DNA from: Opitutus sp. GAS368
Lineage (GTDB): Bacteria; Verrucomicrobiota; Verrucomicrobiia; Opitutales; Opitutaceae
NCBI GenBank assembly: GCA_945874455.1
Contig: CAMCHO010000003.1
Coordinates: forward strand, 1-64,000
DNA length: 64,000 nucleotides
Reading direction: 5' to 3'
Position 1 is the first letter of the stretch. The number at the start of each line of letters is the position of its first letter. This document shows, piece after piece, positions 1-64,000 of this stretch. The position numbers and the translations under genes were made by a program. A model generated the notes under the pieces. It did no database searches and was not told the origin of the DNA. It saw only the letters and a list, made by a program, of their open reading frames with translations.

Positions 1-1
1 G

Positions 2-1339
2 TCATGATTTCGACGCTTTCTGCTGTTCGTATTTCTTCTGATATTTTTCGTAGAGCCGGAGGTGACGGTTCGACAGATCGATGCGCGCGCCGTCGATGTA
101 AGCCTGCTCCACCCGGGTCGGAATCTCCAGCGGATCACCGTCCGTCACAATCAGTGTGGCCCGCTTGCCGATCTCAATTGAACCGAGCTCGGCACCGACC
201 CCCAGAATCTGCGCCGCATAAAGCGTGATGGCTCTGAGCGCCTCCGCCGGTGGCAGGCCATAGGACGCGGCCTTGCCCGCCTCGTAGGGAAGATTGCGGT
301 CGGCCATCGTGCCCATCTCGGCACTCGCGCCGTTGTTCGCGATACAGAAACGCACGCCCGCGGCGTGGAGCTTCGCCGGATTAGTGAAGGGCGCATCAAA
401 CGGATCTTCGCGGCGCAACGGCAGCGCCGTCACCGGGCTGACGATCACCGCAATGTCGTTCGCCTTGAGCAGGTCGAGCACCCGCCACGCATCCAATCCT
501 CCGACGAGGGTGATCTTCAATTTCTCCGTTTTCGCCCACGCCACGGCCGATTCAATCTGCGTCATTTCGGTCGCATGCACAAAGACGGGCAGCTCCCCTT
601 TCAAAACGGGAATCATCGCTTCCCACCGCGAGTCGCTGTCGATCGGTTTGCCCGCGCCTTCTTTGGCTTTCAGATAAGCTCGCGCCGTCGCAAAGGCGTC
701 ACGGATTTTCCGCACGTTGTCATCGATCGTCTTTTGCTGTTCTGCTGCGGAACGAGGGAAACTCGGGTCGCGGTTAACCGTGAGCCTGGGCCAATAAACA
801 TGGAGAGCCGCCGCACTGCGCAACGTCAGATCTTCCCACGTCCAGCCGTCCATGCGAATCAAGGTCGAAGTCCCCGCAAGCAGACCCGTCGTCAGCGGCA
901 CACTCAACGCCGTGAGGATACCGTTCGAACGCGACACGGGGATGTGTTCGCTGTCCGCGTTCAGCGCCGGCTGCGCGCGCGCATTGGGATTGAGCAACCC
1001 CGTTTCCGCGAGGTCCACGCTGCCCCGCACCGAACCCAGTTCCGTCAGGCCCATCCCCGTGTAGGCTGAAATCAATCCAGGGTAGATGTGCTTGCCCGTC
1101 ACCTCCACGATCGTCGCGCCCGCGGGCACGACGAGCTTCACGCCGATGGCGGCAATCTTACCGTCCTGCAACAAGACGTCCGTCACCGGCAGATCCGCTC
1201 CGCTGACAGTATGCACCGTCGCTCCGCGCAATAGCAGCGACTTCGTCGAGCGAACCGCCGGCACATTGTCGGACGCCACCAAACTCGCCGAAACCACGAA
1301 GACAAGCGCGAGGAGCGCGGGAAGATTATTGGAGCGCAT
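2..1339 (-). CDS. Amidohydrolase family protein (secreted, imidazolonepropionase/dihydroorotase-like)
   Basis: ORF 2..1393; preferred start at MRSNNLPALLALVFVV (signal peptide) at 1339. GATVHTVSG, GKHIYPGLISAY and C-terminal LGSIEIGKRATLIVTDGDPLEIPTRVEQAYIDG are amidohydrolase motifs. Confidence 0.85.
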   Translation of the reverse strand: MRSNNLPALLALVFVVSASLVASDNVPAVRSTKSLLLRGATVHTVSGADLPVTDVLLQDGKIAAIGVKLVVPAGATIVEVTGKHIYPGLISAYTGMGLTELGSVRGSVDLAETGLLNPNARAQPALNADSEHIPVSRSNGILTALSVPLTTGLLAGTSTLIRMDGWTWEDLTLRSAAALHVYWPRLTVNRDPSFPRSAAEQQKTIDDNVRKIRDAFATARAYLKAKEGAGKPIDSDSRWEAMIPVLKGELPVFVHATEMTQIESAVAWAKTEKLKITLVGGLDAWRVLDLLKANDIAVIVSPVTALPLRREDPFDAPFTNPAKLHAAGVRFCIANNGASAEMGTMADRNLPYEAGKAASYGLPPAEALRAITLYAAQILGVGAELGSIEIGKRATLIVTDGDPLEIPTRVEQAYIDGARIDLSNRHLRLYEKYQKKYEQQKASKS

Positions 1340-4300
1340 TCGTCGAGCAGTTGGTGGCGTTTTGGCCGTTGTGGTAAATGGAGCGGTATTCATGCGCGGC
1401 GCGCTCTTCCAGCAGCTGGATCACCCGCACCAGATCGGGAGTCGGCGCGGCGTCCGGCCGGCGCGCGCCGGCACCAGCGCCAGCTCCACCGCCGGCCAGC
1501 GCCTTCATCCGCTCAGCGAGTGCTTTTTGCCCGAGCGCTTCCCGCTCGGTCGTAGCCAACACCCGCATGGCCGCATCGTCTGCGAGTGAAAAATACCGGC
1601 GGCCATCCACCCACGTCTGCTCGGCCCGCGTGTAAGTCGACAGCGGACTCGCACTCCAGATGACAAAATCGGCGTCCTTCCCCACTTCGAGCGACCCCAC
1701 ACGATCATCAATCCGCAGCTGTTTGGCAGCGTTCAACGTCACAAATTTCAAGGCCTCGTCCTCGGGCACACCGCCGTATTTCACAGCCTTCGCGGCTTCG
1801 GTATTCATGCGGCGCGCGAGCTCCGCATCGTCGGAGTTGAACGACGTGACCACCCCGGCCGCGTGCATCATGGCTCCGTCGTAGGGGATCGCATCGACGA
1901 CCTCATATTTGTAGGCCCACCAGTCGCTGAAGCACGAACCGCCCGCACCCAGTTTGGCAATTTCATCGGCCACCTTGTAGCCCTCGAGAATGTGTTGAAA
2001 CGTCGCGACCGTGATTTTTTCCCGCTGCGCCAGCCGGATAAACATCAGCACTTCGTCCTGCCGGTAAGAGTGAATGTGGATCACCCGTTCGCCCTTCAGC
2101 ATTTCCACCGCAGCCTCGAGCCGCAAATTGCGACGCGGCGGCAGCGGCGACTTGCCGGCCTGCCAATCTGTCCATTCGCGTTCGTAGTCACGCGCCTGCG
2201 CAAACGTATCCACCATGACCTGCTCCACACCCATACGGGTCTGCGGGTAACGCGCCGGACCGGTGAGGGGTGCTTGAAAATTCGAGCGCTTCACGTTCTC
2301 ACCGAGCGCAAACTTCACTCCGGGTTTCGCCCCCGCGAACTTCAGATCCTCGGGCATTCCGCCCCACCGCAACTTAATCACCTGATTCTGTCCGCCCATA
2401 GGATTGGCCGATCCGTGCAGCACATTCGCCGTCGTGAGGCCGCCCGCCAATTGCCGGTAAATACTGATGTCCGTCGCGTCGAGCACATCGCCGACTCGCA
2501 CCTCTACGGTCACGGCGCTCGTGCCTTCGTTCACTCCCCGCGAAATCGCCGTGTGTGAATGACAATCGATGAGCCCGGCGGTCACGTGTTTGCCCGTGGC
2601 ATCGATGACGGTCGCTCCCGCTGGCGCGACGAGGCCTTGGCCCACGTTTTCAATTTTCCCCGACCGCACGAGTACGTCGCCACCCACGATCCGCCCCTGC
2701 GGCCCACTCGTCCACAGCGTCGCGTTCTTGATCAAGACCCAGGCTGGTTGCACCGGCAATCCCTTCAGTCCGTAGGCTCCGGCTGGATACGCATCGGTCG
2801 TCGCATAAAACTTCTCGGCGGGCTTGGTCTCGTCCGGCTTTTTAGCCGCGGATTTCTGGTCGTCGGTTTTTGGCGCCGTCGCACTTGCGGCCACCACCCG
2901 TGTCGCACTCCACCGCATCGTCGCCCCGTCCGGCAACAGGCCCGTCCCCGCCAGAGTGCCATCATTGAGAGCACCCGACAGCCGCACCGTTCCCTGCGCC
3001 TCCTTGCCTTGAAACACCTCCGCCGGTGCCAGCACGGTCACTTGGTTTCGCACCTGGGTGAGCGTGACATCTTTATCACCAAACCGCGCGCGCGGTCGCC
3101 CGCCACCGCCGGTCGTCGCACCGACGCGACTCTCAATTTTCAACTCACGCGGCGCGCCCGTCGGAGCGCCGGTCCACGTCAGGGTCCACGTGCCTCTCAC
3201 GTCCACCTTGCGCGCAGCCTCTAACTCGAAATGGTCTCCGTCCACCCACATGTCGGTAATTTCCGCGGCGCTGTCGGCCGCGAAAAGATCCCCGGTGGCA
3301 ATCACCACGTGTCCCAGTTTCCCCACGGTCAACGTGCCGACAATATCATCCACGCCCAACATGTTTGCTGGTGCGGTGGTCACTGCCGCCAACGCGTCGG
3401 CGGGCGCCAGACCCCGCTTCACGGCCAAGCGCACCGCTGACCAAAACTGAGTCTCAGGCTGCTTCAGACCGGAAGTCGTGAAAGCGATGGGCACTCCCCG
3501 CGCCGTGAGTTTCGCCGCATTCGCCGGTGCCTGTTCCCAATGCTGCAGGGTCGAGAGCAGCACATCCACGGCTTTCTCGGGCGTCTCGATTTCCGGCACG
3601 GTCGGAAAATTCAACGGCACGATCACGGGCGTCTTCGCCGCCGCCAGCGCTCCGACGACGCGGTACTCGGTGCCCCGCCCGCGCAAAATCAGCTTCAACT
3701 TAAATTCGTCGGCTATTTTCTGGGCGCGCAGGAGGTCCAGTTCATCCTGCGCCTCGATCACCACTGGCTCTGTTCCGTTCGCCGCCGCCGCCAGCGCCTC
3801 CAACGAGGCATTCGCCTCCGGCCGAGCGGTGCCCGACGATTTCAGGTTCACATAAGCTTCGTTGGCCGCTCGATGCCACTGGGCGTCGAGCAACGTCTGC
3901 CGAATCAACGCGATCGCTCCCATCAACGAGCCGGGATACCCGCTCTCGCGCCCCCCACCGAGCTCGAAAGCCACGTGCTGCGCGAGGTGTGACCTCAGGA
4001 GCACCGCTCCCGGCGCACGACCGCTCAAGCTCACCAGCGCACTCTCACCGCGAAACACGCCGCGACCAGGCACCACCGCCGCCGTCGCAAAACCGAGTTC
4101 CCTCAGCGGCGTCGCTCCTTTGTCGTCGGCCACGAGCACCTTCGCCCCATCGCGCTCCGGCGTCACCCGCGCATTCCATGATCGGGCCGCTGCGGCCGGC
4201 GCAAGCGTTTCGGTCGCTGCCGCCGCGCCCCGTGCACCGCGTCCCCCTCCTTCCCCATCCGCCGACGGCGCGGGCGCCTTGAGCGCCGCAGGCAAATGCA

Positions 4301-4655
4301 CTTCGGCGAGCGGCTCAAGCAACCCCGCATAGAGGGTCTTGCCCTCCGCCTTCCACAACCGCGCATCAGCCGGGATCTTCACGTCCGCCTCGGCGCCGAC
4401 AGCTGCAATGACGCCGTCGCGCAGCACGAGCGTTCCCCGCTCAATCACCACCCCAGGCGCCGGCACAATCCGCGCACCCGTGATCGCATGGACCCGCGGA
4501 CTTGCATCCCGCAGCCCCTCAACGGGCGTCGAGCCCACTTGCGCCCGCAACGTCGTCAACGTCGCGACTGCCAAGGTATTCCTCAGCACAAGGAGTGCCC
4601 GCAACTGACCGGCACGAAGTGAAACCAACCGCATCCAAACGGAATTGTGGGTCAT
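1326..4655 (-). CDS. Large amidohydrolase family protein with two amidohydrolase-like halves
   Basis: ORF 1326..4772, likely start MTHNSVWMRL at 4655. The second half has GKHVTAGLIDCHSHTAISRGVNEG (metal-binding HSH) and LEVGKDADFVIWSASPLSTYTRAEQTWVDGRRYF. The first half carries a degenerate copy. The 3' end overlaps the next gene's start. Confidence 0.85.
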   Translation of the reverse strand: MTHNSVWMRLVSLRAGQLRALLVLRNTLAVATLTTLRAQVGSTPVEGLRDASPRVHAITGARIVPAPGVVIERGTLVLRDGVIAAVGAEADVKIPADARLWKAEGKTLYAGLLEPLAEVHLPAALKAPAPSADGEGGGRGARGAAAATETLAPAAAARSWNARVTPERDGAKVLVADDKGATPLRELGFATAAVVPGRGVFRGESALVSLSGRAPGAVLLRSHLAQHVAFELGGGRESGYPGSLMGAIALIRQTLLDAQWHRAANEAYVNLKSSGTARPEANASLEALAAAANGTEPVVIEAQDELDLLRAQKIADEFKLKLILRGRGTEYRVVGALAAAKTPVIVPLNFPTVPEIETPEKAVDVLLSTLQHWEQAPANAAKLTARGVPIAFTTSGLKQPETQFWSAVRLAVKRGLAPADALAAVTTAPANMLGVDDIVGTLTVGKLGHVVIATGDLFAADSAAEITDMWVDGDHFELEAARKVDVRGTWTLTWTGAPTGAPRELKIESRVGATTGGGGRPRARFGDKDVTLTQVRNQVTVLAPAEVFQGKEAQGTVRLSGALNDGTLAGTGLLPDGATMRWSATRVVAASATAPKTDDQKSAAKKPDETKPAEKFYATTDAYPAGAYGLKGLPVQPAWVLIKNATLWTSGPQGRIVGGDVLVRSGKIENVGQGLVAPAGATVIDATGKHVTAGLIDCHSHTAISRGVNEGTSAVTVEVRVGDVLDATDISIYRQLAGGLTTANVLHGSANPMGGQNQVIKLRWGGMPEDLKFAGAKPGVKFALGENVKRSNFQAPLTGPARYPQTRMGVEQVMVDTFAQARDYEREWTDWQAGKSPLPPRRNLRLEAAVEMLKGERVIHIHSYRQDEVLMFIRLAQREKITVATFQHILEGYKVADEIAKLGAGGSCFSDWWAYKYEVVDAIPYDGAMMHAAGVVTSFNSDDAELARRMNTEAAKAVKYGGVPEDEALKFVTLNAAKQLRIDDRVGSLEVGKDADFVIWSASPLSTYTRAEQTWVDGRRYFSLADDAAMRVLATTEREALGQKALAERMKALAGGGAGAGAGARRPDAAPTPDLVRVIQLLEERAAHEYRSIYHNGQNATNCSTNALQ

Positions 4656-4904
4656 GAAAAAAGCCGCGCAGGGACGCGACTCCCGGAGGCAACGCGGCCC
4701 GTGCGAACCTAGCAATCCCATTTTGCCCACCGTGCTCTTCCACGCCGAAAACGACCGAAATATTTCCGTCACCTTTCAAAAATTACCGCGTCTCTCCCCA
4801 CCGCACGCTTTGCTTTTCCTGGCTACCACCGGAAAGATTCGCTGCGCGCCATTTTCCTCCCTCCAACTCTCCCGCGCTTTCCATTAAACTTCTCCCTTAA
4901 TCTC

Positions 4905-6455
4905 ATGGCTAAATCGAAAAGTTCCGGCGGCTTTATCTTTCTCACCCTGCTCATCGCCGGCGGCGGCTACGGTGCATGGTACTACTTCGGAACAAAATCT
5001 GACAAGGCCCCGGAGTTCCAGACCATCAAAGTCACCCGAGGCGATATCACCCAAACCGTGACTGCGACCGGCGACCTCCAACCCGTCGTCACCGTTGACA
5101 TCGGCGCCCAAGTTTCCGGTCAGATCAAAGAAGTTTTCGTCGACTTTAATTCCAAGGTAAAAGCCGGCGACATCCTCGCCCGCATCGACGAAGCGACTCC
5201 GACCCAACGCCTCAAACAGGCCGAAGCCGATCTCGAGTCCACCAAGGCCACCAATCGCCTCCTGCAACTCGGAGCCGAGCGCACCCGCGAACTCTCCGGC
5301 AAGAAACTCGTTTCGCAGTCGGAGCTCGACAACGCCGAGGCCCAACTCGCCCAGTCCAACGCCACGATGCTCACCCGCACCGCCGCCGTTGAAAATGCGA
5401 AGCTCGACCTCTCCCGCTGCACCATCGTCGCCCCGATCGACGGCATGGTCCTCGATCGCAAGACCGACAAGGGCCGCACCGTCAACGCGAGCATGAACGC
5501 TCCCGTGCTCTTCACCCTCGTAAACGACCTCACGAAGATGCAGATCAATGCCGCCGTCGCCGAGGCCGACATCGGCAGCATCGCCGAGGGCCAAGAGGTT
5601 AAATTCACCGTCGATGCCTTCCCCAACCGTACCTTCAACGGTAACGTCCGGATGGTGCGGAACGCCGCCAGCGTGAGCCAAAGCGTCGTTTCCTACGCCA
5701 CGATCATTGATGTCAGCAACGAAGACTCGAAGCTCAAGCCCGGCATGACCGCGAACGTTTCTATCATCGTTCAGCAACGCCCCAGCGTCCTCCGCATTGC
5801 CAACGGTGCTCTCCGCGTTCGCGTTCCGCAAGAAGTGCTCGCGGCCGCTCCCGCAGCCACTCCCGTCGCCGCCAAATCCGATGGCAAGGGTGCCGAAAAA
5901 ACGGGAAGCGCAGCGACGATGACCGACGATGAACGCATGACGGCCACGATGGCCATCATGCGTGAAATCGGCTTCGAGCGCGGCACCCCCGCCTCCGCCG
6001 AACAAATCGAAAAGGCCAAGAAACTCGCCAAAGACAAAGGCCTCGACCCCGACCTCATCGCCGCCCGCTTCGCCACGCCCGGCTCCCGCAAAGGCACCAA
6101 AGGCAGCGAGAGCGGTCGTGGTGGTAGCAGCGGAGCCGGTGGTGGCCGCCCCGTCGGCCCCGGCGGAGACCGCGGTTTCAACAGCACCGTGGTGACGCGT
6201 TCACTTTACAAATTCGTGGATCAAACCGCAGCGGATAAAGATAAGAAGGTCACGCAAGTCACCGCGAAGCTCGGAGTGTCGGATGGCTTCACGACCGAAG
6301 TCCTCGAGGGGCTCGCGGAAGGAGACACCATCATCACCGGCGTCATCATGCCGGGTGCCTCCCCGGCAGCCCCCGGCGCCGCTCCCGGCGGTGCTTCGAA
6401 CCCCTTCAGTGGGCGCAGCGGCAGCATGGGCAGCAGTTCGCGGGGCCCGCGCTGA
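4905..6455 (+). CDS. Efflux RND/ABC periplasmic adaptor subunit (MacA/HlyD-like)
   Basis: N-terminal TM, GDITQTVTATGDLQPVVTVDIGAQVSGQIKEVFVDFNSKVKAGDILARID lipoyl-type motif, coiled coil, followed by MacB-like ATPase and permease genes. Confidence 0.9.
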   Translation: MAKSKSSGGFIFLTLLIAGGGYGAWYYFGTKSDKAPEFQTIKVTRGDITQTVTATGDLQPVVTVDIGAQVSGQIKEVFVDFNSKVKAGDILARIDEATPTQRLKQAEADLESTKATNRLLQLGAERTRELSGKKLVSQSELDNAEAQLAQSNATMLTRTAAVENAKLDLSRCTIVAPIDGMVLDRKTDKGRTVNASMNAPVLFTLVNDLTKMQINAAVAEADIGSIAEGQEVKFTVDAFPNRTFNGNVRMVRNAASVSQSVVSYATIIDVSNEDSKLKPGMTANVSIIVQQRPSVLRIANGALRVRVPQEVLAAAPAATPVAAKSDGKGAEKTGSAATMTDDERMTATMAIMREIGFERGTPASAEQIEKAKKLAKDKGLDPDLIAARFATPGSRKGTKGSESGRGGSSGAGGGRPVGPGGDRGFNSTVVTRSLYKFVDQTAADKDKKVTQVTAKLGVSDGFTTEVLEGLAEGDTIITGVIMPGASPAAPGAAPGGASNPFSGRSGSMGSSSRGPR

Positions 6456-6487
6456 ACGCATCCGCCCCTCGATCGATTACTTTTACC

Positions 6488-7267
6488 ATGTCGTCTCCCG
6501 TCGTCCAAATTAAGGACATCCATAAGATCTATGAGTCTGGCGAGGTGCCGGTGCACGCCGTGCGTGGCGTGAGCCTCGACATCCATCGCGGCGAGTTCAT
6601 TGCCCTCATGGGCGCGAGCGGCTCCGGCAAATCCACGCTCATGAATATGCTCGGCTGCCTCGACCGGCAGACCAAGGGCACCTACCTCCTCGACGGCATC
6701 GATATCGACAAACTCGACCGCAACGAACTCGCCGATCTTCGCAACCAAAAGCTCGGTTTCGTCTTTCAGGGCTTCAACCTCCTCGCCCGCACGACCGCCC
6801 TCGAAAACGTCGAGCTTCCCATGCTCTATGGGCGCCACCGCAAAGCGTCCTCCGAGGAAATTCGCGAACGCGCCCTCCACTGCCTCGAAATCGTCGGCCT
6901 CGCCAACCGGGCCGACCACATGCCCAATCAGCTGTCCGGCGGTCAGCAACAGCGCGTCGCCATCGCCCGCGGCCTCGTTAATTCCCCACAGGTCCTCCTC
7001 GCCGACGAGCCCACCGGTAATCTCGATTCCAAAACCTCCGTGGAAGTCATGGGCGTTTTCCAGAAGCTCAACGATCAAGGCATCACCATCGTGATGGTCA
7101 CCCACGAGCTCGACGTCGCCCGCTACTGCAAACGAAATCTGATTTTGCGCGACGGCGTCGTCGTCCGCGACGCTCCGGTCGATGGCCGCTCCATCGCCGC
7201 CGAAGAAATGCTCCGCATCAAACAGGCCGAGACCGCCGCCAAGCTCACCACCGCCGCCCAACACTGA
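6488..7267 (+). CDS. ABC transporter ATP-binding protein (MacB/LolD type)
   Basis: Walker A GASGSGKST, signature LSGGQQQRVAIARGL, Walker B VLLADEPTGNLD. Confidence 0.95.
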   Translation: MSSPVVQIKDIHKIYESGEVPVHAVRGVSLDIHRGEFIALMGASGSGKSTLMNMLGCLDRQTKGTYLLDGIDIDKLDRNELADLRNQKLGFVFQGFNLLARTTALENVELPMLYGRHRKASSEEIRERALHCLEIVGLANRADHMPNQLSGGQQQRVAIARGLVNSPQVLLADEPTGNLDSKTSVEVMGVFQKLNDQGITIVMVTHELDVARYCKRNLILRDGVVVRDAPVDGRSIAAEEMLRIKQAETAAKLTTAAQH

Positions 7268-7280
7268 GGACATACCCTCC

Positions 7281-8489
7281 ATGAGATTTACCAGCACCCT
7301 CCTCGTCGCCCTTCGCGCCCTCCGCCGCAATACCATGCGCTCGATGCTCACCGCGCTGGGCATGATCATCGGCGTCGCCGCCGTCATTACGATGGTCAGC
7401 ATCGGCAACGGGGCCAAAGCCCAAGTCGAAGCCCAAGTCGCCGCGATGGGCCAAAATCTGATCACCGTCATGCCTGGCAGCTTCTCCAGCGGCGGCTCGC
7501 GGGGCGGCTACGGCAGCTCGACTTCCCTCACGCCGGAAGACGCCGACGCCATCCTCGCCGATGTCAAAAATATCGACGGCCTCAGCCCCGAGGTGCGCGC
7601 GCGAAAACAGATCCTCGCCAATGGTCTGAACTGGAGCACCAACATCAACGGCGTCGGTCCCGACTACCCCTATGTCCGCAACTGGCCCGTCGCATCCGGC
7701 TCCATGTTCACGGATCAGGAGGTCAAATCCCTCGCCAAGGTCTGCGTCATCGGAAAAACCGTCGTCGATCAAGTGTTCCCCAACGAAGACCCCATCGGCC
7801 AGACTTTGCGCATCGGCAATCTCCCCTTCCGCATCCTCGGCGTCTTGTCGCCGAAGGGCTTCAGCCTTTTCGGTTCCGATGAGGACGATGTCGTCTTGAT
7901 CCCCTACACCTCCCACATGCGGCGCGTTTCCCGTCAGACAAATATTAGCATGATCCGCATCCAGGCCGCCGAGCCCGAGAATATCGCCTCGGTCAAAATC
8001 GCCGTCGAAGATTTGCTCACTCAGCGCCGTCGCGGTCGCGAACCCGACTTCAACGTCCGCACCCAAGAAGAGCTGGCCAATGCCGCCAGCGCCAACGCCA
8101 AGACCATGACCGGCCTGCTCGCCGGCATCGCCGGCGTTTCCCTCATCGTCGGCGGTATCGGCATTATGAATATCATGCTCGTCTCGGTCACCGAACGCAC
8201 CCGTGAGATCGGCATCCGTCTCGCGATCGGCGCGCACGGCCGCGACGTCCTCACCCAATTCCTCATCGAAGCCATCCTCCTTAGCTCGCTGGGAGGATTG
8301 ATCGGAGTCGCTGTAGGAGTGGGAGGGTCTCAACTGCTCTCGCATTACAACGGGTGGCCCGTCCTCGTGCCCACGATGTGGATCGGCATCTCCGCCGCCG
8401 GCAGCGCGTTCGTCGGTATCATCTCCGGCTTCTACCCCGCCTACAAAGCCGCCCAGCTCGATCCGATCGACGCCCTCCGCTACGAGTAA
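7281..8489 (+). CDS. ABC transporter permease (MacB-type, FtsX domain)
   Basis: MRFTSTLLVALRALRRNTMRSMLTALGMIIGVAAVITMVSIGNGAKAQVE and C-terminal IMNIMLVSVTERTREIGIRLAIGA ... GFYPAYKAAQLDPIDALRYE are classic MacB permease motifs. Confidence 0.95.
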   Translation: MRFTSTLLVALRALRRNTMRSMLTALGMIIGVAAVITMVSIGNGAKAQVEAQVAAMGQNLITVMPGSFSSGGSRGGYGSSTSLTPEDADAILADVKNIDGLSPEVRARKQILANGLNWSTNINGVGPDYPYVRNWPVASGSMFTDQEVKSLAKVCVIGKTVVDQVFPNEDPIGQTLRIGNLPFRILGVLSPKGFSLFGSDEDDVVLIPYTSHMRRVSRQTNISMIRIQAAEPENIASVKIAVEDLLTQRRRGREPDFNVRTQEELANAASANAKTMTGLLAGIAGVSLIVGGIGIMNIMLVSVTERTREIGIRLAIGAHGRDVLTQFLIEAILLSSLGGLIGVAVGVGGSQLLSHYNGWPVLVPTMWIGISAAGSAFVGIISGFYPAYKAAQLDPIDALRYE

Positions 8490-8518
8490 TCACCCCGCGT
8501 TCGTATCACTTTTCCCTC

Positions 8519-8548
8519 GGGGCGCAGTGTCCACTGCGCCCCTTTTTT
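8519..8548 (+). terminator. Intrinsic terminator after the MacAB-like operon
   Basis: GGGGCGCAGTG TC CACTGCGCCCC followed by TTTTTT, 30 nt after the permease stop codon. Confidence 0.85.
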
Positions 8549-8600
8549 GCGCCCCCTCATTCTTGCTGCGCTACCCGTCCGTCACGTCATTTTCCCTCTC

Positions 8601-9890
8601 ATGTCCCCCGTCCGCCGTCTGCTTCTATTCTCCGCGTCTCTCCTTCTCCCCCTCTCTCCTTCTTCCGCTCAGTCCGCCGCTTCGTCCAGTCACACCAGCC
8701 TCCGTCGCACCGCCGAAGCCGCCTACCAACGCCAAGACTTCGCCGCCGCCCGAGACGCCTACGCCGCCGCCTTGGCGCTTCGCCCCGACTCACCGCGCTA
8801 CCTCCACCATCTCGCGGCCACGCAGGCCCTCACCGGCCGCAGCGACGATGCCCTCGCGACCCTGCAACGCCTCACCGCCCTCGGCGTAGCCCCCGCCGTC
8901 GAACGCGACCCCGCCTTCGCCTCCCTCCAAGGCTCCCGCGCTTTCAACGCCATCCGTACCGCCCTCGCCGCCAATCGCGAACCGCAGGGCTCAGCCGACC
9001 TCCTCGTCGAACTCCCAGGTCGTATCGGCATCATTGAGGGCATCGCGTTTCGCGACCGCACGGGCGACCTCTTCCTCGGCGATGTTCACCAGCGGTGCAT
9101 CTGGCGCCGCGATCGCGATGGCCGCGTCACCCGCTACAGTGCCGAAACCGAGGAACTCTTCGGCGTCTTCGGCCTCGCCCTCGATGAGACCCGCCAAACG
9201 CTCTGGGCCGCCACCTCCGCCGTCCCCGAAATGAGCGGCTTCACCCCCGAGCAAAAAGGCCGCGCCGCCCTCGCCGCCTTCAGCCTCCTCACCGGCGAAC
9301 TCCTCCGCGTGATCGACGTGCCCTCCGACGGCCGCGACCACGTGCTCGGCGACCTCATCGTCGCCCCCGACGGCACCATCTACGCCACCGACAGCACCGC
9401 GCCCATCATCTGGCGCTACCTCCCCGGTGGCGAAGAAATGGACAAACTTGTCGAGTATCCCGACTTCGTCTCCCTCCAAGGTCTGGTGCTGACCAACCGC
9501 ACGCTCATCGCCGCCGACTTCGCCAACGGCCTCTTCGCGATCGATCTGTCCGAATCCGCACCGGTCGTGCGCGCCTTCACGCCACCACCGAACGCGACGC
9601 TCGTCGGCCTTGATGGGCTCGCACCCGCTCCCGACGGACTCTTCGCCGTGCAAAATGGCGTGAGCCCCCAGCGCCTCATCCGCGTCGGGCTCTCCTCCGA
9701 CCTCACCGCCCTCACCTCCGTCACCGTTCTCGCCGCCGCTTTCCCTCACTTGGACGACCTTGCGCTCGTCACACTCGTCAACGGTCGCCCCACCTTCATC
9801 GCCAACGCCGGGTGGGAAAATTTCGACGCCGCCAAGTCCGCACACCCACCCGCGCACTCGGTCAGAATTTTTCAAGCCACCCCGCCTTAA
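8601..9890 (+). CDS. Secreted TPR + SMP-30/NHL-like beta-propeller protein
   Basis: Signal peptide MSPVRRLLLFSASLLLPLSPSSAQ; TPR-like AAYQRQDFAAARDAYAAALALRPDSPRYL; SMP-30-like EGIAFRDRTGDLFLGDVHQRCIWRRDRDG and DLIVAPDGTIYATDS repeats. Confidence 0.7.
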   Translation: MSPVRRLLLFSASLLLPLSPSSAQSAASSSHTSLRRTAEAAYQRQDFAAARDAYAAALALRPDSPRYLHHLAATQALTGRSDDALATLQRLTALGVAPAVERDPAFASLQGSRAFNAIRTALAANREPQGSADLLVELPGRIGIIEGIAFRDRTGDLFLGDVHQRCIWRRDRDGRVTRYSAETEELFGVFGLALDETRQTLWAATSAVPEMSGFTPEQKGRAALAAFSLLTGELLRVIDVPSDGRDHVLGDLIVAPDGTIYATDSTAPIIWRYLPGGEEMDKLVEYPDFVSLQGLVLTNRTLIAADFANGLFAIDLSESAPVVRAFTPPPNATLVGLDGLAPAPDGLFAVQNGVSPQRLIRVGLSSDLTALTSVTVLAAAFPHLDDLALVTLVNGRPTFIANAGWENFDAAKSAHPPAHSVRIFQATPP

Positions 9891-9964
9891 GCCACCACTG
9901 CCAGTCTCCGACATATTGCCTCGGGCACTTGCCCCGCGCCGAACGTCACTCCACGTTGGCCCCC

Positions 9965-10741
9965 ATGTCAGCGCCGCTGCCACCCATCGTCGAATTCCGC
10001 GAAGCCACCAAACGTTTCGGCGAAGGCCCACTCGTGCTCGACCTCCTCAACCTCACCGTCCAACCCGGCGAATTCGTTTCCCTCCTCGGCCCCAGCGGTT
10101 GCGGCAAATCCACCCTCCTCCGCCTCATCGCCGGCCTCACTCCGCTCACCGCCGGGTCCCTCATCGTCGACCGTCGCTCACCTGACGCCGCCGCCGCCGA
10201 CCTCGCCTTCGTCTTCCAAGAGCCGACCCTCCTTCCGTGGCTCAGGGTCACAGCCAACATCGAGCTCCCGCTCGCTCTCCGCGGGATTGCTCCCGCCGAA
10301 CGGTCCGCCATCAGCCGCCGCGTCCTCGACTTGGTGCGCCTCTCCGAGAAAGCCAACGCCTACCCGCGCCAGCTTTCCGGTGGCCAAAAAATGCGCGTCT
10401 CCATCGCCCGCGCCCTCGCCCTCTCGCCAAAAATCCTCCTCCTCGACGAACCCTTCGGTGCCCTCGACGAAATGACGCGCGAACACCTCAACGAGGAGCT
10501 CCTCACAATTCGGGAACGCCACGCTTGGACCGCCTTCTTCGTCACCCACTCGGTCGCTGAAGCCGTGTTTCTCTCCAATCGTATCTTCATCTTCTCCGCC
10601 AACCCAGCTCACCTTCACACCGAGATTCCCGTCCCGTTCCCCTACCCTCGCACCGCAGCCACCCGCCTCTCCCGTCCCTACCACGATCTCGTCGCCGACG
10701 TCTCCCGCCTTCTGCGTTCCGTCGAACCCGACACCGTCTGA
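9965..10741 (+). CDS. ABC transporter ATP-binding protein (nitrate/sulfonate/thiamine-precursor family)
   Basis: GPSGCGKSTLLRLIAGL, LSGGQKMRVSIARAL, ILLLDEPFGALDEMTREHL; FVTHSVAEAVFLSNRI is typical of the SsuB/TauB/ThiZ family. Confidence 0.9.
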   Translation: MSAPLPPIVEFREATKRFGEGPLVLDLLNLTVQPGEFVSLLGPSGCGKSTLLRLIAGLTPLTAGSLIVDRRSPDAAAADLAFVFQEPTLLPWLRVTANIELPLALRGIAPAERSAISRRVLDLVRLSEKANAYPRQLSGGQKMRVSIARALALSPKILLLDEPFGALDEMTREHLNEELLTIRERHAWTAFFVTHSVAEAVFLSNRIFIFSANPAHLHTEIPVPFPYPRTAATRLSRPYHDLVADVSRLLRSVEPDTV

Positions 10742-10747
10742 ACGCGC

Positions 10748-11539
10748 ATGTCCCGCCGGCTCCAAACCATTTTTCTTCCCGCCGCGACCGGTGCACTCGT
10801 CATTGCCGCGTGGTATGCCGTCCACGCGCTGCTCTCCGAGGATCTCCGCTTTCTCTTGCCGACGCCCACCGCCGTGGTCACCGCGTTTCGCACCCACGCT
10901 GATTCGCTCGCCCGCGCCGCCCTCAACACCACTCAAGGCGCGCTCCTCGGCTTCGCCTTAGCCGTCATCGTCAGCTCGTTCTTCGCGCTCGCCCTCTCGC
11001 TCTCGCGGTTGGTCCGCATCGGCCTTTATCCCTACCTGATGATCTTGCAGATGACGCCCGTGATCGTGTTTGCGCCGATCCTCGTCATCTGGGTCGGGGC
11101 CGGCCTCAAAAGCGTCACGATCATCACGTTTCTCATCTGTTTTTTCCCCCTCGTGGTGAACACCACACAGGGCCTCGTCTCCACCGATCGCCACCTCGTT
11201 GAGCTCTTCGCCATGTGGCGCACCAGTCGCCTCCAACAAGTCCTTTATCTTCGCGTGCCCGCTGCGTTGCCCTACTTTTTCACCGGCTTGCGCATCGCCG
11301 CCACCCTCGCACCCATCGGTGCCCTCGTCGGTGACTACACCGCCGGCAGTTCCGCCGGCGACGGCGGCGGTCTCGGCTTCCAAGCGATCATCTACTCCAG
11401 CCAAGCCAAATACGCCGCGCTCTTCGCGACCGCCGCCACCACGTGTATCCTCGGTTTCATTTTCACCGCCGGCGTCCTTTCACTCAGCTGGCTCGTTCTC
11501 CACCAGTGGCACGACTCCTACGAAAACACCGACAAATAA
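10748..11539 (+). CDS. ABC transporter permease (SsuC/TauC/ThiX-like)
   Basis: Multi-TM; MTPVIVFAPILVIWVGAGLKSVTIITFLICFFPLVVNTTQGL and EAA-like region RVPAALPYFFTGLRIAATLAPIGALVGDYT; between the ATPase and SBP genes. Confidence 0.9.
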   Translation: MSRRLQTIFLPAATGALVIAAWYAVHALLSEDLRFLLPTPTAVVTAFRTHADSLARAALNTTQGALLGFALAVIVSSFFALALSLSRLVRIGLYPYLMILQMTPVIVFAPILVIWVGAGLKSVTIITFLICFFPLVVNTTQGLVSTDRHLVELFAMWRTSRLQQVLYLRVPAALPYFFTGLRIAATLAPIGALVGDYTAGSSAGDGGGLGFQAIIYSSQAKYAALFATAATTCILGFIFTAGVLSLSWLVLHQWHDSYENTDK

Positions 11540-11545
11540 TCTCCC

Positions 11546-12547
11546 ATGAAGCTCCGCTCACGCCGCCCGCTGCCCGCCATCATCCGTAGTCTGCTCCTCG
11601 CGCTCAGCGCTCAGTTCTTCGCGCTCAACTCCGCCGTCGCGGCCGCCGCCCCAGCAAAAATCTCCGTCCAACTCGATTGGGTCCCCGAGCCCGAACACGG
11701 CGGTCTCTACCAAGCCCTCGCTCGTGGTTTTTTCCGCGAAGAGGGCCTCGACGTCACCTTGCTGCCCGGCGGACCCGGCGCCCAAGTCATGCCCAGCGTC
11801 GCCACCGGTAAAGTGGACATCGCCCAAGCCGACTCCACCACCACCCTACTCCAACAAGCCGAGGGCCTCCCCTTCGTCCAATTTGTAGCCGTCTTCCAAG
11901 ACGATCCGTCCGGAATTCTCGTCCACGCCGATAGCCCCGTCCGCACCTTCGCCGACCTCAACGGCCAGACCATCATCGCTCGTCCCGGCTGGCCCTTTCT
12001 CAAATTCCTCGTGGAAAAATACCACCTGAAGGTTAACGAGGTTCCTCAGAACTTCTCCGTCGCCGCGTTCCTCGGTAACAAACAAGCACTCCAACAGGGC
12101 TACTTCATCGCCGAGCCCCACCACATCACGCAGGCCGGCGGCAAGCCCCCTCGCTTCCTCTCCACGTGGGACGCCGGCTTCCGCGCCTACGCTGTGCTCA
12201 TCACCAATAAAAAATTCGCCCGCGAGCGCCCCGCCGAACTCCGCGCGTTCACCCGCGCCTACCTCCGCGGTTGGCAAGACTACCTCGAGGGTGATCCGAC
12301 CCCCGCTCACACCGCGTTGAAAAAAGCCCACGCGCCGAACACCGACGCCTTCCTCGCCTTCTCACGCCAAGCCATCATCGCCGAAAAACTCGTCACCGGC
12401 CGCGACGCCCACGGCGGTCCGAAGAACATCGGTCGACTCGAGGCCGCGCGCTACGCCGAACAAATCGCCCAGCTCGAAGCCCTCGGCCTCCTCCCGAAAG
12501 GCAAGCTCACCCCCGCCACGGCCTTCACCAACGAATTTCTCCCTTAG
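11546..12547 (+). CDS. ABC transporter substrate-binding protein (NMT1/THI5-like)
   Basis: KISVQLDWVPEPEHGGLYQALARGFFREEGLDVTLLPGGPGAQVMPSVATGKVDIAQADS is the canonical NMT1/THI5-type start. Confidence 0.9.
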   Translation: MKLRSRRPLPAIIRSLLLALSAQFFALNSAVAAAAPAKISVQLDWVPEPEHGGLYQALARGFFREEGLDVTLLPGGPGAQVMPSVATGKVDIAQADSTTTLLQQAEGLPFVQFVAVFQDDPSGILVHADSPVRTFADLNGQTIIARPGWPFLKFLVEKYHLKVNEVPQNFSVAAFLGNKQALQQGYFIAEPHHITQAGGKPPRFLSTWDAGFRAYAVLITNKKFARERPAELRAFTRAYLRGWQDYLEGDPTPAHTALKKAHAPNTDAFLAFSRQAIIAEKLVTGRDAHGGPKNIGRLEAARYAEQIAQLEALGLLPKGKLTPATAFTNEFLP

Positions 12548-12699
12548 CCCGCCCTTCGTCTGCCCACTACTCGCTCCACCTCACCTCTGCCGTGTAGTCC
12601 GTAGGCGCGCTTCTTTTGACGGCGTCCTGCGCTCACACCGAAACGACCACTCGGAAAAGACTCCGCGCATGCGCAACGCCTCTCGCTCTGCTGGTTAAT

Positions 12700-13345
12700 C
12701 GGTGCGGGCCCGTCCGCTCTCAACGCACGCTCACTCTGCGCGACCGGCCTCGCCTGCCTTTTGCTCGTCTGGCTCTTTTTTCCCCTGATGCTCCTGTCCG
12801 CGCCGCGAAACTCCTCAGCGGCGACGTTTCGTGGTGCGACCTGACCGCGCTTACGTTTCACTCCGCAACGCCACCGCTCCCCACGCCGCTCGCCTCTTGG
12901 GCCCACGTGCTCCCCGTCTGGTTTCACCTCGCCGCCCGCGCCGGCATGTTTACTTGCGAGCTCCTCATTCCATTTTTCCTTTTCGCCCCCCGCACCTGCC
13001 GGCACCGCCCCGCGCTCCTCGCTTCACCCTTTGTCACGTAATACGTGACAAACGTTTCCTCCGAATTGCGGCCACGTGTCACGCCGCTCATCCCCCACCG
13101 CTAAGGCCTCTTCGCCGTCATGACCCATCCGCGCAGGGAACGTGTCTTCGAGGGCCGCGACCCTCGCCTCGGCTGGTAACCCTGGTTCGCTGCCCTCGGC
13201 CATCCCACGCATAACTCCGCGTTCCCCTCGGTCTGCGAACCTCCGCTGCGCGGCACACCCGCAGTCCTCGCCGTGGCCGAAAAAAATCCTTTCCCGCAAA
13301 AACCGCTCCGCCACCTCCGCGTCGTTCGTTACGAATAACCCTTCA
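12700..13345 (+). pseudogene. Decayed lipase maturation factor (LMF1-like) gene
   Basis: Frame A: CLLLVWLFFPLMLLSA. Frame B: AAKLLSGDVSWCDLTALTFHSATPPLPTPLASWAHVLPVWFHLAARAGMFTCELLIPFFLFAPR. Frame C: GLFAVMTHPRRERVFEG/RDPRLGW*PWFAALGHPTHNSAFPSVCEPPLRGTPAVLAVAEKNPFPQKPLRHLRVVRYE*. These match, in order, remembered LMF family segments, with frameshifts, stops and internal deletions. Confidence 0.75.
13031..13051. repeat. 21-bp palindrome TTGTCACGTAATACGTGACAA (copy 1)
   Basis: Perfect 10-bp arms around one central base; identical to copies at 49735 and 49812; followed by acGTTTCC. Confidence 0.95.
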
Positions 13346-13515
13346 TCACCCCGGCACGCGCGCCGCCCCCGGCCAGATCCGGCGCCGCACGCCGCACGAT
13401 TTGTCCATCCAACCCGCGTCGCCCCAATAAAGCCGCCGACCGTTTCAACGTCCCCGTTCACTGCCCAAATTTTTTCCGCGCTATCCCGACTCTCCGTGCT
13501 CATACGCTTTCCGTC

Positions 13516-14781
13516 ATGCCGCAACCGACCGCTCTCGAACGTTTCCTGCCCCTCCTACGATCCGCCCTCACCGACGGCACTTTGACCAAGCTTACCCTCG
13601 GCAAACCCGCGCCCGCCCTCACCCGGGCCGATCCCACACTGCAAAATATCTTCGTTCGACCCGTCGCTCTCAAAGCGGGCCTGCAGCTCTCGTTCGTGTG
13701 GCGCCACGCCACCCGCGACGTCACGAAAAACCACGCTCCCGCCGAGGCTATCACCCTGATCGAGGCCGCTCTTGGCCGCGACTTCCTCGACGCCCACCTC
13801 TTCACCGCTACCCAAATCGCCCAATTGGAATTTAACTCCGACGGCAGCGCTCGCCTCCGCGTGAAGTCCACACCGCTTTCCGTCCCGTCCGCCCCGCCTC
13901 CGCCGGCGGCCCACAACGCCCCCAAACACCACCTCATCCCCGCTGAAGCCCCGTGGCTCGATTCTCTCGGCGTCACCAATAATCGGGGACAACCACGCGA
14001 GGGCATGGCCGATAAATTTCGCCAAATCCAGAAATTTTCGGAACTCCTCAGCCACCTCGTCGCCGAGGCCTTCCCTGACGCGCCACCTCCCCCTGCCGCC
14101 AGCGGCGACACTCACCTTTCACCTCCGGACGCTCCACTCTCAGCCCCCAACGTTCAACTCCGCGTCGTCGACGCGGGATCCGGCAAAGGCTACCTCACCT
14201 TCGCCGTCGCCGCCCTCCTCGGCGAACGCGCCCACGTCACCGGGATCGAGTCCCGCCCCGAGCTCGTCGCCCTGTGCAATCGTGTCGCCGCCCAACACGG
14301 CCTCGCCCACCGCCTCACCTTCCGCGCCGGGACCATTACCGACACGCCGCTCGCTGCCTGCGATCTGCTCATCGCCCTCCACGCCTGCGACACCGCGACC
14401 GACGATGCCCTCGCCCGCGGGCTCGCGGCCCACGCCCGCCTGCTCGTCGTTTCACCTTGCTGTCAAAAAGAGCTCCGCCCGCAACTCACCCCGCCACCCG
14501 TCCTCGCCGACGCGCTGCGGCACGGCATTTTCCAAGAGCGTCAGTCCGAGTTCGTCACCGACGCCCTCCGCGCCCAACTCCTCGAGTGGGCGGGTTACAA
14601 AACTAAGGTCTTTGAATTCATCGCCACGGAGCACACCGCGAAGAACCTCATGATATCCGCGATTCGCACCCGCCTGGCCGGCACGCCGGATGACGCCAAA
14701 GCCCAACGTCTGCGCGCCCTTGCCTCGTTTTACGGGATTCGCCAGCACGCCCTAGCCCATCACCTCACGTTCTCGCTTTAG
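13516..14781 (+). CDS. Class I SAM-dependent methyltransferase
   Basis: LRVVDAGSGKGYLTFAVAALLGERAHVTGIESRPELVALCNRVA motif I; LLIALHACDTATDDALARGL ... VVSPCCQKELRPQL, typical of the SAM-dependent methyltransferase domain with HACDTATD/PCCQ motifs. Confidence 0.85.
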   Translation: MPQPTALERFLPLLRSALTDGTLTKLTLGKPAPALTRADPTLQNIFVRPVALKAGLQLSFVWRHATRDVTKNHAPAEAITLIEAALGRDFLDAHLFTATQIAQLEFNSDGSARLRVKSTPLSVPSAPPPPAAHNAPKHHLIPAEAPWLDSLGVTNNRGQPREGMADKFRQIQKFSELLSHLVAEAFPDAPPPPAASGDTHLSPPDAPLSAPNVQLRVVDAGSGKGYLTFAVAALLGERAHVTGIESRPELVALCNRVAAQHGLAHRLTFRAGTITDTPLAACDLLIALHACDTATDDALARGLAAHARLLVVSPCCQKELRPQLTPPPVLADALRHGIFQERQSEFVTDALRAQLLEWAGYKTKVFEFIATEHTAKNLMISAIRTRLAGTPDDAKAQRLRALASFYGIRQHALAHHLTFSL

Positions 14782-14905
14782 GGCTCCGCGTATCCACCGA
14801 CCGCAGTTTGCAACCATCGCGGACTTTCGCTCCTCAAAGGCGTGCCGGCACCCCGCGGGTCGCTCCCCTCCCCCCAGCGTGTGCCACGCACTCCGGCGCT
14901 CCGGC

Positions 14906-16366
14906 TCACGCAAGCGCTTTTCGTATCACATTTCCGGCCACATCGGTGAGACGCTCGTTGCGGCCGTTGCGACGGAACGTCAGGCGTGTGTGGTCGAGAC
15001 CGAGCAAATGCAGAATGGTCGCGTGGATGTCGTGCACGTGCGCTTTTTCCGACTCGGCGCGCAAGCCCACGGCATCAGTGGAACCGATCACCTGCCCACC
15101 TTTCACGCCGCCTCCGGCGAGCCACATTGAAAAGCCGTGTGGGTTATGATCTCGACCGTTCGCGCCTTCGCTCATCGGCATGCGACCGAACTCGCCGCCC
15201 CAGATCACCAGCGTCGAATCGAGGAGGCCGCGTGATTTCAAATCTTTCAACAGACCGGCGACGGGCAGATCGCTCTGCGCACACAGTTTGGAGTGGTTTC
15301 CCTCCATGTCGGCGTGGCCGTCCCAGCCGTTGGTGTCGCCACAGTAGAGCTGCACAAAGCGCACACCGCGCTCGAGCATCCGGCGCGCCAGCAAACAGCG
15401 CTGGCCGAACTCCTCGGTGATTTTCTGGTCGAGGCCATAGAGTTTTTTCGTGGCCTCAGTTTCCCGCGAGATATCCACGACGTCGGGCGCGTGTTGCTGC
15501 ATGCGAAACGCCAACTCATAGGCCGCGATGCGGGCCGCGAGTTCTGAGTCCTCCTCGCCCGCCGCAAGATTTTCTCGGTTGAGCTGATTGATAAAATCCA
15601 CCGTCGCCGCCTGCTGCGCCCCGGAGATGCCGGCAGGCGTATTAAGATTGAGGATCGGCGACGCACCTCCCCGCAAAATCGTGCCTTGGTAGGCGGCGGG
15701 CATGTAGCCGTTGCCCCACGCCGGCGCGCCACCCTTCACCCAACCCGAGGGATCGGGCATGACGACGAAGGCGGGCATATTTTGGTTTTCCGTGCCGAGC
15801 CCATAGGTCGCCCAGGAGCCGAGACTCGGGCGACCCATAAGAATCGAACCAGTGTTCATCTGGTAGACGGATTCGGGATGCGTGACGCTGTCGCCGTGAC
15901 AACCACGCAACACGCACAGTTCGTCAGCGCACGAGGCGATGTGCGGCAAGAACTCGGAGATTTCGGTGCCGGATTGTCCCCGCGGCCGAAACTCCCGCAG
16001 CGGCGCGAGCAGCTTGTTTTTCGCAACAGCTCGGCGGGTCTTGAACGTGCCAAACGATTCCGGAATCGGCTGGCCCGCGAGCCGGATCAAATCGGGCTTC
16101 GGATCGAGCAGGTCCACATGGCTCGGACCACCCGACATGAAGAGGAAGATCACGCGTTGCGCTTTGGCGGCGAAATGCGGCAGTTTCGCCGCAAAGGGAT
16201 TGGCGAGGCGCGACGCCGGCGCGGCAAGCAGTCCTTCGCGGCCGAGCAGAGAGGTCAACGCCACCATGCCAAAGCCACCACCGGCATGACGCAAAAACGA
16301 ACGGCGCGACGTGGGGCGCGTCGCAAATCCTCCGGGGCCGCAGCAAGGTTCAGTCGACATAGACAA
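14906..16366 (-). CDS. DUF1501 domain-containing protein (sulfatase-fold, Tat-exported)
   Basis: Tat-like RRSFLRHAGGGFGMVALTSLLG; FLFMSGGPSHVDLLDPKP; GEFGRMPMSEGANGRDHNPHGFSMWLAGGGVKGGQVIGSTDAVG. Confidence 0.95.
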   Translation of the reverse strand: MSMSTEPCCGPGGFATRPTSRRSFLRHAGGGFGMVALTSLLGREGLLAAPASRLANPFAAKLPHFAAKAQRVIFLFMSGGPSHVDLLDPKPDLIRLAGQPIPESFGTFKTRRAVAKNKLLAPLREFRPRGQSGTEISEFLPHIASCADELCVLRGCHGDSVTHPESVYQMNTGSILMGRPSLGSWATYGLGTENQNMPAFVVMPDPSGWVKGGAPAWGNGYMPAAYQGTILRGGASPILNLNTPAGISGAQQAATVDFINQLNRENLAAGEEDSELAARIAAYELAFRMQQHAPDVVDISRETEATKKLYGLDQKITEEFGQRCLLARRMLERGVRFVQLYCGDTNGWDGHADMEGNHSKLCAQSDLPVAGLLKDLKSRGLLDSTLVIWGGEFGRMPMSEGANGRDHNPHGFSMWLAGGGVKGGQVIGSTDAVGLRAESEKAHVHDIHATILHLLGLDHTRLTFRRNGRNERLTDVAGNVIRKALA

Positions 16367-18851
16367 ATGCGTTGAGGTTAAAGAGCCCGCGGCACAGCTC
16401 GCTGAGCGGTGAGCGGGCGAGAAATTCCACCGAGAGCCGTCGCTCCACCGCCGTGGGCGGGCGACCGATAATGAGGCGATAGGCCAACGTGACCCGCGCC
16501 TCGGGCGAGTCGGCGGCCTCCGTCAACCGCTCCGCTGTGCGCGCCGCCGCCGCCAAGACTTCCTCCGCGTTGAGCAAGGTCAGTGACTGCGGCGCCGTCG
16601 TGCTTCGCTCGCGCGCCGAGCAGCTCAGGTTGTTGTCAGGCGCATCGAACACTTCGAGAAAGGGAAACCGTAGGTTTCGCCGCGCGAAAATATAGAGGCT
16701 GCGCCGCGTATGATCGCGCGGGTCGGTGCTCGCGATCCAACCCTTGGCGCCCTCAAACAGCTCTTTAGGAATCGGCGGGAAAACTCCGGGACCGCCGACT
16801 TTCAGGTTCAGTTCACCGCTGATCGCGAGGAGACTGTCACGGATCACCTCGCCCTCAATCCGCAGCCGATTCATGCGCCCATAGAGCCGGTTCTCCGGAT
16901 CGTGGACCATCTCTGCCGCGGCGACCGTACTGGCCTGCTGATACGTCGCCGAGAGCAACATGAGCCGGTGCATGGCTTTCACACTCCAGCCCCGCGCAGT
17001 GAACTCCGCGGCTAGCCAGTCGAGCAGCGCCGGATGCGTGGGCTTTTGCCCATGCGTGCCAAAGTCACTCGGTGTTCCGACCAGCCCGCGCCCAAAATGA
17101 TGCTGCCATATCCGGTTCACCATTACCCGCGCCGTGAGCGGGTGCGCCTCGCTCGCCACCCAATGGGCGAGGGGCGCGCGCACGTTTTCCGCTGGCTCGC
17201 TCGCCGCGGCACCGACACCGGACAGCACCTGCGGAAACCCCGCCCGCACTTCGTCCCCGGGCTGATTGTAATCACCGCGGTGGAGCACGTGCGTCTTCGC
17301 CGGCGCCCCGTTTTGCAGCGCCAACGTAGCGGGGAGCGGTCGTGGCTTCGGAAACGGTTTCAACTCCGCGAGCAGCACCGCGTGCCGGTCGCGGTCCGGC
17401 TTTTTCATCGCAGCGCCGATTTCCTTCGCCGTGACCGCCACCAAATGGGCGGTTTCCAACACTTGGTTTTCCTGCTCGGTCGTGCGTTGCTCCTTCGCCA
17501 CTCGGTGCGCCGCTTGGGCTTCGGGCGAGAGCTTCGCGAGTTTTCGCTCGAGGAGCGTCTTTCGCGGCGGCTCTTCCAGCGCGAAAATCTGGGTCTGCAC
17601 CGCTTTGGTCTGCTCGCCATAGGCGGCCATGGCCATCTCGTGCGCGTGGCTCTCCGCCGCGGTGGGCACCGGCAGATCATGGCGGAATTTCGCCGCAGTG
17701 AAAAATGCCTGCAACCGGTAGTAGTCGCGCTGCGCGATCGGCTCGAACTTGTGGTCGTGACAGCGCGCGCAACCGACGGTGAGGCCGAGCAACGCCAGCG
17801 CGGTCGTGTCGGTCATGTCGTTCAACGTATTTCGCCGGCGCTGCACCTGATCGGCGGAATCGACCATGTCGGGACCGAGGAGGTTGAACGCCGTCGCGAT
17901 CTGCGCGTCAGGATCGCCAGGGAAAAGTTCATCGCCCGCTAACTGTTCACGGATGAAACGGTCGTAGGGCTTGTCCGCGTTGAAAGCCCGCACCACGTAG
18001 TCGCGGTAGCGCCACGCGTTGGGCCTCGCCGCATCGTGCTCGAACCCGTCGCTCTCCGCAAAGCGCGCCAGATCCAGCCAGTGCCGCCCCCACCGCTCGC
18101 CGTAGTGCGGCGAGGCCAGCAACCGGTCAACCAGCGTCTCGTAGGCACGCGGCGACGCGTCCCGCACAAACGCATCGATCTCTGCCAGCGTCGGCGGCAA
18201 CCCCACGAGATCGAGCGTCACGCGCCGGATCAGCACCTCACGGTTCGCTGGCACCGCAGGGCTGCTTCCCTTCGCCTCCAACCCGGCCAAGATAAACGTA
18301 TCGAGCGGCGATTTCGGCCACGCGGCCTGCTTCACCACGGGCAGCTTCGGTCGTACCACCGGTTGAAACGCCCAGTGTGCCCGATCCGCCTCGGTGAGCG
18401 CAAAGGCCGCTCTGGTCGGCGCGGCTCCCCCGGCCACGATTTCAGCTTGGCGCAGTTCGCGGGTGTAAATGGCCCCGTCGCGAATCCACGCGGCGATGAT
18501 CGCGATGTCCGCCTCCGGCAACTTGTCGTTCTTGTGCGGCATCCCGGGCTCTTCCTCGCGGGTGATCATCCGTTGGAACAAACTCAGCTCCGGGCGGCCG
18601 AGGACCACCGCCGCCCCACTCTCACCCCCGCGCAGCAACGCCGCGTGCGTCGTGAGATCGAACCCCGCTTTGGTTTTCTCACCGCCGTGACACGGCACAC
18701 AATGTTGCTCGAGCAGCGCCAGTGCCGTGGGCGGATGCGGGTTTCCGGATAGCACCTGCGCGGGCAGGGCCGTGCACAAGGCAACGCCCAGCGTAAATCC
18801 AAAACGGATACGCCATTGCCAACGACTCAGCCTGACGGGAAAGAAAGACAC
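16350..18851 (-). CDS. PSD1/DUF1549/DUF1553 planctomycete-type cytochrome C domain protein
   Basis: CVPCHGGEKTKAGFDLTTHAALLRGGESG (CxxCH), DFILAGLE..., LASPHYGERWGRHWLDLARFAESDGFEHD, GCARCHDHKFEPI, VNRIWQHHFGRGLVGTPSDFG. Overlaps the DUF1501 gene start. Confidence 0.95.
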   Translation of the reverse strand: MSFFPVRLSRWQWRIRFGFTLGVALCTALPAQVLSGNPHPPTALALLEQHCVPCHGGEKTKAGFDLTTHAALLRGGESGAAVVLGRPELSLFQRMITREEEPGMPHKNDKLPEADIAIIAAWIRDGAIYTRELRQAEIVAGGAAPTRAAFALTEADRAHWAFQPVVRPKLPVVKQAAWPKSPLDTFILAGLEAKGSSPAVPANREVLIRRVTLDLVGLPPTLAEIDAFVRDASPRAYETLVDRLLASPHYGERWGRHWLDLARFAESDGFEHDAARPNAWRYRDYVVRAFNADKPYDRFIREQLAGDELFPGDPDAQIATAFNLLGPDMVDSADQVQRRRNTLNDMTDTTALALLGLTVGCARCHDHKFEPIAQRDYYRLQAFFTAAKFRHDLPVPTAAESHAHEMAMAAYGEQTKAVQTQIFALEEPPRKTLLERKLAKLSPEAQAAHRVAKEQRTTEQENQVLETAHLVAVTAKEIGAAMKKPDRDRHAVLLAELKPFPKPRPLPATLALQNGAPAKTHVLHRGDYNQPGDEVRAGFPQVLSGVGAAASEPAENVRAPLAHWVASEAHPLTARVMVNRIWQHHFGRGLVGTPSDFGTHGQKPTHPALLDWLAAEFTARGWSVKAMHRLMLLSATYQQASTVAAAEMVHDPENRLYGRMNRLRIEGEVIRDSLLAISGELNLKVGGPGVFPPIPKELFEGAKGWIASTDPRDHTRRSLYIFARRNLRFPFLEVFDAPDNNLSCSARERSTTAPQSLTLLNAEEVLAAAARTAERLTEAADSPEARVTLAYRLIIGRPPTAVERRLSVEFLARSPLSELCRGLFNLNAFVYVD

Positions 18852-19028
18852 TGGGATAAGGGGATCGGCAGGCTCACCGACTGAGTAACGCGAATCAACC
18901 CTTGGTTACACCGCCCCAAAACGGCGCGGTCGTGGTGTCCACCACCGGTCGCCCGCGGGAACCGCCACTCATCTCCGCTGCCGGATTCGTTGGCCTAGAC
19001 ATTCAGGCGACCGCCACGCTTCGAGCGC

Positions 19029-19064
19029 GGTGAGCAATCCCGTGAGCAATCCGGTGAGCAAAAT
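19029..19064. repeat. Three tandem 12-bp repeats (GGTGAGCAATCC)
   Basis: ggtgagcaatcc/cgtgagcaatcc/ggtgagcaaaat read directly. Confidence 0.8.
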
Positions 19065-19166
19065 CGAAGGGTGACGCGCGTTGACCGGCGAGACGGCGCG
19101 CCGTTTCGCGCCGAAGAGTAGACGCTCAGCTCTCTACTGTATTAATCCGCCTTTCGCGTAGTTGCT

Positions 19167-20132
19167 TTGGCTCAGACGCACTGCTGTCTTGGCGCCACTA
19201 CACTTGTGAAACGTGGTCTTTCCCGCACCGCCGCCATCCTCGCCGCCATCGTCCTCGGTGCGTTGCTCCCTCAGGCGCATACCGCCGCGTGGCTCATTCG
19301 TTGGCTCGTGATCGGGATGCTGTTCGTCGTCTTTCTGCAGACACGCTTCTCGCGCGAATCGCTGCATCGCAGTCACGTTTTCCTCCTCGCCGCCAATCTC
19401 GCGATCGCCGCCGCCGCGTGGGGCGTCGGCTTTCTCGTCGGCGGACGCGACGTCGCCCTCGCCGCATTTTTCTGCGGCATTACGCCGACCGCCACCGCCG
19501 CGCCGGTCATCACGAGTTTCCTCGGGGGCCGCGTCTCCTACGTCGTCGCCGCGTTTCTCCTATCGAACGTCGTCATCGCCGCGCTTTTTCCCGTGCTGTT
19601 GCCGTTCGTGCTCGGCCATCCCACGCCCGACGCCTTCGCGCAGGTCACCCGCAGCGTCGGCCTGCTCGTCTTCGCCCCGCTCGTCCTCACCTGGCTCATC
19701 CGTCGCCTGCACCCCGCCGCCGCCCGATGGCCCCAAAATCTCGGCAACCTCACATTCTCCGCGTGGGTCACCGCCATCTTCCTGATCACCGCCAACGCCT
19801 CGGAATTCCTCCATCACCAAACCCAGCTCTCGTCCACCGTCCTCGTCGAGGTCGCCGCCGTTTCACTGCTCATCTGCGTCGTCAACTTCGCCGTCGGTCG
19901 CCTGATCGGCGGCCGCGAGTTCCCCCGCGAGGCAAGCCAAGCTCTCGGCCAAAAAAACACCACGTTCACCATCTACCTCGCGATGACCTACGCCAATCCG
20001 CTCATCGCCCTCGGCCCCACGTGTTACGTCCTTTGGCACAACCTCTGGAACTCCTGGCAACTCCACCGCCATCAAAACCGCGCAACCACCCGCTTGACGC
20101 CACCGGCAGAGCGCGAATCCCTTCCCCGATGA
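19167..20132 (+). CDS. Bile acid:sodium symporter family protein
   Basis: ~9 TMs; GVGFLVGGRDVALAAFFCGITPTATAAPVITSFLGGRVSYVVAAFLLSNVVIAALFPVLLPFVLG; EASQALGQKNTTFTIYLAMTYANPLIALGPTCYVLWHNLWNSWQL. The true start may be downstream (e.g. GTG near 19206). Confidence 0.8.
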   Translation: MAQTHCCLGATTLVKRGLSRTAAILAAIVLGALLPQAHTAAWLIRWLVIGMLFVVFLQTRFSRESLHRSHVFLLAANLAIAAAAWGVGFLVGGRDVALAAFFCGITPTATAAPVITSFLGGRVSYVVAAFLLSNVVIAALFPVLLPFVLGHPTPDAFAQVTRSVGLLVFAPLVLTWLIRRLHPAAARWPQNLGNLTFSAWVTAIFLITANASEFLHHQTQLSSTVLVEVAAVSLLICVVNFAVGRLIGGREFPREASQALGQKNTTFTIYLAMTYANPLIALGPTCYVLWHNLWNSWQLHRHQNRATTRLTPPAERESLPR

Positions 20133-22003
20133 CTGCCTCGCCCGTTCCCGAATCGGTATCCGCACCGCGTCTCGCCGCCAGCCGCCGTCTCCTCGCCGCG
20201 TGCCTCGTCGTCATCTTCGTCGCCAGCTGGCTCGCCTCGCTGGTGCAAACCTCCTTCGGCCACGTGCGCGTCACTGAAATCCGGTTACCGACCCAAAACG
20301 GCCAGTGGATCGTCGCCGATCTCTTCCGTCCGCTCACCGCCACCGCCGAGACGCCCGCGCCTCTCGTCGTCGTCGTGCCCGGTTTCCAACGCGCCAAGGA
20401 AACTCAGGCCAACATCTCCCTCGAGCTCGCCCGCCGCGGCATGGTCGTCATCGCCATCGATCCCTATTCGCAGGGTTCATCGAGCTCCTCCACAAACCCT
20501 CGCTCCGCCACCAACGAGGGCTACGGCATGTTCGCCGTCGTCAACTACGCCGCCGAAACGGACAACCTCAACTACATCGACAAGACCCGCATCGGCGTCA
20601 CCGGCCACTCCGCCGGGGGCAATGCCGCGATTCAGGCCGCCTCGTATTTTGGGGCCGAATCCCTGAAGTCCAAAACGCCGAGCAAGGTCCACTCCGTCTT
20701 CGTTTCCGGTTACGTCCTCACGTTCACCGAAAAAATCCTCCGCCCCGTCCGCTCCAATGTCGGTATCAGTTACGCTTTCCACGACGAGGGCGCCTATCGC
20801 AACGAACTCAAAAACGGCGATATGCGCCGCGCCCCGGAGGCCCTGCGGGTCGTCAACTCCGGTCTGGGCTCCGCCGCCAGGATCGACGCGGTTGAGCTCG
20901 GACGCTACTACGGCGACGCCTCCGCGCGCACGCTTCGGGTCGTACACAACCCGCCCGTTCTGCATCCGTTTCAACCTTACAGCCCCGCCGACGTCGCCGA
21001 TCAGATCGCCTATTTCCAAAATGTCTTCGGCCTCGGAAAATCGGTGCCGCCCGCCGACCAAGTCTGGCCCTGGAAAGAGATTTTCTCCCTCGCCGCCCTG
21101 GTCGCCGCCTTCGTCTCGCTCGTCCCGTTAGCGCACCTGCTCCTTGCGCACGTTTCGTTTTTCCACGGCCTGATTCACCCCGTCTCGCCCGCGCCTGCCG
21201 CGCCCTCGGGCCGCGGTCGGATCATCTTCTGGACGTTCTTCCTGACCGGCGCGCTCATCGCCTGCTTCAGCTACATTCCGTTCTGCGAGCTTTCCCAAAA
21301 ACTCTTCACCGAGGCATCCGGCCGCGAGCAGACGTGGTTTTTTCCGCAACGCATGAACAACGCCGTTGTCCTCTGGGCGTTCTGCAACGGCCTCATCGGC
21401 TTCACCCTCTTCTACCTCGGCTACCGTCTCCACGGCCGCGCCTCCGGAGCCTCGCCCGCCGCTTGGGGCGTCGCGACCACGCCGCGCGAACTCTTCCGCA
21501 CCGCCGTGCTCGCCGCCGTGTTGTGGTCCGCGTTTTTCCTGACGCTCTTCGTCGTCTACGCCGTCTTCCACGTCGACTACCGGTTCCTCTTCCTGGGCGC
21601 GCGTGTATTTCAACCGGCCCTACTGATCCTCGTCCCGATGTATGCGCCATTCTTCTTCGTTTTTTTCCTTTCGAATTCTCTCCGCGTAAACGCCGGCATG
21701 CGCTTCGCCAACCAACCCGAATGGCGCAGCCTCCTCCTCGCCGGCCTCGGCAATTCCCTCGGCCTCATCTTCATCCTCGCCGCCCAATACCTTACTTTCG
21801 CCCTGACCGGCACCGTGCGTTGGACCGACAGCTGGCTCTACGTGAACCTCCTGTTCGCCCTCGTCCCGATGATGTTTGTTCTCCCGTATTTCAACCGCGC
21901 CTTCTTCCGTCTCACCGGCCGCATTTACCTCGGCCCGCTGACGACGTGCCTCGTCTTCATTATGATTCTGCTCTCCAACACCGTATGCTACCTGCCGCTG
22001 TAA
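20129..22003 (+). CDS. Alpha/beta hydrolase fused to a multi-TM C-terminal domain
   Basis: LVVVVPGFQRAKETQANISLELARRGMVVIAIDPYSQGSS; nucleophile elbow GVTGHSAGGNAAI; C-terminal half has about 8 hydrophobic segments. ATGA overlap with the upstream symporter stop. Confidence 0.85.
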   Translation: MTASPVPESVSAPRLAASRRLLAACLVVIFVASWLASLVQTSFGHVRVTEIRLPTQNGQWIVADLFRPLTATAETPAPLVVVVPGFQRAKETQANISLELARRGMVVIAIDPYSQGSSSSSTNPRSATNEGYGMFAVVNYAAETDNLNYIDKTRIGVTGHSAGGNAAIQAASYFGAESLKSKTPSKVHSVFVSGYVLTFTEKILRPVRSNVGISYAFHDEGAYRNELKNGDMRRAPEALRVVNSGLGSAARIDAVELGRYYGDASARTLRVVHNPPVLHPFQPYSPADVADQIAYFQNVFGLGKSVPPADQVWPWKEIFSLAALVAAFVSLVPLAHLLLAHVSFFHGLIHPVSPAPAAPSGRGRIIFWTFFLTGALIACFSYIPFCELSQKLFTEASGREQTWFFPQRMNNAVVLWAFCNGLIGFTLFYLGYRLHGRASGASPAAWGVATTPRELFRTAVLAAVLWSAFFLTLFVVYAVFHVDYRFLFLGARVFQPALLILVPMYAPFFFVFFLSNSLRVNAGMRFANQPEWRSLLLAGLGNSLGLIFILAAQYLTFALTGTVRWTDSWLYVNLLFALVPMMFVLPYFNRAFFRLTGRIYLGPLTTCLVFIMILLSNTVCYLPL

Positions 22004-22305
22004 TGTCCGGCCACCGGTAAAATCCGCCAAGCGCTTGCCCTCCCCCCCTCGCGCCCGCTTCTCTCCGCCGGTTGCCTATGCCGCCCGCCTCGTCCATCCC
22101 CTACGTCTCGGCGATCGTTGCGGCCACGACGCCCTCATCGCGTTCTTCGCCTTCCGCGCTGCGCGGCGGCGGGCGCGGGTTCACCACCCACCTTCAACGC
22201 GCCGACGCCACCGTGATCGCCGAAATCCTTCAAACCCTCGTCCCCCTCGCCCGCGCCCGCCCCGGCAACACGAAGGGGATGTTCGTGCGGTAATCCGCCC
22301 TTCCG

Positions 22306-22617
22306 ATGCTCCTACTCCGGGATCACCAAGGGCGTGAAGTTCGGCTCACCGACGAACGCCTCGCTCATATCCACGAGCACGCGGAAATGGCGGGTCTCGA
22401 TGCCGCGCTGGTGGAGACGCTACGCAGTCCCCAGTTCGTCATCGAGTCTTTGTCCGACCACGCGACGGCGTTGCATTACCGATACTATGTCGGCACACGG
22501 GTGGGTGACAAATGGCTCTGCGTCGTCGTCAAGTATGATGCACTCGACGCCTTCGTTTTAACCGCGTACCTTACCGATAAACTCAAGAAAGGAATCCAAC
22601 TATGGCCCAAACCGTAA
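22306..22617 (+). CDS. PBECR-like (phage-barnase-EndoU-ColicinE5/RelE fold) small protein
   Basis: REVRLTDERLAHIHEHAEMAGLDAALVETLRSPQFVIES...ALHYRYYVGTRVGDKWLCVVVKYDALDAFVLTAYLTDKLKKG resembles the PBECR2 pattern (xHxxxHPE...VVVK...FVITAYxTDxxKKG). Confidence 0.6.
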   Translation: MLLLRDHQGREVRLTDERLAHIHEHAEMAGLDAALVETLRSPQFVIESLSDHATALHYRYYVGTRVGDKWLCVVVKYDALDAFVLTAYLTDKLKKGIQLWPKP

Positions 22618-22814
22618 AAGTCTGGTTCGACAAAGAAGGTGATTTTCTCGAAGTCCGCTTCTCAGAAAAACCCGGCTTCATGCGTGAAACCGACCACGAT
22701 GCCGTAATGGAGCGCGTGAACGACCAGGGCGAAGTGCTCGGCTTTACCGTCATGGCAGTGAGTAAACTCGACAAGGATCACCCGTTGGTTGCGCAGCTCG
22801 CGCAGGCTGGCTGA
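22602..22814 (+). CDS. DUF2283 domain-containing protein
   Basis: VKVWFDKEGDFLEVRFSEKPGFMRETDHDAVMERVNDQGEVLGFTVMAVS matches the DUF2283 pattern; overlaps the upstream gene by 16 nt. Confidence 0.8.
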   Translation: MAQTVKVWFDKEGDFLEVRFSEKPGFMRETDHDAVMERVNDQGEVLGFTVMAVSKLDKDHPLVAQLAQAG

Positions 22815-22881
22815 GCCCGCAGTGGCGGTTGCACCCCTTTGGACTGCGGCAGCCAGTCCATCACTTCGCCGACCTCGTTCG

Positions 22882-23339
22882 ATGAACGCAGAACTTATTT
22901 TCCCACCCGCCGCTAACGCTCAGCCTTTATCTGCCCCCATAGAAACCCGCAGCGCACTCTTCCAGAAAAAGGAAATCCGCAAAACCCTCCACGCCGACGA
23001 TTGGTGGTTCGTCATCGTCGACGTCGTGGCCGCCCTCACCGACTCGGCCAACCCGGGCGAGTATCTCAAAAAATGCGTCTGCGCGACGCCTCTCTCTCAG
23101 AAGCGCTGATAGGGGAGGGCAATTGCCCCCCCTTTTTTCGCTGGAGTTCACGACCGCCGCCGGCCCGCAGATACTCACGTGTTGGCACACCGAGGGTATC
23201 TTCCGCCTGATCCAGTCGATCCCCAGCCCCAAGGCCAAGCCGTTCAAACAGCTGGCTCCCCAAAGTGGGTTATGAACGCGTTAGGGAAATCGAAGACCCC
23301 GAATCCACTGATCGCCTGTCCCGCGACACCACCACCTGA
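22882..23339 (+). pseudogene. Bro-N domain (phage antirepressor-like) gene with apparent frameshifts
   Basis: Segments in three frames: FQKKEIRKTLHADDWWFVIVDVVAALTDSANPGEYLKK / KMRLRDASLSEALIGEGNCPPFF / LEFTTAAGPQILTCWHTEGIFRLIQSIPSPKAKPFKQLAP / KVGYERVREIEDPESTDRLSRDTTT*. They assemble into a Bro-N-like protein. Confidence 0.75.
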
Positions 23340-23375
23340 CCACCCCAGAAATCCACCCGTCGTCCACCAAACCCC

Positions 23376-23912
23376 ATGGGCCTGACCCTCCACCCCCGCA
23401 TGCCCGCCCCCGCCGGCCTCTCCGCCCGCCGCGCCGCCGCGCTCGTCCGCCGTCTCCACGCCATTGCCAGCGAATTCGTCGCCGTCGGCTGCATCACCGA
23501 GGCACACCCCATCAGCTCAGAGCGCATCGAGCTCGCGCGCTGGGCGAATGCTTGGCGCAGCTTGCCCCACCCCGACCAACCCGACACCAGCTTCGGCGTG
23601 CAAATCACTCCCGATGCCGGCTGGATTTTTCCCGTCGATCTCGGCGACGATAGCGAACTGCTCCGGCGCGGCCTCTGTCGCTACCCTGCCATTGTGCCCC
23701 AGGGCACCGGCGCGATCGCCACCCGCCTCGGCCTGCGCTGGCAATTTTCCGCGTCCTGTAAAACGCACTACGCCAGCCTGCACGGCTGGAAACACTTTGC
23801 CCGCTGCCACACCGCCGCCGGCGGAAAAATCCGGCTGAAGGATCTCAGGAAGCAGCGCGACCATCCGCATCAATTCTGGCGTAAGTTCACGCGCGGACTC
23901 GCAGGAGACTGA
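23376..23912 (+). CDS. Hypothetical protein
   Basis: 178-aa ORF with coherent composition (GVQITPDAGWIFPVDLGDDSELLRRGLCRYPAIVP...); no family recognised. Confidence 0.5.
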   Translation: MGLTLHPRMPAPAGLSARRAAALVRRLHAIASEFVAVGCITEAHPISSERIELARWANAWRSLPHPDQPDTSFGVQITPDAGWIFPVDLGDDSELLRRGLCRYPAIVPQGTGAIATRLGLRWQFSASCKTHYASLHGWKHFARCHTAAGGKIRLKDLRKQRDHPHQFWRKFTRGLAGD

Positions 23913-23951
23913 GCGAAGCGAATCGCCGCCGACAGCATCGCCTGATTTTTA

Positions 23952-24118
23952 GGTAGGAAGATTTTTTTGGTAGGAAAATTTCGCGGGAAGTCTCCCGCAC
24001 GCTCTCTAGTTTTCTGGTCGATTTTCATCACCGGGGGCCGTGCTCCGGAATAGCGAGCGCGTGCAGGAAGAGCCAGTGAGCAGCGCTCGGTTTCTGCGGT
24101 TCAAAAAATTTTCCTACC
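23952..24118. repeat. MITE-like intergenic element bounded by inverted repeats GGTAGGAAAATTT / AAATTTTCCTACC
   Basis: 13/13 bp perfect inverted repeat 23969..23981 vs 24106..24118; a second left-end copy GGTAGGAAGATTTTTTT at 23952 matches AAAAAATTTTCCTACC (24103..24118) with one mismatch. Confidence 0.65.
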
Positions 24119-24218
24119 CTTGTTCCGAGTGCTGCTTGGAAATCACGCGAGCCGATCCTCCCGCCACCCACGCGCGCCTGCGCTTGCGCCCTACCCCCGC
24201 CCCCGCCTGACTCCCGCG

Positions 24219-25391
24219 ATGGATTCTGCCGCGCTCCGCGACCTCCTCATCTCCTGGGCCAATATCAGCTCGGGCTCCGACAACTTTCCCGGCCTCGAGC
24301 GCATGCGCCTCGCGCTCGCCACCGCGTTCGCCACGCTCCCCGGTGCGACCGTGGAACACCTCCCGCTCGCCGGCACGCCCGCCCAAGCCGTCCGTATCCG
24401 CGTCCGCCCTACTGCTCCCGTGCAGCTCCTCTTCTCCGGTCACTACGACACGGTTTACGAGGCGAGCCATCCCTTTCAAACGTGCACGCTCCTCGACGCC
24501 GATACCCTGCGCGGCCCGGGCGTCGCCGACATGAAGGGTGGCCTCGTCGTCATCCTCGCCGCTCTGCATGCGTTCGAAAAATCGGTAGCCCCCGACGCGA
24601 CCGCCCGCCTCGGCTACGAAGTCCTGCTCACGCCCGACGAAGAAATCGGATCCTTCGGCAGTGGCGCGCTCTTCGCCGCCGCCGGTGCCTCGCGCAAATT
24701 TGCCCTCGCCCTCGTCTACGAGCCCGCCCGCCCCAACGGCGACCTCGTCCACTCGCGCAAAGGCACCGGCAACTTCGTCGCCACCTGCCACGGCCGCGCC
24801 GCCCACGCCGCCAGCCCCACGCGCGCCGGCCGCAACGCCATCGCCGCCCTCGCCGAATTTCTCGTCGCCGCCCACCGCGTCCCCGACGAACTCCCCGGCG
24901 TCATGCTCAATATCGGCAACATCCGCGGCGGCGGCCCCGCCACCAACGTCGTCCCCGATTTCGCCGAAGCCCAACTCGATCTGCGCGTCACCCGCATGGC
25001 CGACCGCGATCCCTTCCTCGCACGGCTGCACGCACTCGCTGCCCCCATTAACGCCCGCGACGGATTCCGTCTCGAAATCACCGGCGCCTTCAACCGTCCG
25101 CCCAAAGAAAGCGGGGCCGTCGAAGATGCCGCCCTCAGCGCGTATCAACGCGCCGCCCTCGAACTCGGTCTCGCGCCCTTTAAGTCCGTCCACACCGGCG
25201 GTGCCAGCGACGGCAACAACCTCGCCGCCGCCGGCCTCCCCAATCTCGACGCCCTCGGCCCTATCGGCGATCGCCTCCACAGCGCCGATGAATTTGTCCG
25301 TATCGGCAGCATCCTCGACCGGGCCCGCCTCACAGCCCGCGTCATGGCCAAGCTCGGCACCGGCGAAGTCGTCCTCCCTCCCCTCCCCTGA
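24219..25391 (+). CDS. M20 family metallopeptidase (ArgE/DapE/carboxypeptidase-like)
   Basis: LLFSGHYDTVYEASHPFQ, RGPGVADMKGGLVVILAAL, LTPDEEIGSFGSG, C-terminal HTGGASDGNNLAAAGLPNLDALGPIGDRLHSADEFV. Confidence 0.95.
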   Translation: MDSAALRDLLISWANISSGSDNFPGLERMRLALATAFATLPGATVEHLPLAGTPAQAVRIRVRPTAPVQLLFSGHYDTVYEASHPFQTCTLLDADTLRGPGVADMKGGLVVILAALHAFEKSVAPDATARLGYEVLLTPDEEIGSFGSGALFAAAGASRKFALALVYEPARPNGDLVHSRKGTGNFVATCHGRAAHAASPTRAGRNAIAALAEFLVAAHRVPDELPGVMLNIGNIRGGGPATNVVPDFAEAQLDLRVTRMADRDPFLARLHALAAPINARDGFRLEITGAFNRPPKESGAVEDAALSAYQRAALELGLAPFKSVHTGGASDGNNLAAAGLPNLDALGPIGDRLHSADEFVRIGSILDRARLTARVMAKLGTGEVVLPPLP

Positions 25392-25418
25392 TCGTTCTCG
25401 TTCTCGTTCTCACACCCG

Positions 25419-26390
25419 ATGACGCGCCCCGTTCCCCTCGCCCGCCTCGCCGCGCTCGCCCTTGTCGCTTTCTTCTCCACCGTGTCGTCCCTCCACGCCC
25501 ACTCTCCCGCGCTCCAGCCGCTCGTCGACCGCGCCGCCCAAAACGCACTCGAAAAATACGCGCCACAAAAACTCCTCCCCACTCAGCTCGCGATCACCCT
25601 CGTCGACCTCTCCTCCTTCCCTTCTCCCCCGTCTTCCGCCTCTTCCAAGTCTTCCGCCGACTCCGCTCCCCGCGCCAGCTACCGCGGCGATGTCCAGATT
25701 TACCCCGCCAGCGTCATCAAACTTTTCTACCTCGCCGCCGCCCACCGCTGGATGGAAGACGGCAAACTCAACGACACGCCCGAGCTGCGTCGCGCGATGA
25801 AAGACATGATCGTCGACTCCTCCAACGACGCCACCCACTACGTCATCGACGTAATCACCGGCACGCAGAGCGGCCCCGAACTCCCCGATGCCGACATCAA
25901 GACATGGTTCGACCGCCGCAACGCCGTCACGCACTACTTCGCCTCCCTCGGCTACACCGGCGTCTTCGCTCACAAAAAACCTTGGAGCGACGGTCCCTAC
26001 GGCCGCGAGTCGCAGGCCATCCGCCTCTTCGAGCCCAAACGCAACCTGCTCACCACCGACGCGACCGCGCGTCTCTTCACCGCGATCGCCACCGGCCAAT
26101 GCATCACCGCCGCGCGTAGTGCTGAAATGATGACGCTCCTCGCCCGCGACCTCGCGACGAAAGATCCCGATCCCGACAACCAAGCCACATTCACCGGCCC
26201 CGTCCTCCCCGCCGGCGCGAAGCTCTGGTCGAAAGCCGGCTGGACGAGCCAGACCCGCCACGACGCCGCCTACATCGAACTCCCCCACGGCCCCAAATTC
26301 CTCCTCGTCGTTTTCACGACCGATCACGCCCACGAGCGCACGATCATCCATACCGTCGCCAAGGTCCTCGTCGACGCGTTCGCCAAATAG
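25419..26390 (+). CDS. Serine hydrolase (class A beta-lactamase-like)
   Basis: YPASVIKLFYLAAAHRWMEDGKL (SxxK), DSSNDATHYVID (SxN-like), C-terminal LWSKAGWTSQTRHDAAYIELPHGPKFLLVVFTTD. Confidence 0.8.
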   Translation: MTRPVPLARLAALALVAFFSTVSSLHAHSPALQPLVDRAAQNALEKYAPQKLLPTQLAITLVDLSSFPSPPSSASSKSSADSAPRASYRGDVQIYPASVIKLFYLAAAHRWMEDGKLNDTPELRRAMKDMIVDSSNDATHYVIDVITGTQSGPELPDADIKTWFDRRNAVTHYFASLGYTGVFAHKKPWSDGPYGRESQAIRLFEPKRNLLTTDATARLFTAIATGQCITAARSAEMMTLLARDLATKDPDPDNQATFTGPVLPAGAKLWSKAGWTSQTRHDAAYIELPHGPKFLLVVFTTDHAHERTIIHTVAKVLVDAFAK

Positions 26391-26440
26391 GGCCTCCTCG
26401 CAGGCGATTTTCCCTAGCCGCGCTCCCTGCGGCGCGCCGG

Positions 26441-27161
26441 TTAGGCTGTCCGCCCCGCCGCCCACGTCCGCACCACCGCTGGCAACTCCCGCAGCATTTC
26501 GATTTGAAAAAAATCCGCGCCGGCCTCCGGAGTTTTTTCTACCTGCTCCGCCGCCCACGTCAGGTGATACGGCACATGCACCCCCGCCCCACCCAGCGCT
26601 AACACCGGCACAATATCTGACTTCAGCGAGTTACCGACCATCAAAAACCGGCGCGCCTCGATCCCCCGCCGACGCCAGATCGCCTCATAGGTGCCTTCGT
26701 CTTTCTCGGACACAATCTCGACGTGCCGGAAATGCGCTGCGAGGCCGGAGCCCGCTAGTTTGCGCTCCTGATGGTGCAAATCGCCTTTCGTGATCACGAG
26801 TAACCGATACGCCCCCGCGAGTTCCGCCAGCGTCTCCGCCACGCCGTCCAGCAATTCCACCGGCTGCGCCAACATCTCCTGCCCCAGCACAATCAGCTGG
26901 CGGATTTCCTCCGCGCTGATTTTTCCCTGCGTTAACTCCACCGCCGTCTCGATCGCCGAAAGCGTGAATCCCTTCGCCCCGTAGCCGTAGAGCGGCAGGT
27001 TGCGCAGCTCCGTCGCGAAAGAGCGTGCGATTCACCGTCGCCGCATCGTGATAGTGCCCCAGCAACGCTCGGTAACGCTCATGGACGCGCTCGAAATAAA
27101 CTTCATTGTGCCAGAGCGTGTCGTCGGCATCGAAGCCTATGGTCAGGTCGCAAAGAGACAT
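26441..27161 (-). pseudogene. HAD family hydrolase with a single apparent frameshift
   Basis: N-terminal half MSLCDLTIGFDADDTLWHNEVYFERVHERYRALLGHYHDAATVNRTLF is in one frame; TELRNLPLYGYGAKGFTLSAIETAVELTQGKISAEEI...LLVITKGDLHHQERKL...FLMVGNSLKSDIVPVLALGG is in another. The join is near 27010 at a TTT run. Confidence 0.8.
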
Positions 27162-27341
27162 AGCGGGTTGAGTCCGCGCGACGAAGTCGGCACCGCTGCG
27201 AATGTCAATCGCGCCAGCCGGCACGCCGCACCTGCCCCCCGAGTCCAGCCGCCGGCCGGCTCGGTTGCGCCTTCTCGCCTGCCGTCTTGACGCGCGCCCA
27301 ACGGCCCGTTCCCTATCCAAGAGACTCAACCCTCACTTATT

Positions 27342-28064
27342 ATGTTCGAAGCCAATCCCACCATCCGGCGCCTGTCCAATGAGAGCATCACGGGCGACAC
27401 CCTCACGTTTAACGGCGTGATTCATCGCACCGGCGCGCTCCTCCTCGCGACCGGTATCACGTTCGCGCTCACGTGGCGCGGCCTCGAGAGTGGCGAGTTG
27501 CCCGTCGGCGCCGGCCTCGTTGGCACCATCGTCGGCCTCGTGCTCGCGCTCGTCATCATCTTCACGCGTGCCACCAATCCGCTGCTCATCGGAAGTTACG
27601 CCGTCGCCCAAGGTCTCGCGCTCGGCACCATCAGTTATTTAGCCAACCAGAAATTCCCCGGGATCGCCTTCCAAGCCGTCACGGGCACCGGAGCCTGTTT
27701 CTCGATCGTCCTCTGGCTCTACTCTATGAAAGTCCTGCGCGCGACGCCGGTCTTCGTGAAGGTCATCACCGCTGCCATGCTCGGTATTATGGCTCTCTAC
27801 CTCGTCGATCTCGTCGCCGGCCTCTTCGGCACCGAACTCGGCCTGATCCGCGGCTCTTCCGCGATGGCCATCGGCATCAGCGCCGTAATCGTCGTCGTCG
27901 CCTCCCTCTGTTTCGTGATCGATTTTGCCGCCATCGAAGAATCCATCGAACAGGGTGCCGATGCCAAACAGGGCTGGCACTTCGCCTTCAGCCTCTTGAT
28001 GGGTCTGGTCTGGCTCTACCTCTCGATCCTCCGCCTCCTCACCAATCTGCGCGGCCGCGACTAA
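27342..28064 (+). CDS. Bax inhibitor-1/YccA family protein
   Basis: ANPTIRRLSNESITGDTLTFNGVIHRTGALLLATGITFALTW ... DFAAIEESIEQGADAKQGWHFAFSLLMGLVWLYLSILRLLTNLRGRD. Confidence 0.9.
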   Translation: MFEANPTIRRLSNESITGDTLTFNGVIHRTGALLLATGITFALTWRGLESGELPVGAGLVGTIVGLVLALVIIFTRATNPLLIGSYAVAQGLALGTISYLANQKFPGIAFQAVTGTGACFSIVLWLYSMKVLRATPVFVKVITAAMLGIMALYLVDLVAGLFGTELGLIRGSSAMAIGISAVIVVVASLCFVIDFAAIEESIEQGADAKQGWHFAFSLLMGLVWLYLSILRLLTNLRGRD

Positions 28065-28092
28065 GCCGTCACCGCCCGCTGTCTCTTTCCAG

Positions 28093-28119
28093 GCCGCGCC
28101 TCACCGCGCGGCTTTTTTT
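28093..28119 (+). terminator. Intrinsic terminator
   Basis: GCCGCGC CTCACC GCGCGGC followed by TTTTTTT, 30 nt after the Bax-inhibitor gene stop. Confidence 0.85.
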
Positions 28120-28178
28120 GCGCCCAAAAAAGGCAGGTTGCCCGCCCGCTGGCCTGGACGGCCTCCACCACCGGCCCA

Positions 28179-29732
28179 CTACCTCCCCGCCCCTTCACTC
28201 CGCCCCGCCAACCCCGCCAGCCACACCGCGACTTCGTCCAACTCGGCCGACACAGTGCTCCCGGGCTGCACCGTCACCCGATTCGCCATGAGACTGAACG
28301 CCAAACGCTCCCCCGCCGCCGTCGTCACGTAACCAGAAAGTGAATTCGCGTAACGCAGCGAACCCGTCTTCGCCAGCACGTTCCCTTCCGCCACCGTACC
28401 CTTCAACCGCCGCCGCAGCGTCCCGTCCACGCCCGCGATCGGCAACGAATCCCCGAAGGCTCTCGCCTCCCGGTGCGTGGACATCAATTGCAACAGCGCC
28501 ACCGTCGCGTTCGCCGTCGTCAGATTATTGCGCGAAAGCCCCGAGCCTTCCTCGAAGCGGACCTCGCTCACCGGCAACCCGTGCGCTTTCAAGAACTCAC
28601 CGAGCACCAGCACGCCGCTCTCCTCCGTCGTGCGCCGCTCCGGCGTATCCACCGCCCGCCGGACTTCGCCGACGTGGCCAAAAATCAGATCCGTCTCCAA
28701 GTTCTGTGACGGTTTCATGAACGCCGCGACCAACTCCCGCATCGGCGGCGACACGATCTCTCCCACCTGAAAACTCTTCGCACCCACCGGCGACGGGTCT
28801 GGCCAACGCACACTCCGCGCGCCGCCTTCGACGACGATGCCGCGCTTCGCCAACGCTGCCCGCAAGGCCGCCGCAAACCAGTTCGCCGGCCGCGGTACCG
28901 GCAAACTCACCACCTCGTCCTGTTCGCCCGCCGGCAGCTCGCCGAAAACGTGCACCACGTTTTCCCCGAGGACACGCGTGGCCTCGATCGCGCGTTTCCC
29001 GCCCTTGGCCACCGTCGTTACCCGGTTGTCGATCACCAGTCCGGTCTGCGGCTGCAGGAGCGTAAACGAACAGCGATCGCCCACCTGCGCACCAGGGCTC
29101 AATCGCAACTCCGCATAATTGTCCTCCAGCGTAATCGCGGAAATCTCTGCGCCGTAGGATTCATTCAAATCATTCGCCGTCCAACCCGCCCCTTGCGGCA
29201 CCCCGCGCCACCAAGTCGCGTCCGCCACAATGTCGCCCGTCACCCGCCGCACCCCCGCCTTTTCCAGCACCGCCACAAAGGGCTCGAACGTGCTCCAGAA
29301 ATCCTTGCCCTCGGCCCCAGCCGCACCGCGCGTTTTCCAACTCGGATCGCCACGACCACTCACGATCACATCGCCCTGCACCACGCCCGCTCGATCTGGT
29401 TTCGTCGCCGCAAAAATGGGCGTCACGATGCGATAGCCCCCGCCGAGCACGTCCAGCGCGAGCGCTCCTGTATAGAGTTTCGTGTTCGACGCCGGGCTCA
29501 TCAGTCGGTCGGCGTGGTGTTCAAACAGCGTCCGCCCCGAATCGAGCGAGACAATCTTCACGCCCCAAAGCCCGCCACTAAATCGCGCTTCCGTGACATG
29601 CGCCTCCAACCGCGCCCGGAGTTCTCCCACCGTCTGCACTGCCGGTTTCGGCTGCGCCTCACTGCGCGCGGCACCGAGCGCGACCAGGACCATCACGCTA
29701 AACAGGCGAAACCATGGAGGGGTTGGGGTCAT
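28179..29732 (-). CDS. dacB: D-alanyl-D-alanine carboxypeptidase/endopeptidase (PBP4/DacB, S13)
   Basis: HHADRLMSPASNTKLYTGALALDVLGGGYRIVT (SxxK), EEGSGLSRNNLTTANATVALLQLM, GTLRRRLKGTVAEGNVLAKTGSLRYANSLSGYV. Confidence 0.9.
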   Translation of the reverse strand: MTPTPPWFRLFSVMVLVALGAARSEAQPKPAVQTVGELRARLEAHVTEARFSGGLWGVKIVSLDSGRTLFEHHADRLMSPASNTKLYTGALALDVLGGGYRIVTPIFAATKPDRAGVVQGDVIVSGRGDPSWKTRGAAGAEGKDFWSTFEPFVAVLEKAGVRRVTGDIVADATWWRGVPQGAGWTANDLNESYGAEISAITLEDNYAELRLSPGAQVGDRCSFTLLQPQTGLVIDNRVTTVAKGGKRAIEATRVLGENVVHVFGELPAGEQDEVVSLPVPRPANWFAAALRAALAKRGIVVEGGARSVRWPDPSPVGAKSFQVGEIVSPPMRELVAAFMKPSQNLETDLIFGHVGEVRRAVDTPERRTTEESGVLVLGEFLKAHGLPVSEVRFEEGSGLSRNNLTTANATVALLQLMSTHREARAFGDSLPIAGVDGTLRRRLKGTVAEGNVLAKTGSLRYANSLSGYVTTAAGERLAFSLMANRVTVQPGSTVSAELDEVAVWLAGLAGRSEGAGR

Positions 29733-29881
29733 CACAAGAAAAGATTGGGCGCGACCGTGACCACCCCTTCCCTCCAGCGCAATCGATTCTCCTGTCCGAA
29801 CCATTGGACATTTTGGACAACGTGCCTTTAGTCATGACCGAACCGCCGGACCTCCGGCACAATCCTCCCTACCGTCACCCT

Positions 29882-30253
29882 ATGAAAAAACTCGTCCTCT
29901 CCCTCGCCACTGCTGGGCTGCTCGCGTTCGCCGCCGCGCCCCTCACCGCCGCCGACACGGCTCCAAAATCCGTGATCCACGTGGTCACCGTCTCCTTCAA
30001 GGCCGACGCCAAGCCCGAGCAGATCAAGGCCGCTCTCGACGGCGTCAAAGCCCTCCCAGCTGCCTACAAGGGCATCACGCGCGTCTGGACCCGCGCCATT
30101 AAAGTTCAGGGCGGAAAGACCCACGCCATCGTGATGGAATTTGCCGATGAAGCCGCCCTCAAGGCCTACACCGACAGTCCCGCCCAAAAAGACTGGTACA
30201 AGCTCTACATTCCCGTCCGCGATTCGAGCACCACGTTCGATATCACGAACTAA
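29882..30253 (+). CDS. Dabb (stress-responsive A/B barrel) family protein with signal peptide
   Basis: MKKLVLSLATAGLLAFAAAPLTAAD; VIHVVTVSFKADAKPEQIKAALDGVKALPAAYKGITRVW; MEFADEAALKAYTDSPAQKDW. Confidence 0.85.
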   Translation: MKKLVLSLATAGLLAFAAAPLTAADTAPKSVIHVVTVSFKADAKPEQIKAALDGVKALPAAYKGITRVWTRAIKVQGGKTHAIVMEFADEAALKAYTDSPAQKDWYKLYIPVRDSSTTFDITN

Positions 30254-30282
30254 TCCCTTCGCTCCCGTTTTTTCTCTTCACC

Positions 30283-30308
30283 GGGCGGCCCCTTCGGCCG
30301 CCCTTTTT
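30283..30308 (+). terminator. Intrinsic terminator
   Basis: GGGCGGCC CCTTC GGCCGCCC TTTTT downstream of the Dabb gene. Confidence 0.85.
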
Positions 30309-30365
30309 GTGTCCACCGCTGAGCCAGCGCCGGCCGCACGCTCGCGCTCACCGCCCCGCCCTCAC

Positions 30366-31214
30366 TCAAAGAATATAGCGCACTCCGCGTTGCGTCCAAC
30401 CGCCAAACCCCACGATGTCCTGCGTCTCGTAGTTATCCGCGTAGTGGTAGAGATACATCTTCTCCTTCCACTTCATCGGGAGTGCCTTCAAGTCGGACAG
30501 CGGCGTGTGCACCGCTCCCGAGAAAAACTGCACGTCGTGAAAAATCACTTCCGCCCGGTCCGCGTAGAGGTCGAGCAAATCCCGGTCGAACCGCGTATCA
30601 CCCGAGACCAAGACCCGCCCGTCGATCATCAAACCGACGCACAGTAAACTCGACTGCCAGTCGGTCGCCGTTTCCGGCACGTGTTTCGTACGAAACATCT
30701 CCAGCCGGATACCTTCGAAATCAATCGTCCAAATTTCCCGTGGTTGTTGCATTTTCCAAGTCGGCCGCACCACGTCGCAGTAGTCGGTAAACGCCAAGAG
30801 CTGCCCCTGATCGGCCCCTTCATTCCACCCCAATCCACCCCGCAACGAGCGGTCCCAAAGGATTTCTTGGTACTGCTCGGTAATGATACACTTCGGCTTG
30901 GGCCCGCCGTTCTTCACGCTGCCATAGCGCCACGCGAGGAACATTTCCTCCATGCCGCCAATATGGTCGGCGTGCGAGTGCGTGGGCAGGATATTCCCAA
31001 TATCCATCGGCGCCAAACGCGCCGTCTGAGACAGCGCAAGCGGGCCCAATGTCCCCAAGTCGACCAACAAATGAGCATCGCCCTTGATGATGAGAAAATT
31101 ACTCTGCCCGCTCTTCTTCGAGGCCGCACTGCCGACACCAATCCAAAACAGCTCCAGCTCCCCGCCGTTTTTCAACGCGAGCTTCTGATCAGCGGGCAAA
31201 GTTTGAATTCTCAT
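30366..31214 (-). CDS. MBL-fold metallo-hydrolase
   Basis: NILPTHSHADHIGGMEEMFLAW (HxHxDH); LLVDLGTLGPLAL; VLVSGDTRFDRDLLDLYADRAEVIFHDVQF. Confidence 0.9.
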   Translation of the reverse strand: MRIQTLPADQKLALKNGGELELFWIGVGSAASKKSGQSNFLIIKGDAHLLVDLGTLGPLALSQTARLAPMDIGNILPTHSHADHIGGMEEMFLAWRYGSVKNGGPKPKCIITEQYQEILWDRSLRGGLGWNEGADQGQLLAFTDYCDVVRPTWKMQQPREIWTIDFEGIRLEMFRTKHVPETATDWQSSLLCVGLMIDGRVLVSGDTRFDRDLLDLYADRAEVIFHDVQFFSGAVHTPLSDLKALPMKWKEKMYLYHYADNYETQDIVGFGGWTQRGVRYIL

Positions 31215-31369
31215 AATATCCTCAACCACTCTACTCGAGCCCGAAAACGCGTCGACACCTGATTGAAAAGTTCCCTCGCCCCGCAACCCCGCCTCCTCCC
31301 ACCGAAATCCCCTCGCCACCACGCCGACTCCTTCCCCGGGTAATCCCACTCCCCGCACGCTTGGCCCTT

Positions 31370-31437
31370 AGTCATTCCTCATTCCTCATTAGTCATTAGT
31401 CATTAGTCTCCCTCCCTCCCTCCCCCTCTTCCTCAAC
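31370..31437. repeat. Simple-sequence repeat tract (TCATTCC / TCATTAG / CTCC)
   Basis: agtcattcctcattcctcattagtcattagtcattagtctccctccctccctccccctc read directly. Confidence 0.9.
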
Positions 31438-31456
31438 TCCACTCCCTCAACCTCGC

Positions 31457-33022
31457 ATGAACAGCTACTTTAATTTCGCCGACTGGCTCGTCATCCTCGC
31501 CTACCTCGCCGGTATCATTGGCCTCGGCATCTGGTTTGGGAAAGACCAGCGCAACACCCGCGACTACTTCCTCGGCAGCCGCAACATCCCGTGGTGGGGC
31601 ATCGGCGTCTCCATCGTCGCCGCCGAGACGAGCGCACTCACCATCATCGGCGTCCCCGCCATCGCCTACGGCTCCAACATCATGTTCATCCAGATGATCG
31701 TCGGCTACGTGATCGCTCGCGTCATCTTGGCCGTCGTCATGGTCCCACACTACCTGAAGGGCGAAATTTATTCTCCCTATCAGCTCCTCGAACAAAACCT
31801 CGGCGTCGCCCCCCGGCGTCTCGCCGCCGCATTTTTTCTCTTCCTCGAAACTATGGCCGCCGGCGTCCGCGTCTACGTCGCTTGCATTCCCATCCGTCTC
31901 CTCCTCGGCGAATCCGTTTGCAGCCTCGGCGGTCTCGTCGACCCGATCCTCGGTGCCATTATCCTCTTCGTCGGCCTGTCATTGCTCTACACCTACATCG
32001 GCGGCGTCAAAGCCGTCATTTGGACTGACGCCGTGCAGTTCGGCCTCTTCCTCCTCGGTGGTGTCTTCGCTCTCCTCTATATTCCGAGCCTCATCGATGG
32101 CGGTTGGTCTTCCGCGCTGAAGATCGCCGGCGAGGCCGGCAAACTCGCCTGGCTCAACACCCACTTCACGTTCTCCGCGCCCTTCAACATCTGGATGGGC
32201 GTCATCGGCGGCACCGTAATGGTCCTCTCCACCCACGGCGCCGAACAACTCATCGTCCAGCGCGTCCTCGCCTGCCGCGACGTCGCCGATGGCCGCAAGG
32301 CCCTCGCCCTCAGTGCCGTCCTCATCTTCCCCCTCTTCCTCATTTTTCTCCTCGTGGGCGTGCTGCTCTGGGTTTTCTACACCGGCACCGGCCACCCGTT
32401 TCAAATCCCGCTCCCCGAGGCGCGCCCCGGCATCAAGTCCAACGATTTTATTTTCCCCATCTTCATGATGACCGAGGTGCCGCACATCTTAAAAGGCTTC
32501 CTCATCGTCGCGATTCTCTCCGCCGCGATGTCCTCGATCAGCTCCGCGATCACCTCCCTCGCCTCTGTCTCCACCATGGATTTCGTGAAACAAATCGTGA
32601 AGGGCCGCGACGAGGATTACTTCCTCAAGTTCAGCAAATATTCGACCGTCTTCTGGGCCGCCGTGCTCGTCGGCACCGCGTGGCTCACCCGCGAAGTCAC
32701 CTTCGTCCTCAACGCCGCCTTCTCCCTCCGCGGCCTCACCGCCGGCGCCCTCCTCGGTTCACTCATCATCGCCCTTTTCTGGAAACGCCTCGGTGCCCGC
32801 GCCACGATGGTCGGCATGACCGCCTCCCTCGTCGTCATGAATATTATCTATTGGCCCGCCAACATTCCCGCCCTGAAACCCTGGTGGACCGCCACCTTCG
32901 GCGCCGAAGTTTTTTGGCCGTGGTTCACCCTCATCGGCACCCTCGTCACCCTCGGCGTCGCGTGGGCGGTGCGGTCGGTCTGGCCGGAATCCGCTCCCCG
33001 CCCGCCGATCACCCCAGGCTAG
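31457..33022 (+). CDS. Sodium:solute symporter (SSS family)
   Basis: DWLVILAYLAGIIGLGIWFGKDQRNTRDYFLGSRNIPWWGIGVSIVAAETSALTIIGVPAIAYG ... ILSAAMSSISSAITSLASVSTMDF. Confidence 0.95.
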   Translation: MNSYFNFADWLVILAYLAGIIGLGIWFGKDQRNTRDYFLGSRNIPWWGIGVSIVAAETSALTIIGVPAIAYGSNIMFIQMIVGYVIARVILAVVMVPHYLKGEIYSPYQLLEQNLGVAPRRLAAAFFLFLETMAAGVRVYVACIPIRLLLGESVCSLGGLVDPILGAIILFVGLSLLYTYIGGVKAVIWTDAVQFGLFLLGGVFALLYIPSLIDGGWSSALKIAGEAGKLAWLNTHFTFSAPFNIWMGVIGGTVMVLSTHGAEQLIVQRVLACRDVADGRKALALSAVLIFPLFLIFLLVGVLLWVFYTGTGHPFQIPLPEARPGIKSNDFIFPIFMMTEVPHILKGFLIVAILSAAMSSISSAITSLASVSTMDFVKQIVKGRDEDYFLKFSKYSTVFWAAVLVGTAWLTREVTFVLNAAFSLRGLTAGALLGSLIIALFWKRLGARATMVGMTASLVVMNIIYWPANIPALKPWWTATFGAEVFWPWFTLIGTLVTLGVAWAVRSVWPESAPRPPITPG

Positions 33023-33151
33023 TCAACCCGCTCCTGCGCAGTGCCGCAGAAACCCACCTTGACGTTTGCGCTCCGACCCGACCCGGTCTCTTTTGCTCTC
33101 TCCGGCGTCTCGCCACCACCACACTGATCGACCGCCCCCATCGCTCACCTC

Positions 33152-35686
33152 ATGCCCCGCCCCTTGCTCCCATCATCCCGCCTCCGCTCGCTCGCACCCG
33201 CGCTGCTCGCAGCAACCGCTCTCTTTGGAATCGGTTTCCCCTCCGCCGTCTTGGCCGCAGCCGCACCCTCCAAAAAGACGCCCCAGCCCACCACTCAGAT
33301 TGATTCCGCCTCGTCACTCCTCAGCGCCTACTGCGTCGACTGCCACGACTCCACGACGAAAAAGGGCAACCTCTCCCTCGAAGGCCTCGACGCTAAGAAT
33401 CCCGCTCACCTCGCCCGCGATCCCGCGCTCTGGGAAAAAGTCATCCGCAAGCTCGACCACCGCCAGATGCCTCCCGTCGGCGAAGATCGCCCAGCCGCGC
33501 CCGCCTACGTCACCGCCGTCTCCGAACTCCAAGCCGCCCTCGACCGCCTCGCCGCCGCCGCGCCCAACCCCGGCCGCACCGACACCTTCCGCCGCCTCAA
33601 CCGCACGGAATACCAAAACGCCATCCGCGATCTCCTCGGCGTTTCCATCGACGCCACCGCGCTGCTCCCCAACGACGAGCCCAGCCACGGTTTCGACAAC
33701 GTCGCCGTCGGCAACCTCTCGCCCACGCTGCTCGACCGCTACGTTTCCGCTGCCCAAAAAATCGCCCGTCTCGCCGTCGGCACACCCAGCAAATCCCCCG
33801 GTGGCGACACCTTTCGCGTCCGCCCCGACGTCACGCAGGAGGGGCACGTCGAGGGTCTACCGCTCGGCACCCGCGGTGGCATCTCAATCCCGTATCTGTT
33901 TCCCCGCGACGGCGATTATCAGGTCCAAGTCCGCCTCCAGCGCGACCGCAACGAGCAAGTCGAGGGCCTCAAACGCCCGCACGATATCGAGCTCCTCGTC
34001 GACCGCGATCGCATCGCCCTCGCCACGGTCAAGCCGCCCGGCGCCGACAAAAATGCCGAGGCCGTCGATCAACACCTCTCCTTCCGTTTCCCCGTCAAAG
34101 CCGGCCAACACACGCTCGCCGTGACTTTCCCTAAGGATCCTTCTCCCGTCCTCGAGAACGAGCGCGCCCCGCTCACCTCGCAGTTCAATATGCACCGCCA
34201 CCCGCGCACCGCGCCGGGCGTATTCCAAGTCACCATCACCGGCCCCTTCGACGCCAAGGGCGCCGGCGATACCCCGAGCCGCCGCCTCATCTTCGGCTCC
34301 CTCTCCCCCTCTCCCCCTCTCTCCCTCTCTCCTTCTTCCGCCGTCACCCCCTCCGCCTCCGCCACCTCGGAAGATTCCCGCGCGCGCCAAATCCTCGCCG
34401 GCATCCTCCGCCGCGCCTACCGCCGCCCCATCACCGACGAAGATCTTCGCAAACCCCTCCAGTTCTTCCGCGAGGGCCGCGACGAATTTCTCGCCGCTTC
34501 CTCACCTGTATCCTCAAAGTCCCCACTGCAAACCGCCGACTCACTCGCGTCCGCGAGCTTCGAAGCCGGCATCGAAAACGCCCTCAGCGCCATTCTCGTC
34601 AGCCCGCAATTCCTCTTCCGCATCGAGGCCGATCCCGCGGGCCTCGCTCCCGGCACCGCCTACCGCGTCAGCGACGTCGAACTCGCCTCACGCCTCTCGT
34701 TTTTCCTCTGGGGCAGCATCCCCGACGAGGCCCTCCTCGACGCCGCCGAGCGCGGTGAACTGCGCCAACCTGCGAACCTCGACGCCCACGTCCGCCGCAT
34801 GTTGGCCGACGATCGCGCAAAAAATCTCGTCAATAATTTCGCCGCGCAATGGCTTCATCTCCGCGGCCTCGCCGCCGTCACGCCCGATGCGCGCCGCTTC
34901 ATCGACTTCGATGAAAACCTCCGTCAGTCGATGCGCCGCGAGACCGAAGTGTTCTTCGAACACATCATTCGCGCCGATCGCCCGATCACCGAGCTCCTGA
35001 GCGCCGACTACACCTTCCTCGATGAACGTCTCGCCAAACACTACGGTGTGCCGCACGTCTTCGGCAGCCAGTTCCGCCGCGTCTCCTTCGCCGACGATCC
35101 GCAGCGCCAGCGCGGCGGCCTCCTCCGTCACGGGAGCATCCTCACCGTCACGTCCTACGCGACCCGCACATCGCCCGTGATTCGCGGGCACTGGATTCTC
35201 GCCAACCTCGCCGGCGAACCGCCCCCGCCTCCTCCCCCGAACGTCCCTTCCCTCGACGACAACATCGTCTCCGCCTCGCTCCCCATCCGCCAGCGCCTCA
35301 CCAAACACCGCGAAAATCCCGCCTGCGCCAGTTGTCACGATGTGATGGACCCCGTCGGCTTCGCGCTCGAAAACTTCGACGCCGTCGGCCGTTGGCGCAC
35401 CGAGGAAGACCACCAAAAAGTCGACGCCAGCGGCGGCCTCGCCGACGGCAGTAAATTTAATGGCGTCGCCGGCCTCGAACGGGCTCTCCTCCTCCGCCCC
35501 GAACTCTTTGCCAGCACCTTCGCCGAAAAACTCCTCACCTTCGCCCTCGGCCGCGGCACCACCCCCACCGACGCCCCCGCCCTCCGCGCCGTCGTGCGCC
35601 GCGCCCATTCCGACCACTACCGCTTCTCGTCCGTCGTTCTCGGCATCGTCAACAGCTTCCCGTTCCAAATGCGCCAAACCCCATGA
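33152..35686 (+). CDS. DUF1592 domain-containing protein (DUF1587/1592/1595/1588/1585, cytochrome-type)
   Basis: AYCVDCHDSTTKKGNLSLEGLD (CxxCH); FRRLNRTEYQNAIRDLLGV; YRRPITDEDL; LASRLSFFLWGSIPDEALLDAAERGEL; HYGVPHVFGSQFRRV; RGGLLRHGSILTVTSYATRTSPVIRGHWILANLAGEPPPPPPPNVP; PACASCHDVMDPVGFALENFDAVGRWR. Confidence 0.95.
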   Translation: MPRPLLPSSRLRSLAPALLAATALFGIGFPSAVLAAAAPSKKTPQPTTQIDSASSLLSAYCVDCHDSTTKKGNLSLEGLDAKNPAHLARDPALWEKVIRKLDHRQMPPVGEDRPAAPAYVTAVSELQAALDRLAAAAPNPGRTDTFRRLNRTEYQNAIRDLLGVSIDATALLPNDEPSHGFDNVAVGNLSPTLLDRYVSAAQKIARLAVGTPSKSPGGDTFRVRPDVTQEGHVEGLPLGTRGGISIPYLFPRDGDYQVQVRLQRDRNEQVEGLKRPHDIELLVDRDRIALATVKPPGADKNAEAVDQHLSFRFPVKAGQHTLAVTFPKDPSPVLENERAPLTSQFNMHRHPRTAPGVFQVTITGPFDAKGAGDTPSRRLIFGSLSPSPPLSLSPSSAVTPSASATSEDSRARQILAGILRRAYRRPITDEDLRKPLQFFREGRDEFLAASSPVSSKSPLQTADSLASASFEAGIENALSAILVSPQFLFRIEADPAGLAPGTAYRVSDVELASRLSFFLWGSIPDEALLDAAERGELRQPANLDAHVRRMLADDRAKNLVNNFAAQWLHLRGLAAVTPDARRFIDFDENLRQSMRRETEVFFEHIIRADRPITELLSADYTFLDERLAKHYGVPHVFGSQFRRVSFADDPQRQRGGLLRHGSILTVTSYATRTSPVIRGHWILANLAGEPPPPPPPNVPSLDDNIVSASLPIRQRLTKHRENPACASCHDVMDPVGFALENFDAVGRWRTEEDHQKVDASGGLADGSKFNGVAGLERALLLRPELFASTFAEKLLTFALGRGTTPTDAPALRAVVRRAHSDHYRFSSVVLGIVNSFPFQMRQTP

Positions 35687-35872
35687 CGCCGCCCTTCAAA
35701 ACCTTCCTTTATGCTCGGCCATCTTTCTCTTTCCTCTTTCTCTTAATCTTTCTTCTCTTCCTCCAAACTCCTGACGAAAGAGAACGATCGCCCCTTCCCA
35801 CGCCCCTTTTTTCCTAGTCTCCCCCCGCCCCCTTTCACGTTCACGTTCACTCTCACTTTCCCCCCTCCCCCC

Positions 35873-37231
35873 ATGAGCTCCTTCCTCACCCGCCAGTCCC
35901 TCCCCCGTCGCACCTTCCTCCGTGGTATGGGCGCCTCGCTCTCGCTCCCTCTCCTCGACGCGATGATCCCCGCCGCCACCGCTGCGACCCTCACCGCCGC
36001 CAAACCCACCCGCCGGCTCGGCTACGTCTTCATGCCCATGGGCTGCGACCAATCGCGTTGGACCCCCACCGCCACCGACGGCACGCTCTCCACCCTGTCG
36101 CCGATCCTCGAATCCCTCGCGCCCCACCGCGACCAGCTCACCGTTCTCACGAACATGGAGCTGCGTAACGCCTACCCCGGCTCGCACGCCACCTCCAACT
36201 CCTCCTTCCTCAGCGCCGCCAAAGCCAAGCACACCGAGAGCAACGACTACCACCTCGCCACCACCGCCGACCAACTCGCCGCCCAACAAATCGGCCAGAC
36301 CACCCAGCTCCCCTCGCTCGAACTCGCGATGGACATGCTCCAAACCACCGGCCAGTGCGACAACGGCTACGCCTGCGTTTACCAAAATAATCTCTCCTGG
36401 TCCTCGCCCACCACGCCCCTCCCCTACGAAGCCCACCCGCGTGTCGTCTTCGAACGCCTCTTCGGCGAGGGCGGCAGCGTCGCCGAACGCCGCGCCGCCC
36501 TCCGCAAACGCGCCAGCCTCCTCGACTGGGTGACCGAAGATATCGCCAGCCTCAAACGCCGCCTCGGCCCCGCCGACCAAGCCAAAGTCAGCGAATACCT
36601 CGACACCGTCCGCGAGGTCGAACGCCGTATCCAAAAAGCCGAGTCCGACGTCGCGAAGAACAATCTCCCCGCCGACCTCGACCGCCCCCTCGGCGTCCCC
36701 GCCACCTACACCGATCACGCGAAGCTCATGCTCGACCTCCAAGTGCTCGCCTTCCAAGGAGACATTACGCGCGTCATCACTTTCCAACTCGCCCGCGAGA
36801 CCAGCAACCGCACCTACTCCGCCGAGACCGGCGTCGCCGATCCGCATCACCCGCTGTCCCACCACGGCAATGACCCGGAAAAAATCGCCCGCATGGCGAA
36901 GATCAACGCCTTCCACGTCTCGCTCTTCGCCTACTATTTGGAGCGCCTGAAAGCCACGCCCGACGGCGAAGGCACGCTCCTCGATCACACGATGCTCCTC
37001 TACGGCTCCGGCATCGGCAACCCCAACATCCACGACCACACGAACCTCCCCACGATTGTCGCCGGCGGCCGCGCGTTCGGGATCAAGGGCAACCGCCACC
37101 TCACCTACCAAGAGCCCGTCCCCCTCGCAAATCTCCATCTCACCCTCCTCGATAAAGCCGGCGTCAACATCGACACCTTCGCTGACAGCACCGGCAAAGT
37201 AACCGACCTCTTCCGCCCGCTGACGGTGTGA
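35873..37231 (+). CDS. DUF1552 domain-containing protein
   Basis: LPRRTFLRGMGASLSLPLLDAMIPA (Tat-like); GYVFMPMGCDQSRWTP; MELRNAYPGSHATSNSSFLSAAKAKHTESNDYHLATTADQLAAQQIG; HHPLSHHGNDPEKIARMAKINAFHV. Confidence 0.95.
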   Translation: MSSFLTRQSLPRRTFLRGMGASLSLPLLDAMIPAATAATLTAAKPTRRLGYVFMPMGCDQSRWTPTATDGTLSTLSPILESLAPHRDQLTVLTNMELRNAYPGSHATSNSSFLSAAKAKHTESNDYHLATTADQLAAQQIGQTTQLPSLELAMDMLQTTGQCDNGYACVYQNNLSWSSPTTPLPYEAHPRVVFERLFGEGGSVAERRAALRKRASLLDWVTEDIASLKRRLGPADQAKVSEYLDTVREVERRIQKAESDVAKNNLPADLDRPLGVPATYTDHAKLMLDLQVLAFQGDITRVITFQLARETSNRTYSAETGVADPHHPLSHHGNDPEKIARMAKINAFHVSLFAYYLERLKATPDGEGTLLDHTMLLYGSGIGNPNIHDHTNLPTIVAGGRAFGIKGNRHLTYQEPVPLANLHLTLLDKAGVNIDTFADSTGKVTDLFRPLTV

Positions 37232-37401
37232 GGCTCCCGATCGGCTCCACGCGATCGTGATGCTTTTGTCTCACGTAGTGCTATGAATCGCCGAGACACT
37301 GAGGCAGCCATTGCAAACCCACCCCGGCCTTCCAGCCGCCGTCACTCGGACTACCGGCGTGCGCGTCTGACCGACTCAACTCGCAGTGAAAAAATTCCGT
37401 C

Positions 37402-38934
37402 ATGAACCACCAATATAACGAACCCCAGAAAGCGAGCCCACCCCACCCTTTCTCAGTCAATGCGTGCCTCCGGAGTTCACTCCTGCTCGCGATCGGCTTT
37501 ACCTTCCACGCCCACGCTGCGGCCCCCCTCGCCGACGCCGTCGAACAACGCGACGCCACCGCGGTCCGCACTTTGCTCGCCGACTCCGCCATCGACGCCC
37601 CGCAACCCGACGGCACCACCGCCCTCCACTGGGCCGCGCGTCACGACGACCTCCCCACCGCCAAATCCCTCCTCGCCTCCCGCGCCAATCCCAACGCCCA
37701 AAACCGCTACGGCGTCACCCCGCTCTCCCTCGCCTGCACCAACGGCTCCGCCCCTCTCGTCACACTGCTCCTCGACGCCGGCGCCGATGCCAACTTCGCC
37801 CTCCGCGGCGGCGAGACGCCCCTCATGACCGCCGCGCGCACCGGCCGCCTCGCCGCCGTCCAAGCCCTCCTCGCCCGCGGCGCCCGCGTCGACGACAAAC
37901 TCCCCACCGGCGGCCAAACCGCTCTCATGTGGGCCGCCCACGAAGGCCACGCTGCCGTCGTCGCCGCACTCATCGCCGCCCAAGCCGATTTCCGCAAACC
38001 CGTCGACACCGGTTTCACTCCTCTCCTCTTCGCCGCCCGCCGGGGCCACGCCGCCGTCATTCGTTCGCTGCTCACAGCGGGCGTCGACATCAACGAGCCC
38101 ACCGCTCCCGCGAAAAAGGTCACCAACAAACAACCCCGCCCCGGCACCACCGCCCTCATCATCGCCATCGAAAACGGTCATTTCGAACTGGCAGCCCAAC
38201 TCCTCGATCTCGGCGCCAATCCCAACGACCTTCGCTCCGGCTTCGCGCCCCTCCACGTCCTCACCTGGGTCCGCAAACCCGACAGCGGCGAAGACGACGG
38301 CCAGCCTGTCCCCGACGGCTCCGGCCTCTATACAAGCGAAGACCTCATCCGTCATCTCGTCGCCAAGGGCGCCGACATTAACCTCCGCCTCACCGGCGGC
38401 CCCTCCGGTGGCGGTCGCATCAATCGCAAAGGCGCCACGCCATTCCTTCTGGCCGCAGACACCGCCGACACTCCCTACCTCAAACTCCTCCTCTCCCTCG
38501 GCGCCGATCCCACGCTCACCAACGTCGATGGCATCACCCCCCTCATGGCCGCCGCCGGCCTCGGCACGCGCGCCGTCGAGGAAGAAGCCGGCACCGAAGA
38601 CGAAGCCGTCGCAGCGGTCACCTACCTGCTGAGTCTCGGAGCCGACCTCAACACCGTCTCGGCTATGGGCGATACCGCGATGCACGGGGCCGCCTTCGCA
38701 AATTTCCCGAAGGTCATCAAGCTCCTCGACGCCAAGGGCGCGAAGCTCGACGTCTGGAACACGAAAAACAAAAAAAACTGGACCCCGCTGCTGATCGCCG
38801 AAGGCCACCGCTACGGAAATTTCAAACCCGGGTTCTCCACCATCGCCGCCTTCCACGAAGTCCTCCGCGCCCACGGCCTTACCCCGCCGCCGCCCACTCC
38901 CGCTGCTCCCGTCAAAGGCTACGAAGCCCTTTGA
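37402..38934 (+). CDS. Secreted ankyrin-repeat protein
   Basis: DGTTALHWAARHDDLPTAKSLLASRANPNAQNRYGVTPLSLACTNGSAPLVTLLLDAGADANFALRGGETPLMTAARTGRL... many ankyrin repeats after a signal-like N-terminus. Confidence 0.95.
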   Translation: MNHQYNEPQKASPPHPFSVNACLRSSLLLAIGFTFHAHAAAPLADAVEQRDATAVRTLLADSAIDAPQPDGTTALHWAARHDDLPTAKSLLASRANPNAQNRYGVTPLSLACTNGSAPLVTLLLDAGADANFALRGGETPLMTAARTGRLAAVQALLARGARVDDKLPTGGQTALMWAAHEGHAAVVAALIAAQADFRKPVDTGFTPLLFAARRGHAAVIRSLLTAGVDINEPTAPAKKVTNKQPRPGTTALIIAIENGHFELAAQLLDLGANPNDLRSGFAPLHVLTWVRKPDSGEDDGQPVPDGSGLYTSEDLIRHLVAKGADINLRLTGGPSGGGRINRKGATPFLLAADTADTPYLKLLLSLGADPTLTNVDGITPLMAAAGLGTRAVEEEAGTEDEAVAAVTYLLSLGADLNTVSAMGDTAMHGAAFANFPKVIKLLDAKGAKLDVWNTKNKKNWTPLLIAEGHRYGNFKPGFSTIAAFHEVLRAHGLTPPPPTPAAPVKGYEAL

Positions 38935-39293
38935 TCCGCCGGACCGGCGGTATCCCTGCCGCCGCGTCCGCGTTCCTCAGCCGCGCTCCGGCGTCACGCC
39001 CATCACGATAGACCACTTCGCCTGCAACTTGACCGCCAGAGGGAGGTGCAGCGCCCCCCGCCGTTATGACGGACATGCCCGCGACCGGCGGAGCCAACGT
39101 CGATTGGCCCACCGCCCACGCAGCCAATTCCCCGAATCTCCAGTCCAGTTCGGCGACGATATCACTACGCATGCCCGTCAGGATGCTCCACCAGCTAAAG
39201 CCCCGTGCCAACCAGCGCGGGTCCCCTCACAAGCCCGCCTCAAGGAGATCCTCGCAAACGCGTTGAGTGGTTCACTCACCTGCGGCCCCGCCC

Positions 39294-39953
39294 TCACCCC
39301 ACCCGCGCAAACGCCACAATCTCGTTTTGCTCGCGGTGGTTCGTCCAAAACTTCGCGCCGTCCCACGCCAACGCCCGCGCTTGAAACGGAATGAGCGCCA
39401 CGTCCTCGCACTTCGGCTCACCCGATCCCGCGGACTTCACGTCGACCCGCGTAAGCCAATACTCGTTCGTCTCCTCCGCATCCGTCGTCACGAGGTAGAG
39501 CACACCGTCGACAAACACCTGCCCGCAAATCCCGTGCGGCACGCCGATCACGCGCTCCACTTTTCCGTCCGCGCCCAGCGCAATCACTTTTTTTGGATAC
39601 CATTGGCTCACGTGCAGGCGTTGCCCGTCGTAGCTGAGTTGTGACCCGGTGTCGTCCGGACAGGGCCAAGCCCATGTCGCGTCGAAGCCCATTCCCGGCA
39701 CCAAGCGCCTCACGACGCGGTTGTCCGCGGCCCCCTCGCTGCACAACACGCGCAGCTCGTTGCCCACGGCCGCCAACCCATACGGCGTCCCCGGAGCCGC
39801 GAACTCCACCTCCACCGCCCACGTCGCCGGATCGATCCCGTAAATCCGCTTCGTCTCGCGCGAGCCCATCCAGAGCGTCGCTCCATCCCACGCGAGCGAC
39901 TGCGGTTTCGGTGCCGGCGAAGCGAGGCGCTGCAACTCGTGAATGGCTTTCAT
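39294..39953 (-). CDS. Beta-propeller/glutaminyl-cyclase-like hypothetical protein
   Basis: LASPAPKPQSLAWDGATLWMGSRETKRIYGIDPATWAVEVEFAAPGTPYGLAAVGNELRVLCSEG ... LAWDGAKFWTNHREQNEIVAF; repeated LAWDGxxxW blades. Confidence 0.65.
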   Translation of the reverse strand: MKAIHELQRLASPAPKPQSLAWDGATLWMGSRETKRIYGIDPATWAVEVEFAAPGTPYGLAAVGNELRVLCSEGAADNRVVRRLVPGMGFDATWAWPCPDDTGSQLSYDGQRLHVSQWYPKKVIALGADGKVERVIGVPHGICGQVFVDGVLYLVTTDAEETNEYWLTRVDVKSAGSGEPKCEDVALIPFQARALAWDGAKFWTNHREQNEIVAFARVG

Positions 39954-40091
39954 AGTGTGACCAGCATCAATGCGGCCCCGACCTTGGAAAGCCACAAACA
40001 CCCCCACTCCCTTGAAAATTCACCGCGCTGTAACCTTTCGGCTCATTTGGAGCGTGACCTCCACGCCCTCCGTCCCACGGTCCCCGCTCCC

Positions 40092-43000
40092 ATGAAGTCC
40101 TCGCTCTGCTCCGTCTTCGCGATCGCCTGCCTGCTGACGCCCAGCGTCCGCTTCACGTCGCTCGCGCTCCCCTTCGTCGCCGTTTCCGCCGTGGCGCAAT
40201 CAGCCGCCACCGGTATCATCGAGGGCCGCGTCACCCACCTCCGGACCGGCGATCCCGTCGAACGCGCCCGCGTCACGGTCGAAAGCACGACGCTCGAGAC
40301 CTTCACCGACTCCAGCGGCCTGTTTCGCCTCACTCAGGTTCCGACCGGCGCGGCCCGCGTCCGGGTGTTCTTCACGGGCCAAGCTCAACAGACCGCTCTC
40401 GTCACCGTCGCCCCGCGTGAGATTGCGCGGCGCGATTTCAGTCTCTCCTCCAGCCCGCTCCCGCCCGCGCCCGCCCCAGACGGTTCGATCGTGAAACTGG
40501 ACCAGTTCGTCGTCTCCAGCTCGAAGGAGATGGACGCCGCAGCCATCGCCATCAACGAGCAACGCTTCGCCTCATCCATCAAGAGCGTCGTCTCCGCCGA
40601 TGAGTTCGGCAGCGTGCTCGAAAGCAATCCTGGCGATTTTCTGAAATATATTCCCGGCATCACAATCGATTTCATCGGCGGCGCCGCGCGCTCAATCTCG
40701 ATTGGCGGCGTTCCCCCCGAATACGTGCCCATCACCGTCGGCGGCTTCGATGTCTCCAGCGTCGCCGGCGGCGGCACTGCGCGCAGCGTGGATTTTCACA
40801 CCCTCTCGATGAACAACATCTCGCGCCTCGAGGTCTTGCACTCGCCGACACCCGAATCACCAGGCTCCGCACTCGCCGGCTCGGTGAACATGATTCCCCG
40901 CAGCGCCTTCGACCGCTCCCGACCCGTTTTCAATTACAGCGTGTTCCTAATGATGCGCGACAACGACCGCCACCTCTTCAGCAAGACCCCCGGCCCACGC
41001 TGGATTAACACCCGCAAGGTTCACCCCGGCTTCGATTTCTCTTACCTCAAACCCGTCAACGATCGCTTCGGCTTCACGCTCAGCGGGGGTATGACCAAAC
41101 AATACACCGAGGAAGCCCGCACCGCCAACACATGGCGCGGCGCCGGTGCCGCCACCAACGGCCTCACCGCTACCACCGCGGCCACGCAGTATCCCGACAC
41201 GACCCCCGACAAACCCTACCTCACTGACTACGTCGTCGAAGACGGCGGCAAACACACCGAACGCACCTCCGCCGCCGCGACCGTCGACTACAAACTCTCC
41301 CGCAACGACCGCCTCTCCTTCTCCACCGAACTCACATTCTTCGCGTCGCCACTCAACCAGCGCACGCTCTCCTTTTTTGTGAACCGCGTCGCCCCCGGCG
41401 ATTTCACGACGACATCCACCCGCGGTCAGGTCGGCCGCGGCGAGATCCGCAACGCCTCCGCCTCGCGAAATCACCAACGCACGAAATACATGCCGACCCT
41501 CACCTATCGCCACGAGGGCCCCATCTGGAAAGCAGAGAGCGGACTCGGCTACTCCAACGAGCGACTCCATTTCCGCAGCACCGATAAGGGTTTTCTTAAC
41601 AACGTCACCTCCACCCGCCAAAACGTAACCGTAAACTTCGACGAGATTTTTTATCTCCGCCCCGGCCTCATCACCGTCACCGACGGCACGACCGGCGCTC
41701 CCGTCGATCCGTACAACCTCAGCAACTACGTCCTCTCCACTGCCAACGCCACCTACCGCCGCACCACCGACGTCAAGCGCAGTGCCTACGCCAATCTCCG
41801 CCGCGACTTCGATCTCGCCGGCACCCCGCTCGTCCTCAAAGCCGGCCTCGATATGCGCCAATCGATGCGCGACGATTTCCAGAGCACTCCGCCCTACACG
41901 TTCGTCGGCGCTGATGGCCGCGCCAGCACGAGCCCCACCGCCGCCGGGAGCGACGACCGCGCGAGCGTCGTCCTCGACGACGTCTTCTCCCTGCGCACCG
42001 CCCCCTACGGTTTCCCGCAAATTCAATACGTCAGCACCGAAAAAGCGTTCGCACTTTACCAAGCCAACCCCGCTTTTTTCACCCTTGATCCCAACAGTCT
42101 CTATCGATCCGAGGTCACCAGTTCGAAACGGGCCGAAGAACTCGTCTCCTCCGCCTACGTCCGCGGCGATGTCGCGCTCTTCAATCGCCGTCTGAAACTT
42201 GTCAGCGGCCTCCGGGCCGAGCAAACCAACGTCGATGCCGAGGGCCCGCTCAACGATCCCACGCGCAACTACCAGCGCAACGCTGCCGGCCAGGTCATCC
42301 GCAACGCCAACGGCACGCCCGTCCTGATTTTCCCCACCACCAACGCCCTCGCCGTCTCGCAGCTCACTTTTCTCGCCCGCGCCGGCCAGGCCGAAAAAGA
42401 ATACCTCCGTCTCTTCCCCAGTCTCAACGCGAGCTTCAACCTCCGCGAAAATCTCATCGCTCGCGCCGCCTATTACACCTCCGTCGGCCGCCCAAATTTT
42501 AACCAATACTCCGGCGGCGTCACCCTCCCCGATCCCGACGCCGCTCCCTCCAATACCAACCGCATCACCGTCAACAACGCCGCCATCAAGGCGTGGAGCG
42601 CGCAGACCGTAAAGGTGCGCCTCGAATATTATTTCGAGGGCGTGGGCCAGCTCTCGGTCGGCGCGTTTCAGCGCGAATTCGAAAATTTCTTCGGCGCCTC
42701 CGTCTTCCCCGCCACCCCGGAATTCCTGTCCTTCTACGGGCTCGATGCCGCGACCTACGGCCGCTTCGACGTCTCCACCCAGACCAACGTGCCCGGCACC
42801 GTCCGCATGAGCGGCCTCGAGTTCGACTACAAACAAGCACTCACTTTTTTACCACCGTGGGCGCGTGGCCTGCAGGTCTTCGCCAACGCCAGCGCCCTCC
42901 GCGCCACCGGCGACGACTCCGCTGACTTCGCCGGCTTCGTCCCCCGAACCTACAACTGGGGCCTCAGCCTCACCCGCGCGAAATTCAATCTTCGCGCCAA

Positions 43001-43274
43001 CTGGAACTACCGCGGCCTCAACCGCCAAGCCCCGCTCACCGGACGCAGTATCCAAGCCGGCACGTACACGTGGGGGGCCAAACAACTCTTCCTCGATCTC
43101 CAGGGTGAGCTTCTCCTCCGCCGGGGCTTCGCGCTCTTCGTCAATTTCCGCAACGTCGGCGATGCCACCAACGACACCGGCATCTACGGCCCGGGCACGC
43201 CCGAGCACGCCCAGTTCCGCCAGCGCACCACCTACGGCTCACTCTGGTCCTGCGGCATCAAGGGCTCATTCTGA
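40092..43274 (+). CDS. TonB-dependent receptor with carboxypeptidase-regulatory-like N-terminal domain
   Basis: GIIEGRVTHLRTGDPVERARVTVESTTLETFTDSSGLFRLTQVPTGAARVRVFFTGQ; plug domain SVVSADEFGSVLESNPGDFLKYIPGITIDFIGGAARSISIGGVPPEYVPITVGGFDV; C-terminal beta-strand ending GSLWSCGIKGSF. Confidence 0.95.
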   Translation: MKSSLCSVFAIACLLTPSVRFTSLALPFVAVSAVAQSAATGIIEGRVTHLRTGDPVERARVTVESTTLETFTDSSGLFRLTQVPTGAARVRVFFTGQAQQTALVTVAPREIARRDFSLSSSPLPPAPAPDGSIVKLDQFVVSSSKEMDAAAIAINEQRFASSIKSVVSADEFGSVLESNPGDFLKYIPGITIDFIGGAARSISIGGVPPEYVPITVGGFDVSSVAGGGTARSVDFHTLSMNNISRLEVLHSPTPESPGSALAGSVNMIPRSAFDRSRPVFNYSVFLMMRDNDRHLFSKTPGPRWINTRKVHPGFDFSYLKPVNDRFGFTLSGGMTKQYTEEARTANTWRGAGAATNGLTATTAATQYPDTTPDKPYLTDYVVEDGGKHTERTSAAATVDYKLSRNDRLSFSTELTFFASPLNQRTLSFFVNRVAPGDFTTTSTRGQVGRGEIRNASASRNHQRTKYMPTLTYRHEGPIWKAESGLGYSNERLHFRSTDKGFLNNVTSTRQNVTVNFDEIFYLRPGLITVTDGTTGAPVDPYNLSNYVLSTANATYRRTTDVKRSAYANLRRDFDLAGTPLVLKAGLDMRQSMRDDFQSTPPYTFVGADGRASTSPTAAGSDDRASVVLDDVFSLRTAPYGFPQIQYVSTEKAFALYQANPAFFTLDPNSLYRSEVTSSKRAEELVSSAYVRGDVALFNRRLKLVSGLRAEQTNVDAEGPLNDPTRNYQRNAAGQVIRNANGTPVLIFPTTNALAVSQLTFLARAGQAEKEYLRLFPSLNASFNLRENLIARAAYYTSVGRPNFNQYSGGVTLPDPDAAPSNTNRITVNNAAIKAWSAQTVKVRLEYYFEGVGQLSVGAFQREFENFFGASVFPATPEFLSFYGLDAATYGRFDVSTQTNVPGTVRMSGLEFDYKQALTFLPPWARGLQVFANASALRATGDDSADFAGFVPRTYNWGLSLTRAKFNLRANWNYRGLNRQAPLTGRSIQAGTYTWGAKQLFLDLQGELLLRRGFALFVNFRNVGDATNDTGIYGPGTPEHAQFRQRTTYGSLWSCGIKGSF

Positions 43275-43338
43275 GTTCGGCCCTCACGGGCGCATCTCCC
43301 GATTGCCGGTGGACCTGCGTCTGTCTGCAAAGAAAGAG

Positions 43339-43358
43339 GGAGTGACTTCAGTCGCTCC
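43339..43358. repeat. Short intergenic hairpin GGAGTGACTTCAGTCGCTCC
   Basis: GGAGtGACT-TC-AGTCgCTCC stem with one mismatch between the TonB receptor and DUF1343 genes. Confidence 0.6.
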
Positions 43359-43428
43359 GCTTTCCTTGCATGGACGGCAGTCCCTACCCATTTTTTTTGG
43401 AACCGACAACCTGGGTTGCGTCCAGCCC

Positions 43429-44643
43429 TCACCGATACAGCAAAAACTCCGCCCGCAACCGCGCAAACTCCGCCAGCCCCGTCTCCCACCGCGTCGCGAT
43501 CACCGCGTAGCCTTCCCCCCGCTCAAACGCCTCCCGCACCGTCGACGTACCCATGACTTTGTCGAAGTAGTCCGCGTGCAACGCGAGCTTCGCACCGTAA
43601 ATCCGCCGCACGACCTCCAATATCGCGAGCACCACCGTCACCGCTCGAAATTTTTCGCGGTCCGTCACGTGCAGCTGACATCCGCCGCAGCGTTCTCCAG
43701 CCCACTTCGAAAACGTGGGCGTGAACCAAGTCTCTCGAAACGTCGCGCCCGCCAGCCGCAACGCATTCAGCTCGCGCGTCAGCACGTATCCGTCGATCCA
43801 CGGCGCCCCGAAAAACTCAAACGGCCTCGTCGTGCCGCGTCCCTCCGATAGATTCGTACCTTCGAGCAAAACCTGCCCCGGATAAACCGTCGCCGTATCC
43901 GGTGTCGGCATATTCGGCGACGGCACAACCCACGCCAGCCCCGTCGTGTCATACCAATCACTCCGCCGCCAATCGTCCATCGCCACCACGGTGAGCGCTA
44001 CTGGTTTTTCTAAAAATCTCGCATTGAACAACCGCGCCAGTTCGCCCGCCGTCATCCCGTGCCGCAACGGCACCGGATAAAGCCCGATAAATGAACTGTG
44101 CGCCGGATACTCCAAAATCGGCCCCTCCATCACCACTCCGCCAATCGGATTCGGCCGGTCCAACACGACAAACGGAATCCCCGCTTCCGCCGCCGCCCGC
44201 ATCGCATACGCCATCGTCGCGACATACGTGTAGACGCGCGTGCCGACGTCCTGCAGGTCAAACACGAGCACATCCACGCCACGCAGCATCGTCGATTCGA
44301 CGGTCTTCCCCGTGTGCTGCGTGTCGAACGCCCGCATCATCGCGTCGATGTTTTCGAGCGGCTGCGTCGGCAGCTTAAGCGCCTGCCCGTAGAGTGAAAA
44401 TACGGGTAATCCCAAGTGCGCATCCTGATAAAAATCCACAAACTCCCCCGCCTGTGCATTGCCCCGCACCCCGTGCTCCGGCCCGTACAGTGCGACGAGC
44501 TTCACGTCCGGATGCGCGCGAAATCGTTCGATGATGCTCACCAGCGCACCGTCGACTCCAGTGGGATTTGTGATGAGCCCCACGTGTTTTCCGCGCAAGA
44601 GCCCGATCTGCTTTTCGAAGAGGACGTCGACGCCGAGTTTCAT
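43429..44643 (-). CDS. namZ: DUF1343 domain protein (NamZ-type exo-beta-N-acetylmuramidase family)
   Basis: MKLGVDVLFEKQIGLLRGKHVGLITNPTGVDGALVSIIERFRAHPDVKLVALYGPEHGVRGNAQAGEFVDFYQDAHLGLPVFSLYG ... DVLVFDLQDVGTRVYTYVATMAYAMRAAAEAGIPFVVLDRPNPIGG ... VVPSPNMPTPDTATVYPGQVLLEGTNLSEGRGTTRPFE. Confidence 0.9.
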   Translation of the reverse strand: MKLGVDVLFEKQIGLLRGKHVGLITNPTGVDGALVSIIERFRAHPDVKLVALYGPEHGVRGNAQAGEFVDFYQDAHLGLPVFSLYGQALKLPTQPLENIDAMMRAFDTQHTGKTVESTMLRGVDVLVFDLQDVGTRVYTYVATMAYAMRAAAEAGIPFVVLDRPNPIGGVVMEGPILEYPAHSSFIGLYPVPLRHGMTAGELARLFNARFLEKPVALTVVAMDDWRRSDWYDTTGLAWVVPSPNMPTPDTATVYPGQVLLEGTNLSEGRGTTRPFEFFGAPWIDGYVLTRELNALRLAGATFRETWFTPTFSKWAGERCGGCQLHVTDREKFRAVTVVLAILEVVRRIYGAKLALHADYFDKVMGTSTVREAFERGEGYAVIATRWETGLAEFARLRAEFLLYR

Positions 44644-44700
44644 GGTAAAATCCTCACAGGACTCCCCCCCGAGGTAAATCCTTTGCTCAGACTCATCCAA

Positions 44701-44988
44701 TGTAGCGGCGAGCGCCAGCAAGCCGAGGCCAGCACCCCTCTCATCCGATGTAGCGGCGAGCGCCAGCAAGCCGAAACCAACGCCCGTCTCGTCCGATGTA
44801 GCGGCGAGCGCCAGCAAGCCGAAACCATCACCCATCTCGTCCGATGTAGCGGCGAGCGCCAGCGAGCCGAAACCAACGCCCGTCTCGTCCGATGTAGCGG
44901 CGAGCGCCAGCAAGCCGAAACCAGCGCCCCTCTCGTCCGATGTAGCGGCGAGCGCCAGCGAGCCGAAACCAGCACCCGTCTCCGCCGC
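44701..44988. repeat. Tandem array of six 48-bp units
   Basis: Consensus TGTAGCGGCGAGCGCCAGCAAGCCGAAACCAACGCCCGTCTCGTCCGA; unit starts at 44701, 44749, 44797, 44845, 44893, 44941. Confidence 0.97.
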
Positions 44989-45167
44989 GATGACCGCACT
45001 GCCCTCCGCACCCCAGCACCGTGCAACGAAACCACCCACGCGGAGCCGTGCCCAGCGTCCGGATACATGACGAGCCCGCCTCACGCCTTAGCACCTCACT
45101 CCTTGGCACCTCACAGCTTGCCGCCTCACAGCTTGCCGCCACCCCGCAGGCGGCATTGTCTCAGCTC

Positions 45168-46241
45168 ATGACATCACTCACTCCCGCGCCCGCGCGCACC
45201 ACCATCCGCTGGGGCATCCTCGGTTGCGGCGATGTCACCGAAGTGAAGAGCGGCCCCGGTTTCCAAAAAGCCCGCGACTCCCAGCTCGTCGCCGTCATGC
45301 GCCGCAACGGTGCCCTCGCCGCTGACTACGCCCGACGCCACGGCGTCCCTCGCTCCTACGACGACGCCCGCGCGCTCGTGAACGACCCCACCGTCGATGC
45401 CGTCTACGTCGCCACTCCGCCTGGTGCCCATCTCGAAGGTGCCCTGCTCGCCGCGGCTGCCGGCAAACCGTGCTACGTCGAAAAACCCATGGCCCGCCAC
45501 ACGGCCGAGTGCGCGGCCATGATCGCCGCCTTCGCCGCCGCGCACCAAAAACTCTTCGTCGCCTACTACCGCCGCGCCATGCCGCGCTTCGAAAAAGTCC
45601 GCGCCCTCCTCGAGGGTCGCGCCATCGGCCAGCTCACAGGCGTCAACTACCGCTACGCCACGCCCATTCCCGCCAACGCTGATCCCGCACACCACGCGTG
45701 GCGCGTCTCCGCTGCCAACGCCGGTGGCGGACTGTTTCTCGATCTCGGCTCGCACCTCCTCGACTTCCTCGACCACTGCCTCGGTCCCTTGCAAGACGTT
45801 CACGGTCGCGCCGCCCGCCTCGCCACCGCCGCAGATGTCGAAGACACCGTAGCGATGACGTTCCGCACCGCCACCGGCGCACTCGGCTCCGCGTCGTGGA
45901 ATTTCTCCACCACGGCAAAAGAAGACACCCTGGAATTTTTCGGCACCGCGGGTCGCCTCGCCTTCAACATCTTCAACGCCGGGCCCATTTACCTCGAAAC
46001 CGCCGCCGGCAGCGAGCAGTTCGCCATCCCCAATCCCGATCACGTCGCGCAGCCGCTGATCCAGCTCATCGTCGACGATCTCCTTGGCCGCGGCACCTGT
46101 CCGAGCACCGGCGAGTCCGCCCGCCGCACCAGCGCCGTGATGGACCACGTCCTCGAAGGCTACTACGGCGGTCGCACCGATGCGTTTTGGCTGCGTCCCG
46201 CGACGTGGCCCGGACGTAGCTCCACTCATGCCCAACAGTAA
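45168..46241 (+). CDS. Gfo/Idh/MocA family oxidoreductase
   Basis: RWGILGCGDVTEVKSGPGFQKARDSQLVAVMRRNGALAADYARRHGVPRSYDDARALVNDPTVDAVYVATPPGAHLEGALLAAAAGKPCYVEKPMA. Confidence 0.95.
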   Translation: MTSLTPAPARTTIRWGILGCGDVTEVKSGPGFQKARDSQLVAVMRRNGALAADYARRHGVPRSYDDARALVNDPTVDAVYVATPPGAHLEGALLAAAAGKPCYVEKPMARHTAECAAMIAAFAAAHQKLFVAYYRRAMPRFEKVRALLEGRAIGQLTGVNYRYATPIPANADPAHHAWRVSAANAGGGLFLDLGSHLLDFLDHCLGPLQDVHGRAARLATAADVEDTVAMTFRTATGALGSASWNFSTTAKEDTLEFFGTAGRLAFNIFNAGPIYLETAAGSEQFAIPNPDHVAQPLIQLIVDDLLGRGTCPSTGESARRTSAVMDHVLEGYYGGRTDAFWLRPATWPGRSSTHAQQ

Positions 46242-46707
46242 ACTCGGCGCACTCGTCGCCTTCATCGCCGTCAGCTTCCTAGCCGCTGCCCTCGGCAGCG
46301 CCGCCACGACCAGCGCCATCACCACCTGGTATCCGACGATTATTAAACCGTCGTGGAATCCGCCCAACGGGGTCTTCGCTCCCGTTTGGACCACGCTCTA
46401 CTTACTCATGTCCATCGCTGCGTGGCGCGCATGGCGCGCGGCCGCCACCCCCACTGAGGCTACGAAAACACTCTGGCTTTACGGCGCCCAGCTCATTCTC
46501 AACGCCCTCTGGTCCGTCCTTTTTTTCACCCTCCACCGCCCCGACCTCGCGCTGATTGAAATCATTTTATTCCTCGCCTTGCTCATCACGCTCCAGGTGC
46601 GCTTCGCCCGCACTGATCGCCTCGCTGCCCTCCTCTGGTCGCCCTACCTCGCGTGGGTCAGCTTCGCGACCTTTCTCAACGGCACGATCTGGTGGCTCAA
46701 TCGCTAG
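46228..46707 (+). CDS. TspO/MBR family protein
   Basis: TTWYPTIIKPSWNPPNGVFAPVWTTLYLLMSIAAWRAWR ... LYGAQLILNALWSVLFFTLHRPDLALIEIILFLALLI ... PYLAWVSFATFLNGTIWWLN. Confidence 0.95.
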   Translation: MPNSKLGALVAFIAVSFLAAALGSAATTSAITTWYPTIIKPSWNPPNGVFAPVWTTLYLLMSIAAWRAWRAAATPTEATKTLWLYGAQLILNALWSVLFFTLHRPDLALIEIILFLALLITLQVRFARTDRLAALLWSPYLAWVSFATFLNGTIWWLNR

Positions 46708-46801
46708 TCGCGAACATTCATCACTCAGTAAAGCCAAGGCCTGAGTCCCCAAGGACACCACGCCCAGAAGCAGAGATCCTGGATCACCCCTTCGCCTTCC
46801 C

Positions 46802-47575
46802 ATGAGCAAACTCCTCGGCAAACGCGCCCTCGTCACCGCCGGTGCCCAAGGCATCGGGCTCGCCATCAGCTCGCACCTACTCCGCGCCGGTTGCGATGTC
46901 TTCGTGCACTACCGCAGCAGCGCCGACGGTGCGCGCAATCTCGCCGCCGAGGCCACTCAGCTCGGCCGCCGCTTCGCCAGCGCCAGCGCCGATCTCACTA
47001 CGACCGAGGCGAGCAACGCCCTCGTCACCCAAGCCGTCACCTTCCTCGGCGGCCTCGACGTGCTCATCAACAACGCGGGCTCTCTCATCGGTCGCCGCAC
47101 CCTCCTGGAGGCCGATGACAGATTCTGGTCCGACGTGATCTCTCTCAACGTCGGCAGTGTGCGCCGCGTCACCCGCGCTGCTGCCCCTCATCTCATCGCC
47201 GCGGCGCAGACCGGCGGCGGTGCCAGCATCGTTAACCTTTCCTCACTCGCCGGTCGCAAAGGCGGTCACAGCGGCTCCCTCGCCTACTCCACCGCGAAGG
47301 GCGCCGTGCTGACCTTCACCCGCTCCCTCGCCAGCGAACTCGGACCGCACGGTGTGCGCGTCAACGCGCTCGCCCCCGGCCTCATTCTCGGTACCAGCTT
47401 TCACACGACACACACCACCGCCGAATCAGTCCGCGCAACCGTCGCCGGCATCCCACTCGGCCGCGGCGGCAGCGCTGATGACGTGGCCCGCGCCGCGGTG
47501 TTCCTCGCCGGCGAATTCGACGGCTTCATCACGGGCGCAACGCTCGACATCAACGGCGGCGTCTACGGTAGCTAA
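46802..47575 (+). CDS. SDR family oxidoreductase
   Basis: KRALVTAGAQGIGLAISSHLL, GGLDVLINNAGSLIG, SLAYSTAKGAVLTFTRSLASELGPHGVRVNALAPG, GFITGATLDINGGVYG. Confidence 0.95.
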   Translation: MSKLLGKRALVTAGAQGIGLAISSHLLRAGCDVFVHYRSSADGARNLAAEATQLGRRFASASADLTTTEASNALVTQAVTFLGGLDVLINNAGSLIGRRTLLEADDRFWSDVISLNVGSVRRVTRAAAPHLIAAAQTGGGASIVNLSSLAGRKGGHSGSLAYSTAKGAVLTFTRSLASELGPHGVRVNALAPGLILGTSFHTTHTTAESVRATVAGIPLGRGGSADDVARAAVFLAGEFDGFITGATLDINGGVYGS

Positions 47576-47742
47576 ACGTCGCCCACCAGCCGCGCGCTTG
47601 TCGGGTTCACCGGGGCCTCGTCCGGCCCCGGCGAGGCCCTCGCCTCCCCCGGTTCATTTCGTCATGAGCAGCGTCATTCCTTTGTACATATACGTCGCCG
47701 GCGTCACCTCACCCGACTTGCGGGCGCCGTCAAGTAGTCGGC

Positions 47743-47820
47743 GGTAGGAGCCCGCTTGCGGGCGATGGAAGACGGCTACGACTCCGGTCTCGCTCAATCG
47801 CCCGCCAGCGGGCTCCTACC
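47743..47820. repeat. REP/BIME-like inverted pair (GGTAGGAGCCCGCTTGCGGGCGATGG / AATCGCCCGCCAGCGGGCTCCTACC)
   Basis: Two inverted copies around ~27 bp in the intergenic region between convergent SDR and RhaI-like genes. Confidence 0.85.
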
Positions 47821-47865
47821 TTCTGAACCGATACGCTCGAGCGACGCCCATTGAGCCGCGCTACC

Positions 47866-49065
47866 TCAGGCGAAGCTACCACCCTGGGTGAGGCCGAGCT
47901 CGTGGCGACGCCGCTTGCGGTCGGCAGCAGCAGCGCGCACGTAGCCGCTGCGGCGGTGCTCGGCGAGCGGGTCGGCCGGGAGCTGGTTCGCCTGGCGCCA
48001 CGCGGCGAGCGCCGGCGCCACGTCGGTGAAGAACGCGTGCTTCAAAATCAACTCAGCATCGACGACGTTGTTGCTCGCTTGGGCGCGGCGGAGAGCGTCG
48101 TGATCAACGAGGGCAGCCTTCGCGTAGAGTTCCTGCGCCATCACGACCGTCTGGATGGTCGCCTCGATCTTGGGTTTCTCGTTGTGACATTGGTCGATCA
48201 TGTAGGCGATCTTCGGCATCCGACCGCGATCAGCAGCGAAGAAGTGGATCTCGTGAAAAATCCGGAAAACCTGATACGGATCGATCGAGCCGAGAGTCAG
48301 ATCGTCGTCGGCGTAACGGCGGTCGTTAAAGTGGAAGCCGCCCAGCATGTCTTCGTCCAGGAGCCAGGCCACGATCTGCTCGATGTTCTGGGCGTTGTAG
48401 TGGTGGCCGGTGTCGACGAGGACTTTCGCGCGTGGGCCGGCCTTCTTCGCCAGCAGCAGCGCCATGCCCCAGTCCGCGATATCGGTGGCGTAAAAAGCGG
48501 GTTCGAAGGGTTTGTATTCCACGAGCATCGTCTGCTTCGGCCCCAACTCGGCGTGCAGTGCGCGCAGGGATTCTTCAAAAGATTGTTTCCGCGCACGGAT
48601 GCTGCCTTGGCCCGGATAGTTCGTACCGTCAGCAAACCACAGCGAGAGACAATCGCTGCCGACCGCTTTCCCGATGGCCACGGAGTCGACGCAATGCTGG
48701 AGCGCGGCAGCGCGAACGATCGGGTCGTTGTTACCGAAAGAACCCCATTTGTAGCACTGATCCTGGAAGAGATTGGGATTGATGGCCCCGATCTTCACGC
48801 CGTGTTTGCGCGCGAGGCGGGCAACCGCTTTCGGGTCCTCACCAAGCTTGAAGTCCCACAACACGTGAACGGCCACCGTCGGGCAACAACCGGTGAGCGC
48901 ATGGACGTGGCCCGCGTCGGCGAGCTTGTCGTTCATATCGATGGCGGCGGCGTCCTGGAAAAATTTTCCAAAGCGCGTGCCCGTGTCGGCAAAGCCCCAC
49001 GAGGGCGTTTCGATGAGGAAGGTTTCAAGAGCGGCGCGGGCGCGGCGGAGTTGAGCAGGAGTCAT
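47866..49065 (-). CDS. rhaI: TIM-barrel sugar isomerase, L-rhamnose isomerase RhaI-like
   Basis: TPSWGFADTGTRFGKFFQDAAAIDMNDKLADAGHVHALTGCCPTVAVHVLWD; GAINPNLFQDQCYKWGSFGNNDP; LVDTGHHYNAQNIEQIVAWLLDEDMLGGFHFNDRRYADDDLTLGSIDPYQVFRIFHEI. Confidence 0.8.
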   Translation of the reverse strand: MTPAQLRRARAALETFLIETPSWGFADTGTRFGKFFQDAAAIDMNDKLADAGHVHALTGCCPTVAVHVLWDFKLGEDPKAVARLARKHGVKIGAINPNLFQDQCYKWGSFGNNDPIVRAAALQHCVDSVAIGKAVGSDCLSLWFADGTNYPGQGSIRARKQSFEESLRALHAELGPKQTMLVEYKPFEPAFYATDIADWGMALLLAKKAGPRAKVLVDTGHHYNAQNIEQIVAWLLDEDMLGGFHFNDRRYADDDLTLGSIDPYQVFRIFHEIHFFAADRGRMPKIAYMIDQCHNEKPKIEATIQTVVMAQELYAKAALVDHDALRRAQASNNVVDAELILKHAFFTDVAPALAAWRQANQLPADPLAEHRRSGYVRAAAADRKRRRHELGLTQGGSFA

Positions 49066-49183
49066 GGTCGGGAGGTGAACGATAAGGAGGTGTGCGTGAT
49101 CACGAGGTGTGCGTGGAGAGGAGCAGATTGTCAGGCGTGAAACAGAACTGACCGTTCGGCCTCGACTAAAACGCCCTCACCGT

Positions 49184-49204
49184 TTGTCACGTATTACGTG
49201 ACAA
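49184..49204. repeat. 21-bp palindrome TTGTCACGTATTACGTGACAA (copy 2), candidate operator
   Basis: Perfect palindrome directly adjacent to the ATG of the 49205 ORF. Confidence 0.95.
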
Positions 49205-49621
49205 ATGGCCTTGGCTGCGCGACCTGTCGATTCCATGGTTCGTCGCATGAGCATCTTGCTCCCGCCACCCCAGCTACCCGCGCCACTCGCAATTCCCCTC
49301 GAACTCGCCCTCTCCCTCGCGGAGGCTGCGGTGGCATCGATCAGACAGAGCATCAAACGGACGGCACGCGAACGCCGTCCACGGCGCGGGCTCACGATCA
49401 AACCAGGGGCCGCCACGCCCCTGTGGAACGAACTCGCCGCCGCCGTTCGCGTCCAGCTTGGCCGCCGCGGCGAAAAAACTAAACTAGCCCGCGTGCTCGG
49501 CTTGCCCCGACAGCGCGTGCACGAGTTTCTCCGCGAGCGCAACGCCCTGCCCGACGCCGAACGCACGCTGTTGTTGCTCGTCTGGCTGCAAGCGCGCCGT
49601 GAGGGCCGCGACTTGGCCTAA
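49205..49621 (+). CDS. Small basic protein with a candidate C-terminal HTH (Cro/XRE-like)
   Basis: C-terminal WNELAAAVRVQLGRRGEKTKLARVLGLPRQRVHEFLRERNALPDAERTLLLLVWLQARREG resembles a helix-turn-helix (TKLARVLGLPRQRVHEFLRER). Alternative starts at 49235 and 49247. Confidence 0.65.
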   Translation: MALAARPVDSMVRRMSILLPPPQLPAPLAIPLELALSLAEAAVASIRQSIKRTARERRPRRGLTIKPGAATPLWNELAAAVRVQLGRRGEKTKLARVLGLPRQRVHEFLRERNALPDAERTLLLLVWLQARREGRDLA

Positions 49622-49657
49622 GACCAGCGGAACGAAAATCACAATCGCACCGCGCAT

Positions 49658-49832
49658 TTGTCACGGAATACGTGACAAGTTTCCAAGGGCGTGCGTCACG
49701 CCTCCAAGGCGACGACGGCTTGGTCGCACGAAGTTTGTCACGTAATACGTGACAAGTTTCCAGGGGCGTGCGTCACGCCTCCAAGGCGACGACGGCTTGG
49801 TCGCACGAAACTTGTCACGTAATACGTGACAA
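49658..49832. repeat. Tandem array (2.3 x 77 bp) carrying three 21-bp palindromes
   Basis: Palindromes at 49658..49678 (one mismatch), 49735..49755, 49812..49832; spacing exactly 77 bp; inter-palindrome sequence nearly identical and contains hairpin GGCGTG-CGT-CACGCC. Confidence 0.97.
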
Positions 49833-49890
49833 GTTTCCGTCGGGGGGGGGCTGCGGTCGCGTTTCGCGCGGAAACACACGGGGCATCGCG

Positions 49891-50952
49891 TTAGGTCGCG
49901 TTTGCGCGTGATGGAGCGGGCACTCCGAATTTCGCAGACCAGGGAGTGAGCGCGTCGATGATGCAGGGATAGAGTTCGACGCCGTGGGCGAGCTGCTCAG
50001 CGCGGCGGCGCAGTCCATTTTCTCCGGGGAGGCGGACGCGCTCGACGCCGGGCCGCGGCGGCGTGGCACGGCAAGCGGCCGCGAGGTGCTCAGTTTGTCG
50101 GCGGAACTCCTCTTCTCCGCCGAAGAGCGCGGGCGAGAGCACTTGGAGAAACACACTCGCACCCCAACCTTCCTTGGGATCGGCGCGGCCGTGACCGGCG
50201 AGCGCGCCCGTCAGCGTTTCAACGAGGAGCGCAAATGCATAACCCTTGTGCCCGTGATCCACGCCGCCCATCGGGAGCAGCGCGCCAGGCGGAGTCGCGG
50301 AGAGCACGGCTGGATCGTTGGTCGGTTCGCCGCTGGCATCGAGCGCCCACGGACCAGGATATTTTTTATTTTCGGAGCGGAGGCGGTTGGTCAGTGCGTT
50401 CGTGGTGATCGACACCGAGACGTCCAGCATCACGGGATCTCCCGCCGTGGGCCACGCGGCAGCGATGGGATTCGGCGTGTAGATACCCACGCGTCCGCCG
50501 TGGGGCGCGACACTGGCGACGGCGGGATCGGAACACGACAGGAGCGCCATCAAGCCTTGGTCGGTGACGCGTTGGAGGTAAGCGGAAAGGCAAGCAATGT
50601 GATGACTGCGGCGGATGACGACGGTGCAGGTGCCGTTAATTTTGGCGCGAGCGATGGCGAGATCGAGGGCCCGCACGACGAGCCAAGGCCCGGGAAGGCG
50701 CTGGCCGTCCCACGTAATCGCAGCGGGCCAATCGGCGATGACGCGGGGCTCGCCGGTCTTTGTCATCGCGCCTTTTTCGAGCTCGGCGAGGTAAGGCGCG
50801 AGGAGGGCGAGGCCGTGCGTGGTGTGGCCGAGGAGGTCGCCCTCGGTGAGAATCTCGGCGACGACGGTCGCTTTGTCGGCGGCGAGTCCAGCGCGAGTGA
50901 GGAGCGCGGTGGCGTAGGCGATGAGTGCGGGGGCTGAGTGGCGCGCGGGCAT
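49891..50952 (-). CDS. Ldh family oxidoreductase (malate/L-lactate/ureidoglycolate dehydrogenase type)
   Basis: LTEGDLLGHTTHGLALLAPYLAELEKGAM; IIRRSHHIACLSAYLQRVTDQGLMALLSCSDPAVASVAPHGGRVGIYTPNPIAAAWPTAGDPVMLDVSVSITTNA; GGVDHGHKGYAFALLVETLTGALAGHG. Confidence 0.95.
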   Translation of the reverse strand: MPARHSAPALIAYATALLTRAGLAADKATVVAEILTEGDLLGHTTHGLALLAPYLAELEKGAMTKTGEPRVIADWPAAITWDGQRLPGPWLVVRALDLAIARAKINGTCTVVIRRSHHIACLSAYLQRVTDQGLMALLSCSDPAVASVAPHGGRVGIYTPNPIAAAWPTAGDPVMLDVSVSITTNALTNRLRSENKKYPGPWALDASGEPTNDPAVLSATPPGALLPMGGVDHGHKGYAFALLVETLTGALAGHGRADPKEGWGASVFLQVLSPALFGGEEEFRRQTEHLAAACRATPPRPGVERVRLPGENGLRRRAEQLAHGVELYPCIIDALTPWSAKFGVPAPSRANAT

Positions 50953-51204
50953 GGGCCGGAGCAAAGGACAGAAGAGAAAAACTCTCCAGCCTTTCGGAGA
51001 GCGAGTGAGCAAGAGTCGGCGAATCGTCGCGACGGCGGCACCGCGGCCGCGCGGATAGAAACGGCCGGAATTTGCCATCTCGACCCCGGGTGTATCTCGA
51101 CCCCGGGCTCGGCGGGCTGGGCAATCCCCCTGAAGCTCCCGGAGGGATCGCTACGCCGCCACGCTCCTCGCGATGACCAATATAAATGCATTACCCCGCG
51201 TTCA

Positions 51205-51225
51205 ACCAAGGCGGCGCGCCTTGGT
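51205..51225. terminator. Hairpin ACCAAGGCG-GCG-CGCCTTGGT downstream of the TonB receptor gene
   Basis: 9-bp perfect stem, 28 nt past the minus-strand stop at 51253; no clear U-tract. Confidence 0.5.
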
Positions 51226-51252
51226 CCAGTTCCCGCGCTGACGACGGCCTGC

Positions 51253-54200
51253 TCAGAGGTCGAACGTCGTAGTGAAGATGAACTGGCGGGGATCGATGAT
51301 GCGATACGAGTAGAACTTGCCGTCGGGATTGATCGCGACGCCTTGCAGATGCCCGCTCTCAGTGGCGTTGCGGATGTTCAACTGGAAGCGGGTCCTGATT
51401 TTGTTGCTGAAGAATCGCGCATTGTAACCGAGGTTGAGATCCACGTTGCCCACCGGCTGATCGTAAAAGGGCTTGAGGCGGTCGAGCTTGCGCACCACGC
51501 CGTCAGCGTCCGGCGCACCGGCGAGATAACCGATGGCACCGCGACTCGACCAACCGTAAGAACCGCCGATCGACGCGTTCTTTAACCAAGGGTGATCGCC
51601 GGCTAGGCCAGTGAGGCCCGCGAGTTGAAAGTTGGTGATCGCGCGGAAACGATACTCTCTCGTCTGCGGCTTCTTCTTGCCCTGCGAGGTGATCGCAAGG
51701 TTCAGCGGCGTCTGGACGTTGGTATTAAAGTAATTCACTGGCTGGCCGTTGCTGCCTGTCGGCGTGGTCCACCACAGATCGCCTGCGCCCACCAGTTGTG
51801 AACCGTCGGGCAGACGATCCGTCGGCACGCGCACCGTCGTCCAGAAAGGCAGGCGCTCGTTGATGAACTCCTGCATGAAGAGCGAGATGTTGGAGTCGAC
51901 GGCTTCCTGCTGGTTGCCCGTGACCTTGAGGGTCAGGTAGCGCGTGGGGTTGAACTGGAGCTCCAACTCCCAGCCGCGGGAAGCCGCGTCGCTGGCGTCG
52001 GCGATGCTCTTACCGGAGGCGCTGTTGATGTAGTCAGTGGTGTAACCGATCTGCTTCGCGGCGACCTCCTGCGCCTGCGCCAGAGTGCGGGTCGGGTTGA
52101 TCTGCTGCGCCCAACTGGTGGCGAGATCGAAGAGGCCGAAGGTCAGGTTTTGACCCGAGTTATCGAAATCCATGGCGAGGGCGCGCGTCGCGATGACGCC
52201 GGTGCCGGCACGCGTGTTGACTTGCAGAGTCTCCTGATGGGTGACGCGGACGGCGAACGTGTTGTCGAACATGGCCAGACTGAAACCATATTCCTTCGAG
52301 GTACCGGTGGGGTTCGGCAGTTCCTGCAGGTAAAGATTGTAAGCGGTGTCGGCCGGCTGGAAGGAGTCTGATTGGTTGTAGTGAAAATTAAAGCCGCGAA
52401 ACGTCTGCGCCAAGAAACGGGTGACGCCGGCGCTCTCGTTGGACGCACGATTGATGAAGTCCAAGCCACGGAATGGTTTCACGACGACGCCCTGGGTCTT
52501 CGTATCGCCGAACCGCCAGCGTTTATTGAGGCCGAAATTGGAGAGGTTGGCCTCGTCGAGGAACCCGGCGTTGAGTGGCGTGCCTAAGCTGTCCTGAGTG
52601 TTTACGCGATCCCTGCGCTGGCCGAAGGTCGTCACGACCTGATCGTTCAGGAAGTAGCTCTGCAGGCTGCCGCCGGTGGTGCGGATTTTTTTCTTCTGCT
52701 GGCCGAGGGCGAAGTAAACCTCCTGGATGGTGACAGGTTCATTGAGGTTGTAGGCGGTGGAGGTGGCACCGACGTAGGAAGCTTTGAATGCGCCGTTATA
52801 GGTGAGCGGACCGGAGTTCGCGTATTCGACCCCGCCACCCTTGGTGTTGCCCATGTAGTAGAGGGGATACATGAGGGCGCCGTTGTTGTTGGCGAGGCTC
52901 GTGGTCGGGGTGAGGTTCGCGAGGCCGGGCTGATAATTCACATTGTCCGTCACCGTGTCGTGATAGCGGAGGTTGCTCGGCGCGGCGATGCGCAGGCTGT
53001 ATTCACCATAGCCGTTCGCCCGGTGGAGACCGAGCCATTTGAGCAGGCTCTTCTCCTGGCGCAGGTCGAGCTGGTAGGCGAGCTGGGCGCGGTAGCTGTC
53101 GTTGAAGACTGGTTTCTTGAAGACCTGCGGATTGACGCCGCCGATAAAGGGCCGGAGGAAGTAGGGATTGGCGCGGCCGTCGGGGAGGCGTTCGTTGACG
53201 TCGATGTTCACCGTGGTGCCGACGCCGTCGAGCTGGCCGATGAACTGACGGCGGTAATCGTTTTGATCTTCGCGGCGCCACGCGGCGTTCAAGTCGAGGC
53301 GTTGGCGCTGGGTGCTAAAAATGCTTTGGTCCAGACTGACGTTGGCGATCGTGGCGTGCTGTATCTGGTAACCGGATGCGGCCAGATTGATTTCGGTCCA
53401 GTCGTAGAACGCCTTGTTGGTGGAACCGGACACGCGGTAGAGCGGGCCGGCGGCGACTTCTCCGCTCGGCGAAAGCATGCGCTGCGTCGCCGTGAGCCCG
53501 AGCGCCGGATTGAGCGGATTCGCTGCCTTCGTGATCAGCTCGATTTTACCGTTATCGATAAATGTCAGAATGCGGGTATTCCCAAAGCCGTCGGCGAGAC
53601 CGAGCTGGGCGAGGGTTGCGGCATTCGGGGCGACGAATTTCTGGCCGTTGAGCGTCGCCGTGAACGTGAGCGGATCCCACGTGGGGCTGCCGCGTGATTT
53701 CCAAAGGGAAACGGTGTCGCGAGGAGCGACGGAGTTGGCCCGCTGGGCAAACTGGTTGAAGGCCTCAAACGAGGCGTTGATCGTCGTCTTTGAGAATGGC
53801 TTGAAGGTGATCGCGTATTGCTGGCGGTTGGTGCGGTCCACCGAGGGCTTCCGCACGTAACCGGTTTCGTTGTAGACCCCCGAAAAACGGAAGGCCAATT
53901 TATTGCGGATGAGCGGACGATTGATGTCCACACTGGCGCGGTAGCCGCCGTAGCTGTCGAAGCGGGTCTGCAAACTGGTCGTCTCGCGGTTCACATTGCC
54001 GCGACTCGTGACGAGATTAACCGCGCCGCCGGCATCGCCGAGACCGGCGAGGCTGGAATTCGAACCACGGGAAATTTCCACGGCATCGATATTGTAGGTA
54101 TCGATCGGGATCGTGCTGCTGGAGGTGAAGCCGTTGGACACGATGTTAGCGGAGCTGAGACCGCGCATGCGATTGGCGCCGGTGGGATTGCCAGCGACAT

Positions 54201-54711
54201 TATCCCAGACGCCTTCGCCGCGACCGTCGTTGGTCAGGTCCGTAAACTGCGCGGTGCCCTCGGTGCCGACCTCGTAGAGAAAGATGTCGTTAATATCGAG
54301 GGCGGCGGTGTCCATCAGTTGCTGCTTGGTCACGACCGAGATGGAGCCAGCGAGATCCTCGAGCGGGGAATTGAGGCGGGTGCCCGAGAGGGTGTTGGCG
54401 GCGGCGTAGCCCTTATCGCTGCCAGCGGAGACTTCGAATGGGGAAAGGGCGACGACTTCACCCGAGGCTGAGGACGTGCCGGACGCGGCCGCGACGGCGG
54501 CGGAGGTCTTGGCTTCGTCGGCGCGCTGAGCGGCGAGTTCGTCGGCGTCGAGCTTACCATTCTTATTCTTATCGTATTTCGCGAGCGCCTTGGCCTCAGC
54601 CGAGGCCGATGCGGGCAGCGTTTGGGCTTGGGTAGACCCGAGCGCGAGCAGAGCCGACGCGAGCGGGAGGAAACGGCGCGAAGCGCGGGAACGGGCGGTG
54701 TTACGATACAT
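51253..54711 (-). CDS. TonB-dependent receptor with an N-terminal EF-hand motif
   Basis: KYDKNKNGKLDADELAAQ (DxNxNGxLxxDE EF-hand); plug VVALSPFEVSAGSDKGYAAANTLSGTRLNSPLEDLAGSISVVTKQQLMDTAALDINDIFLYEVGTEGT; C-terminal IIDPRQFIFTTTFDL. Confidence 0.95.
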   Translation of the reverse strand: MYRNTARSRASRRFLPLASALLALGSTQAQTLPASASAEAKALAKYDKNKNGKLDADELAAQRADEAKTSAAVAAASGTSSASGEVVALSPFEVSAGSDKGYAAANTLSGTRLNSPLEDLAGSISVVTKQQLMDTAALDINDIFLYEVGTEGTAQFTDLTNDGRGEGVWDNVAGNPTGANRMRGLSSANIVSNGFTSSSTIPIDTYNIDAVEISRGSNSSLAGLGDAGGAVNLVTSRGNVNRETTSLQTRFDSYGGYRASVDINRPLIRNKLAFRFSGVYNETGYVRKPSVDRTNRQQYAITFKPFSKTTINASFEAFNQFAQRANSVAPRDTVSLWKSRGSPTWDPLTFTATLNGQKFVAPNAATLAQLGLADGFGNTRILTFIDNGKIELITKAANPLNPALGLTATQRMLSPSGEVAAGPLYRVSGSTNKAFYDWTEINLAASGYQIQHATIANVSLDQSIFSTQRQRLDLNAAWRREDQNDYRRQFIGQLDGVGTTVNIDVNERLPDGRANPYFLRPFIGGVNPQVFKKPVFNDSYRAQLAYQLDLRQEKSLLKWLGLHRANGYGEYSLRIAAPSNLRYHDTVTDNVNYQPGLANLTPTTSLANNNGALMYPLYYMGNTKGGGVEYANSGPLTYNGAFKASYVGATSTAYNLNEPVTIQEVYFALGQQKKKIRTTGGSLQSYFLNDQVVTTFGQRRDRVNTQDSLGTPLNAGFLDEANLSNFGLNKRWRFGDTKTQGVVVKPFRGLDFINRASNESAGVTRFLAQTFRGFNFHYNQSDSFQPADTAYNLYLQELPNPTGTSKEYGFSLAMFDNTFAVRVTHQETLQVNTRAGTGVIATRALAMDFDNSGQNLTFGLFDLATSWAQQINPTRTLAQAQEVAAKQIGYTTDYINSASGKSIADASDAASRGWELELQFNPTRYLTLKVTGNQQEAVDSNISLFMQEFINERLPFWTTVRVPTDRLPDGSQLVGAGDLWWTTPTGSNGQPVNYFNTNVQTPLNLAITSQGKKKPQTREYRFRAITNFQLAGLTGLAGDHPWLKNASIGGSYGWSSRGAIGYLAGAPDADGVVRKLDRLKPFYDQPVGNVDLNLGYNARFFSNKIRTRFQLNIRNATESGHLQGVAINPDGKFYSYRIIDPRQFIFTTTFDL

Positions 54712-55337
54712 GGGAAAAGGTCGGGGTGAAGAAGGTAGCTTGCGTGCGGCAGTCCGTGGGGTAGCGCAGCATCAAGCTGTGGATTTACAAACGCTTCCGC
54801 ACCCGCCGCGAAGAAGCAACGGCAGGTTAGTTCTGACAGTCCGTCATTGGACGGGATGGCTCAGCGCAGAGCTGCTCAGGCGAGTGGGATGTTTGCGCGG
54901 GTCCGAGCGACGCCGAGACGAAGGCGGAGCACCACCTTCTAGCAAACAATCGCGGCGCGGAGCCGGCCATCGCGCAGGAGAACGTGGCCGAGATTGGCGG
55001 GGCGTCCGCAGCCGATGGCACCAGCCGGAGGACGGCGCGGAACTGTTCCCGATATCGGAACTGTTCGCGCCGCCGGTCACCAGCGCTCGGCAGGCGTCAG
55101 AAATAGCGTAAGCCGGAGGTGCGCGCTCCGAGCCAAGAGGGCGACGGCCTAATACCGTCGGAGGCCCCGCGCGCGCTGGCGAAGCTGCGCCCGACGGACA
55201 CGCGCTCGTCGAGGAAGGCGAGGACGAGACCCGCGGGAAGGGCCAGCGCCGCGCAGAGGCGCGCGGGGCGGATTCACTACGGGCGGGGGTGCCATGGGTG
55301 ACGCGCGTGGGCGGGGCGCTGACGGAGACGAAATCAC

Positions 55338-56993
55338 TCAGTCTGCTTTTCTCGCCGCCAGCGGGCGCATCGCCAGCGCGCCGGCTCCCAGCAGAACCGC
55401 GCCGACGCAGGCAAGCACGAACCAATCACCGTATTGGACATAGACACTCGCCCGACCGATCCAGCGTTTGTCGCGCGTGACCGTCACGGTGCGGGTGCCG
55501 CGGAAATAAATGCTGCCCGCGTCGTTCGTGACCACGGAGCGCACGCCGCCAAATTCGTCGATCCACCCGCTCCAGCCGCCGTTGCCGCAGCGCACTACGG
55601 GGCGACGCGTCTCGACCGCGCGAAGCACCGCGTGCGCAGCGTGTTGGTAGGCTGCCCCACCCTCACCATACCAAGCGCTATTCGTCAGCACCGCGAGCAC
55701 CTCGGCGCCGGAGCGCACGCTGCCACGCGCGAGCTGGGGAAAAATATCCTCGTAGCAAATAAGCGGGCCGAACACGGCCGGATTTTCCTTCAACGGCATC
55801 ACCAAGGGCGCCGCCTCCAGGCCGCGCTCAAAATCGCCGCCGATCGGCACAAACTTCGAGAGCCAACCAAAGATCGGCCGCAGCGGCACAAATTCTCCGA
55901 AGGGCACCAGCTGGCGCTTCGCGTAAAACTCCTTCTGCACACCACCAGCGGGAGTGACGAGCAGCGCGCCGTTGAACCAGCGCTCGTTCGCCGCACCGGG
56001 ATTTTCAATCACGACCGAGCCCAACAGCAACGGCGTGTGGGCGCGCGCGGCGAGCGAGTCCGCAAAAGCCTGCGCGCTCGCATCACCGCGCACGGCAAAC
56101 GGCGTGCTCGCTTCGGGCCACAGGATGAGATCGGGGCGGGTTTCGCCGGCCTTGAGCGTAGTGCTCTCCAGAATATCGAGGATACCCTGCGCTTTGGCCT
56201 GATCCCATTTCACCTCCTGCGGGATGTAGGGCTGCACAAAAGAAATGCGCCCCAACGGCACGCTGTAGCGCTGGCGGTTAAACATTTCCTGCACCTGCAC
56301 GCTCACGCAGAGCATCAGCAGAAATAGTCCAAACATGAACTCAGGTCGACGGAGATTCCAGCCGGTTTGACGTTCGATGAAGAGACTGTGCGCCATGGCC
56401 GCGAAGCCGAGGTTCATCGCGACGAGCACGAACGACACCCCGTAGCCGCCCGTAAACGCCGCGATCTGCAAAATACTCGCGCGCTCCCATTGGCTCGCAG
56501 AGAGCGGCAGCCACGGAAACCCGCCGAGCAGCCACGTGCGCGACCACTCGATCAGCACCCACGTGCCGGCGAGTCCGACCAGCCCGACCAAGCGCGTGAG
56601 CGTTGGCCGACCCACCATGCGCGGCATCGTCCACCATGCCGCCAAATACCACGTGCCGATCCACGCTCCGACAAAAGGCCCCAGTAACAGCAGCCCACCC
56701 CACGTCACGTGATGGAGCCACCCGAGAATAATCGTCCACGCAACCGCCTGCGCAGCGAACATCGTCCACGCGAAAAGCTTCAACCGCGGCTTCGTGTAGG
56801 CCCAGAAAACACCCGGAATGAGCATCGCGTAAGCGAACTCCGGCGTGTGAAACGGCGGAAACGATACGACCGCCAGCACCACCGTGAGCACGGCCACGGA
56901 CACCGCACTCACGTAGTCGGCGTGACGTTGGAAGAACGACGGATTGGAGTCGTAGGGATCGGGCGACGAAGAGACTAAAACGGGTGCGGTCAC
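55338..56993 (-). CDS. lnt: Apolipoprotein N-acyltransferase
   Basis: GFPWLPLSASQW; FVQPYIPQEVKWDQ; LILWPEASTPFAVRGD; YAKRQLVPFGEFVPLRP; FGPLICYEDIFPQLARGSVRSGAEVLAVLTNSAWYGEGGAAYQHAAHAVLRAVETRRPVVRCGNGGWSGWID. Confidence 0.95.
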   Translation of the reverse strand: MTAPVLVSSSPDPYDSNPSFFQRHADYVSAVSVAVLTVVLAVVSFPPFHTPEFAYAMLIPGVFWAYTKPRLKLFAWTMFAAQAVAWTIILGWLHHVTWGGLLLLGPFVGAWIGTWYLAAWWTMPRMVGRPTLTRLVGLVGLAGTWVLIEWSRTWLLGGFPWLPLSASQWERASILQIAAFTGGYGVSFVLVAMNLGFAAMAHSLFIERQTGWNLRRPEFMFGLFLLMLCVSVQVQEMFNRQRYSVPLGRISFVQPYIPQEVKWDQAKAQGILDILESTTLKAGETRPDLILWPEASTPFAVRGDASAQAFADSLAARAHTPLLLGSVVIENPGAANERWFNGALLVTPAGGVQKEFYAKRQLVPFGEFVPLRPIFGWLSKFVPIGGDFERGLEAAPLVMPLKENPAVFGPLICYEDIFPQLARGSVRSGAEVLAVLTNSAWYGEGGAAYQHAAHAVLRAVETRRPVVRCGNGGWSGWIDEFGGVRSVVTNDAGSIYFRGTRTVTVTRDKRWIGRASVYVQYGDWFVLACVGAVLLGAGALAMRPLAARKAD

Positions 56994-57000
56994 GAAGAGA

Positions 57001-57086
57001 GGAGCCTGCTGGCAAGCGATGGTTTAGCGGTTCGAAACCACCATGAAATGCGCAAATCCTGAGTCTCCCGCAAGCAGGCTCCTAGG
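57001..57086. repeat. REP/BIME-like inverted pair (GGAGCCTGCTGGCAAGCGATGG / TCCCGCAAGCAGGCTCCTAGG)
   Basis: Inverted copies in the lnt-secA intergenic region; same family as 47743..47820. Confidence 0.75.
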
Positions 57087-57120
57087 TCGGGCAACGCTTC
57101 CCGGAAGCCGGTGGGGGCCC

Positions 57121-60100
57121 TCACGCCCCGTGACAGGCCTTGTATTTCTTGCCGCTGCCGCAGGGGCACGGTTCGTTGCGGCCGACCTTCGGCGTTTCGC
57201 GGCGGATCGTGACTTTCGGCAGCACAATTTCCGGCTCAGGCGTCGAGGCAGGCACCTCGGCCGGGCCGCTGCTCGTCACCATCGTGCTCGTCTCGAAGCG
57301 CGGTGCCGCCGACGCAGCAGGTGCATCGTTGGGCCCAACCGCGCGGGCCGTGCGGCTCAACAAGGAGAGCATGTGCTCGAAGGACTCGAGGTTCGACGCA
57401 CTGCGGAACAGGCCAGTGCAGATTTGCAGCCGCACATTCGTCATCAGCTCCTCGAAATATTTGTAGGCTTCACCTTTGTATTCCACCAGCGGGTCCTTCT
57501 GGCCGTAGCTGCGCAGACCGATGCTCTTGCGGAGATCCTCCATCTCGGTGAGGTGCTCCTGCCAATGGTGGTCGATCGCATTGATGACCACATACCGCTC
57601 CAGTGAGCCGAGCGCCTCGGGAATCTCAACCGACTCCTTCACCGCGTAGGCCTGCTTGATCCGCTCGAGCAGTTTCGCCGTGATGGGCTCGGGTTTGTCG
57701 CCTTTGACGTCGTCCAACGAAACTCCAATCGGGAAATGTGAATTCAGCCACACGACGAGGCTCTCCAGCGCGGTCTGCGTGGCACCAAACTTCTCGCGGA
57801 AGCCGGCGGTTTCGAGCCGGTTCATCAACTCTTCTTCGATCTGCTCGAAGATGATGTCCTTCGGGCGGTCGGAGTGGATCGCCCCGTTGCGAATGCCATA
57901 GATCACCTCGCGCTGCTGGTTGAGCACGTCGTCGTATTGGAGCAGGCGTTTGCGCTGCGTGTAATTCTGCTGCTCGACTTTTTTCTGCGCACTCTCGATC
58001 GAGCGGTTAAGCCAAGGATGCTCCAGCTCCTCGCCCTCCTGCATGGAGCCTTCCATGAGTTTTGACGCCAGATTTCCCTGCAAGAACAGGCGCATCAGAT
58101 CGTCTTCGAGCGAGAGGTAAAACTTGGTGAGACCGGGGTCGCCCTGCCGTGAGCAACGGCCGCGAAGCTGACGATCAATCCGGCGGGATTCGTGGCGCTC
58201 GGTGCCGATAACGTAGAGGCCGCCGAGTTCGCGGACGCCCTCGCCGAGCTTGATGTCGGTGCCGCGCCCCGCCATGTTGGTGGCGATGGTGACGCCGCCA
58301 CGCTGGCCGGCACGCGAGATGATCTCGGCCTCCTGCTGGTGATACTTGGCGTTGAGGACGGTGTGGATCACGCCCGTGCGCTTGAGCATGCGGGAGAGAA
58401 ACTCGGAGGACTCGACTGTGACCGTGCCGACGAGCACGGGCTGACCGCGCTTGTGCGCTTCCTCGATTTCCTTGACGACGGCCGTGTATTTATCGCGGCG
58501 GGTTTTGAAGATACAGTCGTTGCGATCGATGCGGATGCCGGGACGGTTCGTCGGCACCACTTGCACGCCGAGGCGGTAGATATCCTTGAACTCCATCGCC
58601 TCGGTTTCAGCGGTGCCGGTCATGCCGGCGAGTTTTTCGTAGAGGCGGAAATAGTTTTGGATCGTGATTGTGGCATAGGTCCGCGTCTCGCGTTCGATCG
58701 TAACATTTTCTTTGGCCTCGACCGCTTGATGCAGTCCGTCCGACCAGCGGCGACCGGGCATGACGCGGCCCGTGTTTTCATCGACGATCATGACCTTGCC
58801 CTCTTGGACGACGTATTCGACGTCGCGTTCGTAGAGCGAATAGGCGCGCAGGAGTTGCGAGATGGCGTGGATGTCCTCCGAAATGGCGGCGTAGCGATTC
58901 TGCGCGGCGAGTTTCTTCTCTTCGCGCGCTTCAGGCGCGATGGCGGCGGCTTTCTCGATGTCGCTGAACTCGGTCGCGAGATCGGGCAACATGAACGCAT
59001 CCGGGTTGTCGGGACGCAGCTTCGTGCGACCGAGCTGCGTGAGGTCAGCCTGGTGCTGGCGCTCGTCGATGACGTAGAGGAGCTCTTCCTTCAGCTTGTA
59101 GAGCTCGTCTTTGTTGAGGTCGGAATTGAGATCGGTCTCGGTCTTGTCGAGGAGCTTCCGCCACGCGCCATTTTCCATCAGGCGGAGGAGTTGTTTGTTC
59201 TTCGGGTGACCCATTTTCACCTGCAACATCTTCTGAGCGGCGAGCGCTTTGTCGTCGTCAGTGGGACCGGTGTGGCCGAGCACGGCCTTGGCCGCAGCGC
59301 GCTCCGTCGCGGACGCGCCGGCGTTCTTCAGAAGCGTTTCGGCCGCCGCGCGCTGATCGCCGGTAGGGGCGGGCCTCTCAAGCAGTTCCTTCGCCTCGGT
59401 AATGATCTTGATGCAAAGGCGCGTCTGATCGTTGACGAGCTGATCGACCGGCGGAAGCAGGCGTGTAAACGGCTGCTCACGCTCGATGGGCGCGGGTCCA
59501 GAAATGATCAGCGGCGTGCGGGCCTCATCGACGAGGATCGAGTCGATTTCATCGACGATGCAGAACCAGTAATCACGCTGCACCTGGTCTTCCTTGCGCG
59601 TCGCCATGCCGTTGTCGCGGAGGTAGTCGAAGCCGAACTCGCTCGCGGTGCCGTAAGTAATGTCGCGGCAATACATATCCCGCCTGAGATCCGGCGCCAT
59701 TTGTTGCTGGATACAGCCCACGGTCACTCCGAGAAAATTGTAGACGTGGCCCATCCACTCGGAGTCGCGGCGGGCGAGGTAGTCGTTGACGGTGACGAGC
59801 TGGGTATTCTGGCCGGTCAGGGAATTGAGGTAAAGGGGCAGCGTGGAGACGAGGGTCTTGCCCTCGCCGGTCGCCATTTCGGCGATCATGCCTTCGTGAA
59901 TCGCCATACCGCCGATCAACTGGACGTCGAAATGAACCATGTCCCAGGACAGCTCGTGTTCGCAGACGAGAACCTTCCGCCCGCAAAGCCGGCGGGCGGC
60001 ACTCTTCACCGCCGCGAAGGCCTCCGGGAGAACGTGCTCCAAGGCGGCGCGCTTATCAGTGGCCGCGGCGATCCGCACCCGGAATTCCTCCGTCTTCGCG

Positions 60101-60231
60101 CGCAGTTGCTCGTCAGTCAGCGCCTGATAGGACACCTCAATTTCATTGATGCGCGCGACGATGGGGCGGCACTTCTCAAGGAATTTTTTATAGTGCCGTC
60201 CGGAAAAGCGTTTAAGGAGAAACGAGAGCAT
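57121..60231 (-). CDS. secA: Preprotein translocase subunit SecA
   Basis: [125 protein letters not shown]-terminal zinc motif [19 protein letters not shown]. Confidence 0.99.
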
Positions 60232-60458
60232 GAATACTCAGCAACGTAGGCCGCGAAGGAGGCTTGGCAAATGCAGAATGGGGTCGGCAGGGGGACAAGT
60301 GAGCAGGAGCGCTGTCCGGTCTTCGACCGTCGCATCCCCAGGACAGAATTTCCGAGGGCTGGGAGGTGGGACGACCGATATTAGCGCCCTCCGCCAATTT
60401 CTGTAGACGACGTTTGCGCAGCGCCTCCGCTGCGAAATCTCGTGTGAGTAGGCTCTGT

Positions 60459-61388
60459 TCACACTCGCGTTTTGAAATACGCGATCGTGCGACCGAGGCC
60501 TTCTTCGAGCGAAACCTTGGGCTCCCAGCCACCGAGCACTTTCTGCGCGAGCGTGATGTCCGGACGGCGTTGTTTCGGATCGTCGGCGGGAAGCGGCTGG
60601 TGGACGATTTTAGATTTTCCACCGACGAGCTTCAGCGTCAGCTCGGCGAGCTCCCGCATCGTAAACTCACCGGGGTTTCCACAATTCATCGGCCCCACCG
60701 TCTCCGTCTGCGCCATGAAGCGCACGAAGCCTTCGATCAAATCGTCCACATAACAGAACGACCGCGTCTGCGAGCCGTCGCCGTAGATCGTGATATCCTG
60801 ACCGCGGAGCGCCTGCACGATGAAGTTCGAGACGACGCGGCCGTCCGCTTCGTGCATGCGCGGGCCATAGGTGTTGAAAATACGAATGACGCGGATATCG
60901 ACTTTGTTCTCGCGGTGGTAGTCGAAGAAGAGCGTCTCGGCACAGCGTTTTCCTTCGTCGTAGCAGGATCGTTTCCCGATCGGATTAACGTGCCCCCAAT
61001 AACTCTCCGGCTGCGGGTGAATCTGCGGGTCGCCGTAAACTTCGCTCGTACTCGCCTGAAACACGCGCGCCTTCGTGCGCTTGGCGAGGCCGAGACAGTT
61101 GATGGCACCCATCACCGACGTCTTGATGGTTTTGATCGGGTTATATTGGTAATGCGGCGGTGATGCGGGGCAGGCGAGGTTGTAGATCTGGTCGACCTCA
61201 TACTTGAACGGATCGATCACGTCATGGCGCACGAACTCGAAGTTCGCGTGCCCCATGAGATGAGCGATATTGAGCTTTCGGCCCGTGAAGAGATTGTCGA
61301 GCGCGACGACTTCGTGCCCATCCTTGAGCAGGCGTTCGCAGAGATGGGAACCGAGAAAGCCGGCGCCGCCGGTGACGAGAATACGCAT
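60459..61388 (-). CDS. NAD-dependent epimerase, UDP-glucuronate decarboxylase (UXS)-like
   Basis: [131 protein letters not shown]. Confidence 0.95.
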
Positions 61389-61870
61389 GGGAACAAATAA
61401 AAGTGACCCTCAAAGTGAGCGGAAAAGGGAGCGGCTGGCGAGTATCAGATTTGGCGTTCGTGGGTTTGGAATGCGGCGATAAGACGACGGTCCGCCAACC
61501 GCGGCGCAGCGATCACGCAGTGAAACGGTCCTTCCCCCGGAGCCCACCATCACCGCCGCCCCCGACTGCGGCGACCTCCGCGCCGCCTTCACCTGCGATC
61601 ACTGCCCCGACTGCGAACACGAATGCCTCACCATAGGTTCCTAAAAGTAGCGCGGCCTGTGAGCCCCTTACCACCAACGCTACCCACGCATCGAGGGGGG
61701 CGTTCCCCGCCGACACCACCTGCAACGAGTGCAAAGCGCAACGTCTACCCCCTTTGGGTTGGCCCAGAGGTCACGGTGTTTGGCTGCGTGAGCGCGCGTC
61801 TAAACTCGGTGCGCTGCTCTGTGAAAAAGAATTTCTTTAGGATTCTTTAGGAGAGTGTGATTGATGCGGG

Positions 61871-63244
61871 TTAGAAGCGCAGGAGGGTTTCGAGTTGGAA
61901 GCGTTTGGCGCCGGTGTCGGCGGGGTTGCCGGGCGGGCGGTGGGCGAGGTCGTTGAGGAAAAGGTTGGCAGAGAAGAGGAGGTAGTCGCGGGGCGAGTAG
62001 CTGGTGCGGAAGACGTGGCTGCGGGTGTTGGAGCCGTTGCCGGGGCCGCCGGCGAGGGAGGCGGGGTCGGTGTTCCAACCGGGCGGGACGGTGCGGTAGT
62101 AGGCAGCGTAGTCGCCCTCGAGCAGTTCTTCGAACCAGGCGTCGGCCTCGACGCGGACGTAGCGGTAGCCGAATTCCCATTGGCCGGCCGGGCCGGAGCG
62201 GCCGAGGGTGAGGGCGGCGGTCCAGGCGTCGCGTTGGGTGGAGGCGCCAGGGTTGTGGAGGAATTCGGCGCCGACGGTGACGGGAAATTTTCCGGGGTAG
62301 CCAGGGGCGTGGGCGAGGAGGTGGGTGACGGAGCCCTCGGCGAAAAACGGGCGGTAGCCGTGGACGAGCACGCCGGCGGCGGTGCGGGTGTTGCCGCGTG
62401 CATTGTTCGCGATGTTCGCCGCGGTGAGCGCGGCGGGGTGGGTGAGGGCGAGGTGGGCAAGGCCGAGGGTCGTGGACCAGGTGGGTTGCCATTGGGCGAG
62501 CCAACGCGCGCGGGCGGCGAGGAGGAGCGGGTCGCGGGAGGAGGAAGCGATGTCGTCGAGGATGTATTGGCCAGCGGCGAGGGTCAGGCGGTGGTCGGGG
62601 GCGGGCGCGAAGGAAACGTCCTCGGTGGCACCCTCGGGCTGGTAGTCGTTGTCGAAGAGAATCCGTGACGGGGTGAAGAACGGGTTGGCGGCTTTACCGA
62701 TGGTGAGGGCGGCGGTGGTGTCGGGGCCGAGGGAAGGCGTCCAGCGGAGGAAGAGCTGGTCGATGTAGGCGGGTTTGCGGGAGGCGTTGTCGCCGGCGGT
62801 GAATTGGGCGGCGAGCGGGGAGCCGCCGAAGGTGGAATTCAGGTCGCCGGCGGTGAAGCGGACGCCGCCCTCGAAGGTGTCGGCGAGGGAGGCGACGAAG
62901 CCGGCATGAAGTTGGAGGAGGAGTTGGTCGCGGGTGGCGGCTTCGGGGGCGGTGTAGGCGATGCTGGAGAAACGGGTGCGGAGGGCGCCGGTGAAGCGGA
63001 CTGCGGTTGCGGCAGCGGCAACGGGGGTGGCGGTGGGGGTGGCGGTGGTCGCTGGCGGGCGGGCGAGTTCGCGGCGGAGGGCGGCGTTTTCCTGTTCGAC
63101 GGTGGCGAGGCGGGCTTCGAGGGCGCGGAGGCGTTCGTCGACGGACGGCGATTCAACGGCGGTCGCGCGGAGGGCGAGTGCGGCGACGCAGACCAACAGC
63201 GGGGCGAGGGCGGCAAGAGGGCGGCGGCGCGGGCGGAGGATCAT
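61871..63244 (-). CDS. Putative outer-membrane porin-like beta-barrel protein with N-terminal coiled coil
   Basis: Signal peptide; RLRALEARLATVEQENAALRRELA coiled coil; FTGALRTRFSSIAYTAPEAATRDQLLLQLHAGFVASLADTFEGGVRFTAGDLNSTFGG; C-terminal RDYLLFSANLFLNDLAHRPPGNPADTGAKRFQLETLLRF (terminal aromatic). Confidence 0.75.
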   Translation of the reverse strand: MILRPRRRPLAALAPLLVCVAALALRATAVESPSVDERLRALEARLATVEQENAALRRELARPPATTATPTATPVAAAATAVRFTGALRTRFSSIAYTAPEAATRDQLLLQLHAGFVASLADTFEGGVRFTAGDLNSTFGGSPLAAQFTAGDNASRKPAYIDQLFLRWTPSLGPDTTAALTIGKAANPFFTPSRILFDNDYQPEGATEDVSFAPAPDHRLTLAAGQYILDDIASSSRDPLLLAARARWLAQWQPTWSTTLGLAHLALTHPAALTAANIANNARGNTRTAAGVLVHGYRPFFAEGSVTHLLAHAPGYPGKFPVTVGAEFLHNPGASTQRDAWTAALTLGRSGPAGQWEFGYRYVRVEADAWFEELLEGDYAAYYRTVPPGWNTDPASLAGGPGNGSNTRSHVFRTSYSPRDYLLFSANLFLNDLAHRPPGNPADTGAKRFQLETLLRF

Positions 63245-63645
63245 AGGTGAGCGACCGCGAGTGGGACGCGGCGCACGCGGTGGGGGCAAGCGGGAAACGG
63301 CGGGGTTTTAGCAGGCGATGGCGCGGAGGAAATGGCCAACGGGGGTAGAGCAGGGACAGAGAACGGGGTCACACTGTGCACTTGCTGGCGAGTGGAGGCG
63401 CAGGCGCGGAGGCGGCGTGGCAAGAGCACTAAGATTGGAATTCGCGGGGAGAGCGACGCTGCGATCAGCCGGGGCGATAGGTTCCACGTAGGGCGATGCC
63501 CTGGACCAACGTAACGTCCGGCGAAGAGATCAATCGATGCGTGATCCTCGCGCGTAGCGGGGTCCGGCCGATCTTTTTTCATCGGCCCGAAAAACGTCGC
63601 GGCTCATTCCAAGGCCGTTTCTAGACGAGCTTAACCAGCTTGGAT

Positions 63646-63704
63646 GGGGAGGACTGCTTGCAGGCGATTTCAAATGATGAATCTACCGCAAGCAGACTCC
63701 TAAG
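63646..63704. repeat. Degenerate REP-like inverted pair (GGGGAGGACTGCTTGCAGGCGATT / ACCGCAAGCAGACTCCTAAG)
   Basis: Same architecture as 47743..47820 and 57001..57086. Confidence 0.65.
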
Positions 63705-64000
63705 AAAAACCGTTATTCGACTCCCTCGGAAAGCTCATGGGAATCAGTAGGTAAAAAACGCAAAACCCCCTGCCAGATCTGATACCCTGAAAATCCAGTT
63801 TACTATCAGCCCCCACCCCAAAATCGGATTTTGGCCGTGACGGAAAGAAACAGGGCCAACCTTTTACCCCAAAGCTTAACAAATGTAGTTTCTTAGGAGG
63901 TTGCTCAGGAACGTTGTACCAATGCCGTTTCTTAGCTGGCAATCGGATCGCCTATCAGTGATTCCCAATTAGTAACGCTCAGCTCACGCTCCCTTTCCCT

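Follow-up and report, generated by a model that had tools for sequence, protein, structure and literature searches.

The question raised by this locus is how a small gene encoding a helix-turn-helix (HTH) protein is related to the palindromes that surround it and recur elsewhere on the chromosome. The locus lies in a 64,000-nucleotide stretch of DNA (the window) from Opitutus sp. GAS368 (contig CAMCHO010000003.1, positions 1 to 64,000), a member of the Opitutaceae, which are soil and freshwater bacteria. An original prediction, made from sequence alone, offered two options: an autoregulated DNA-binding protein with dispersed operators, or a selfish palindromic repeat mobilised or bound by its own small protein.

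The HTH gene and the palindromes around it

The gene encoding the XRE/Cro-like HTH protein is located at 49247..49621 on the forward strand, within a longest ORF of 138 aa (49205-49621). Translation likely starts at the Met15 codon (49247) and not at the ATG at 49205, because homologues align from Met15 and the sibling genome G160 lacks the first ATG. The palindrome described as abutting the ORF start would then lie ~43 bp upstream of the likely start codon, which corrects this part of the original prediction. The AlphaFold model of the ORF (pLDDT 84 overall, >90 from ~residue 70) contains helices at residues 90-98 and 102-111, with the recognition helix at ~102-111 in long-ORF numbering. Foldseek matches of the model are XRE/Cro-like, including P22 c2, C.Esp1396I and HipB (prob 0.8-0.97, E >0.08), none with E <0.001. 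These helices and matches support a lambda-repressor-like HTH fold as a model prediction, and the proposed C-terminal HTH thus held. Pfam returned YdaS_toxin matches for 23 of 29 homologues, all sub-threshold (best 1.2e-4), and the window protein scores 17.1 bits against YdaS toxin (PF15943), which does not meet the gathering cut-off of 30. No HUH motif was found beyond a chance HAH (HxH in 2 of 111 homologues), and the conserved columns of the homologues include no invariant Tyr or His and no transposase motif.

Upstream of the gene is a predicted sugar isomerase (47866..49065, reverse strand), and downstream a predicted malate/lactate-dehydrogenase-like gene (49891..51078, reverse strand), both named from our own reading of the sequence. 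The two serve as synteny anchors within the genus, where the cassette occupies this position between isomerase and dehydrogenase in six species; beyond the genus, no conserved partner gene was found next to homologues.

The 21-bp palindrome has an upstream copy at 49184..49204 (TTGTCACGTATTACGTGACAA, without strand, the predicted operator of the HTH gene), followed after the gene by copies at 49658..49678 (TTGTCACGGAATACGTGACAA, one mismatch, centre ~47 bp past the stop codon), 49735..49755 (TTGTCACGTAATACGTGACAA) and 49812..49832 (with perfect arms reaching 15 bp), and a solo dispersed copy is found at 13031..13051. The original prediction had listed the four palindromes round the gene and the solo copy; all their coordinates are confirmed, with the mismatch in the 49658 copy as a correction. 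The three downstream copies are held in a tandem array of 2.4 copies of a 77-bp unit (49656..49838). Other tandem repeats in the window are a 48-bp unit at 44692-44982 (6.1 copies, 91% matches) and a short TTAGTCA repeat at 31368-31408 (5.9 copies). The palindrome was absent from 100 dinucleotide shuffles (0 found). The draft genome of the strain (5.07 Mb, 333 contigs) contains 33 copies of the 21-mer and 45 copies of the 17-bp core GTCACGTANTACGTGAC with ≤2 mismatches, and the reversed control of these sequences gave 0.

Pairing of gene and palindrome type across the family

Homologues of the protein are present in 101 of 200 Opitutaceae genomes and were not found in ~350 genomes of the same phylum sampled outside the family; its named relatives all come from Opitutaceae, Opitutia or Verrucomicrobia assemblies. 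A phage or plasmid origin was rejected, since a homologue search of phages, plasmids and viral contigs (IMG/VR) found none. Four IMG/VR viral contigs (L333-L336) each carry one 17-bp core without a recognisable gene homologue. Up to eight paralogues occur per genome. The strain itself encodes one that is 54% identical (C5:35847-36158; L021, L027), with different palindromes of its own (GTCATCTATAAAATGAC / GTCATTTAATAGATGAC) upstream. None of 20 within-genome paralogue pairs shares an identical core site, but with P only 0.17, orthogonality of paralogues within a genome was not accepted as established.

Of 91 homologous loci, 62 have the gene flanked on either side by a similar palindrome. Shuffled controls gave 0 of 1820 and far windows 0 of 27, and the pattern recurred in most of another 20 loci. 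The palindrome sequence varies among loci, with 22 distinct 8-base half-site types, mostly with a TA-N-TA centre (e.g. GTCAACTA, GTAACGTA, GTCATCTA, TTTCACGTA and GTCACCAT). The pairing of gene and palindrome type is directly visible in the sequences. The downstream palindromes mostly lie ~15-50 bp past the stop codon. Perfect arms often continue beyond +-10 at homologous loci (31% with >=3 further pairs, 1.6% expected by chance), less markedly in solo copies than near the gene, and the extended arm sequences differ between the two palindrome copies of a locus. The extended arms exceed the expected footprint, and dimer binding gives no explanation for them.

The dispersed copies follow the type of the gene. 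Of 200 family genomes, 50 contain the GTCACGTA core, and every one of the 19 with >=7 copies of the 17-mer has a homologue, as against 101 of 200 overall; the GTCAACTA type occurs in 16 of the 200 and the GTAACGTA type in 32, and the reversed control gave 0. This genome-wide tracking is shown most directly by the sibling G146, in which the syntenic gene is bracketed by GTCACTTA in place of GTCACGTA: G146 has 35 dispersed GTCACTTA sites, G000 has 1, G067 has 3 and the other six genomes have none. Together with the 62 bracketed loci, such tracking supports the original proposal of a small HTH protein with dispersed cognate palindromes.

The type also changes in place, as comparison of orthologous sites shows. 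The window site at 13031 and the sites in L028, L038 and L051 are of the GTCACGTA type in G000, and their orthologues in G146 are of the GTCACTTA type, one of them a hybrid; the G146 orthologue of the 13031 site (TTGTCACTTAATAAGTGACAA) lies within an intact ORF. A pair of palindromes 45 bp apart in rlmN occupies the identical position in G146 and G026 and is largely of each species' own type. Hybrid sites, combining one old and one new half, number 11 in G146, 1 in G160 and 0 elsewhere, suggesting that the type changed stepwise.

The pairing has exceptions. The original prediction named the occurrence of the palindrome in genomes lacking the gene family as grounds for refutation, and this is partly met, as some genomes hold a few copies without a homologue. 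The complete genome G020 also counts here, with 19 GTCACGTA sites and no matching cassette, its sole homologue adjoining a GTCACC type. The G020 sites range from 0.19 to 5.82 Mb, ruling out the clustering in a single domain typical of parS/matS-like sites.

The raw association of residues with half-site bases is strong and peaks in the HTH (R102 with position 8, z 22). After tree control (Fitch, with a tree built without the HTH), the HTH columns are not enriched (3 of 150 vs 4 of 216 tests), and the covariation is mostly at the level of clades. A claim of direct readout therefore rests on few independent events, and the covariation was down-weighted as proof.

Spacing and placement of the sites

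Centre-to-centre distances between neighbouring palindromes cluster at ~45, 55, 66, 77, 89 and 104 bp, with a best period of 11.25 bp (bootstrap 95% 10.85-11.65). In a sample of 79 non-redundant pairs, in which similar spacers were collapsed, the phasing R is 0.535, above the 99.9% point of the jitter null (0.345), and phasing is seen separately in the cassette-side pairs (63) and the solo pairs (16). The 77-bp spacing of the array in the window falls on an 11-bp phased series. The period may be compared with in-vivo lac looping data, which fit a helical repeat of 11.1-11.6 bp per turn (PMC1762422). The helical phasing of neighbouring sites is seen in the sequences themselves and suggests contact between bound dimers, possibly on one helical face, although this is inferred in the absence of binding data. 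The sites are symmetric, and both centre orientations occur. Distances from upstream to downstream palindromes across the gene have no periodicity (P 0.996), leaving a phased loop around the gene unsupported.

Placement was assessed with gene calls from a simple codon-usage caller made for this analysis. In two genomes, 7 of 38 site clusters fall within ORFs, always in one frame, and the remainder are intergenic. Sites occur between convergent and tandem genes as well as inside ORFs, and no promoter preference or excess at divergent promoters was found. The site-bearing ORFs include genes for a DEAD_2 helicase, a glycosyltransferase, an RsmE-kind RNA methyltransferase and a radical-SAM protein resembling RlmN; the last two names are based on our own sequence reading and a Pfam domain. 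The functions of the genes with in-ORF sites are unrelated. The in-frame palindromes in conserved genes (L319 and L245, rlmN; L048, RsmE-like; L028; L038) encode peptides such as CHVLRDK and CHLISDK.

A second class of copies, GTGTCAC...GTGACAC, is found mid-element in a ~115-bp MITE with ends TATTACTCTGTTA / TAACAGAGTAATA and a CTAG target duplication (loci L034, L036, L039 and L044 in the strain's own genome), for which the siblings G160 and G067 contain clean empty sites. Some palindrome copies have thus spread via transposition inside a MITE. Target duplications and empty sites were seen for these 115-bp GT-type copies; no MITE features were seen for the TT-type solos or the gene cassette, and the TT-type solos, which lack a target duplication, are mostly common to siblings.

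Explanations and related systems

The explanation that we favour, with moderate confidence, is a dimeric, probably autoregulated HTH protein with chromosome-wide cognate sites kept by selection. The small XRE/Cro-type protein would bind as a dimer both to the palindromes flanking its gene and to matching palindromes scattered over the chromosome, with two dimers on neighbouring sites meeting on one DNA face. Occupation of the upstream palindrome would most likely repress transcription of the gene, and the dispersed sites would be chromosome-wide binding stations maintained by selection, our best guess being that each acts as a local roadblock, insulator or looping point and not as a classical promoter operator. 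In the absence of binding data, it is inferred that the protein binds, dimerises and represses its own gene, and what the dispersed sites do is likewise an inference. A bolder reading, which we find plausible but not the likelier outcome, is that the locus represents a new class of protein-repeat unit. In such a unit, an HTH gene standing alone between its own palindromes would have chromosomal sites private and orthogonal to it, all of these sites would shift in specificity together over time, and they would act via helically phased dimer contacts.

The main alternative, which remains possible, is a selfish palindromic repeat that spreads by REP-like transposition through a host or unlinked transposase, with the HTH protein carried along as a resident repressor or protector. 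It is supported by REPtron-like anatomy and type switching at syntenic genes (compare the REP/RAYT 'orthoswitches', PMC3686654), by mostly intergenic sites without promoter bias, by in-frame palindromes within rlmN, rsmE, helicase and glycosyltransferase genes, by the palindrome-carrying MITE with its CTAG duplications and clean empty sites, and by the extended perfect arms. Against it, type changes in place at orthologous sites, with one-arm hybrids and no new insertion; spacing is helically phased; HUH and transposase residues are absent from the protein, and its gene lacks a conserved neighbour; and the TT-type solos lack target duplications and are largely shared by siblings. In-place switching at orthologous sites and helical phasing between neighbours favour, of the two options originally offered, the first: a probably autoregulated DNA-binding protein with dispersed sites. 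Mobilisation of the repeat by the small protein beside it finds no support, as a transposase motif was not found.

An ordinary transcription factor with a regulon, whose palindromes would be promoter operators for the genes of one pathway, would account for the XRE fold, the palindrome upstream of the protein's own gene and the conservation of sites in place, but is unlikely given the sites between convergent or tandem genes and in ORFs, the lack of an excess at divergent promoters, the downstream palindromes mostly ~15-50 bp after the stop codon, and the unrelated functions of the genes with in-ORF sites. Very unlikely, and the least probable of the explanations, are palindromes acting as RNA or single-stranded DNA hairpins (terminators or mRNA 3' protectors), with only a secondary association with the protein. 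The extended perfect arms and the tight placement just past the stop codon fit hairpins, but helical phasing and the genome-wide tracking of the gene's type need a DNA-binding partner. Rho-independent terminators were rejected, as the palindromes have no T-tract and the region contains 0 terminator-like sites.

Among known systems, the REP/RAYT REPtrons are similar in that inverted palindromes flank a gene and the dispersed copies of each type depend on the matching gene; a change of repeat class at syntenic genes is also described for them ('orthoswitch', PMC3686654). The flanked gene with matching dispersed copies is found here too, but the protein of the flanked gene is an XRE-type HTH protein without a HUH motif or catalytic tyrosine, the palindromes are symmetric without a constant GTAG/GTGG tetranucleotide at one end, and, unlike in REPtrons, sites are helically phased and orthologous sites switch in place. 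In anatomy and type switching the system thus resembles a REPtron, but its protein does not pass the transposase test that defines one. Phage genomes, too, contain short sites in ~30 dispersed copies, both intergenic and intragenic: the stoperators of Cluster A mycobacteriophages, which are bound by one repressor, and, in Cluster O phages, 17-bp palindromes (PMC9283540, PMC4351075). Stoperators, however, are asymmetric sites oriented with transcription in phage genomes and bracket no gene, whereas the sites here are chromosomal and symmetric, and phages, plasmids and viral contigs yielded no homologue of the protein. The dimeric XRE/Cro-CI regulators (P22 c2, the C proteins of restriction-modification systems, HipB) share the fold and the expected dimeric palindrome recognition and autoregulation, for which binding data are lacking here; the present protein differs in falling below the Pfam cut-off, in having no partner gene and in having tens of chromosomal sites. 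Rickettsia palindromic elements also insert in frame within protein-coding genes, but they are ~150 bp long, compared with 17-25 bp here, and the source consulted for them (PMC10969869) reports no DNA-binding gene that matches them. The open-access literature searched contained no description of this gene-palindrome system, and we could match no named system to this partnership of protein and repeat.

The locus and its relatives preserve a natural record of how a DNA-binding protein and all its sites in the genome have shifted specificity in concert. The record includes hybrid intermediates and comparable orthologous sites, making the co-evolution of a regulator with tens of sites directly testable. 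It also indicates that a REP-like system of gene and palindromes is possible with an apparently pure DNA-binding protein in place of a transposase, a point relevant to the purpose of dispersed palindromes in bacteria.
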